Of a DNA stretch of 36,822 nt, positions 1-36,822 are shown in pieces. Location of the stretch: positions 1 to 36,822 of IMG/VR virus record IMGVR_UViG_3300021404_000028; one strand, written 5' to 3'. The notes beneath the pieces are model-generated. The model was not told where the DNA came from. It made no database searches and saw only the letters and a list, made by a program, of their open reading frames with translations. A program made the position numbers and the translations under genes. How positions within the stretch are numbered: position 1 is the first letter of the stretch; each line of letters opens with the position of its first letter. This DNA comes from a virus.

Positions 1-2
1 AT

Positions 3-995
3 CAGCAAGAAGGCGCAAGTGAAGTAACGGTGGGAATGGCTTCCGCTTCTAAGGACTTTGCTTTTCAGGTTCAAGCGCTGGGTTCAAGTACTCGTTTTGC
101 TATGATTCAGTACATTGACCCTTTTACTGTGGCAGATATTTGGGGAACTATTTTATCTTCTCTGGTTAAAGCGAGTATCTCAACCACTCATGGAACCACT
201 TGCCGCTTTAAAATGAGATTGATTTGGCGAACAACTTTACCCTCTTCAATTAGTGGAACTGAGCCAATATCTTCATGGGTTGGTTCTGGAGACCCGGTAT
301 TTTCTGCTGGATGGAATGCGGTTGTTCCAAGAAATGACCCTGTTTATACATTTGGATCAACTACCCAAATTTTTCCATTCGAAGGAATGTCTATAGCTTC
401 CGTGGTTCCTTCAACAAGCACTATGACTTTAGGAATTGTTCTTTACACAATAGACCCTATAAGTAACGCATCGACTGCTGATAGCTTGTTCTTTAATCGC
501 ATTTCTTTAGTTCCTAATCAGTTTGCAATTGACTCAAGCATTTTAAGCTTTGATGAAACTTTAAGGCGTTCTCAGTATTATTATGAGACTTCTAAAAACC
601 TATACACTTTGCCTACTGCAAGCAGTGCTGGCGGTGCTGTAATAGCTCATTGTCGTGCGGTACAAGCTGGCGGCCCAACAATACAGGTCTTCCCTTTATC
701 ATTTAGCCTCCAGTTCAAACAAAATAAACGCTCCAATTCTATAAACACAAATATTTATACCTCAGGAGGTACCTTAGGGAATTGTGACATCATTATCCGA
801 GATGGTGGGGCTCAAATTGCTGCCTCTGCAATTAGTTTTACTTTGGGATGGAATGCGCAAAATGGGGGAAATTCAGGACTTCAATTTTTAACGGTCGCGC
901 CTTCTTTCATCTTTAACCCTGGTGGAACCGTAACGAATACGACTGATGCATTTATCTCATTTCACTATACCGCTGATACAAGACTAGGAGTCTAA
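3..995 (+). CDS. Tail fibre/spike protein, C-terminal part (continues from the right edge)
   Basis: The frame is open from base 3, with no stop before it, so the start codon lies outside the left edge; the GTG at 30 has no ribosome-binding site. If the ATCAG shared by both window ends is counted once, this frame continues exactly from the gene that begins at 35707 and gives one protein of about 701 residues. This part is rich in Ser, Thr, Gly and aromatic residues with alternating hydrophobic positions, typical of beta-structured fibre or spike proteins. I see no catalytic motif. The next gene starts 2 bases after the stop. Structural role is inferred from composition, position and the N-terminal half; receptor specificity cannot be read. 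Confidence 0.7.
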   Translation, partial: QQEGASEVTVGMASASKDFAFQVQALGSSTRFAMIQYIDPFTVADIWGTILSSLVKASISTTHGTTCRFKMRLIWRTTLPSSISGTEPISSWVGSGDPVFSAGWNAVVPRNDPVYTFGSTTQIFPFEGMSIASVVPSTSTMTLGIVLYTIDPISNASTADSLFFNRISLVPNQFAIDSSILSFDETLRRSQYYYETSKNLYTLPTASSAGGAVIAHCRAVQAGGPTIQVFPLSFSLQFKQNKRSNSINTNIYTSGGTLGNCDIIIRDGGAQIAASAISFTLGWNAQNGGNSGLQFLTVAPSFIFNPGGTVTNTTDAFISFHYTADTRLGV

Positions 996-997
996 GA

Positions 998-1339
998 ATG
1001 ACCACTTTATATAATTCGAATTACCAAGAAACTGTGCCTTTTAGTGATACCTGTAAACAATTTGGTTTAGCCGCTAATACGGCTCAATCATGGACAATCC
1101 CAGGTACTCCAGAACAATATTATCAAGCTACATTTGGTTATAACGCAACTTCGAATGTATTTGTATGCCTTAATTCTGCGGCAACTGCACCAGGAGGAGG
1201 GGCCAATACTTCACAGCCTTATAATGAAATGAGACCTAAAAAGCGCTATGTCAGAGGAGGAGATACATTGTCCTTTATCACTCCTGACAGTACTGGTGGC
1301 TATATAGGCGTTTCTTTAAGACAAATACAAGGTAGTTAA
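998..1339 (+). CDS. Small structural protein, decoration- or fibre-associated (unknown)
   Basis: 113 residues, starting 2 bases after the preceding fibre stop with AGGAG 8 bases upstream, so the two are co-translated. The sequence is short beta-type material rich in Thr, Ser, Asn, Gly and aromatics, with no signal peptide or membrane segment. The segment KKRYVRGGDTLSF near residues 77-89 followed by a Gly-rich end suggests a compact beta sandwich, as in phage decoration or fibre-accessory proteins. I do not recognise a named family. Role inferred from its place between two fibre genes. Confidence 0.6.
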   Translation: MTTLYNSNYQETVPFSDTCKQFGLAANTAQSWTIPGTPEQYYQATFGYNATSNVFVCLNSAATAPGGGANTSQPYNEMRPKKRYVRGGDTLSFITPDSTGGYIGVSLRQIQGS

Positions 1340-1363
1340 TTAAAACCAACACAAGGATTCGTG

Positions 1364-3178
1364 ATGGTAAATACTATAAAATTTAGTCAGATGAATGCAG
1401 GTGGCGATTTAGCACCTGGTGACTTGACGCCTGGATTATTGGCAGGAGCGAACGTTCTTTTTTCTAATCCCTGGACGTTTTTAGCACCTGGCTCAACCGC
1501 TTCACGCCCTGTGCCAAGTCCTGCAATTGATGGGAGATTGCGTTTTAATACTGATACTTTGGTTTATGAGTATTTTGATACGTTTTCTTCAAGCTGGGTT
1601 CAATTATCAGGAAGCGGTACAGGTACCGTTAACCCAGGGTCAACCAATGACTTAGCTTATTATGCTTCTGCTGGAACGGCCGTATCGCCATTGCTTGCAG
1701 CTGCTAACTCGGTCTTGGTGACAAGTCCAAGCTCAGTGCCTTCATTAAGCACCACGTTACCAACTGGGCTAAACATTCCTGGAGCTACAATAACCTCATC
1801 CACTGCCGCATTGACTGCGGGCTCTGTGGTGGCTGCACCTGTGGCTGGAACTGACCTGGTTAATAAAACCTATGCAGATGGTTTACATACTGCCTCGGTG
1901 ACAAGTGCGACAGGAACGGTAAATCAGGTTCTGGTAAATGGTGTCCCAGGAGTGCCTACAACTGGGGCAATAACATTATCTTTGCCTCAAGACATTGCAC
2001 CAGGTAGCACGCCAACGTTTGTAAACATGACTCTTAGCGGATTAACAGCCCATGGCGTTCTAATTGGAGAGGGGGTAACTCAGCTCTCTTCAATTGTACT
2101 TGGAGCGGGTCAAGTATTAATTGGTACGACCTCCGGAGACCCTGTAGCTGGAGCTATAGCCTCAGGACAAAATATCTTGGTTGCCAATGCCAGCGGCTCT
2201 ATTACGGTAAGTTTTACAGGTAATTTACCCGTAACCAATTTAAATTCTGGCACTGGTGCGAGTGCTACGACTTACTGGAGTGGAAATGGTACATGGACTA
2301 CCCCTCCAGGAGCCGGAAGCGGTACAGTAAATAGCGGATTAATAAATCAGCTTGCTTGGTATGCTGCAAGCGGTACTGCGGTCTCTGGACTTGCAACGGC
2401 TGCCTCAGGGGTTCTAGTGACGTCTGCGGGAAGCGTACCAAGTATCAGCACGACTTTACCAAATGGCTTAGCAATGGGAACGCCAGCCTCTTTGACTCTG
2501 ACCAACGCCACTGGATTGCCAATTTCTGGGTTAACTGGACTAGGCACGGGTGTTGCTACAGCACTGGCAATCAACGTGGGCTCAGCTGGGGCTTTTGTCA
2601 CATTCAATGGTGCTTTAGGAACTCCAAGCTCTGGAACATTGACGAATGCCACAGGATTGCCTTTGAGTACTGGCGTTACCGGAAACTTACCTGTAACGAA
2701 TTTAAACAGCGGAACGGGCGCGACTTCGACTACTTATTGGAGTGGTGCAGGCACTTGGACTACTCCTGCGGGAAGCGGCGCTTTCCCTAGTGGAACTGCA
2801 ATGCTTTTTGTACAAACAGCAGCCCCGACTGGATGGACTAAGGTAGTGACTAATGATAACTCAGCCTTGCGCCTTGTTACTGGAACGGCAGGCACAGGAG
2901 GATCGGTTGCATTTACCACTGCTTTTGCTTCACAATCAGTGTCAGGTACCAACTCTGGATATACCTTGATGATTGCCGATATACCAAGCCATGCGCATAC
3001 AGGTGGTACCAGCGGTGGACAAGCTGTAGGCTCTGGATCGTCTGTTACGGTTCAAGCCACGCCATCGAATAACACAGGCTCAACAGGAGGAGGAGGTTCA
3101 CATACTCATACCTTTACAGGTACAGCTATTAATATGGCTGTGCAGTATGTTGACGTAATACAGGCCACAAAAAATTAG
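1364..3178 (+). CDS. Large tail fibre with repeated modules and collar-like tip
   Basis: 604 residues. The ATG at 1364 is preferred over the GTG at 1361 because AAGG at 1353-1356 is better spaced from it. The N-terminal third holds an [18 protein letters not shown]-type element seen in fibre stalks. The middle is built of repeated modules: GTWTTP blocks preceded by [13 protein letters not shown] occur twice (DNA near 2221-2320 and 2686-2783), and the segment with WYAASGTAV (near 2358) repeats YYASAGTAV (near 1660). The last 130 residues start with [18 protein letters not shown], the signature of tail-collar tips, and carry HAH and HTH pairs that may bind metal as in trimeric long-tail-fibre tips. 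Probably a trimeric receptor-binding fibre. Confidence 0.82.
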
Positions 3179-3185
3179 GATTTAG

Positions 3186-3479
3186 ATGAAAATAGAAATT
3201 AAGGATAATTGCCCTATTAATAATTTTGAACCATGTAAGAAATTTGATTGCGCATGGTTTACGCACATAAGAGGTAAAAACCCGCAATCAAATCAAGAAG
3301 TCGATGAGTTTGCGTGCGCTGTAGCCTGGATTCCTATGCTTTTGATTGAAAATTCTCAAATGCAAAGGCAAACAGGTGCAGCGGTTGAATCATTTAGGAA
3401 TGAGATGGTCAAGGCAAATGAATCTTCTCAAGACTTATTGATGCTCGCTTCTAATATTAAAAGGATTGGTAATGAATAA
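3186..3479 (+). CDS. Conserved phage protein with Cys motif (unknown)
   Basis: 97 residues, ATG 7 bases after the fibre stop, with AGGA just upstream. The N-terminal half carries four cysteines in the arrangement CP...PCKKFDC...C (residues 9, 17, 22 and about 47), which could bind a metal. The C-terminal half (MQRQTGAAVESFRNEMV) is amphipathic helix. I recall similar short proteins next to tail or lysis genes in other phages, but no function is known to me. It overlaps the next gene by 8 bases, so it belongs to the tail operon. Confidence 0.65.
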   Translation: MKIEIKDNCPINNFEPCKKFDCAWFTHIRGKNPQSNQEVDEFACAVAWIPMLLIENSQMQRQTGAAVESFRNEMVKANESSQDLLMLASNIKRIGNE

Positions 3480-3912
3480 ATTAACGATTGCTCTAGCTGA
3501 TAATGCTGTCTATGTGGATGGTATTGCCATTGTAGGACTTGATTTAAGCTTTGTGCCATCTGATGTTCACGCACTTCAATGGACTACAGACAACGGAAGA
3601 ATTGAGCGAGTAGGTCAAAGTGATGAATTAATTCAATCGCTTCCAGATTGGGCAAATCAAGCTTTGGCTTTGTGGAATACAACGAAAGCACAATTAGAAG
3701 CGCCCGTGGTTCTAACAGATGAACAAAAGATTGCAGCCATTAAACTGAATGCATCAAGCCTATTGGCATCAAGTGACTGGACTATGCTGGGAGATGTAGC
3801 ATTGACTAATAAATCAGACTGGACAAACTACAGGGCTCAATTAAGAGCCATTGTACAAAATCCCCAGTTAAATTCTGTTATTCCTACACTACCTCAGGAG
3901 ATTTGGTCATGA
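3472..3912 (+). CDS. Tail fibre assembly/XkdW-like protein
   Basis: 146 residues. ATG 3472 is chosen over the in-frame TTG at 3466 because AAAAGGA (3459-3465) is ideally spaced. The C-terminal part contains SSDWTMLGDVALTNKSDW followed by YRAQLRAIVQNPQ and a Pro-containing end. This is the typical tail of phage fibre-assembly chaperones and XkdW-like proteins (a segment reading roughly 'trW...D......W..YRq.LR.l'). The N-terminal half is beta-type and holds an HALQW motif. It lies directly downstream of the large fibre gene, as expected for a fibre chaperone. Whether it is a chaperone or a minor structural protein is open. Confidence 0.65.
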   Translation: MNKLTIALADNAVYVDGIAIVGLDLSFVPSDVHALQWTTDNGRIERVGQSDELIQSLPDWANQALALWNTTKAQLEAPVVLTDEQKIAAIKLNASSLLASSDWTMLGDVALTNKSDWTNYRAQLRAIVQNPQLNSVIPTLPQEIWS

Positions 3913-4655
3913 TATCACCAACTACCCCAATGCTTTTAGCGCTCTCTGGATTTGAACCCGATAAATTATCAACCAACCAACTATTAATTAATCCTGGTTG
4001 GTGCGCAAGTTCTGATGGAAATTCCTTTGCCCAATTAACTTCAATATTAACTTTGGACATGACCCGAAATGGCCTTAATGGATTAGATACCAGCGTGCCA
4101 GAAAATGGAGGAGGCTATTTTGTCTATATAGTCAAAAATGAAACCACTGGTGAAGTAGGTGCCGTCATATCCAATTCAATTATTTATGGAGGCGTGATAG
4201 TTCCCCCAGGATTTACGCTTTATAGAAAATTACGCTTTGGATTTGTCTATAATTCAAATCGGGATGGAATACCGGATTTTCATCTATCAGCATGGCCTAT
4301 GCCTATCATAAGATTAACTGATGCTGAAACAAGCGGAGTTTACAGCGTATTAAATCAAGGAGCCTCAAGTGTATTTACAGATGTCTCACTTTCAGGATTT
4401 ATACCGGACAATGCTAGAATGGCTTATGTCCAATGCATTACTTCCGCCAGCGGTACTGCTGGGTCTGCTTATCTACGCAGTTTTGGCGGCCAAGCGACGG
4501 GATTAATTGTGGGCTCCGCAGCTCCAAATGACCTTCAGGATAGATTATGCCTAACAATGCGGGTAAGCTCAGACATCAAGTTGCAATATAAAACAATTGG
4601 TGGCGCAAAATTAAGTATTTATGTTTTAGGTTATGAGATGACGGAACCAAGTTAA
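3909..4655 (+). CDS. Probable tail-associated beta-structured protein (unknown)
   Basis: 248 residues. ATG 3909 overlaps the previous stop (ATGA), and CAGGAGA lies 8 bases upstream, so the two are translationally coupled. Composition is that of a phage tip protein: many Gly, Ser, Thr and Asn, no charged coils, no membrane segment. The run GGGYFVYIVKN near residue 68 and the C-terminal repeating hydrophobic pattern suggest a beta sandwich. No family is recognised. Being the last large protein of the fibre group, a receptor-binding or tail-tip role is a reasonable guess only. Confidence 0.55.
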   Translation: MISPTTPMLLALSGFEPDKLSTNQLLINPGWCASSDGNSFAQLTSILTLDMTRNGLNGLDTSVPENGGGYFVYIVKNETTGEVGAVISNSIIYGGVIVPPGFTLYRKLRFGFVYNSNRDGIPDFHLSAWPMPIIRLTDAETSGVYSVLNQGASSVFTDVSLSGFIPDNARMAYVQCITSASGTAGSAYLRSFGGQATGLIVGSAAPNDLQDRLCLTMRVSSDIKLQYKTIGGAKLSIYVLGYEMTEPS

Positions 4656-4710
4656 TTTGGTAATGTAATGGAGTACTTTCACACAATTTAATTTACAGGG
4701 AGTAATTTAG

Positions 4711-4932
4711 ATGTCAGATGAAAATAAAGAAGAGCCTCAAGTAAGCCTTTTAGACCAATTCAAACAACAACGTGCCCAGTTCGTTCAGCAAAAAGATTTT
4801 GCCCAAAATAATTTAAATCAATTAATAGGTGCTATTTTTGCCTGTGATTTAATGATTAAAAAGCACGAAGATGAAGCCCTTAAAGAACAAAAATTGCCTG
4901 ATGAAGATGAGTCAATACCCGATGCCGCATAA
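4711..4932 (+). CDS. Small acidic coiled-coil protein (unknown)
   Basis: 73 residues with a strong CAGGGAG site upstream of ATG 4711. Residues 12-60 form one continuous amphipathic helix rich in Gln and Lys (LLDQFKQQRAQFVQQKDFAQ onwards), and both ends are acidic. This resembles small coiled-coil accessory proteins common in phage structural operons. No catalytic or DNA-binding motif is visible. It is the last gene before the endonuclease insertion. Confidence 0.6.
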   Translation: MSDENKEEPQVSLLDQFKQQRAQFVQQKDFAQNNLNQLIGAIFACDLMIKKHEDEALKEQKLPDEDESIPDAA

Positions 4933-4942
4933 GTCTAGCATA

Positions 4943-4951
4943 TGATATAAT
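4943..4951 (+). promoter_or_regulatory. Extended -10 promoter for the endonuclease gene
   Basis: TGATATAAT is a perfect extended -10 box (TGnTATAAT), 29 bases before the endonuclease ATG. No good -35 lies 17 bases upstream, but extended -10 promoters can do without one. A strong AGGGGGAA ribosome-binding site follows. An own promoter inside a late operon fits a self-contained mobile gene. Confidence 0.55.
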
Positions 4952-4979
4952 TCCCTCTTTTAATTAGGGGGAATATAAA

Positions 4980-5459
4980 ATGACAACATATGAAAAAGTT
5001 AAAGAGTGGCGTAAAAATAATCCTGAAAAGGTGGCTGAGCAAGCACAAAGATATAGGGCTAAGCATCCAGAAACTAATAAAAAAGCAAAAGAAAAATATA
5101 GAGAAAAAAATTTAGAATTGATTAGAGAAAAAGATAGGTTAAGGCAAGCAATTCGCAGAAAGAATGACCCTGATGCTCAGAAAATTAGGAATGAACATTT
5201 TAAAATAAGGCGTGAAGCTAAGATGTGGGAAATAGCAGGTCGCCCAAGAGCTGATAAGTGTGACATTTGTAATAAATTTGAAATGACAGTTTTTGATCAT
5301 TGTCATGTTAGAGGTCATTTTAGAGGTTGGATTTGTGATAGATGCAATAAAACTTTAGGATTGGTATATGATGATATTGAGCTTTTAAAAAAATTAATAT
5401 CATATTTGGAGGTTATTGATGGCAAAATTAACAGCGAAGAAGAGGAATGCGATTCCTAA
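4980..5459 (+). CDS. HNH endonuclease, recombination endonuclease VII type (probable homing enzyme)
   Basis: 159 residues. The C-terminal half has the endonuclease VII zinc/HNH arrangement: CDIC at residues 94-97, FDHCH at 105-109 with the catalytic-type DH, then RGWICDRCN at 115-123 with the second zinc pair and the conserved Asn. In T4 endonuclease VII this fold cuts branched DNA; free-standing relatives in phages act as homing nucleases. The N-terminal 80 residues are very basic, with RYRAKHPE and EKYREKNLE repeats typical of DNA-binding extensions in such mobile enzymes. The gene has its own extended -10 promoter and its last 41 bases overlap the next gene. Mobile character is inferred from the promoter, position and basic extension. 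Confidence 0.85.
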   Translation: MTTYEKVKEWRKNNPEKVAEQAQRYRAKHPETNKKAKEKYREKNLELIREKDRLRQAIRRKNDPDAQKIRNEHFKIRREAKMWEIAGRPRADKCDICNKFEMTVFDHCHVRGHFRGWICDRCNKTLGLVYDDIELLKKLISYLEVIDGKINSEEEECDS

Positions 5460-5646
5460 GTCTGAATTTGGTCTTCCTGGTGAACGTAAATATCCTATGA
5501 ATGATAAGAACCATGCTCGAGCAGCAAAAAGTAGGGCTTCTGAGATGGAGCATAAGGGTAAATTATCCGAATCAGCAAAATCTAAAATTGATGCTAAGGC
5601 CGATAAAATCCTGCATAGAGGCGAACCAAAAGGAAAAAAACGATGA
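5419..5646 (+). CDS. Small basic conserved phage protein
   Basis: 75 residues. ATG 5419 has TTGGAGG 6 bases upstream and is preferred over TTG 5416. The motif AIPKSEFGLPGERKYPMNDK at residues 11-30 followed by a Lys/Ala-rich helix is, to my knowledge, common in small proteins of phage structural regions; their function is not established. No Cys, membrane segment or catalytic residues. It overlaps the endonuclease gene at its start and the next gene by 4 bases (ATGA), so the nuclease is spliced tightly into the operon. Confidence 0.7.
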   Translation: MAKLTAKKRNAIPKSEFGLPGERKYPMNDKNHARAAKSRASEMEHKGKLSESAKSKIDAKADKILHRGEPKGKKR

Positions 5647-5834
5647 GCTTACTCTCTACCTTTGTAACCAAACAACTAATTGAAGCTTTAGAAGCTGAAT
5701 TTGTAAAACACGAACCCGAATTACAAACCGCTTTTGTTGATGAAGTAACGGCCGCTGTGAATTCCGTAGTTTCATGGGTGAACAGCAAAATTGCACTTAG
5801 ACAGCCAGTGGAGGCTCCAAATGAAAAAAGATAA
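5643..5834 (+). CDS. Small alpha-helical protein (unknown)
   Basis: 63 residues, ATGA overlap with the preceding gene. Mostly helix: LLSTFVTKQLIEALEAEFVK and a second amphipathic helix to residue 50. There is no clear membrane span, because charges interrupt each hydrophobic stretch. No family recognised. Its last 14 bases overlap the start of the lysine-rich gene at 5821, so these tiny genes form a translationally linked string. Confidence 0.55.
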   Translation: MSLLSTFVTKQLIEALEAEFVKHEPELQTAFVDEVTAAVNSVVSWVNSKIALRQPVEAPNEKR

Positions 5835-5922
5835 AAAGCCCATGAAAGAAATGGAAAAGAAAGAACGCAAAATGGATAAAAAGAAAGAGCGCAAGTCCGA
5901 GAAGAAGGACTGTCGTTACTAG
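5821..5922 (+). CDS. 33-residue lysine-rich peptide (unknown)
   Basis: ATG 5821 is preceded by GTGGAGG at suitable spacing; the frame is closed by TAG at 5920-5922. About half of the 33 residues are Lys or Arg, in a helical pattern of KKERK repeats, ending in DCRY. Its start lies inside the preceding gene and the next gene begins 10 bases after its stop, with its own AGGAG. Such a peptide could bind nucleic acid or an acidic protein surface; this is inference from charge only. Too small for a family assignment. Confidence 0.5.
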   Translation: MKKDKKPMKEMEKKERKMDKKKERKSEKKDCRY

Positions 5923-5931
5923 GAGACAACC

Positions 5932-6141
5932 ATGAGGTATTACGAGAAGCCAGTGAATCGAACAGATAAGGACGGCGAGCGTATGTCTCGGCATGGCAGC
6001 AAGGATAAAGATATTCGGGAAGCTGAGAAAGCGGGCGATTATTGTTATCCAACTGATGCTTTTGCAGAACAACCAGGATATTTGGGAATGGATGATATAG
6101 ACCGAATCAGAAGAGAGAGGCTCAAACACCAAACCCGATAA
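5932..6141 (+). CDS. Small charged protein (unknown)
   Basis: 69 residues with TAGGAGAC 5 bases before ATG 5932. Very rich in Arg, Asp, Lys and Glu (RTDKDGERMSRHGSKDKDIR), then a YCYPTDAFAEQPGYLG stretch and a basic C terminus. No known domain. Part of the string of four tiny charged proteins between the endonuclease and the next fibre-like protein. Confidence 0.55.
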   Translation: MRYYEKPVNRTDKDGERMSRHGSKDKDIREAEKAGDYCYPTDAFAEQPGYLGMDDIDRIRRERLKHQTR

Positions 6142-6166
6142 ACATTAATTATAAGGAGATAATTTA

Positions 6167-7021
6167 ATGATTACTTCGATTAAAAGGGAATTTAATCTTT
6201 TCCCCAATATTGTGGGGATTGTCACAACCGACAATTTAGCCACAATTACCACAGCAGCCTATTTTTCTACTCAATTAGCAGCCGTTGAGGCACTTAACAA
6301 TGGCGTATGGCAATGGGAAACTGAAGATATTGTCTTAATTTTCTATGCAACTGATTTAATAGGATGGTTCACCTATGATGCAACTACTGACGCTTTTGTC
6401 GCTCTTGCTGCTAACGGAGGTATATCCAATACCCTTCCTTCTGGTGACATTATTGTTGGTAATGCTTCAAACGTAGCGACTGCTAGAGCTATGTCAGGAG
6501 ATGCTACCATAAGTAATACAGGGGTACTGACTATTGCTGCTGGCGCCATCTCTGGCTCTAAAATTGCGAATAACGCGGTTGACTATGCGCAATTGGCCTT
6601 AGATGTAGGTGCTTCTGCAACAGTAACTTTGACAGCTGCGCAAATCAAAGCTTTATATGATACGCCTGTTTTATTGGTAGCAGCCCCAGGAGCAGGAAAC
6701 CTTATCGTCATCGACAGCATTCTTTGGGATATCGCTTTCGGAACCACTCAGTATACCGCTGGTGGCGTGCTTGCTGCTCAGTATGGTAATACCGTTCATG
6801 GTGCTGGCCCTGTCGCTTCTGGAACACTAGCGGCTGCCTCATTAAATGGCGTTGCTGCAAGTGGGTTCTTGTCTAACGGTGGGGTTGCTGGAACATTAAA
6901 CGTTACTAAAACAGCTTCATTAAATACCGCTGTGTACTTATCCAACCAAACAGCAGATTTTGCAACTGGGGATAGTACTGCTACATTGTACGTGCGTTAC
7001 AGAGTTGTTACACCCGCGTAA
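6167..7021 (+). CDS. Fibre-like structural protein
   Basis: 284 residues, strong AAGGAGA site 8 bases upstream. The middle (about 95-145) carries GDIIVGNASNVATARAMSGD, ATISNTGVLTI and ISGSKIANNAVDY, the repeat style of phage fibre stalks ('G.i.vG...n.a....sGd.tisntG.lti'). The C-terminal 130 residues are beta-type without charge clusters and end in YVRYRVV, like a small fibre tip. No His-rich tip or protease motif. It is the last gene before a strong terminator, so it ends the structural transcript. Probably a second receptor-binding or tail-accessory protein. Confidence 0.7.
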   Translation: MITSIKREFNLFPNIVGIVTTDNLATITTAAYFSTQLAAVEALNNGVWQWETEDIVLIFYATDLIGWFTYDATTDAFVALAANGGISNTLPSGDIIVGNASNVATARAMSGDATISNTGVLTIAAGAISGSKIANNAVDYAQLALDVGASATVTLTAAQIKALYDTPVLLVAAPGAGNLIVIDSILWDIAFGTTQYTAGGVLAAQYGNTVHGAGPVASGTLAAASLNGVAASGFLSNGGVAGTLNVTKTASLNTAVYLSNQTADFATGDSTATLYVRYRVVTPA

Positions 7022-7062
7022 TAAGGAAGTAGATGAACAAGCTAAGGATAGCTTTCTCTGTG

Positions 7063-7110
7063 CCTGTGGGGGAATTCAGGATGAATCAGCCCCCTCAGGT
7101 TTTATTTTCT
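7063..7110 (+). terminator. Rho-independent terminator ending the structural operon
   Basis: Arms CCTGTGGGGG (7063-7072) and CCCCCTCAGG (7090-7099) pair over ten positions with one T-T mismatch; the loop is 17 bases, followed directly by TTTTATTTTCT. It separates the tail genes from the lysis group. Confidence 0.8.
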
Positions 7111-7163
7111 ATTCCTAAAATTATTTTTAAATCACTTGTTCATTTATCAGGAGGATATTTGCT

Positions 7164-7565
7164 ATGCAGGATTTACAGCAGTGGATTAAGGGCTATGAGA
7201 AGCTAGAGCTTCATACCTACATTGACACAAACGGGCATTGCACAGTGGGATGGGGTCGAAATCTTGAAGATGGGATAAGCGTTGATGAAGCGGAGCTCAT
7301 GTTTCAAAATGATTTCAAGCAAGCGGTTTCAGAGTTAGAGGAACAAGCCTGGTATGTCAATCAGCCTCAAGGCGTTAAAAATGCCTTAATCAATATGAAC
7401 TTCAATCTCGGTATTACTAAATTACTCGAATTTAAAGACATGATTCATTGCCTGCGTTGCTATGACTATTTAGGCGCCGCTCAAGCTGCATTAAACAGTG
7501 CTTGGGCTAAAGAGGTTCAGAGCCGTGCAAATGATATAGCTGTCATGATTAGAGAAGGTAAATGA
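7164..7565 (+). CDS. T4-type lysozyme (GH24 endolysin)
   Basis: 133 residues, TCAGGAGGA site upstream. Cleaves the glycan strands of peptidoglycan at lysis. The catalytic triad of the T4 family is present with identical spacing: Glu12, Asp21 and Thr27 in GYEKLELHTYIDTNGHCTVG, followed by GWGRN. The conserved core NALINMNFNLG (72-82) and a C-terminal W-A-x-E-V-Q-S-R-A-N-D helix also match, though the protein is shorter than T4's 164 residues. There is no signal peptide or SAR segment, so it needs a holin for export. The following small gene overlaps by 4 bases. Confidence 0.93.
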   Translation: MQDLQQWIKGYEKLELHTYIDTNGHCTVGWGRNLEDGISVDEAELMFQNDFKQAVSELEEQAWYVNQPQGVKNALINMNFNLGITKLLEFKDMIHCLRCYDYLGAAQAALNSAWAKEVQSRANDIAVMIREGK

Positions 7566-7738
7566 CCAATGAAGAACGATTTGAATTGCTTTGGGAGCAT
7601 TATCATCGACAAGTAGACGAAAATAGAGCGGTGAGCCGTGCGCTGGATGAACTTAGGGAACAAGTTCGGGAGCTTAAGGATGAGCTTAAAAGCGGAGCAG
7701 GTAGACCACATCAATGTAGTGAATTGGTTCCATTATAA
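7562..7738 (+). CDS. Small coiled-coil protein coupled to lysozyme (unknown)
   Basis: 58 residues; ATG 7562 overlaps the lysozyme stop as ATGA. Residues 3-45 form a heptad-like charged helix (ERFELLWEHYHRQVDENRAV, then LDELREQVRELKDELKS). Its place after the endolysin is that of an Rz-type spanin, but no membrane segment or lipobox is present, so that reading is not supported. The last 59 bases overlap the VRR-NUC gene in another frame, which makes the C-terminal tail suspect. Moderate confidence that it is translated. Confidence 0.45.
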   Translation: MTNEERFELLWEHYHRQVDENRAVSRALDELREQVRELKDELKSGAGRPHQCSELVPL

Positions 7739-8039
7739 GTTTCCAGAGTTGGCAGAAGATTTTCACCACTTTGCCAATGAACGAAAGTGTAGTTATAAGG
7801 AAGGCCGAACCCTAAAAAGAATGGGCGTTAAAAAAGGTGTTGCAGATTTTTTCCTGGCTTTGCCTGTATCGGGCAAATCTGGCTTATGGATTGAGCTAAA
7901 AGTCGGTAAGGGGAAACTCTCACCGGAGCAAGTGAAATTTCTGCAACGCAAAATTGCAAGGGGCTATGAGGCTATAGCCGTATGGGGAGAAGAAGCTGCC
8001 AAGGAAGTTATTTTGGCCTACTTAGACAAAGGATGTTGA
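7680..8039 (+). CDS. VRR-NUC domain nuclease
   Basis: 119 residues. ATG 7680 is chosen because GGGAG (7668-7672) is 7 bases upstream; a GTG at 7638 lacks a site. The VRR-NUC fold (PD-(D/E)XK superfamily) is read from NER near 33-35, GRTLKRMGVKKGVADFFLA (42-60) with Asp56, and LWIELKVGKGKLSPEQ (69-84) with Glu72, Lys74 and Gln84 as the metal-site residues. Stand-alone phage VRR-NUC proteins are presumed Holliday-junction or structure-specific nucleases. It lies in the lysozyme operon, which may fit resolving branched DNA before packaging. Family is clear; substrate is inferred. Confidence 0.88.
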   Translation: MSLKAEQVDHINVVNWFHYKFPELAEDFHHFANERKCSYKEGRTLKRMGVKKGVADFFLALPVSGKSGLWIELKVGKGKLSPEQVKFLQRKIARGYEAIAVWGEEAAKEVILAYLDKGC

Positions 8040-8040
8040 T

Positions 8041-8250
8041 ATGGATAGCTTACGAGTCACTTTTATTAATGACGATGGGTATGATTCTTTTGTGATACCC
8101 GATATAGAAACTTTTTTGGACAAATTAAGGAGCTGTCCAACGGTTGCAAATAAGTACAAAAAAATGGATGCAAAAGAATTTAGGCAATTTGTTGAAGATG
8201 GCTTGACTCCTATGCAGCACAAAAAGATTAAGGCGATAAATGATTTATAA
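8041..8250 (+). CDS. Small protein (unknown)
   Basis: 69 residues, starting one base after the nuclease stop, with AAAGGA inside the end of that gene. N-terminal beta strand (LRVTFINDDGYDSFVIPD) then helices rich in Lys. No known motif. Co-transcribed with the nuclease and with the following acidic protein. Confidence 0.55.
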   Translation: MDSLRVTFINDDGYDSFVIPDIETFLDKLRSCPTVANKYKKMDAKEFRQFVEDGLTPMQHKKIKAINDL

Positions 8251-8264
8251 CAGGGAGCGTTATT

Positions 8265-8843
8265 ATGTCAGAAGGAAGTTACGAGTTCGACCCATGCTCA
8301 ATTGACGGTAGTGATAAAGAGAGAAGCACTCTTGATAGTTGGAAACCTACAGAGCATAAGCCTGTAATTGTTGCCTCTAAGTGGCGAGAGCAGCAGATTG
8401 GCGATAATTTCAATCAGCAGCCAGGAATTGATGAGCTGCAAAAAATTCATAGGTATCTCAAGAAAAAGGCATCTGATTCAGACATCATGAAAGCCTTTGG
8501 TATTACAGCTGAAACCTTAGTGGCAATCAAAAAAGATAAATATGACCCTGTAGAAGGGATTTCCCTAGACAACCAAAGCAAAATCTATCGAGAGTTCAAA
8601 CGACTTGAGGAGCGCATTGAGAGCCTTTTTCGTGGCATTCATTATATTGGTGATTGCCTTTATACGGATGACCTATCTCAAGACCTATTCAAACTCTCCT
8701 TTAAGAAGCCTGTTAAAAAGAGTAAAGCTAAGAAATCTGAGGATTGTGAGGTTACTGAGGAAATTTGTGATCAAAATGATGAATTTTCTGAGGACTTCAT
8801 TGAGCTTGATGAAGAATTAGACAATTCGGGTGAAGAGGAATAA
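8265..8843 (+). CDS. Protein with acidic C-terminal tail and possible helix-turn-helix (unknown)
   Basis: 192 residues with ACAGGGAG upstream of ATG 8265. Residues 60-95 (QKIHRYLKKKASDSDIMKAF then GITAETLVAIKKD) resemble a helix-turn-helix in which 'SDSDIMKAFGITAETL' is the turn. The last 50 residues go from a Lys patch to a strongly acidic end. A DNA-binding or partner-binding role is possible, but the match is weak. It is the last gene before the terminator at 8881. I do not recognise a family. Confidence 0.5.
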   Translation: MSEGSYEFDPCSIDGSDKERSTLDSWKPTEHKPVIVASKWREQQIGDNFNQQPGIDELQKIHRYLKKKASDSDIMKAFGITAETLVAIKKDKYDPVEGISLDNQSKIYREFKRLEERIESLFRGIHYIGDCLYTDDLSQDLFKLSFKKPVKKSKAKKSEDCEVTEEICDQNDEFSEDFIELDEELDNSGEEE

Positions 8844-9192
8844 GATTTTATTATCTGATTTACCCATGGTAAAAACAGCTAAGGCAGTCGTTAATCGCTG
8901 CCTTTTTTAGTCTGATTATTAGGGTCTGATAATATAGATAATCAGACTTAGTGAAATTTATGCCTTGTTTTGAAGTGTTTTTAGTATTTAATTTGTACAG
9001 GAATCTTTTAGGGAAATGGGGGCAGCTAGTTTGGAGTTGCACCAAAGCTCGGAGTCGGGATTTCACCCTAACCTTAACCTATACTCTAGGACTGCCATAA
9101 AATGGTGGCTTATTTTCCCATTGCCCTGGGGCGTATGCTAGCTCGCTAGTTCCCATAGCCTTACCTCAATAGTATCGTTAGCCATAATTCTT
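8844..9192. other. Gene-free gap between convergent operons, with inverted repeats
   Basis: No supported gene in 349 bases. It holds the terminator at 8881-8908, an 11-bp perfect inverted repeat AGTCTGATTAT (8909-8919 with 8938-8948) enclosing a third TCTGATAAT copy, and a larger foldable block: GGGAAATGGG (9011-9020) faces CCCATTGCCC (9117-9126) with one mismatch, and GGCAG (9021-9025) can pair with CTGCC (9092-9096). A small CTAGC/GCTAG hairpin lies at 9138-9149. I looked for a tRNA here and found no T-arm. It could be a non-coding RNA, a 3' untranslated region or a packaging or recombination site. Confidence 0.4.
8881..8908 (+). terminator. Rho-independent terminator of the lysozyme-nuclease operon
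   Basis: AAGGCAG (8881-8887) pairs with CTGCCTT (8898-8904), with an inner CG/CG pair, and runs straight into six T. An A run upstream on the same strand may also give weak activity for the opposing leftward operon. Confidence 0.78.
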
Positions 9193-9546
9193 TTAACTCT
9201 TCTCTTCTTTAGCTACGGGTAAAGGCTCCTTCATGAAATCCTTACCATAAGCCTTAATTTGTTGCTTACTCATTTTGTGCTTATACTGAAAAGCGACGCT
9301 GGAAGCTTGGGTTGTTGGATCCTCTGGGTTATATTTCCATAAACCAGGCTTTTGTGTCAACCCGCATTTGTTTAAATATTTATTGGCGCGCTTCAATACG
9401 ACATTAATATCATCCAAAAAGCACTTTATTTCCTCTTTATCGAAATTTATTGTGCCATTTGAATCTTTAAATGTCGCCAGAATATTTCCTAAAATCTGAG
9501 CCTCAGTTCTAAACGCATGCCATTTGCTGATTTGAAACTTCATCAT
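9193..9546 (-). CDS. Small protein at the end of the leftward operon (unknown)
   Basis: 117 residues. The first of two adjacent ATGs (9546) has CAGGGAG at 6-base spacing. It overlaps the helicase 3' end by 38 bases. Sequence: amphipathic N-terminal helix (FRTEAQILGNILATF), a central helix (IKCFLDDINVVLKRANKYLN), then a Lys-rich tail. Only two cysteines, no nuclease or membrane signature. Position directly after RecE/RecT/helicase suggests a part in DNA metabolism; this is context only. Confidence 0.6.
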   Translation of the reverse strand: MMKFQISKWHAFRTEAQILGNILATFKDSNGTINFDKEEIKCFLDDINVVLKRANKYLNKCGLTQKPGLWKYNPEDPTTQASSVAFQYKHKMSKQQIKAYGKDFMKEPLPVAKEEKS

Positions 9547-11269
9547 TTAACGCTCCCTGTTGTATGTCAAAAATTTTCCTTTTAATTCGATACCCTTTAT
9601 TATCATAAGACAGCATCAAGTGAGTCGGAGTGTGAGCGCTTTGAAGCATCTCTTGCATCTTTTCCCGCACATCCAAATGGAGATACCACTGGCTTGGTTT
9701 ATCGCAATGCTTTTTAATGAAGTTTCCGTAGAAGACATTCTTTGCCTTCTGAGAAATGGGCGTGTAATTCTCATAAAATACAGCTATTCCTCCTTTCTTA
9801 TCCCTGCACTTGTACATGCTATTTACTCGAAATCCTGTTTTGGAATCGGATATGGCATATTTAGCCTCAATTACTTCAAATTCTCTCAGCATTTGAGCTT
9901 CATTTGGCATGCTCAATTTTTTATTTGGGTCAATAAGCTCAGTACCGCAGTCCTTACAATGTCTAGCGGATATGTCATTCTGGCTTTGGCATTTGGGATT
10001 GCTGCATTCTTTGAACTCGAAGTAATAATCACAGCGCTTATTTCCGGTGTAACCTACACAGCGCCTAGCAGTCTGAGTATTCATAGTAAAGCAAGCAGGG
10101 CATTTGATATCCCGTGGCTTGTCTTCATCTAGAGTTTGCATAACGGCTTTTAATAGAATGGGATCATCCCAGTGACTATGGCGTTCAATATTACCCGCAA
10201 AGTCTAAGACTAGAGCTTCGGTTTTATTGGTATTCGGCGAAAGTCGCAAGACCCTTCCCAGGGTTTGAACAAGCAAAACAAGGCTTTCTGTGGGTCGTAG
10301 GTAGGCGAGAGTGTCAAAAGCAGGAACATCAACGCCCACACTAATAATAGCAATATTAACAAGATACTTGATTCTACCTTCGCGGGCTGCATCTAAAATC
10401 CTTGTTCGTTCGTGTTGAGGCGTATCGCCGAGAATCAAAGCGCTTTGTGTCGCGGGGAGGTGACTCAAAATCTCATCGGCATGTTTTCGGGTAGTCGCAA
10501 AGATAAACACACCAAATCTGGCCTGGGTTTCCATGATATGAATGAGCTGCTTACAGATAAGCTCTGTTAAGCGGGCATTCTGGCTGACCACTAAAGCTAG
10601 GTCTTTTGGATCAAACTTCCCGTTGCTCTTAATCTTAACCTTTGAGAAGTCTATAACTAAACCTGGGTCAATTTTAAAATCAGGGCTTAGTAGGTATTTT
10701 TCTTTGATTAATCGGTCAGTTGTGATGTTGCCGACTTGGGTCTTGAACAGACAATTATCTCCGACAATTTCCGTTCCTTTAAAGCGGAAGTTTGTGCCTG
10801 TTGCTCCAAGCACGCGCATGTCGGAATACTCTTGCTTAAAGTGCCTAAGTATACGCATGAAGACAGTACTATGATCACTATAATTGATAGCATGAGCCTC
10901 ATCCACGAGGATGATATTAAATCTAATTTGTGAAATTCGATCATTTTTATTAATTCCATTTAAAATTGATTTAGGTGTGCCAAATACTACTGGCGCTCTG
11001 TCGTCTTTTTCTCCTAGAGCTGCGCAATAAATAGACCCAGTTCCCCCCTGTTCTATGAATGTTGCACAGTTGTTCCTCACAAGCTCGGCATTATTTACTA
11101 AACACAAAGCCCGCTTCCCTAATTTTTCCATGCGTAAGAGGATTGTAGCAAGCATTAAGCTTTTACCAGCGCCAACACTTGCCATCAATAAGACGGGCTC
11201 ATCATTAGCTACTAATGCTTGCCAGCACTCCCTCACAGCATCCTGCTGATATGGTCGTAACTGTTTCAA
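9509..11269 (-). CDS. SF2 DEAD/DEAH helicase with C-terminal zinc ribbons
   Basis: 586 residues. Motifs of a type III restriction/DEAD-like SF2 helicase are in order: LRPYQQDAV (4-12, Q motif), SVGAGKS (31-37, Walker A), DEAH (123-126), LGATGT (154-159, motif III) and QTLGRVLRLS (motif VI, about 335). After it come CPAC...C...C and CSNPKC...CKDC groups (about 385-445), a pair of zinc ribbons. The start is TTG at 11269, fixed by AAGGA six bases upstream; the next Met lies inside motif I and cannot be used. Phage enzymes of this type unwind DNA in replication and recombination. It shares the operon with RecE and RecT. Confidence 0.9.
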   Translation of the reverse strand: MKQLRPYQQDAVRECWQALVANDEPVLLMASVGAGKSLMLATILLRMEKLGKRALCLVNNAELVRNNCATFIEQGGTGSIYCAALGEKDDRAPVVFGTPKSILNGINKNDRISQIRFNIILVDEAHAINYSDHSTVFMRILRHFKQEYSDMRVLGATGTNFRFKGTEIVGDNCLFKTQVGNITTDRLIKEKYLLSPDFKIDPGLVIDFSKVKIKSNGKFDPKDLALVVSQNARLTELICKQLIHIMETQARFGVFIFATTRKHADEILSHLPATQSALILGDTPQHERTRILDAAREGRIKYLVNIAIISVGVDVPAFDTLAYLRPTESLVLLVQTLGRVLRLSPNTNKTEALVLDFAGNIERHSHWDDPILLKAVMQTLDEDKPRDIKCPACFTMNTQTARRCVGYTGNKRCDYYFEFKECSNPKCQSQNDISARHCKDCGTELIDPNKKLSMPNEAQMLREFEVIEAKYAISDSKTGFRVNSMYKCRDKKGGIAVFYENYTPISQKAKNVFYGNFIKKHCDKPSQWYLHLDVREKMQEMLQSAHTPTHLMLSYDNKGYRIKRKIFDIQQGALNDEVSNQQMACV

Positions 11270-11295
11270 AAGATATCCTTATCTTATATTAAATT

Positions 11296-11553
11296 CTATA
11301 TTGGAAAACTAATCATCATATTCATTTCTGGAGCATGTTTATTACAAGTACTAAGTCCTAAGCCCAGTCCCCTTGCGAATTCACAATCCAGGCATTTTTT
11401 CATACATTTAGAATATTGAAAGCAAGATTCATCGCCACAATCAGGGCAACAAGGCCATGACATTTTGGGATAATGATTGCAAATATGAGACATAACGTAC
11501 TCCAAGTCTTCTCTAATCATTCGCAACTGTATATCAATTGGCAAATAAATCAT
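11296..11553 (-). CDS. Cysteine-rich small protein (unknown)
   Basis: 85 residues; ATG overlaps the previous stop by one base (TAATG). Residues 24-70 carry about ten cysteines: CNHYPKMSWPCCPDCGDESC, then CMKKCLDC and a later C. The spacing CPxCGDxxC looks like a zinc ribbon. It lies just upstream of the helicase, which also has C-terminal ribbons. No named family recognised. A role in nucleic-acid or protein binding is inferred. Confidence 0.6.
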   Translation of the reverse strand: MIYLPIDIQLRMIREDLEYVMSHICNHYPKMSWPCCPDCGDESCFQYSKCMKKCLDCEFARGLGLGLSTCNKHAPEMNMMISFPI

Positions 11554-11762
11554 TAATCCTCATCCCCATCAAAAAAGAAAATTGTCTTATCAGTAATCAC
11601 CAGGTTTTTACCGCCCATTTCCCTGATTTTATTTATTATAAAAGTAATCGCATGATGATGATTTGCGATTCCTCCGTTTTTTGATCCATCAGGCATCGTA
11701 AATTCAAAGAACCACTTTTGCCCTACTGTTTCAAGGATTAGCTGTTCTTCTGTTTTTTTCAT
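11553..11762 (-). CDS. Small protein (unknown)
   Basis: 69 residues from ATG 11762, chosen because it overlaps the stop of the upstream gene as ATGA; a GTG at 11786 would add eight residues and overlap more. The sequence has a beta-type core (KWFFEFTMPDGSKNGG), an HHH run, a helix (AITFIINKIREMG) and an acidic end. No known domain. Coupled to its neighbours in the recombination operon. Confidence 0.55.
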   Translation of the reverse strand: MKKTEEQLILETVGQKWFFEFTMPDGSKNGGIANHHHAITFIINKIREMGGKNLVITDKTIFFFDGDED

Positions 11763-11959
11763 CTCTTGACCCCAGGAGCATGACACTTACTGCAAAACAG
11801 ATTATTTCCGCTTCCATCAGTCCATACGTGATCGCAATAGTTATCAATCAAGAATTGGATTTTATTAAGCAATATTTGTTCATCATCATCTTGAATGTGA
11901 GAAGTAATATCAACATAGTAAAATATTTTCTCTAGCTCTTCTTTCGTAAAATCATTCAT
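11759..11959 (-). CDS. Small zinc-finger-like protein (unknown)
   Basis: 66 residues; its ATG shares one base with the recT stop (TAATG). The acidic N-terminal half is helical. The C terminus, residues 41-62, reads CDHVWTDGSGNNLFCSKCHA, a C/H...CxxC arrangement typical of small zinc ribbons. It is the third zinc-type protein in this operon. Function unknown. Confidence 0.6.
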   Translation of the reverse strand: MNDFTKEELEKIFYYVDITSHIQDDDEQILLNKIQFLIDNYCDHVWTDGSGNNLFCSKCHAPGVKR

Positions 11960-13011
11960 TACTGGTCTGGCTCCTTATCCAATATAGAAATAAAATCTTG
12001 AGCCTGAACCATGGTTAAATCTTTCACGGTGCCGTTTTCTGAAACTCCATAATGTTTAAGAGCATCTAAGAATCTTGCGGGCTTAAAGTCCTTAACCGCA
12101 ACAAGTGCCGCAATCTCTTTTAGCTGCTTTTCTGTTGCAAGCTCCCCTGTCTCAACAACATCCTCATCGTTTTTGCCTTTAGCTGACTTTAGCTTATCCA
12201 TTAAAGCATCATGCTGTCTGGAGGGCTTTTGATTAGGAATTTCACCCGTTTCATGGTCTATAAAATCCATGTCGAACGTTTCGCTTGCAGCAACCTTGAT
12301 GTCTTGAATTCCTGCCTCTTGTAGCTCATCCAGGGAAACAGCCCTTTGCATTTCAACAGAACAAGGAAGCCATTTAAAGAGTTTACGCAAAACGGTTTTC
12401 TTAGCCATTTCTTCATAATGCGTGACCCAAGGACCATTATTTTTAGACTTGGATTGATTGCGGATTAGGTCAACATCTTTCTTGCTCATTACATCAAATT
12501 GGTGTCCTCCGTCTTTAAGAATAGCCACAGCATAAACCGCTATCAGCTCCCCTCTTTCGTTCATGGCTGGCTTGTGAATTAAGTCCTCTTTCAATCCGAA
12601 CTCATAGGAAAACACATCATTCTCATAAACTGCCCTAGAAACTAGAGAAACAATTTGTCCTGAACGTCTGGCCAAATCCAGGAAGCCTCTATAACCAGGC
12701 ATAAAGGTGCATTCTACTTTGCCCGTATTATTGTTATTAAAGGGAATTAAGTAACAAGACCCCATAATCCCAGGTTCAAGACCTAATTGAGAGGCTTGCA
12801 TAATCGCAGCAATAAAGCTCATAGGGTCGCACTCCTGGAGCTTAGGCGTTTTCCTAAGCTCAGTCAGTGCAATTCTGGTCATGCGTTCTGGTGTTAAATG
12901 CTTTGGTAAGCAGCGAGCAATCTCACCTTTCATTTTCTCCAACAAATCGCCTACTGTTTTCTGATTAGTAAGCATCAAATTTTTTCGCTCTGTGGTTGAC
13001 ATATTACTCAC
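11959..13011 (-). CDS. recT: RecT-family single-strand annealing protein
   Basis: 350 residues. Anneals complementary single strands and promotes strand exchange with a 5'-3' exonuclease partner. Family marks are visible: LTPERMTRIALTELRKTPKL (39-58), SFIAAIMQASQLGLEPG (64-80) and CTFMPGYRGFLDLARRSGQI (99-118), with WVTHYEEMAKKTVLRKLFKW near 200. Start is GTG 13011, since AGGAG sits 8 bases upstream, while the ATG at 13002 is too far from it; the GTG overlaps the recE stop (GTGA). The C-terminal 100 residues are charged and less conserved, as in other RecT proteins. Confidence 0.95.
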   Translation of the reverse strand: MSNMSTTERKNLMLTNQKTVGDLLEKMKGEIARCLPKHLTPERMTRIALTELRKTPKLQECDPMSFIAAIMQASQLGLEPGIMGSCYLIPFNNNNTGKVECTFMPGYRGFLDLARRSGQIVSLVSRAVYENDVFSYEFGLKEDLIHKPAMNERGELIAVYAVAILKDGGHQFDVMSKKDVDLIRNQSKSKNNGPWVTHYEEMAKKTVLRKLFKWLPCSVEMQRAVSLDELQEAGIQDIKVAASETFDMDFIDHETGEIPNQKPSRQHDALMDKLKSAKGKNDEDVVETGELATEKQLKEIAALVAVKDFKPARFLDALKHYGVSENGTVKDLTMVQAQDFISILDKEPDQ

Positions 13012-13835
13012 GCTGCTTTCTCCTCTTCAATTGTTGCGTATTTAGGTACAGCTAGTTCCTGTACAAGATAACCTTCCCATTTATTCTCATCCATACATTT
13101 TTTCAATTTTCTTTTGTAATTGGTAAATTGGTCTATTCCGAACTGTAAAGCCTCATCTTTCATAATATAGATTGCTGGAACATGGGGCTCTTCTTTTTCA
13201 CAAGCTAAAATTACGAACATATCAAATGGTTTATCTAAAGCTTTACATGCTTCGTGTGCCATACCAGCTTGAAGATAATACCCATACTCTAAAGCACTTC
13301 TCATAAAGCTATAAGCACTTGCGTTATTTGTGGTTTTTAAATCTACAACCATCTTTGAAGACCAAATATCAGGCCTTGTTTTAAATTGAAGCCCTGTTTC
13401 TTTATCAGTCCAGTAGATGGATTGCTCATAAACCGCCTCATCTAAAAGAGTTGTGACAATCTCATGCTTACTGATTAGGTCAACCATTTTGCTGACCTTG
13501 GAAAATTGGTCAATCGTAAGAATGATTTTACCTTCGGCATGGATTAGGAATTCTTCGTACATCTCTTTGCCTCCTTTAGTCCTTCTATCAAGGTTAGGCA
13601 TTACGGCGAATTCCATCTGGAATTTTGCGGGCTCTAATAACATAGTGTGAAAGGCTGATCCGATGTTCATTGCTGGCGTTGCTTCTGTTTTAACTGCGAG
13701 GCCCGACATGGTTTCATACCAGAAGTGATAGGGGCTTTTATCCAGCAACATTAATTTGCTGCGTGATATGCCCTCTGATGCGTGGTACTGCTCGTTTGTA
13801 ATGTCATAAACGCCGTCTTCGTATTTGTGATTCAT
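13008..13835 (-). CDS. recE: RecE-like 5'-3' exonuclease (PD-(D/E)XK)
   Basis: 275 residues from ATG 13835, which has CAGGGGAA 7 bases upstream; a longer frame to 13886 lacks a site and crosses the promoter region. Digests double-stranded DNA ends to give 3' tails for RecT. The fold is read from YHASEGISRSKL (17-28), IGSAFHTMLLEP (58-69), RPD (Asp156), VVDLK (Asp165 and Lys167) and YLQ (Gln189), the catalytic set of RecE/lambda-exonuclease-like enzymes. It is first in the leftward operon, 23 bases from the promoter-proximal transcript start I predict, and is coupled to recT. Confidence 0.93.
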   Translation of the reverse strand: MNHKYEDGVYDITNEQYHASEGISRSKLMLLDKSPYHFWYETMSGLAVKTEATPAMNIGSAFHTMLLEPAKFQMEFAVMPNLDRRTKGGKEMYEEFLIHAEGKIILTIDQFSKVSKMVDLISKHEIVTTLLDEAVYEQSIYWTDKETGLQFKTRPDIWSSKMVVDLKTTNNASAYSFMRSALEYGYYLQAGMAHEACKALDKPFDMFVILACEKEEPHVPAIYIMKDEALQFGIDQFTNYKRKLKKCMDENKWEGYLVQELAVPKYATIEEEKAA

Positions 13836-13864
13836 TGTGTTTCCCCTGTTATGTAATAGACTCC

Positions 13865-13893
13865 ATTCTATGGTCAGCCTGCCCATATGTCAA
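13865..13893 (-). promoter_or_regulatory. Leftward early promoter P1 with embedded operator
   Basis: On the minus strand TTGACA (13893-13888), a 17-base spacer and TAGAAT (13870-13865): near-perfect sigma70. The spacer carries GGGCAGGCTGACC, a quasi-palindrome with 10 of 13 positions symmetric, which recurs in the promoter of the other leftward operon at 21093-21119. Confidence 0.85.
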
Positions 13894-13899
13894 CAACTT

Positions 13900-13929
13900 T
13901 TTACACAATGTTTTCCTATGAATTATAGG
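13900..13929 (+). promoter_or_regulatory. Possible rightward early promoter for the Cro-like gene
   Basis: TTTACA (13900-13905), 18-base spacer, TATAGG (13924-13929). It overlaps the -10 of the opposing leftward promoter P2, as in divergent phage switches. An alternative -10, TATATT at 13960-13965, is also possible. Confidence 0.4.
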
Positions 13930-13950
13930 GGCATGATTCCCATACGTCAA
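13922..13950 (-). promoter_or_regulatory. Second, upstream leftward promoter P2
   Basis: On the minus strand TTGACG (13950-13945), exactly 17 bases, TATAAT (13927-13922). It is in tandem with P1, 57 bases upstream, and its spacer starts with the same TATGGG. Both would transcribe recE and the leftward operon. Confidence 0.78.
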
Positions 13951-13992
13951 AATTATTGGTATATTCAAGCAAAATAATTACAGAGGTAATCC

Positions 13993-14193
13993 ATGACACC
14001 GGACGAAGTTTTGAAAAAATACGGAACTCAGTACAAATTCCAAAAAGAAACAGGGATGTCTCACCGTTCCCTGGGGCGCTGGCTGCAATGGGGATTTGTA
14101 CCTGAACAATCCCAATATAAACTGGAGCGAATTACAGACGGGGAGTTAAAAAGTTCCTGGACTTTGAATAAGGAAATTAAGAATGTCGGATGA
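13993..14193 (+). CDS. Cro-like helix-turn-helix regulator
   Basis: 66 residues, CAGAGGTAA site before ATG 13993. Small one-domain repressor of the Cro/YdaS type: TPDEVLKKYGTQYKFQKETG (2-21) with the turn at MSHRSLGRWLQWG (22-34) and the typical tail VPEQSQYKLERITDGELKS. Lambda-like Cro proteins act as dimers on operators between the divergent early promoters. The gene is the first of the rightward early operon and lies right next to the tandem leftward promoters, which makes it the best candidate to bind the shared operator. No CI-type partner is encoded in the window. Confidence 0.85.
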   Translation: MTPDEVLKKYGTQYKFQKETGMSHRSLGRWLQWGFVPEQSQYKLERITDGELKSSWTLNKEIKNVG

Positions 14194-14578
14194 TTTAAAA
14201 GTGAAATGGGAAAAGATAATTGACGCCTATGATGTACCTTATCTTAATTATTTAGATTTGGGCAATTGCACCATGTTTCGAGTCGCTATTTTTAAAACTT
14301 TTAATCCGCGTCAGGGAATGTTTGTAGCAATAGAAGATAGAGGCGCTTTTTTCTTTGGAATGGATAGAGCCCTGCATAAAGACTATGTAAGAGAAAAATT
14401 ATTTTTACAAGGAGATCACGCTCAAATGGCTGACTTCTTAAATGCTCAGCTACAACATGATGATTTTGGTCAACAAGGTCATTATTATGAAAATGTAATT
14501 AATGCTATAGAGCCATGTGGAAAATGTGGAGAAAACTTTGAAATGCCCTGGCACCCTAAAATAATCACGGAGGAATAA
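14183..14578 (+). CDS. Early protein with C-terminal CxxC (unknown)
   Basis: 131 residues; starts within the end of the Cro-like gene, with AAGGAAA upstream. The N-terminal part is mixed alpha/beta (YLDLGNCTMFRVAIFKTFNP), with a helix around 70-90, and the last 20 residues hold CGKCGENF, a single CxxC that could be half of a zinc site. No family recognised. Second gene of the rightward early operon. Confidence 0.6.
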   Translation: MSDDLKVKWEKIIDAYDVPYLNYLDLGNCTMFRVAIFKTFNPRQGMFVAIEDRGAFFFGMDRALHKDYVREKLFLQGDHAQMADFLNAQLQHDDFGQQGHYYENVINAIEPCGKCGENFEMPWHPKIITEE

Positions 14579-14830
14579 ATGAGGGAAGATAAAAGCGTAA
14601 CCGATGCAAAGAAATGCCTAAAATCGCATATTAAGTTCTTTGAATCGTTGCTAAAACACATCAATGGGGATGATTTAGCTTTTAAAGGTCGGGCAATGTG
14701 GACTTCTTGGTGTCTTCATAATTATATGAATAATCAGCTCATGGTTGATGTTGAAAAAGCTATAACAGGGTCAGCTAATACCGATACGGGTTTTAATATG
14801 ACTCTTGTTGAGAAATTGGCTAAGGAGTGA
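14579..14830 (+). CDS. Small early helical protein (unknown)
   Basis: 83 residues with GGAGGAAT before ATG 14579, one base after the previous stop. Mainly helix (DAKKCLKSHIKFFESLLKHI), then a WTSWCLHNYMNNQ segment. No membrane or nuclease motif. Co-transcribed with its neighbours in the rightward early operon. Confidence 0.55.
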   Translation: MREDKSVTDAKKCLKSHIKFFESLLKHINGDDLAFKGRAMWTSWCLHNYMNNQLMVDVEKAITGSANTDTGFNMTLVEKLAKE

Positions 14831-14832
14831 AT

Positions 14833-15027
14833 ATGGCAAAACTTCTTAAAGCATGGACTGATGACTGGTCACATTTAAAAAAAGCACGCTGGTATAAGCT
14901 TATTTGGTGCGCAATGCGACATCAAAAACAATATAAAATTTATTCTGCGTGGCATGCTGGAGGCACGTGGCGTGACATCAAGGTTTATGGATGTATGAAA
15001 TGTAATATATGGAGGCTAGAAGATTAA
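14833..15027 (+). CDS. Small Trp-rich early protein (unknown)
   Basis: 64 residues. ATG 14833 with AAGGAG 5 bases upstream is preferred over GTG 14827. It has six Trp and many basic residues (WSHLKKARWYKLIWCAMRHQ) and ends in GCMKCNIWRLED, with a CxxC pair. It may be a small zinc-binding or nucleic-acid-binding protein; no family recognised. Confidence 0.55.
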   Translation: MAKLLKAWTDDWSHLKKARWYKLIWCAMRHQKQYKIYSAWHAGGTWRDIKVYGCMKCNIWRLED

Positions 15028-15380
15028 TGGACGAATTTCAAACAGATACAAAAATAATCCCTTTCCTGGTTGAAAAAATAACCAAAGGAGTCAGAAAGCA
15101 ATTATGTGGTTACACCAAGAAAATCAAGGAAGAGATTAAATGGTCTGAGCTCTTTGTCAAAACTCACGTAGACGAATTTAAACAGCTACTGGATAAATCC
15201 TGGAATCTCAAAAAAGATTGGCGAGCAATAGAAATGATGATTCAAGAGAATGAGCATAATAAGAAAATAGTCTATGAGATGCAATTGCTCAATCAACAGA
15301 TTAGAGATGAATTTATGGATTTGAAACTTTTAAACATTGAGATGCAACAAAAATTAAAGATTCGGGAGGTTATGGAATGA
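15027..15380 (+). CDS. Coiled-coil early protein (unknown)
   Basis: 117 residues. ATG 15027 shares one base with the previous stop; an upstream ATG at 15009 would add six residues but overlaps its own GGAGG site. Nearly all helix, Lys/Glu-rich, with long heptad stretches (KKIVYEMQLLNQQIRDEFMD). No catalytic residues. Might be an adaptor or dimeric inhibitor; this is inference from fold only. Confidence 0.55.
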   Translation: MDEFQTDTKIIPFLVEKITKGVRKQLCGYTKKIKEEIKWSELFVKTHVDEFKQLLDKSWNLKKDWRAIEMMIQENEHNKKIVYEMQLLNQQIRDEFMDLKLLNIEMQQKLKIREVME

Positions 15381-15883
15381 GCTGTATTACCCAATTATTA
15401 AAATTAAAAGGCGACAAGGAAATTTTACCCATTCACAAAGAGTGCGTGATTGAAGGAGGAGGGGTTTACAAAGACCGTGAATTTTTAATTACCTTTACTT
15501 CGCACGGAACTCGCTGCGGTTACGTTGCTTTAACTCCCGAGGAAACACAGAAATTTAACGAAGAACGAGCAGGAGAATATAGCTACTATCCTGATTTAGA
15601 ATGCCATGGAGGCGTAACCTTTTATGGGGAAGATCACGGAGCTAAAAACTTACTCCCTGTTCATTGCAATGATGCTTGGGTTGGATTTGATTGCGCTCAT
15701 TCTGGTGATGGCCATGACCGAGAATTAACCAAAAAATATTTTGGCAAAGAAATTTTTAGTGAAGAATTTTTTAAAAGCATGGAGCAATTAAGAATGTGGG
15801 GCGAAGTAACTCACCGAACTTTTGATTATGTGGAAGCTGAATGCAAATCAATTATAGACCAGCTTTTTGAGAAAGCAGCATGA
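15377..15883 (+). CDS. Conserved phage/prophage protein with HGG and GFDCAH motifs (unknown function)
   Basis: 168 residues, ATGA overlap with the previous gene. Landmarks: FTSHGTRCGYVALTPEE (40-56), ECHGGVTFYG (75-84), and WVGFDCAHSGDG (101-112). I recall this pattern (R-C-G-Y-V, then H-G-G-x-T-F, then GFDCAHxGD) from uncharacterised proteins of phages and prophages. The invariant His, Cys and Asp suggest a metal-binding or catalytic site, not a structural one. No reaction can be assigned. Confidence 0.7.
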   Translation: MSCITQLLKLKGDKEILPIHKECVIEGGGVYKDREFLITFTSHGTRCGYVALTPEETQKFNEERAGEYSYYPDLECHGGVTFYGEDHGAKNLLPVHCNDAWVGFDCAHSGDGHDRELTKKYFGKEIFSEEFFKSMEQLRMWGEVTHRTFDYVEAECKSIIDQLFEKAA

Positions 15884-16347
15884 GCCTCAAAGAATCCTGC
15901 TATAAAATCTACAAACAAGGCCGTGATATGGTGGAGCAATTCAGAGGCGTAGACTTGCAGCCTGAGGTAAGAGAATTTGTAGATACTCAAGAGAGGATAG
16001 CCGAAAGCTATGATCGAAGAAATAAAAATTTTTATTACCGCTGGCTTAATGAAACTTATTTGTTGTTTCGGTTTCATAAAGGTGGCCTTGATGAGTCTAT
16101 GGAAACTATTCAGATTATAGAAACATTTGAACAATTAGTGTCAATTGTTGCCAAGTATTGGGATTCCATATTCACTCAGATAACCATTGAGCCTTATTCA
16201 TACGATGACCGCATAAAATGGGAAACTCAAATCGTTATGATTCATGTTAAGGACAAGAAATACCCAGTGGGCTACTTAAATCGAGAACCTAATAAAGAGT
16301 TTTGGAATATAACACAACAGGGAGAAGTAAATGAAGTTGAAGCATAA
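15880..16347 (+). CDS. Early protein (unknown)
   Basis: 155 residues, ATGA overlap with the previous gene and a 17-base overlap with the SPFH gene. The N-terminal half is helical and charged (REFVDTQERIAESYDRR), the C-terminal half beta-type with aromatic residues. There is no membrane segment. It is directly coupled to the SPFH protein, which may hint at a shared process, but no family is recognised. Confidence 0.55.
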   Translation: MSLKESCYKIYKQGRDMVEQFRGVDLQPEVREFVDTQERIAESYDRRNKNFYYRWLNETYLLFRFHKGGLDESMETIQIIETFEQLVSIVAKYWDSIFTQITIEPYSYDDRIKWETQIVMIHVKDKKYPVGYLNREPNKEFWNITQQGEVNEVEA

Positions 16348-17215
16348 AGTTCAAGCAGGGCTACTTGGTGGCGTAGTTTTAATAGGTGGGAGTAACATAG
16401 CCGCTAATTTAACCAGGGTTCCAGCTGGCTACAGAGGGGTAATCGTAAACCTCTATGGCTCAGACAAAGGGGTTTCCGAGCAATCAGCAGGGGTAGGGCG
16501 CTATTATCTAGGCTGGAATAAAGAAATGTACCTATTCCCAACCTTCCTGCAAAACCGCTCCTGGAATGGCGAGCAAGCAATCACAATGCAGACCTCAGAA
16601 GGACTTACCATCACTACTGACGCGGGTATTACCTACCAAATCGAGCCTGATAATATTGTCAAAGTTTTTACTAAATATCGCTTAGGAATTGAGGAAATCA
16701 CCAATACTTTCTTACACAATATGGTGCGTGATGCTATGAACGAGGTTGCAAGCCAAATGACTGTAGACCAAATTTACGGACTTAAAAAAGAGGAATTCAT
16801 TACCTCAGTCAACAAGATTGTGATTAAAGAAGCTGCGGAAAATGGAATTAATGTTGATAAAATTTACCTTATCGGTAGCTTTGTATTACCTCCCTCAGTC
16901 ATGAACTCCATTAACACTAAAATTGAGGCCTCCCAAAATGCCGTTAAAGTTGAAAATGAAATCGCTACGAGTCGCGCCGAAGCTCAAAAAACCATCGTTG
17001 AAGCCAAAGCCAGAGGACAGCAACAAATCATTGCAGCAGAAGCCAACGCCAAGCAAATTACCTTGAATGCTGAGTCTCAAGCTAAGGCAAATAAAATCCT
17101 TGCTGCGAGCCTCACGCCTGAGTTTGTGCAATACCAAGCCATTCTCAAATGGGATGGTCAATTGCCTAAAACAAACGCCTCAACCGCGGTTCCATTTATT
17201 AACATAGGGAAATAA
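16331..17215 (+). CDS. SPFH/prohibitin (band 7) membrane protein
   Basis: 294 residues, CAGGGAG site 6 bases before ATG 16331. An N-terminal membrane anchor (about 7-25, VQAGLLGGVVLIGGSNIAA) is followed by RVPAGYRGVIVNLYG (29-43), the classic start of SPFH domains. The domain runs to about 195 (TTDAGITYQIE and LKKEEFITSVNKIVI are typical), then a coiled coil rich in Ala, Glu and Lys (AEAQKTIVEAKARGQQQIIA) and a hydrophobic C-terminal part. This is the HflC/prohibitin layout. Bacterial relatives form membrane rings that control the FtsH protease. In this early operon it may alter the host membrane or FtsH activity; that is inference. Confidence 0.9.
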   Translation: MKLKHKVQAGLLGGVVLIGGSNIAANLTRVPAGYRGVIVNLYGSDKGVSEQSAGVGRYYLGWNKEMYLFPTFLQNRSWNGEQAITMQTSEGLTITTDAGITYQIEPDNIVKVFTKYRLGIEEITNTFLHNMVRDAMNEVASQMTVDQIYGLKKEEFITSVNKIVIKEAAENGINVDKIYLIGSFVLPPSVMNSINTKIEASQNAVKVENEIATSRAEAQKTIVEAKARGQQQIIAAEANAKQITLNAESQAKANKILAASLTPEFVQYQAILKWDGQLPKTNASTAVPFINIGK

Positions 17216-17217
17216 AA

Positions 17218-17445
17218 ATGAGACACGTTTTTCAAGGGATAGGAATTCTGATTTTTTTATTAATTACTACAGGGATTATTTTGCCTTGGGTTATAAGCAA
17301 TTTCATTCTGCCATTATGGATGATTCTTGTTACCCTGGGCGTGCTAATTGGAATTTGGTTAATGGTGCTTGAGATACCAGCACGGAAGTTTATTTTATTG
17401 CTAAAGAAACAAATTAAGGAAGTACAGAATGAACAAAGTAATTGA
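17218..17445 (+). CDS. Small two-span membrane protein
   Basis: 75 residues, starting 2 bases after the SPFH stop. Two strong hydrophobic segments: GIGILIFLLITTGIILPWVI (7-26) and WMILVTLGVLIGIWLMVLEI (34-53), then a basic tail, so both ends face the cytoplasm by the positive-inside rule. Holin-like in size and topology, but its place in the early operon next to SPFH argues for a partner of that protein. Overlaps the next gene by 17 bases. Confidence 0.65.
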   Translation: MRHVFQGIGILIFLLITTGIILPWVISNFILPLWMILVTLGVLIGIWLMVLEIPARKFILLLKKQIKEVQNEQSN

Positions 17446-17617
17446 GTTTCCAGAGAAGAAAGAGGAGATAAATTTAATAGTTCCTGCACAGGATTTTGAG
17501 CATATCATTAAACTTTTGGTCAGAAATTCCTATAACTCTGGCGTGAGTAGAGGCTGCTTTATTGGCTTTGTAATTGCCAGTGTTGTAAATTTGTTTGTGA
17601 TGTATCTCTTGAAATAG
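17429..17617 (+). CDS. Small tail-anchored membrane protein
   Basis: 62 residues, AAGGAAG upstream of ATG 17429. The N-terminal 40 residues are soluble and charged. The C-terminal segment GCFIGFVIASVVNLFVMYLL (42-61) is a single membrane span ending in Lys, as in tail-anchored proteins. Third member of the membrane group after SPFH and the two-span protein. No family recognised. Confidence 0.6.
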   Translation: MNKVIEFPEKKEEINLIVPAQDFEHIIKLLVRNSYNSGVSRGCFIGFVIASVVNLFVMYLLK

Positions 17618-17643
17618 GAGCAGTAACCAGCAAAGGAGATTTA

Positions 17644-17832
17644 ATGTATATCGATATTTATGCTAAATCCGTGCAGCTGTTAGAGCGCGTTGCTAACTCG
17701 GTTCATGACCGAGACCCAAAGAACCCCAACATGCTTACTTTTAGCATTAAAGAAATACACATTGTTGAAGAATGGATGAGGGAATTAATTAATGAGGTAG
17801 AGCAAGAGGAAGTAAATCAATTTGAAATTTGA
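17644..17832 (+). CDS. Small helical protein (unknown)
   Basis: 62 residues, CAAAGGAG before ATG 17644. Helix-rich and acidic at the end (EEWMRELINEVEQEEVNQFE). No membrane segment or known motif. Last gene of the rightward early operon, immediately before the terminator at 17837. Confidence 0.55.
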   Translation: MYIDIYAKSVQLLERVANSVHDRDPKNPNMLTFSIKEIHIVEEWMRELINEVEQEEVNQFEI

Positions 17833-17836
17833 ATTG

Positions 17837-17871
17837 AAAGCCCGAAAGTGGAGACACCAACGGGCTTTTTC
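17837..17871 (+). terminator. Rho-independent terminator of the rightward early operon
   Basis: AAAGCCCG (17837-17844) pairs with CGGGCTTT (17861-17868), GTG/CAC extends the inner stem, and the T run starts within the 3' arm. It separates the early block from the replication block; read-through or antitermination would control the latter. Confidence 0.82.
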
Positions 17872-17935
17872 GTATCTACAACTCATCAAGGGAATTTTAA
17901 TCATGAATAATAACCAACTACAGGAATAATATATC

Positions 17936-18193
17936 ATGGATTTTGACGATATAAAACACGAACATAAATTAGTAACAATGTTTGATAATACTGCCATAGA
18001 TGCCATTAAAGACCCCGAAGCTTTAGGCGTGTATACTTATATGAAAATGCTTTTAGATGAGGGAATTACCAAAGGTATGGTCATTTTCCCAATGATTGAA
18101 AAGCAATTTAATATGCCTGAAAAAGAGGTTTTTAGGTTAGTAAAGTACTTAAACAAATTAGGTTTTATGATGATGAGTAAAGAAGAAATTTAG
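17936..18193 (+). CDS. Winged-helix-like small protein (possible regulator or replication accessory)
   Basis: 85 residues, CAGGAAT site before ATG 17936. DPEALGVYTYMKMLLDEGIT (26-45) is followed by MIEKQFNMPEKEVFRLVKYL and NKLGFM, the layout of winged-helix domains at the N terminus of phage replication initiators. The stand-alone domain precedes the initiator gene by about 125 bases. It may regulate or assist initiation. The match is by pattern only. Confidence 0.6.
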   Translation: MDFDDIKHEHKLVTMFDNTAIDAIKDPEALGVYTYMKMLLDEGITKGMVIFPMIEKQFNMPEKEVFRLVKYLNKLGFMMMSKEEI

Positions 18194-18263
18194 GGCCATC
18201 CTAGCCCTTAGCCCGACATGTTACAAGCAAGCGGGTGATACATCCCTACAACTGTACTTTTCA

Positions 18264-18308
18264 ACGGGTACACAACATTAACGGGTCTACGCCAGACCAT
18301 TAACGGAG
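18264..18308 (+). promoter_or_regulatory. Leader hairpin and ACGGGT repeats before the initiator gene
   Basis: ACGGGT occurs at 18264 and 18281, with ACGGAG at 18303. GGTCT (18284-18288) and AGACC (18294-18298) form a small hairpin with loop ACGCC just before the ribosome-binding site. It may control initiator translation. Confidence 0.3.
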
Positions 18309-18318
18309 TAAGTATACC

Positions 18319-19266
18319 ATGCTAACACTCGATGACAAATGCTATAATACAGAAAATTTAACTCAAGATTCCAGAAAACATTCTTTTAGCGTATCAATAG
18401 CTATAGATTATTCGCCAGTCATGGCCATTTGGCTTGATTATCTTGAAAATCGAATAGAAAACAATCTTTCCCTAGAAAAACATATTCATGACGGCCTGTG
18501 CTGGATTTACGACACCCTAGATGCGCTGTGCCTAAAATTCCCATATTTTAGCAGACGACAAATTGAGAGAATGATTAATAACTCAGTTCAAGAAGGTTTG
18601 GTCGTTAAGGGTAACTATAACCACACTACATATGACCGTACTGTATGGTATGCCTTGACACCTAAAGCCTACTTCTATTTTCAGCACCTAATTACCGCAA
18701 AAAACTTAAAAACCCTGTATCTATCCATTTCACCAAACGGTGATATGGATTTCACCGAATGGAGAAATGGATTTCACCAAACGGTGACAACTATACCTAT
18801 TACAGATCCTATTCCAGATCCTATTAAGAGAGAGGGCGAAAAAACGCCTCCCTCACAAAATGTGAAAAAATTCCCAAACTCAAAAGAAAGAACAGAAAAA
18901 GCAGTTTATGAAGCGGAAGAGCTTAGGAAATTCTTTGACACCAAATTCGCGGGCTTGAATATTACCTACGATGATTTATTTAAGGCGTGCCAAGAGCACT
19001 ACGAAGCTAAAAGGCAATGGGTTACATTCAAGAAGTGGAAAGAGTGGCTAGAAAGAGAGAGGCTTGATTCTTACAAAGCTGCAAAAGGAAGTAAGCCAGG
19101 AATCAAAAGCACAACCCAGGATTGCATTAACCAGGCTTTAATTCAAAGCGAGTTAGAGAAAATAAAATCCAACCCAAAACACAGCAGAGAGTTATTAGAC
19201 AAAGCGCTTTCCTACGAGCGAGATAGGGAGAAGCACCAAAAGGGCTACAAATCAGCTTATTTGTGA
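18319..19266 (+). CDS. Replication initiator (lambda O-like layout, internal origin)
   Basis: 315 residues, ACGGAG 10 bases upstream of ATG 18319. The N-terminal domain (about 20-130) has winged-helix features: FSVSIAIDYSPVMAIWLDYL, FSRRQIERMINNSVQEGLVV and YALTPKAYFYF. A Pro-rich linker (about 135-190, PITDPIPDPIKREGE) holds the iterons in its DNA. The C-terminal part is helical and charged, with TFKKWKEWLERERLDSYKA, typical of the helicase-loading end of O-type or DnaT-like proteins. It would bind the iterons and recruit the host replicative helicase. No ATPase or primase motif is present. Confidence 0.75.
   Translation: MLTLDDKCYNTENLTQDSRKHSFSVSIAIDYSPVMAIWLDYLENRIENNLSLEKHIHDGLCWIYDTLDALCLKFPYFSRRQIERMINNSVQEGLVVKGNYNHTTYDRTVWYALTPKAYFYFQHLITAKNLKTLYLSISPNGDMDFTEWRNGFHQTVTTIPITDPIPDPIKREGEKTPPSQNVKKFPNSKERTEKAVYEAEELRKFFDTKFAGLNITYDDLFKACQEHYEAKRQWVTFKKWKEWLERERLDSYKAAKGSKPGIKSTTQDCINQALIQSELEKIKSNPKHSRELLDKALSYERDREKHQKGYKSAYL
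18727..18787 (+). repeat. Three 22-bp-spaced iterons, probable replication origin
   Basis: ATTTCACCAAACGGTGA at 18727, a variant ATTTCACCGAATGGAGA at 18749 and an exact copy at 18771, each start 22 bases from the last (two helical turns). The exact copies contain TCACC-AAAC-GGTGA, a perfect dyad. Just downstream CAGATCCTATT is repeated at 18803 and 18815. Iterons inside the initiator gene are the lambda arrangement. Confidence 0.75.
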
Positions 19267-19273
19267 GTTGATT

Positions 19274-19504
19274 ATGCCCACTAAACAGGAATGCCAAAAG
19301 ATTCTATTTAAAATCGGCCTTGAGTTAGGTGTAAGCCCAAAATTGATTGCGACACGCCTTTTGAGCGAAGCCGATAAACAGGATATGATAAACGGAGACT
19401 TAACCACAGAAGCATTAATTGCCCATGTGAAGGTCTGGAAAGCAAACGGGATGGCCGATTATGCAAACGGCAATACCGAACCAATGACGGGATTTAAATA
19501 CTAA
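19274..19504 (+). CDS. Small conserved protein (unknown)
   Basis: 76 residues from ATG 19274; a TTG at 19268 is less likely. It lies 7 bases after the initiator gene. Motifs LGVSPKLIATRLLSEADKQD and IAHVKVWKANGMADYA look conserved in my memory of small phage proteins next to replication genes, but no function is known to me. No Cys or membrane span. The ribosome-binding site is weak, which suggests coupled translation. Confidence 0.6.
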   Translation: MPTKQECQKILFKIGLELGVSPKLIATRLLSEADKQDMINGDLTTEALIAHVKVWKANGMADYANGNTEPMTGFKY

Positions 19505-19519
19505 CTTAGGGATAAGAGA

Positions 19520-19720
19520 ATGCAAACTGGCACGGTAAAATGGTTTAATGAAGCGAAAGGGTATGGATTTATTGCATCTGATAACAAAGATTATTTTGTG
19601 TACTTCAGCGAGATTCAAGGAACGGGCTTTAAAACCCTGCGAGAAGGCCAAAAGGTGCAATTCACGGCTGGAACGTCACCTAAAGGCGCTTGTGCGAAGG
19701 AAGTAAGCGTTATTGCGTAG
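19520..19720 (+). CDS. Cold-shock domain protein (CspA family)
   Basis: 66 residues, the normal length of the family. Binds single-stranded RNA or DNA and melts RNA structure. [16 protein letters not shown] (3-18) contains RNP1, and YFVYFSEIQ (25-33) is RNP2; the usual VFVHFS His is replaced by Tyr here, keeping an aromatic stacking surface. [12 protein letters not shown] is the usual C-terminal strand. The gene ends the replication block, and its last 11 bases overlap a leftward gene end to end. Confidence 0.95.
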
Positions 19721-19934
19721 TTTCAGGATAAAATAAACTTTGTACATCTTTTGTAAGCTTATTGAATAAATCGGTAAGCTTGCCTCTCATCTCCTCATCA
19801 CTTCCCCGCAATATTTCTGCTATGCCTCCGTGGGCGATTCCCAACACTATCGACACGTTTTCTAACAGCTTCATTCTAGCCTCTAGTTCTTCAATTATTT
19901 TTTGGTCTTCAATTATTCTTTGTTCTAGATTCAT
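19710..19934 (-). CDS. Small coiled-coil protein (unknown)
   Basis: 74 residues, ATGA overlap with the upstream gene. Residues 2-28 form a heptad helix ([20 protein letters not shown]), followed by [17 protein letters not shown] and a charged helix. Its stop overlaps the cold-shock gene end by 11 bases. Last gene of the second leftward operon. Function unknown. Confidence 0.55.
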
Positions 19935-20257
19935 TCCGTAACCCTCTTAGTTTGTACGTCAAATTCCTCATGCGGAAAATCAGTTTCTAAGACTCTGATG
20001 TGGTCATTTGCTTTGGTTTGATTTAGAAATACTGCCTCTATCTCATCCCAGTCATTCTCAATTTTTTTGGTGACTATCCATACCCTCATCTCTTTTTCTC
20101 CATTTTTTAATAAAACCATATGCCCTATGGCTGCATAAGTGGCTCTCATTTGTGAATTGAAATATTCAGTTCCGGCTAAAATAAGCCTGTAGCCGTTATA
20201 AATCTCATAACGCCACAGACCGCGCAATTCTTCTTTTACGACATAACGATACATCAT
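19931..20257 (-). CDS. Small alpha/beta protein (unknown)
   Basis: 108 residues; the first of two Met codons overlaps the upstream stop as ATGA. Mostly beta-type N-terminal half (YRYVVKEELRGLWRYEIYNG), a helix with RATYAAIGHMVLL, and an acidic C terminus. No known motif. Middle gene of the J-domain operon. Confidence 0.55.
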   Translation of the reverse strand: MMYRYVVKEELRGLWRYEIYNGYRLILAGTEYFNSQMRATYAAIGHMVLLKNGEKEMRVWIVTKKIENDWDEIEAVFLNQTKANDHIRVLETDFPHEEFDVQTKRVTE

Positions 20258-20541
20258 GCAGCCTCTAATTTTTCATAGAAACTGAGATACCTACGGCAAA
20301 AAGATGCTAAACTCTCAGCGGCGTAGGGGTGAATGCATTTTTCTATGATTGTAAAGCCCTCTTCGTTTTCTATCTCAAGGACGAACCCGAACTGCTTGTT
20401 TTTACCTAGCCATATCGAATGGTCATCACCCATCAACTCCGCTAAGGTTAAATCGTGTATAGTTCGCTCGGGGGATGTATTATCCACATCCTCCCAGGGA
20501 TTGCATACTTTTTCGTCAGTAATTCTGCATGGCATGTTCAT
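20254..20541 (-). CDS. Small acidic protein (unknown)
   Basis: 95 residues with CCAGGAGAG 7 bases before the ATG. The N-terminal part has a conserved-looking NPWEDVDNTSPERTIHDLTL, then LGKNKQFGFVLEIENEEGF and a helix near the end. No catalytic pattern. Lies between the J-domain gene and two further unknowns. Confidence 0.55.
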   Translation of the reverse strand: MNMPCRITDEKVCNPWEDVDNTSPERTIHDLTLAELMGDDHSIWLGKNKQFGFVLEIENEEGFTIIEKCIHPYAAESLASFCRRYLSFYEKLEAA

Positions 20542-20568
20542 TTTTAACTCTCCTGGTTGTAGGACTGC

Positions 20569-21057
20569 TTATGCAGCCCTCAGTTTATTACGCTCTTTCT
20601 CAGTTACCTTTTGACTTCCGTGTGCTGCTCTTATCTCATCCATTGAAAACTTCCCCCTCCCTCTTGATTTATAATCTGCTGGTCTGAAATACCAAAGTTT
20701 CTTTTTAGGCGCCCACATAAAACCCGCTTCTTTCAACCGCTCTTTGTGAGGTCTTGTATCTCCATGCAACCAAATCCAAGCCCCGCAAATCTCAATATCA
20801 AATCCTAGGCCCATAATAGCGTTTAGAGCTGCGTTAATGTCATCCCCGTACCTTTGGGTGCCCTCGGTGTCGATCGCCTCGCCTGTGCATTCCTGTAAAG
20901 CCTCATACGCTAAATTAACTAGCTTCATCATCTCTAAACCTGCTGGATTTCTATCTGGATGATATAAAGAACAGGCTTTTCTATAGGCAGCTTTTACAAT
21001 TTCTGGATTGTATTGGCCGGAAATTCCCAAAATTTTTATCGCGTCATTTATATTCAT
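20569..21057 (-). CDS. J-domain protein (DnaJ-like co-chaperone)
   Basis: 162 residues, AAGAGGA before ATG 21057. The N-terminal J domain (about 3-60) has the invariant HPD at residues 33-35 in SLYHPDRNPAGLEMM, which stimulates DnaK ATPase. No Gly/Phe or zinc-finger region follows. Instead the C-terminal part has CGAWIWLHGDTRPHKERLKE and WAPKKKLWYFRP, a separate conserved module that in other small phage J proteins also follows the J domain. It is the first gene of the second leftward operon. A likely role is to recruit host DnaK to a phage or host target; the target is unknown. Confidence 0.9.
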   Translation of the reverse strand: MNINDAIKILGISGQYNPEIVKAAYRKACSLYHPDRNPAGLEMMKLVNLAYEALQECTGEAIDTEGTQRYGDDINAALNAIMGLGFDIEICGAWIWLHGDTRPHKERLKEAGFMWAPKKKLWYFRPADYKSRGRGKFSMDEIRAAHGSQKVTEKERNKLRAA

Positions 21058-21092
21058 TGTGTCCTCTTGTTATTAATCTTGATAAGTTAATA

Positions 21093-21119
21093 GTAATATG
21101 GTCTGCCTGCCCATGTCAA
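21093..21119 (-). promoter_or_regulatory. Leftward promoter of the J-domain operon with shared operator
   Basis: On the minus strand TTGACA (21119-21114) is perfect; the -10 is TATTAC (15-base spacer) or TACTAT (18-base spacer). The spacer contains GGGCAGGCAGACCATA, which differs by one base from the element in the recE promoter P1. Confidence 0.75.
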
Positions 21120-21171
21120 CATTTATTTGAAAATAATTTATAATATTTATTTTTTGTTTTTTTTACTGATT

Positions 21172-21199
21172 TTGTGTAGTTCAACGCTTATGCTATCTT
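21172..21199 (+). promoter_or_regulatory. Possible late promoter for packaging and head genes
   Basis: TTGTGT (21172-21177), 16 bases, then TGCTATCTT with an extended -10 (TATCTT at 21194-21199). It precedes the terminase block after a very AT-rich stretch. The -35 is weak. Confidence 0.35.
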
Positions 21200-21234
21200 T
21201 AGTACAAGTGGTGCAAAGGATTTGCCCGCGAGTT

Positions 21235-21248
21235 ATTAATCGATTAAT
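21235..21248. promoter_or_regulatory. Perfect 14-bp palindrome ATTAATCGATTAAT
   Basis: A perfect palindrome without spacer lies between the possible promoter and the first late gene. Fully symmetric sites of this length are typical operators of small dimeric regulators. No second copy noticed elsewhere. Confidence 0.4.
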
Positions 21249-21271
21249 GACTATTACAAGGAGCGCTTATC

Positions 21272-21448
21272 ATGAGCGAAGTTAAAGACTATACCGAAGA
21301 GAAAGAAGATACCCATTACAATGGCGTGCCTTCTATGTACGGTAAGATGGTTAACGAACAAAACCGTCAACAACCCAAGTATTGCGAACCTGGCGAAGCT
21401 GGTGGCGGAATGCGTGGCGAGAAACGCAACGAGCAAGCAGGCCCATAA
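21272..21448 (+). CDS. 58-residue hydrophilic protein before terminase (unknown)
   Basis: ATG 21272 has AAGGAG (21258-21263) at 8-base spacing and the frame ends with TAA at 21448. Highly polar: EVKDYTEEKEDTHYNG, then MYGKMVNEQNRQQPKYCEPG and a Gly/Arg-rich end. Probably mostly unstructured. It starts the packaging operon, 26 bases before the small terminase. Function unknown; the strong ribosome-binding site supports translation. Confidence 0.6.
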   Translation: MSEVKDYTEEKEDTHYNGVPSMYGKMVNEQNRQQPKYCEPGEAGGGMRGEKRNEQAGP

Positions 21449-21474
21449 GTCTCACACTAGAAAAGGGTCTTGCT

Positions 21475-21849
21475 ATGGGAACACCCAATAAGTACAAAAA
21501 AGAGTATGTAAAAACGGCTGCTAAAATTCTTGCCGATGGTAAGAGCAAAGCAGCCGTTTGTGCTGCTCTTGATATCTCAAGGCGTACATTTTACGACTGG
21601 TGCGCAACTCACGAAGAATTTAACGATGCCGTAGATATAGGCATGCAAAAATGTCAAGCCATGTGGGAAGAAATAGGCGAGCACGGTATCAAAGGGAACT
21701 ATGACAAGTTTGGTGCCGCGCCTTGGATCTTTACCATGAAAAACAGATTCCGAGATGATTATACAGACGAAAAAGACGAGAAGGGCGAAAGCGCCGTATC
21801 AGTCTTAGAGAAGATTATAACGGGAGAAATAAAGGTAAAGAATGATTAA
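21475..21849 (+). CDS. terS: Terminase small subunit
   Basis: 124 residues. ATG 21475 with AAAAGGG upstream is chosen over an upstream in-frame ATG at 21382 that would overlap the preceding gene. Recognises the packaging site and recruits the large subunit. An N-terminal helix-turn-helix is clear: LADGKSKAAVCAALDISRRT and FYDWCATHEEF (about 20-50). The remainder is helical, with KNRFRDDYTDEKDEKGE near the end, followed by an acidic C terminus for contacting the motor. It overlaps the large subunit gene by 8 bases. Confidence 0.85.
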   Translation: MGTPNKYKKEYVKTAAKILADGKSKAAVCAALDISRRTFYDWCATHEEFNDAVDIGMQKCQAMWEEIGEHGIKGNYDKFGAAPWIFTMKNRFRDDYTDEKDEKGESAVSVLEKIITGEIKVKND

Positions 21850-23344
21850 TGTTTATGACCTTGAGGAGTTTGCACCAAGCTTTTTTAAGATTGCCGACAA
21901 ATCAGGACAATTAATCCCGTTTGCATTTAACCGCGCTCAAAAGCACGTACACACGCAGCTTGAAGAGCAGCTCATAAAACTTGGATATGTGAGAGCCAAC
22001 ATACTCAAGGGCAGGCAGCAAGGAATAAGCACCTACATATCAGGGCGCTATTTTCATAAAGCATTAACGCTGCCAGGAACACAGGCGTTTATTTTAACTC
22101 ATATGGGAGACGCAACCAGAAGCTTATTTGCAATGACCAAGCGCTATAACCACAACTTACCGCCTGGTCTAGCTCCAAAGCCCGATAAAGATAACGAAAA
22201 CCAATTGCTATTTAACAAGCTCAACTCAGGCTATCGCGTGGGAACAGCTGGAAGTAAAGAGATAGGGCGCTCAATGACAAATCAGTTGATGCACCTATCA
22301 GAGTACGCTTTCTATGATAACCATATCGAGATTAAGCGCGGAATTGAACAAACGGTTGCGGATATACCAGGAACCGAGAAGATTAAGGAGTCAACAGCCA
22401 ACGGAATTGCAAATGCTTTTTACTTGGACTGGCAAGATGCTAAGGAAGGAAAGAGCGATTATATAAACATATTTGTACCGTGGTACTGGCAAGATGAGTA
22501 CACACGCTCGGCTGAGGGCATGGAGCTAACAGACGAGGAAAAAGACTGGATGATGTTGTATAGCCAGGATGGCTTAACAGCGAAACATCTAGCCTGGAGA
22601 AGAACAAAGCTTTCTGATTTTGACGGCGATTACACGCAAAAATGTAAAGGGTTTAGTCAAGAGTACCCCTTCACAGACGAAGAGGCGTTTATTAACTCGA
22701 TAACCGATACATTCATAACCGTTGAGCCTGTTCAGAGAGCACGCAAGGCCAAAGTGGAGTCAACATCGGCCTTGTTAATAGGAGTTGACCCAGCAAGAGG
22801 CGGGGTTGATAAAAGTACAATCATAAGGAGAAAAGGGCGCCAGGCGTATAAATGCGACTCGTTCCAAGGACTGGACACAATGCAGCTGGTCGGAAAAATC
22901 AAGATGATTATCGACCGCGAACACCCTCACAAAGTGTTCATAGACTGCATAGGCATAGGCGCGGGCGTGGTAGATAGATTGCACGAGATGGGCTATGAGT
23001 GCGTTGTTGGTGTGAATGTGTCGCGGGCTGCGAATAACCCAGAACACTTCTTAAACCTTCGCGCTGAACTCTGGAATGAGATGCGAGACTGGTTTAATCA
23101 GGATATGCCCGTTCAAATTCCAGACGACCCCGAATTGCAGAAAGAGCTTTGCGGTCTGGGCTACGAGTACAACAGCTCAGGGCGCTTGGTAATTGAAAGC
23201 AAGAAGGATGCCAAAAAGCGAGGCATGAATAGCCCTGATAAAGCCGATGCATTGATGATTACATTTGCATACGGCCAGCATGCAGGAACATCGACCTACC
23301 AACCTAATTATATACCGGAGAGCAGCGCAGGAAGATTGATTTAA
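21842..23344 (+). CDS. terL: Terminase large subunit (packaging ATPase and nuclease)
   Basis: 500 residues, the usual size. The ATPase part has KGRQQGIST (56-64), the divergent Walker A seen in P22/T4-type terminases, and LSEYAF (152-157) as Walker B region with Glu154. The RNase-H-type nuclease is marked by GVDPARGG (Asp316), VFIDCIGIGAG (Asp368) and SPDKADALM (Asp469). Translocates DNA into the capsid and cuts the concatemer. It is preceded by the small subunit and followed 28 bases later by the portal gene. Headful-type packaging is suggested by the circularly permuted ends but not proven. Confidence 0.95.
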   Translation: MINVYDLEEFAPSFFKIADKSGQLIPFAFNRAQKHVHTQLEEQLIKLGYVRANILKGRQQGISTYISGRYFHKALTLPGTQAFILTHMGDATRSLFAMTKRYNHNLPPGLAPKPDKDNENQLLFNKLNSGYRVGTAGSKEIGRSMTNQLMHLSEYAFYDNHIEIKRGIEQTVADIPGTEKIKESTANGIANAFYLDWQDAKEGKSDYINIFVPWYWQDEYTRSAEGMELTDEEKDWMMLYSQDGLTAKHLAWRRTKLSDFDGDYTQKCKGFSQEYPFTDEEAFINSITDTFITVEPVQRARKAKVESTSALLIGVDPARGGVDKSTIIRRKGRQAYKCDSFQGLDTMQLVGKIKMIIDREHPHKVFIDCIGIGAGVVDRLHEMGYECVVGVNVSRAANNPEHFLNLRAELWNEMRDWFNQDMPVQIPDDPELQKELCGLGYEYNSSGRLVIESKKDAKKRGMNSPDKADALMITFAYGQHAGTSTYQPNYIPESSAGRLI

Positions 23345-23372
23345 AAAAACAACCTAACTAAAAGGATTTAGC

Positions 23373-25751
23373 ATGGTTAAGAAAGCGGAGAAAATCGCGC
23401 ATGAAGCGCGGTTGGCTTGTGAAAAGTTTCGTGAAGGGTTTAAGTGGAACATAGACCAATATCACGAGATGCATACCTTTGTACTCGGCCAGCAATGGAC
23501 TGACGAGGAAGAGGACGACATGATTAAAACGTTCCGCAAAGTGCCGATGGTTGCAAATAAACTCGGTGCAATGGCGAACTCTTTGCTCGGGGAGCAGCAA
23601 CAAAATACCCCGCAATTGCAAGTCGTGCCTATGACCAATTGTGATGAGCGCACAGCCCACTTGCGAGAGCTTATAGTCAAAGACATCATGTTCTCAACCG
23701 ATGCAACAATTACCTACCAGGTTGCAGCGGGTCAGGCAGCCATAGGAGGCTATAGCGCGTTCTATATTGGCACCGATTACACACACCAACGCTCATTTGA
23801 CCTTGATATTTGCTACGGTCACTTCAAAGATGCAACCCGTGCTTACTTCGATTTAGGCTCGGAAACCCCAAACAAAACAGACGGCATGCACTGCGGTTAC
23901 ATAACCCGAATGACTCGGCCTAAGTTCCGTGAGATATACGGTAAGGACTTAGAGGAGAAAATCCAGAAAGTCTTTAGTGTGACTCAATCAGCCGAAGATA
24001 TAGCCCTGGCAGTTCAGCCAGACCAAAGCGAAGACCCTTTTACCTGGGCAGATAATGACGGCATAACCATACTTGACCACTTTGTGCGCAAGTTCGAGAA
24101 AGACACGCTTTATAAAATGTCAAACGGCAAGAGCTATAACCAGGAAGAGCTTGACGAGCTGATTGAAAAATCCATTGAAATGAATGACCGCGCAGAAGAG
24201 CAGCGTATGGAAATGCTCCAAATGCAGATGATGCAGCCAGAGCAGCCCATGGATGAGTACGGCACGCCAATGCAGCAACCAGGACAACAACAGCCCGCAC
24301 CAATGGCTCAAGGCATGCCCAATGATGCCCAAACCTTGCCAAACTCTCCCAATGAAGCCCAAGGCGTGCCAACGACTGGCGATAATGGAGTCATGGAAGC
24401 ACCAAGCGAACAGGAAGAACTCACCGAAGATGAGGAAGAATTCCCAGAAAATCGCATGACAATTTGGGATGATGGCCAGCCCGTGCGCATTGAGGATAAA
24501 CGCTCATTCAAGTCTTATAAAATCTGGCATTACAAGATTGCTGGCGATTACATTCTGGAAGAGGGCGAGTTTCCCGCAGACCAATTGCCTGTTGTATTCG
24601 TTGACCAAAACTCATTCTATGACAAGACAGGAAAGCAAGTATGTAGGTCGTTCTTTGGTGATTGCCGAGATACTCAGCGCTATATCAACTACATTCGCAC
24701 TCAATCTGCCTTTATTCTCAAGGTTTCGCGTTATGACCAATTCTTGCTTAGTAAAAAGAATGCTGCGGGGATGGACACGCAAAGAATGTGGCGTGACCCC
24801 AACTCCATACAAGGCGGTTTGTATTATGACGAAACGCCCAGCGGTGCAAAACCAGAGCAATTAAGACCGCCTGAGCTTTCAGCCTCTTTACTACAACAAT
24901 ATGAAATCGCAATCCAAGATTTGTACTTAGCTACTGGCTTATATCCAACTCAATTAGGCCAGCAAGGCAACGAGGTTTCAGGAAGTGCCATTGATGCACG
25001 TACCCGTCAAGGCTCTTACTCCACTTACTGCTTTTTCAATTCAATTAATCGCGCAATCACAACAGGTGGGTCAATCGTTAATGAAATGATTCCGCGTGTT
25101 TATGACTCAGAGCGGGTGATTACTTTAATGATGCCTGATGAGGGGATTAAAAACATCACTGTAAATAAGCAAATGGATGAATACGGGGAGCTTATCGAAA
25201 ATGACATTCGCAAGGGAACTTATGAAGTACGGCTTAAGGCTGGCCCTAGCTTTGAAGGCCAAAAGGAACAGGCATTACAGTCATTACGAGAAGTGCTACA
25301 AGCAGACCCAGAAACTTTCAAACTTATTGCTGATTTATACGCTGACAACCTCCCGCTCGCCAATAACTTGGAGATTAAAAACCGCCTTAAAACGATTGTG
25401 CCGCCTGAAATTATCCAGGCCGGAAAAACAGGCAAGATGCCACACGAAATCGGACAACCCACGCCTGAACAAATGATGATGCAGCAGCAAATGCAAATGC
25501 AGCAAATGCAAATGCAGTTACAAGCCAAAGAAGTTCAAATCAAAGAGGAGGAGATAAAACTCAAGCAGCAAAAAATAATCATGGACGCCCAAGTTGAGCT
25601 ACAAAAACTTGAGGCTTCAAAGGTAGAAGTCGCGGGCAGCATACAAGCACAGGAATTGCGGTATCTGGCCGAAACGCAACGCACTCAGAGTGACGAAGCA
25701 ATCGCTCACGCTGACAACTTGGTGAGGATTCTTACGCACAAAATTCAATAG
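23373..25751 (+). CDS. P22-type portal protein
   Basis: 792 residues, AAAGGA before ATG 23373; P22 gp1 is of similar size. Forms the dodecameric ring through which DNA passes. The core matches the P22 portal family (residues about 35-75, KVPMVANKLGAMANSLLGEQ; then NYIRTQSAFILKVSR, ATGLYPTQLG and GNEVSGSAIDARTRQG near 520-545). A low-complexity Met/Gln/Pro-rich and acidic insert lies about 265-365. The last 100 residues form a Met/Gln/Lys-rich coil (QQQMQMQQMQMQLQAK), the position of the helical barrel that projects into the P22 head. Confidence 0.93.
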   Translation: MVKKAEKIAHEARLACEKFREGFKWNIDQYHEMHTFVLGQQWTDEEEDDMIKTFRKVPMVANKLGAMANSLLGEQQQNTPQLQVVPMTNCDERTAHLRELIVKDIMFSTDATITYQVAAGQAAIGGYSAFYIGTDYTHQRSFDLDICYGHFKDATRAYFDLGSETPNKTDGMHCGYITRMTRPKFREIYGKDLEEKIQKVFSVTQSAEDIALAVQPDQSEDPFTWADNDGITILDHFVRKFEKDTLYKMSNGKSYNQEELDELIEKSIEMNDRAEEQRMEMLQMQMMQPEQPMDEYGTPMQQPGQQQPAPMAQGMPNDAQTLPNSPNEAQGVPTTGDNGVMEAPSEQEELTEDEEEFPENRMTIWDDGQPVRIEDKRSFKSYKIWHYKIAGDYILEEGEFPADQLPVVFVDQNSFYDKTGKQVCRSFFGDCRDTQRYINYIRTQSAFILKVSRYDQFLLSKKNAAGMDTQRMWRDPNSIQGGLYYDETPSGAKPEQLRPPELSASLLQQYEIAIQDLYLATGLYPTQLGQQGNEVSGSAIDARTRQGSYSTYCFFNSINRAITTGGSIVNEMIPRVYDSERVITLMMPDEGIKNITVNKQMDEYGELIENDIRKGTYEVRLKAGPSFEGQKEQALQSLREVLQADPETFKLIADLYADNLPLANNLEIKNRLKTIVPPEIIQAGKTGKMPHEIGQPTPEQMMMQQQMQMQQMQMQLQAKEVQIKEEEIKLKQQKIIMDAQVELQKLEASKVEVAGSIQAQELRYLAETQRTQSDEAIAHADNLVRILTHKIQ

Positions 25752-25770
25752 CAAATGACAGGGAGATGTT

Positions 25771-26700
25771 ATGGCTACAGAAGTGAGCAATATAGATGAA
25801 TTGTTACTAGGAGGGGGCACGCCATCTACACCACAAGCGCCTGAAAGTAGGTATGAGGAGTCCGAGGAAACAACGCCTGATGTTTCATACGAAGAACCAG
25901 AAGAAACGAGGGAACCCGAGGAACCGAGAGAACCAGATGACCAAAAAGAGACCAGGAGTCTTAAAGATGAGTCCTATGATGAAGAGCCTGAGGCGAAAAA
26001 AGAGCCTGAATACGACGATTATGGGAATACTAAAACACCTTCTAAAACGTATACAGAAGAAGAAGTCAATGAGCGCATCAACAAAGCAATTCGTGAAAGG
26101 CTTGCTCGGGGTAATAATCAGAATCAGCAGCAGCCTACACAGCAGCAAGTGGCACAGCAAGCACAGGGATTTGACTACAACCCAGATTCAGAGGAATCAT
26201 GGGAAATACAGCTAGAAAAGTTTGTCGAAAAAACCGTATCAAAAATTGGTCAAAAGCAAGCACAGCAGCAGCAGCAAGAAAGAGACCAAGCCCATCAAGC
26301 CGAGTTCGAGGATAAATTTACTCGTGGCATGAGTCGCTTTTCTGACTTTAGAGAAGTAGTAGCGTCACAGCCTGTCACAGACCCCATGACCTACGCCCTG
26401 CGAGGATTAACTGACCCAGCTGCTTTTATTTATGCAGCTTCTAAGCGACATCCGACGGAGCTTGCTCGAATATCCCAAATAGCAGACCCTGCAGTCCAGA
26501 TAATGGAGATGGGAAGGCTTGAGGAGCGTATGAGAAAGAGCGCACCAGGTACCAAAGCACCAAGACCCGTAAGCAAAAGCCGTGATGATGCTTCAATGCC
26601 TAGCCCTCAGAAAAAGAAAGAGCCGAGTATTGAAGATTTGATTGCCAAAGCCGATGCTAAGAAAAAAGCGTTATTTAATCAGAAGAGGGGCGGAAGATGA
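25771..26700 (+). CDS. Scaffolding protein
   Basis: 309 residues, CAGGGAG before the ATG. Very acidic N-terminal third (ETREPEEPREPDDQKETR), Gln-rich middle (QNQQQPTQQQVAQQAQG), then helices and a basic, Lys-rich C terminus. This is the composition and place (between portal and coat) of P22 gp8, whose basic C-terminal helix-turn-helix binds coat. It is expected to guide procapsid assembly and leave before packaging. Its end overlaps the DnaB-domain gene by 4 bases. No protease motif is visible. Confidence 0.85.
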   Translation: MATEVSNIDELLLGGGTPSTPQAPESRYEESEETTPDVSYEEPEETREPEEPREPDDQKETRSLKDESYDEEPEAKKEPEYDDYGNTKTPSKTYTEEEVNERINKAIRERLARGNNQNQQQPTQQQVAQQAQGFDYNPDSEESWEIQLEKFVEKTVSKIGQKQAQQQQQERDQAHQAEFEDKFTRGMSRFSDFREVVASQPVTDPMTYALRGLTDPAAFIYAASKRHPTELARISQIADPAVQIMEMGRLEERMRKSAPGTKAPRPVSKSRDDASMPSPQKKKEPSIEDLIAKADAKKKALFNQKRGGR

Positions 26701-27221
26701 GCATGATTATACCAGCAACAGAATCAGAGAAAACAATTTTAGGGGCAATATTGCTTGATAACAGCTCATTAAGAGTAATTTGGGACATTATAAGGCCATG
26801 TGACTTCGCATTTGATTTTCATCAAGCCTTATATGAAGCAATATTTAGGCTACATAAAAAGCACAATTTAGTAGATATTCCCATGCTAATTGATGAATTA
26901 CAAATAGCGCCCCTAGAAGCTTCTTATCTTTATGAATTAGCCAATAAATGTCCCTCAACGAATAACATCAAAGCCCATGCTGAAATTGTGCGAGAAAAAT
27001 CAGTACAAAGGCAATTAGCATCAACAATCAAAGACGTGCATCAACTAATGAAAATTGAAGAGCCCGTGGAAAAACAAAAAGACCTACTTGCAGATTATCT
27101 TGAAGAAGTAGCCGTCAATCTTCGAGAAAATGAAATTGATGACCTTGAGTTAATCTCTTTGTTGGTTGACATCACTAAAGCATTCTCAGGTTCATTGCAA
27201 GTTATGAAGTTTGAAAAATAG
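26697..27221 (+). CDS. Stand-alone DnaB N-terminal domain protein
   Basis: 174 residues, ATGA overlap with the scaffold gene. Residues 5-150 follow the N-terminal domain of DnaB helicases: ATESEKTILGAILLDN, DFAFDFHQALYEAIFRLHKK, IPMLIDELQ, YLYELANKCPSTNNIKAHAE and IVREKSVQRQLAS align in order with E. coli DnaB (there GLMLDN, HRHIFTEMARLQE, YLAELSKNTPSAANISAYAD, IVRERAVVREMIS). The RecA-type ATPase domain is entirely absent: no Walker A, and the gene ends after the linker-helix region. In DnaB this part forms the N-tier collar and binds primase and loaders. The protein may therefore bind or mimic host DnaB. Its place between scaffold and coat is unusual. Confidence 0.85.
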   Translation: MSMIIPATESEKTILGAILLDNSSLRVIWDIIRPCDFAFDFHQALYEAIFRLHKKHNLVDIPMLIDELQIAPLEASYLYELANKCPSTNNIKAHAEIVREKSVQRQLASTIKDVHQLMKIEEPVEKQKDLLADYLEEVAVNLRENEIDDLELISLLVDITKAFSGSLQVMKFEK

Positions 27222-27421
27222 CGCGATTTGACGGAAACCAAATCACGTTGTAAGCTGGTTTCATTGATGTAACAGACGTGTATAGGCTTTCCGTCAGCCA
27301 AGATTTAAGATTTAAAACGTAGTGGCGTGTATTTAGTCTCCCGCCGGACAAATGGTAGTTAGGCACTTAAGCATGATGCTTGAGTAATTAATCAACATTT
27401 GTTCGGTCAGGGAGACTGCAA
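27222..27421 (+). promoter_or_regulatory. Structured 200-base leader of the coat gene
   Basis: No gene. Three foldings are visible. TGACGGAAA (27229-27237) pairs with TTTCCGTCA (27288-27296); GAAACCA (27234-27240) can instead pair with TGGTTTC (27256-27262), so these two exclude each other. A long stem joins GTCTCCC (27336-27342) and GGACAAATG (27346-27354) to CATTTGTTC (27396-27404) and GGGAGAC (27410-27416), capped by an inner near-palindrome at 27365-27385. The coat Shine-Dalgarno GGGAG lies inside the 3' arm. Confidence 0.6.
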
Positions 27422-28669
27422 ATGCCAAATATTTTTCGCGAAACCCAGTACGTTCTAGATGACGTATTTGTACGCTTCTGGAACTCTCTAGCCTTTGCTA
27501 GAACTGCTAATAGAAACCTCGAAGGCGATTTTAAGAACTTAAGATTCGCTACTGGTCAAACAATCGATTATCGTTTAGAAGAACGCTATCTTGCAGGTGA
27601 AGGCGCAACCGCTACAGCCGAAGCTCGTGTTCAGGTAATCAGACCGCTAACAATCTCTAAACAATTCCGCACAATGATTGAATACACAGGTTTTAACCTG
27701 ACTTTCGACCGTGCTAGGGATGAGCCTTATTTAGAGATGGCGAACGCGCCTCGTGCTAAGAGATTAGCAAACTTAGTCGAAAACTTCATTGCTGATACGT
27801 TCCAGACTCAAGTTTATAACTCGGTTGGTACTCCTGGTGTGCCTGTTGACTTCAATACCATATTAACCGCTGATGCTTTAATGACTCAGCTAGGTATTCC
27901 AGAAGACGGTAAACGATTCTCCGGTGTGCCTCCAAGAGTCTCAGCAAACCTAAATAACAACCTATACAACGTCTTCAATAACACTGTGAACACTGGCGCC
28001 TTGATTGATGGCTTTATAGGTCACTTGTCAGGTTTTGACTTCTTTAAAACTAACTTTTTACAAAGACAAATCGCGGGGGCTGGTCAGTTAGGAGGAACAC
28101 CTCCTGCTGGTATGTTGCTTGCGGGTACTGTAACCAATGGCCCAATCGTTGGTGGCAATACAATCTCTGTAACGGGCTTAGGACAAGCTCCTGGAACAGT
28201 GGTATTTAACTTAGGCGACATTATCCAGGTGGCTCCTGCTGCTGGCGTATACGCAGTCAACCCACTGACTTACGAGCCTATTTATGAAGCTCCTGCTCAG
28301 TTCGTGGTAACCGCGCAAGTAATCTCTGCCAACGGTTCAACCGCTGATATCCCTGTGAACCCAACAATCGTTATTGATGGCGCTCGTCAAAACATCTCTG
28401 CTGCTATTCCAAACGGCGCTCAAATGTTGCTCTACGCATCACATAACGTGTCTTTGGCTTATCACACTCAAGCCGTGGTTTTCGCAGCTCCTCCTATCAA
28501 GGAATTGAGAGGCGGTGTTGAAGCGGTAACTCGATACTCTGACCTGTACAAGCTTTCAATGACCTACTCACTCGGTGCGGACATCAGAAACTATGAACAG
28601 TTAGACCGTATTGACGTGATTTGCGGGGTCGCAATTAACCCTGAGTTCGCTGTGATGATTATGTCCTAA
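27422..28669 (+). CDS. Major capsid (coat) protein, P22 type
   Basis: 415 residues (P22 gp5 has 430). ATG 27422 is preceded by AGGGAG. The start, RETQYVLDDVFVRFWNSLAF, and residues 70-110 (ISKQFRTMIEYTGFNLTFDR) match the HK97-fold N arm and long-helix region of P22-type coat. A beta-rich insertion domain is expected near residues 220-340 (PIVGGNTISVTGLGQAPGTV, VVTAQVISANGSTADIPV), as in P22. The C-terminal P-domain ends in DVICGVAINPEFAVMIMS. Builds the icosahedral shell on the scaffold. No proteolysis motif is seen, as in P22. Confidence 0.93.
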   Translation: MPNIFRETQYVLDDVFVRFWNSLAFARTANRNLEGDFKNLRFATGQTIDYRLEERYLAGEGATATAEARVQVIRPLTISKQFRTMIEYTGFNLTFDRARDEPYLEMANAPRAKRLANLVENFIADTFQTQVYNSVGTPGVPVDFNTILTADALMTQLGIPEDGKRFSGVPPRVSANLNNNLYNVFNNTVNTGALIDGFIGHLSGFDFFKTNFLQRQIAGAGQLGGTPPAGMLLAGTVTNGPIVGGNTISVTGLGQAPGTVVFNLGDIIQVAPAAGVYAVNPLTYEPIYEAPAQFVVTAQVISANGSTADIPVNPTIVIDGARQNISAAIPNGAQMLLYASHNVSLAYHTQAVVFAAPPIKELRGGVEAVTRYSDLYKLSMTYSLGADIRNYEQLDRIDVICGVAINPEFAVMIMS

Positions 28670-28690
28670 ACCTTTTTATTGGTGGTGGCC

Positions 28691-28720
28691 TGGTACCTTC
28701 ATTCGTGAGGGTACCAATTT
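28691..28720 (+). terminator. Hairpin with TTCG tetraloop after the coat gene (partial terminator?)
   Basis: TGGTACCTTCA (28691-28701) pairs with TGAGGGTACCA (28706-28716) around a TTCG loop, one T-G wobble, followed by ATTTT. The T run is short, so it may be a partial terminator or an mRNA-stabilising element that raises coat over downstream neck proteins. Confidence 0.55.
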
Positions 28721-28735
28721 TAACAGGGGTTAATG

Positions 28736-28948
28736 ATGCAAGAGCATGAGAACGAAGAGTTAGTTACATACCTTGGGAGAGCAGTTCCTAAACGAGGCTT
28801 TAGAGCCTATATTTTTAGCTCGGATGGTCAAACTAAAATCGCTGAAAGCTGGGATGAATTTGATATTTTTATCCATAGCGATACTTGGTTTGCAACTAAA
28901 GAGGAAGCAGAGGCACCTAAAAAACCCCGTAAAAAAACGGAGGGATAA
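28736..28948 (+). CDS. Small protein between coat and neck genes (unknown)
   Basis: 70 residues. Of two adjacent ATGs, the second (28736) is 6 bases from AGGGG and preferred. Mixed sequence with a beta-type centre (GFRAYIFSSDGQTKIAESWD) and a Lys/Pro-rich C terminus (KKPRKKTEG). The start resembles short head-completion proteins found here in P22-like phages, but no family is recognised. Its stop overlaps the start of the next gene. Confidence 0.55.
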   Translation: MQEHENEELVTYLGRAVPKRGFRAYIFSSDGQTKIAESWDEFDIFIHSDTWFATKEEAEAPKKPRKKTEG

Positions 28949-29889
28949 TGTCCTACACATTCCGAGACTTCGCATTTCAAATGTATCGTTTGATAAATGC
29001 GTCTAATCCAACAACCCCACTTCATGGTGATGATGAAAAGCTCTGTTTACAGGTCTTAAATCAGCTCATGCAATTTTATGCGGGTAATGGCCAGATGCTT
29101 ACCATAGCAAAGACTCTGACTTGTCCTATCAACAATGGCATCGATACGATTCGCTTTGTCGATAACAATTATCCAACTGATACCATTATGCGCGAGATTG
29201 TGATTTTGACTACGATGTCGCCCTCTTTTACTGTTGCAGATGGAACTTTATATAATCCAGGGGAACAAGTCTCCGGAAACGGAATCCCTGCCAATAGTTT
29301 TATTCTTTCAATTGATGGAAACTTAGTCACTTTAAACAATAGCGCTACGATTACAGGCTCATCAACCCTGCAATTTATCCAGCCCATAACCATTCCGAAT
29401 ATTGTTTTTATCAAACAAGGTCGGTTGGCGAACTTAGATAATGCGTGGCTGATTTTATCCGGTGTTACCTATCCGCTCATTGATAAATCAAGAGATGACT
29501 TCCTAGCTGCCTGGAAATACGAACCACTCAAAGGATTGCCACGCTTTGCAATTACTTTTGCTGAAACTGAATACGTTGATATTAGGCTTTACCCTGCACC
29601 TAGCCAGTTTTTTGAATTCTTTTGTCGAGGAAAATTTCAGCTATCCGAGTATACAAAAGACTCTGATATGTCCAATTTACCTCAATATTTCATACGATTT
29701 TTACTGCTGGCGGGCGCGCGTGATGTTTGTATGTTCAAAGGGCGTGCCGATGCCTGGACAGATAAGCTCGAACAAAGATACATGGAAGCCTATGACATTA
29801 TGGTCTCAACCTCTGAGGTGAACCTTTCAATCACAGGTGATGAGCAATCCCTATTAAATGGCGCCTGGCGCGTCAGGGCGGGTATCTAA
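28948..29889 (+). CDS. Head-tail adaptor, P22 gp4-like, with inserted domain
   Basis: 313 residues; ATG overlaps the previous stop. P22 gp4 (tail accessory factor, 166 residues) binds under the portal and closes the head. Here the N-terminal helices (LHGDDEKLCLQVLNQLMQFY) and the C-terminal helices (YFIRFLLLAGARDVCMFKGR, AYDIMVSTSEVNLS) fit the family. Between them, at about 85-140, lies an added beta-type stretch with FTVADGTLYNPGEQVSGNGI and LVTLNNSATITGSSTLQFIQ, resembling a small Ig-like or decoration module. This accounts for much of the extra length. Family inferred from pattern and gene order. Confidence 0.78.
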   Translation: MSYTFRDFAFQMYRLINASNPTTPLHGDDEKLCLQVLNQLMQFYAGNGQMLTIAKTLTCPINNGIDTIRFVDNNYPTDTIMREIVILTTMSPSFTVADGTLYNPGEQVSGNGIPANSFILSIDGNLVTLNNSATITGSSTLQFIQPITIPNIVFIKQGRLANLDNAWLILSGVTYPLIDKSRDDFLAAWKYEPLKGLPRFAITFAETEYVDIRLYPAPSQFFEFFCRGKFQLSEYTKDSDMSNLPQYFIRFLLLAGARDVCMFKGRADAWTDKLEQRYMEAYDIMVSTSEVNLSITGDEQSLLNGAWRVRAGI

Positions 29890-31667
29890 TGCCTATTCAA
29901 GCGCTGCCTATCTTTTGTTATTACGATGTCCAGCGCTTTACGCAATTTGGCTCTATGGATTGTGCCAACTGGTATGGAATTCAGGTAGAAAATGGCAAAA
30001 AACAGCAAGCCTTATATCCTGCCATGGGAAGAAAGCACGTACATTATCGCAATCAAAATCGCTTGGTGTTTGATACAGAGCCACGGGATGAATTTCGAAC
30101 CATTGACTGGCTTTATGTGATTGAAGGAACCCAAGTCATAGCCTACGACAGAGCCTTTAATGCGCAAAATATTGGCAGTATCGAATTAACAGGCGAGCTT
30201 TGGTTTGCCTATTTAACTGTTGGTAACGCAGTGTATGCGCTTCTTACCAATGGACTGCACGTTTACATCATTACTGAAATTGGTACTTCGGTCACAATGA
30301 CAGTTTGTACAGACACGAATGCACCTACAAAGCCTCAATATGTCGCTGCCTTTGGTGGCCGATTTATTGTAAATCAAATGGGTACCAATACGAATTATCT
30401 AACTCAAATTAACTTGGGAGGCTCCCCTCCGGTTGATCCAAGTAAGATTTTTACTATCCCCGATGGAGGGTCTGGATTCGCCCTGTTTTTCAGCTCCTCT
30501 GGGATAGTAAGGTCTTATGCGGTATTACACACGCAATTATACATATTTACGGATTTCACGACTGATATTTGGGCAAATATTGCCACTCAAATTGATGTTG
30601 CCGGAACGATTCGGGAATTTCCTTGGAAGATTAATACCTCTTACAACTGGGATTATGGTATTGCTGACCCTCTAAGTCTCTCAGTGGACTTTGGGCGCAT
30701 GGTCTGGCTTGGTAAAAACCTAAATGGTTTGGTGTCCTTCATGGCCTCAGATGGTGGCCAGCCTGTTGATATATCCTCCCAAGCAATCAACGTACTGCTT
30801 GAAAATGCAGCCGATGATGATAACGGGCTTTCTCCATTCTTAAGAAACACAACTGACGGCTTCTTATATCAGTATGAGAATACGATTTTTTATCGTGTGT
30901 CTGCTGGAATCTATGACAATACCGAATTACTTGACCCAACAACCTTTGCCAATTCACTTGAATATAATTTTGAAACCAAAACTTGGGCGCGCGTTATTGA
31001 ACTAAATGGCAGCCGATGCCGTATTCAAAAGCACGTTTATTTCAATAACAAGCACTTGGTCATAGTTCAGGGAGACCCTGCAATTTATGAGATGGCTGGG
31101 AATATTTATTACAATGAATTGAGAAACCCTGCTCAATCAAACGTACAGGCTCCCGATGCGTTTCTTAAATTCCCTATGCGATATGAGTTAGTTACACCTC
31201 CCATATTTAATGAGGATTATTCGGAGTTTATTGATGATTACGTGGAAATTGACTTTGTATTTGGCGATCAGACGTTTTATCGTAGCAATGCGCCCTTTAT
31301 CAATACGACTTTTATTATTGGTGAGACGCCTGGAGCCGATGGTAAGCCTGTTTACATGGTTGAGGAAGATGGGGAAACGTTTCTCATTGAAGAAGGCACT
31401 AACACGCCTACGTTTGACGATACGCATTATAACGCCTTATTTAAACCTCATATTGAGCTTTATTATTCTGATGATGGTGGCGTATCTTACCTTACCGCGG
31501 ATTTACGAGAATTTAGTCCACTAGGATTTTATCGCTGGCGTATGCGCTGGTATGAATTGGCTATAAGCAGAAATCGCAGATACAAGCTTGTTTGTGTAAG
31601 TTCGGCACCTGTAGTTATACTAGGAGCTGTACGCAATACAAGGCGTGCGAGTGGAGGGGCTAACTAA
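29889..31667 (+). CDS. P22 gp10-like packaged-DNA stabilisation protein
   Basis: 592 residues (P22 gp10 has 472), overlapping the previous stop by one base. Six copies sit between gp4 and the tail needle in P22 and help hold the DNA. The start, YYDVQRFTQFGSMDCANWYG, and a beta-propeller-like series of GxVWLGKNLNG-type strands (WLGKNLNGLVSFMASDGGQP) fit the family, as do TFANSLEYNFETKTWARV and the C-terminal FYRWRMRWYELAISRNRRYK. An extra acidic stretch near 480-510 contains two similar VEEDGETFLIEEG units. Confidence rests on these and on order. Confidence 0.85.
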   Translation: MPIQALPIFCYYDVQRFTQFGSMDCANWYGIQVENGKKQQALYPAMGRKHVHYRNQNRLVFDTEPRDEFRTIDWLYVIEGTQVIAYDRAFNAQNIGSIELTGELWFAYLTVGNAVYALLTNGLHVYIITEIGTSVTMTVCTDTNAPTKPQYVAAFGGRFIVNQMGTNTNYLTQINLGGSPPVDPSKIFTIPDGGSGFALFFSSSGIVRSYAVLHTQLYIFTDFTTDIWANIATQIDVAGTIREFPWKINTSYNWDYGIADPLSLSVDFGRMVWLGKNLNGLVSFMASDGGQPVDISSQAINVLLENAADDDNGLSPFLRNTTDGFLYQYENTIFYRVSAGIYDNTELLDPTTFANSLEYNFETKTWARVIELNGSRCRIQKHVYFNNKHLVIVQGDPAIYEMAGNIYYNELRNPAQSNVQAPDAFLKFPMRYELVTPPIFNEDYSEFIDDYVEIDFVFGDQTFYRSNAPFINTTFIIGETPGADGKPVYMVEEDGETFLIEEGTNTPTFDDTHYNALFKPHIELYYSDDGGVSYLTADLREFSPLGFYRWRMRWYELAISRNRRYKLVCVSSAPVVILGAVRNTRRASGGAN

Positions 31668-31969
31668 TGGCTACCATTTTCATCGACCGAATTGATGCCT
31701 CACCGATTTTAAGCGATACCTTTGAGCCCCCATTTGCAACCTGGCTTGCAGTATTAGTAAATGTGCTTAATGAAGACATACAGGACATACAAGGCTATTT
31801 CAATTTATTAACCGCACAAAGCTATACAGCTGCCCAAATTACGGCTATGCAAGCTGCCTCACCCGCCGTATTAACAGATGGCGTTTTACTGTACGACTCA
31901 ACAAACAACGAATATGTAGGCAGAATCAGTGGGTCTCTAGTCAAGTTCACTACGACCTCATACCCATAA
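31667..31969 (+). CDS. Small virion-associated protein (unknown)
   Basis: 100 residues; ATG overlaps the previous stop by one base (TAATG). N-terminal helix and beta segments (WLAVLVNVLNEDIQDIQGYF), then AVLTDGVLLYDSTNNEYVGR as in fibre-attachment motifs and a short end. The position after the gp10-like gene is where P22 has the tail needle (gp26). It is too short for a needle trimer, but a plug-like role cannot be excluded. Family not recognised. Confidence 0.55.
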   Translation: MATIFIDRIDASPILSDTFEPPFATWLAVLVNVLNEDIQDIQGYFNLLTAQSYTAAQITAMQAASPAVLTDGVLLYDSTNNEYVGRISGSLVKFTTTSYP

Positions 31970-31978
31970 GGAGATGTT

Positions 31979-32632
31979 ATGAGCTGGCTATCAAGTTTTT
32001 TACATCCTGAAAAAGGTTACGATCAAGCGCAAGGACAGCTTGATAAATACTATAATCAAGGCCAAGGCTATTTGCAGCCCTATAACCAGAATGGTCAAGA
32101 AACCTATGGTAAATATTCAGGCGCTATGGATAAGCTTTTAAATCCTACTGCTTTGCAAGATGAATGGTCTAAGAATTACCAAGAAAGTGAAGCAGCCAAA
32201 CAAGCAGAAGCCCAAGCGTCACAAAGTGGTCTTAATGCTGCTCAGCAAATGGGTTTGAGTGGCTCAACTCCTGCACTTCAGGCGATTCAAGGCGGTACTT
32301 CTGGAATCGTTGCTCGCGACAGACAGCAATACCTAGATGACCTTATGAAAAAATATATGGCGGGGATTGGTATCGGTCAGGATATTTACGGTCAGGGTGC
32401 TAATGCTGCTGGAAAAATGAGCCAAAATGCAATGACACAAGGCGAAAATTCTGCTCAAACTCAATTTAATAAAACCAATGCTCCAGGTGATTTATTTGGA
32501 AAGCTCTTGGGAACTGGTCTAGGCGTTGCTGGAAGTGCTTTAGGTGGCCCAATTGGAGGAGCTTTAGGAGCTGGACTTGCTCAACATTTTGGTTGGTCGC
32601 CTACAGGTTCCTATATGCCTGGAGGGTCATAA
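31979..32632 (+). CDS. Ejection/internal virion protein, small (gp7-like position)
   Basis: 217 residues, AAGGAGA before ATG 31979. Gln/Gly/Tyr-rich N terminus (QLDKYYNQGQGYLQPYNQNG), Ala/Gln-rich helices, then a Gly/Ala-rich hydrophobic segment (LLGTGLGVAGSALGGPIGGA, about 175-195). Low-complexity helices plus a glycine-rich hydrophobic hairpin are typical of proteins that leave the head with the DNA and insert in the envelope. It is the first of three such genes in a row, as in P22 (gp7, gp20, gp16). Confidence 0.65.
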   Translation: MSWLSSFLHPEKGYDQAQGQLDKYYNQGQGYLQPYNQNGQETYGKYSGAMDKLLNPTALQDEWSKNYQESEAAKQAEAQASQSGLNAAQQMGLSGSTPALQAIQGGTSGIVARDRQQYLDDLMKKYMAGIGIGQDIYGQGANAAGKMSQNAMTQGENSAQTQFNKTNAPGDLFGKLLGTGLGVAGSALGGPIGGALGAGLAQHFGWSPTGSYMPGGS

Positions 32633-32633
32633 A

Positions 32634-33938
32634 ATGGCTTTGAATATTCCAAATGTCGATTCGCCTGGCAATAGCTTTATAAAAGGAATTGATACTGGCT
32701 CTAATATGTTTGCCAAAATCATGAACGCCAGATACAACAATTCTCTTCACCCATCTGGTGATGTAGCAAATGCTTTGTATGTGGAACAGCTTCGAAAACA
32801 ATATGGTGATAAAGACCCTCGTTATTTAGAAGCTAAACGCGCTCATGAAATGGTTCTCCAAGCGCGTCAATCGCTTATTGGCTATAGAGACGTATTAAAT
32901 CAAACAGCAGGAATCAGAGCGACTTCGCCTCTAGGTAGGTTGATTGCAGAAGGCAAAGGACAGGGCGCAATTGATATATTGAAAGGTCAAGGTCAAGGAG
33001 GAGCTCAGACATCTCAAGGACAACAAGGAGCGCACGCAACTCCTCAAGTTCAAGGAGGTCAACAAGGCTCTCAAGCGGTTGCACCCAATGCCCCTGGAGT
33101 TCCAAAAGACGCTCGATATAAAGAAGGAGAACAATATTATAATTCTGAGGGCGATCCGGTTTATGCAGATGATGAAACGGAAACTAAAAATAAAACTGAT
33201 ACTAATCCGCGCACGTCAGAAGAACGCAGAGCCTATGAGAAAGCCATTGCCAAACAAACAACCGATGCTGCAGTTCGCAATAAGATTCCCTATGCTGAAA
33301 ACGTAAAAATTACTATGGACAGTATTGACCCTAAAATTCTCACTCAATTTTCAGGATTGAAAGGCCATTTTAAATTAGCCAAAGAACTTTGGAATATGTC
33401 AAAAGGTAATCCATCTCCTGAATATCTGGAGTATCAAAAAAACGTGACTTCTGCTGATACGCTTAAAAAGCAATTAAGGCAATTCTGGGGAGAATCCATC
33501 CAACCTTCCGCTACAGAACAGATTGGTAAGCTTACCAACCCTTCGACTTGGTTAAAAGACCCAGCTGTTGCTGAGCAACAATTTAACCAATTAAAAAAGA
33601 TTACCGAACAGGAATTGAAATCGTTTACTGCGCATGGGACTTCTCCCATTAAACTTGATTACGATGAAAAGAAAGGTTTTTATACAGATGAAGAGGAAGA
33701 GCCCAAAAAATCCGCTTTGCAGCAAAAAGTTGAGGGAAGCGGTAAAAAATCATCCGCGCCAAAAATTACAAAAGAAGATCGCGAATATGCCAATGTGGTA
33801 TCAGGTCAAATAAGTGATGTGATGCCCAAAGCTACAGGTGAAGCTATAGTGCAAACTGCAATAGCAGAAAATAAATCTGTGGATGAGGTTATAGAAAAGC
33901 TGGTTGCTCAAGCCGCTAAAATGAGAGGTGGCCAATAA
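32634..33938 (+). CDS. Probable ejection protein, middle (gp20-like position)
   Basis: 434 residues. ATG 32634 with GGAGGG 7 bases upstream is chosen; an upstream start at 32577 lies inside the previous gene. The N-terminal 100 residues are helical, 110-170 is a Gly/Gln-rich disordered stretch (GQGQGGAQTSQGQQG), followed by charged helices and a Lys-rich region. The C-terminal region, YANVVSGQISDVMPKATGEA, is helical. No lytic transglycosylase motif is seen. Assignment rests on composition and on its place between two other ejection-type genes. Confidence 0.6.
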   Translation: MALNIPNVDSPGNSFIKGIDTGSNMFAKIMNARYNNSLHPSGDVANALYVEQLRKQYGDKDPRYLEAKRAHEMVLQARQSLIGYRDVLNQTAGIRATSPLGRLIAEGKGQGAIDILKGQGQGGAQTSQGQQGAHATPQVQGGQQGSQAVAPNAPGVPKDARYKEGEQYYNSEGDPVYADDETETKNKTDTNPRTSEERRAYEKAIAKQTTDAAVRNKIPYAENVKITMDSIDPKILTQFSGLKGHFKLAKELWNMSKGNPSPEYLEYQKNVTSADTLKKQLRQFWGESIQPSATEQIGKLTNPSTWLKDPAVAEQQFNQLKKITEQELKSFTAHGTSPIKLDYDEKKGFYTDEEEEPKKSALQQKVEGSGKKSSAPKITKEDREYANVVSGQISDVMPKATGEAIVQTAIAENKSVDEVIEKLVAQAAKMRGGQ

Positions 33939-35329
33939 TGGTTAATCTTTTCAAAGAATATGGTGTTGAACAGCAAGAACAGCCTCAAGAAGCTAAAAAG
34001 AGTGGCGGGATTAATTTGTTAAAAGAATATGACCCTCTTAATCAGCCTGGAACTGATGAAGAAGCCTTAGAACTAGCTAAAAAACAAATCAGCAAACAGT
34101 ATCCAGGCATGCCAGACTGGTTGCGTGATGCAATTCTTAAGATTACGCCTAAAGAAAATTCGCCAATGCTCGATGCAGCTGCAAAAGGCGTGTCAAACGT
34201 TACCAATGTGATTCCCGCAGCAGCCGGAGGATTATTGCAAGGTGCATCTATTCCAATTAGAGGCGTTGCATCTACCATACCGACCGAATTTACTCAGAAA
34301 TTGGCCAACAGTCCTGATTTATCAAATTTATTTCAAAAGCCAGAAGGAGAACTGCAAAATGCGGTTCATGACACTGGTGAATTCTTTGGAGCCCTTGGAC
34401 CTCTAGGTAAAATGTTTGGGGCTTTGAAAGGCGCTACTCAAGCAGCCAAAGTTCCAAAAGCATTGCAGAATGCAACTGCCTTAGCTGGAACTGGCTATTT
34501 AGGTACTCCAGGAGATGAATATGATAAAGCAATTGGTTCGGCCTCAGCCCTTGGTGCGGGCGCAGTAGGTAAAGTGGCATCAAAAGCGCTTGGGAAACTT
34601 GGGCCATTCGCACGTGGATTATTTAATGAATCCACTCCTGAGTCATTAATTGAAGCTATTCAAAAGCCACATGATGTATTGGAACAAGGCGCTCATGAAT
34701 TATATGGTCAAGTAAGAGAAGCCATTAAAAAGCGAGGAGTTAAAACGCCTATTAGTGAGGAACTGATTGAACAGGTAAAAGAGCATTTCCCAAAAAACGC
34801 TCGTTCTTATCAGGAATTATTAGAAAAAGCCAAACAAGGAGACTATGAGGCTATTCATAAAATTCAAAGCAGCCTTTATAAAAAAGGCACCAAAGCCTTA
34901 TCAAGTGATGATTTAGCAATTGAAAATCAGGGAGAAGATATTCTTGATTTGCGTGAAAAGATAAATGAAACCGTTAATGATAATTTAATTAAAGAAGGGC
35001 ATTTGGATATTGCTCATGTATTGAGTCAAGGCAAAAAGCTCTATTCTGACTTGCAGAAAACTTATTACGATAAATTATTGCCCAAAGCTGTAGGTAAATT
35101 AGTTCACCCAGAAACGAGATTAATTCCAAAAAATTTAAAAGAAGTATTCGAACAAGAATCTGTGCCCATGAAGCGCTTTTTAAAACGTCATCCTGATGTA
35201 TCAAAGCATGCAAAGGGATTAAAAGAAAAAGAAGCTGCAATGAAGGCATTAAGAAAATTAGCATGGGGTGCTGCTGGTGCTGGTGCAGGTGTGGCAGGAA
35301 CAAGAGCTGTAATTGATTTATTTGACTAA
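33938..35329 (+). CDS. Probable ejection protein, large (gp16-like position)
   Basis: 463 residues; ATG overlaps the previous stop by one base (TAATG). The N terminus has two VNLFKEYG / INLLKEYDP repeats. An Ala/Gly-rich hydrophobic part lies about 85-130 (VTNVIPAAAGGLLQGASIPI) and another at the C terminus (AWGAAGAGAGVAGTRAVIDL), separated by long Lys/Glu helices. Two membrane-active ends joined by helices fit a DNA-ejection protein. No enzymatic motif is visible. Its 3' end overlaps a tiny antisense gene by 12 bases. Confidence 0.6.
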   Translation: MVNLFKEYGVEQQEQPQEAKKSGGINLLKEYDPLNQPGTDEEALELAKKQISKQYPGMPDWLRDAILKITPKENSPMLDAAAKGVSNVTNVIPAAAGGLLQGASIPIRGVASTIPTEFTQKLANSPDLSNLFQKPEGELQNAVHDTGEFFGALGPLGKMFGALKGATQAAKVPKALQNATALAGTGYLGTPGDEYDKAIGSASALGAGAVGKVASKALGKLGPFARGLFNESTPESLIEAIQKPHDVLEQGAHELYGQVREAIKKRGVKTPISEELIEQVKEHFPKNARSYQELLEKAKQGDYEAIHKIQSSLYKKGTKALSSDDLAIENQGEDILDLREKINETVNDNLIKEGHLDIAHVLSQGKKLYSDLQKTYYDKLLPKAVGKLVHPETRLIPKNLKEVFEQESVPMKRFLKRHPDVSKHAKGLKEKEAAMKALRKLAWGAAGAGAGVAGTRAVIDLFD

Positions 35330-35389
35330 ATCATCTGCTGCCATATAGCACAGACAGAACATAACGCCGATAAAGATTAACCAAAGCAT
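35318..35389 (-). CDS. 23-residue single-span membrane peptide (unknown)
   Basis: ATG 35389, with TAGGTG 7 bases upstream, follows the stop of the 80-residue antisense gene by one base. The peptide is almost entirely one hydrophobic span, LWLIFIGVMFCLCYMAA, followed by DDLVK. Its end overlaps the convergent ejection gene by 12 bases. Size, linked start and clean hydrophobic span suggest a real membrane peptide, such as a small toxin, holin partner or exclusion factor, but it is short enough to be chance. Confidence 0.4.
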   Translation of the reverse strand: MLWLIFIGVMFCLCYMAADDLVK

Positions 35390-35390
35390 T

Positions 35391-35633
35391 TTAAGCACCT
35401 ATAGGGATGTGAATAAATTTAAATAAAAATCCGATTACGGAGGCTCCAAATATCAAATAGACGCCAGCCATTAATCGGTCGAAATGACTTCTCATTTCCC
35501 TAATTTGGGATTCAAGGTTGTCAAATCGTGTTTCAAAGCGAACGAGTGTATTATTAATATTATTAATCGACTGCTCAAGGAGAGCTAATCGAACATCGTC
35601 ACTATAAGAGTCTTTAATTTTTTGTGTAGTCAT
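35391..35633 (-). CDS. Coiled-coil protein with C-terminal membrane span (antisense moron)
   Basis: 80 residues from ATG 35633; a longer frame to 35690 adds 19 residues but lacks a good site. Residues 12-50 are a heptad helix (VRLALLEQSINNINNTLVRF), and 55-76 a membrane segment (GVYLIFGASVIGFLFKFIHI). A coil plus a C-terminal span resembles hemolysin XhlA-type holin helpers and small superinfection-exclusion proteins. It stands alone on the minus strand between the ejection and tail-fibre genes, the same place where P22 carries its immI/sieA region. Its own promoter is likely (TATAAC upstream), but its -35 is poor. Function inferred from topology and place. Confidence 0.65.
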   Translation of the reverse strand: MTTQKIKDSYSDDVRLALLEQSINNINNTLVRFETRFDNLESQIREMRSHFDRLMAGVYLIFGASVIGFLFKFIHIPIGA

Positions 35634-35706
35634 AGAATCACCCAGTGTTATAAGTAAAGTGTAACGAAGTGATGGCCAAAAAACAAGCATTAATTATAAG
35701 GATATA

Positions 35707-36822
35707 ATGATGACACTTGTACGAGGTAGCAATCCGATATGGTTTGAGGTTGATTTAACAGCACATGCTTTTGATGATACTTTTTACCTATTCATCTTAG
35801 ATAACGAAATTCCCTACGGCCCATTACCCACATGGCAAGATCCATTTGGTAATGTGGAATGGTCTAATCCTATAAGGTTTTTAGCCAATGGAACCCTGCC
35901 AAATAATATTTATTTCGATCCTGATGTTGTCTATAGGCTGGAGTTCAGACAAGGGCCTACACAACAAGATCCACTTATTTATTTGGTGGAGAATTACGTG
36001 CCTGGTGGCAGTGGGATTACGCCAGTTGATGAGGCTGCTTTCTCTACTGACAACCAAATAACAAACCCTCAATTTGCTTTGTTAAACTTCTCTAGTCCTT
36101 TGATGCTAACAAGTATTAGCACTCAAGTTTTAGAAGTGGCTCCTGGATGGTTTTTGAATTTAACTGGAAGCGGGAACGTTATTCTTACTCAAGTTTTATT
36201 AAATAGCGCTGTGACAAGTGATCCTACAAATGCTTCCTATGCCTTAAGAATTCAATTAAGTGGTAGCTGGACAAATGCTTATTTAAGCCAACGTTTTACT
36301 CAAAATGGCGTGCTTTGGGCAAATACTTGGATTTCTACCTCAGTAACGGCTCTTTCTGGAAATCCTCCTCAGACTGTCTCAGCGATTTTGGTAGATTCTC
36401 AAGGTAATACTTTAGCGACTGTTTTGAATGATACGCCTCTAACCTCAAGTTTTAATGCTTACCCAGGCGTGCCAACTCAGTTGCCAGCATCTATTGACAC
36501 AGATTTCCCTCCAACTGCTTATATTGAATATCAGCTGAGCATTCCAAATAATGCCGATGTGACAATAACCAGTCTTCAATTAATCTCATCCGATGTGAAT
36601 GTCGCTTTCCCTTATGAGCAAACCACAATAGAGCGTCAAATAGACCATACCTGGCATTATTATCGCGATTCTGTAGTGATGCAGCCCAAGGATAGTTTAT
36701 TGACTGGCTGGGATTTTGGCTTAAATGCCTGGCAATATGCATCAACGACCCTAACCACACCAAGCATTTCTGGAACTCCTGCTCAATGCGCTTATACTGC
36801 TGACCAAACAATTATTTATCAG
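35707..36822 (+). CDS. Tail fibre/spike protein, N-terminal part (runs off the right edge)
   Basis: 372 codons from ATG 35707 (or 35710), TAAGGA upstream; no stop before the window end. The first 100 residues, including FYLFILDNEIPYGPLPTWQD and LIYLVENYVPG, resemble the head-binding domains of podovirus tail spikes and fibres. The rest is beta-type with WHYYRDSVVMQP and LLTGWDFGLNAWQYA, elements seen in phage fibre C-terminal modules. It joins in frame with the open frame at 3-995 when the 5-base overlap of the ends is merged, giving about 701 residues. Receptor unknown. Confidence 0.75.
   Translation, partial: MMTLVRGSNPIWFEVDLTAHAFDDTFYLFILDNEIPYGPLPTWQDPFGNVEWSNPIRFLANGTLPNNIYFDPDVVYRLEFRQGPTQQDPLIYLVENYVPGGSGITPVDEAAFSTDNQITNPQFALLNFSSPLMLTSISTQVLEVAPGWFLNLTGSGNVILTQVLLNSAVTSDPTNASYALRIQLSGSWTNAYLSQRFTQNGVLWANTWISTSVTALSGNPPQTVSAILVDSQGNTLATVLNDTPLTSSFNAYPGVPTQLPASIDTDFPPTAYIEYQLSIPNNADVTITSLQLISSDVNVAFPYEQTTIERQIDHTWHYYRDSVVMQPKDSLLTGWDFGLNAWQYASTTLTTPSISGTPAQCAYTADQTIIYQ

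Follow-up and report, generated by a model that had tools for sequence, protein, structure and literature searches.

The leader of the coat gene in this phage is probably (we would put it at about 60%) a cis-acting translational switch, in which the folding of the downstream one (PK2) of two tandem pseudoknots would keep the coat Shine-Dalgarno sequence (SD) open. The basis is sequence comparison, namely the position of the promoter, both pseudoknots, the middle stem, the small hairpin P4 and, in the near clade to which the window belongs, the outer stem of a closed fold. We infer that both folds probably occur in the cell and set translation, and infer likewise the direction of control and its trigger. 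The compact RNA element is found in about 140 related phage leaders, at the predicted mRNA start of the most abundant virion protein, and is absent from Rfam. It would give a defined handle on the timing of capsid synthesis in tailed phages. As a naturally occurring two-fold RNA that is strongly supported by comparison, it would also be a test case for pseudoknot gating of ribosome access.

Elements of the coat gene leader

The window (the whole stretch of DNA that was analysed, 36,822 nt) is a 36.8 kb virus record, and the leader lies upstream of its coat open reading frame (ORF; Table 1). An ORF of 174 aa with a DnaB N-terminal-like domain (26697-27221) lies between the scaffold and coat genes. 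We dropped it as a partner of the leader, because no more than 2 of the 44 relatives' records had a match to it. An upstream ORF within the leader was also rejected: the ATG within PK1 S1 of many relatives is ACG in the window and in others, and is thus not conserved. Elsewhere the phage encodes a cold-shock protein (CSP, 19520-19720), a DnaJ-domain protein (20569-21057, minus strand) and an SPFH/Band 7 protein (16331-17215).

Table 1. Positions in the window of the predicted leader elements and the coat gene
Feature	Position	Strand	Evidence
Predicted sigma70-type promoter: -35 TTGACG (27228-27233), 17-nt spacer, -10 TAAGCT (27251-27256)	27228..27256	+	aligned motif in relatives
PK1: S1 GACG:CGTC (27275-27278 with 27292-27295), motif TGTA (27279-27282)	27275..27299	+	motif scan, coevolution
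PK1 S2: GGC(T):(A)GCC	27285-27288 with 27296-27299	+	coevolves in relatives
PK2: S1 GGCG:CGCC (27324-27327 with 27342-27345), motif TGTA (27328-27331)	27324..27349	+	motif scan, coevolution
PK2 S2: GTC:GAC	27336-27338 with 27347-27349	+	coevolves in relatives
5′ arm of closed-state outer stem (anti-SD), GTCTCCC	27336..27342	+	folding; near-clade coevolution with SD-to-AUG strand
Middle hairpin: GGACAAATG (27346-27354) with CATTTGTTC (27396-27404)	27346..27404	+	folding and coevolving middle stem
P4: small hairpin CGGTC-(AGGGA)-GACTG, SD in loop (open state)	27404..27418	+	covarying stems in relatives
3′ arm of closed-state outer stem, GGGAGAC, includes SD	27410..27416	+	folding
Major capsid (coat) protein gene, P22-like, 415 aa	27422..28669	+	phrog_283, E 1.2e-36

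PK1 is a compact H-type pseudoknot and was the top-scoring plus-strand match in the motif scan of the window. PK2, downstream of it, has the same NGUA motif and the same signature of a C before S1b. The layout of the unit is S1a-NGUA-L1-S2a-(2-4 nt ending in C)-S1b-(0-1 nt)-S2b, and few residues outside the stems are invariant.

A long imperfect stem with an inner hairpin spans 27334-27418. The original prediction was that GTCTCCC with GGGAGAC and GGACAAATG with CATTTGTTC pair in one such stem, and folding bore this out. The minimum free energy of 27330-27430 was -45.4 kcal/mol, compared with -20.3 +/- 3.3 kcal/mol for shuffled sequences (z = -7.7), and none of 200 shuffles was as stable. Within the middle hairpin, 27365-27373 pair with 27377-27385 as an inner stem. 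The coat SD (GGGAG, 27410-27414) was rightly placed in the 3′ arm, but its distance from the ATG at 27422 is 7 nt and not about five.

The same prediction took the coat start to be occluded, which holds for the predicted folds of the window and of most relatives. The predicted probability that the SD is unpaired in the window was about 0. Pairing of the SD with PK2 at P>0.5 was predicted in 77 of 87 near-set leaders and 47 of 51 distant leaders, a result that is partly expected since the pseudoknot motif itself has CC before S1. However, the long hairpin alone is not the conserved object. The tandem pseudoknots and a hairpin that places the SD in its loop draw in part on the same strands and show wider conservation. 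It had been missed that the 5′ arm is the loop of PK2 (27336-27342 overlaps the 5′ strand of PK2 S2, the PK2 loop and the first C of S1), that PK1 lies upstream, and that the SD can alternatively lie in the loop of a small conserved hairpin.

A promoter inside the loop of the long hairpin, which the original prediction named as a refuting case, was not supported; the one predicted here precedes the 5′ arm. The motif TTGA[C/T]-16..18-TAnnnT was aligned in 77 of 82 near-clade leaders, compared with 1.4% of shuffles. In 60 of these 77 promoters the -10 box ends 6-7 nt before PK1, so that, by the usual promoter spacing, near-clade transcription would start at the first bases of PK1. The distance is 18 nt in the window's subgroup, where the predicted start is about 11 nt upstream of PK1, and the -10 box of the window itself is a weak match. 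Distant-clade leaders have a NATAAT-like -10 box, often 6-9 nt from PK1 (44/54, compared with 20% of shuffles). Tandem CCGAATTCGG palindromes, which have the look of operator sites, were seen upstream of the -35 box in L075, L077, L161 and other leaders.

Conservation and coevolution of the two folds

Eighty IMG/VR loci with coats 81-100% identical were collected, and more were added by pattern scans and by a query with a distant coat. In total, 146 distinct leaders were extracted and fitted, with coats about 60-100% identical. All but two of the pattern-scan matches were just upstream of a coat gene; the exceptions were L127, which matched by chance within a coding region, and L117, truncated at the contig end. 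Automated fitting found both pseudoknots in 136 of the 146 leaders but in only 1-2 of 146 dinucleotide shuffles. When both NGUA motifs were required, the counts were 125 leaders and 0 shuffles. Model R1, which includes a few spurious pairs and served for copy-finding only, gave one confident copy, before the coat gene, in 31 of 32 records searched, and the best match in the most divergent record had an E value of 0.58. No convincing further copy in the same genome was found with R1 (4638-4713 of the window scored 13 bits and a site in G029 18 bits). A GATGAGTA site at 18172 was set aside because it sits at the end of a coding frame.

Coevolution was surveyed in 108 non-redundant leaders by comparing the pairing of a leader's own strands with that of strands exchanged between leaders. 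Such swap tests are blind to phylogeny, so the near and distant clades were also run separately as a partial answer. All four pseudoknot stems paired better with their own partners (PK1 S1, z = 12.5; PK1 S2, z = 19.0; PK2 S1, z = 13.7; PK2 S2, z = 8.6), as did H_in (z = 10.4), P4 (z = 6.4) and H_out, the outer stem (z = 5.5), and unrelated control pairs showed no rise. The middle stem (P3), supported here as H_in, reached z = 10.7 in another test. PK2 S2 hardly varies in the near clade (z = 1.4) but does so in the distant clade (z = 9.1). In an alignment made from sequence only, standard pairs filled 90.5% of cells, and 123 cells had double changes, compared with 40.5 after shuffling and 12-36 after sliding. 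The variants include GGG:CCC, GCAAG:CTTGC, GACAG:CTGTC and CGTAG:CTACG in PK1 S2; GACG:CGTC, GGCG:CGCC, AGCG:CGCT, TGCG:CGCA and GGAG:CTCC in PK2 S1; and TTGTTC:GAACAA, GTAC:GTAC, GCAC:GTGC, GAC:GTC, TGTTCA:TGAACA and others in P4.

The 3′ strand of PK2 S2 (S2b) pairs with both S2a (z = 13.9) and the strand A′ before the SD (z = 6.8), and the control pairing of S2a with A′ was null. The comparison thus points to two conserved folds that exclude each other, one with the SD hidden and the other with it exposed, and H_out coevolves in the near clade only. Similar strands could mimic coevolution of the outer stem by transitivity, and we therefore stratified the test by fixing the S2a core and the tetramer after the SD. 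In the near clade the signal persisted (z = 3.5, 0/10000). In the distant clade the swap test gave z = 1.6 and the stratified tests were null. The covariation proposed as a check on the long hairpin was accordingly found in the window's clade but was weak or absent in the distant one. A stricter test of PK2 loop 1 (L1) against the SD-AUG spacer alone was weak (z = 1.9), and in a wider version the reversed-sequence control reached 2.3. Since the distant clade did not pass the stratified test and the L1-only test was weak, we claim conservation of the SD-hiding stem for the window's clade only, and it may be a near-clade feature.

By nearest-neighbour sums, which have no pseudoknot term, the closed fold is lower than the open fold by about 17 kcal/mol in the window and by 3-13 kcal/mol in other leaders. 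The leader could therefore be static rather than a switch, and the open state would have to depend on the order of folding or on a bound factor. When growing prefixes were folded, the PK2 S1 hairpin and the middle stem preceded the emergence of the SD, and the full hairpin followed.

The proposed switch and its rivals

As a switch, the leader would work as follows. Transcription would start at or just upstream of PK1, and the mRNA of most relatives would begin with PK1 and then PK2. In the open state, PK2 would be formed and its loop tied up, and the downstream strand would fold into P4 with the SD in the loop. Closing would follow from downstream pairing of the strand after PK2 (GGACAAATG with CATTTGTTC), which would take the 3′ strand of PK2 S2. 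PK2 would then open, and its freed loop and the 5′ strand of S2 would base-pair with the SD and with the nucleotides between it and the AUG. Anything that stabilises the two pseudoknots, be it the order of folding during transcription or a bound factor, would promote synthesis of the coat.

In one particular version of this switch, the two like pseudoknots would be tandem aptamers, which bind a ligand or protein (coat, scaffold, a ribosomal protein or a metabolite) cooperatively, so that occupancy of PK2 sets access to the SD. We regard it as a tentative possibility. The NGUA and C-before-S1b signature shared by PK1 and PK2 while their stems vary, the tandem arrangement and the overlap of PK2 with the anti-SD are all consistent with it, and the T4 gene 32 mRNA pseudoknot, a protein operator, offers a precedent (PMC3014915). 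On the other hand, invariant residues outside the stems are few, there is no Rfam match, and no ligand is known. It is doubtful, though conceivable, that the leader represents a new class of tandem-pseudoknot riboregulator, in which two small 5′-end pseudoknots of like design would be cooperative sites for a phage or host factor or a metabolite and PK2 occupancy would decide SD opening and so time capsid synthesis. The pseudoknots might instead be stabilisers, with PK1 at the 5′ end and PK2 shielding the coat mRNA from 5′-end-dependent decay and the pairing of the SD being secondary. The near-clade promoter spacing, which puts PK1 at about +1, fits this, as does the topology, in which a hairpin loop pairs with the 3′ flank 0-1 nt away. 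This topology recalls exonuclease-resistant RNAs (xrRNAs) of RNA viruses, compact pseudoknots that are sometimes tandem. However, xrRNAs reside in RNA virus genomes and stop a 5′-3′ exonuclease, whereas the present element would be at the 5′ end of a DNA phage mRNA in bacteria. Stabilisation seems unlikely, as it leaves the covarying SD-in-loop hairpin and the coevolving SD-hiding stem unexplained and does not suit the predicted start upstream of PK1 in the window's subgroup. Moreover, the sole bacterial genome record with a related phage contig (the putative host) has RNase E/G but no RNase J (TIGR00649) match over the cut-off.

Another reading is an RNA thermometer, or a hairpin opened by the phage cold-shock protein, the candidate named in the original prediction. 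Of 44 relatives' records, 29 had a CSP gene. Nearly all of the closest (25 of 26) were among them, and it is in this clade that the outer stem coevolves, but the correlation is phylogenetically confounded. The 15 coat-group records without a CSP match comprised 14 more distant ones and one shorter near-clade record, with loci in the same coat group. Because of these 15, the phage CSP cannot be the universal partner of the leader. A thermometer would have to melt physiologically, and a hairpin of -45 kcal/mol is presumably far too stable for that. We consider either version improbable. Least probable of all is a simple long hairpin without switching, for example an RNase III processing site: it would account for the long, near-continuous duplex in the window, but not for the pseudoknots, the double pairing of S2b or P4.

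Relation to known elements and phages

In Rfam 15, no match to the leader was found at the gathering threshold or at E<=1-5 in the window and the loci of 17 relatives; int-alpA matches to L290 and L023 were on the minus strand and were not counted. Literature searches on pseudoknot leaders of phage coat genes gave no relevant result. Among known elements, the closest are the T4 gene 32 pseudoknot operator and the pseudoknot riboswitches; the leader is somewhat like the latter but does not belong to their families. The gene 32 leader pseudoknot of T4, T2 and RB69 is the translational operator of gp32 (PMC3014915), and the present leader likewise has a phage mRNA-leader pseudoknot upstream of the start codon. 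Gene 32, however, has one pseudoknot and an unstructured A+U-rich tract to the ribosome site (PMC3014915), whereas the present leader has a pair of like pseudoknots and precedes a coat gene, its SD is structured and has an alternative fold, and no repressor is known. In operators of the gene 32 type, the A+U-rich tract is bound cooperatively by the product of the gene itself. Between PK2 and the AUG of the present leader, the predicted structure is a strong hairpin or P4 rather than such an open tract. In the preQ1 classes, small pseudoknots lie near the SD and access to it changes with the fold (PMC11625349). The leader shares small pseudoknots near the SD and a predicted fold-dependent access, but differs in the lack of an Rfam match, in tandem pseudoknots without the SD inside, in having no known ligand, and in preceding a capsid gene rather than a metabolic one.

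No close DNA relatives were found among named phages. Cultured P22-like podoviruses (for example Rhodoferax phage P26218, Vibrio phage VvAW1, Xanthomonas phage PBR31 and Vibrio phage 41E34.2) have a P22-like coat about 26-29% identical, which follows a scaffold-like gene as here. Their coat gene begins only 20-59 nt after the preceding gene and there was no R1 match in those loci; thus, the leader seems to belong to the uncultured clade of the window.

Some related loci had further features. The sequence before the coat start of L293 looks like a group I intron 3′ end, and the coat matches of L256 and L300 exceed the usual length by about 250 nt, which suggests that the coat gene carries insertions there. 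L161 (BMAG01000039.1), a related phage contig of 36.5 kb, belongs to an assembly with the name Gammaproteobacteria bacterium BBSC-SA01, which is a possible hint of the host.
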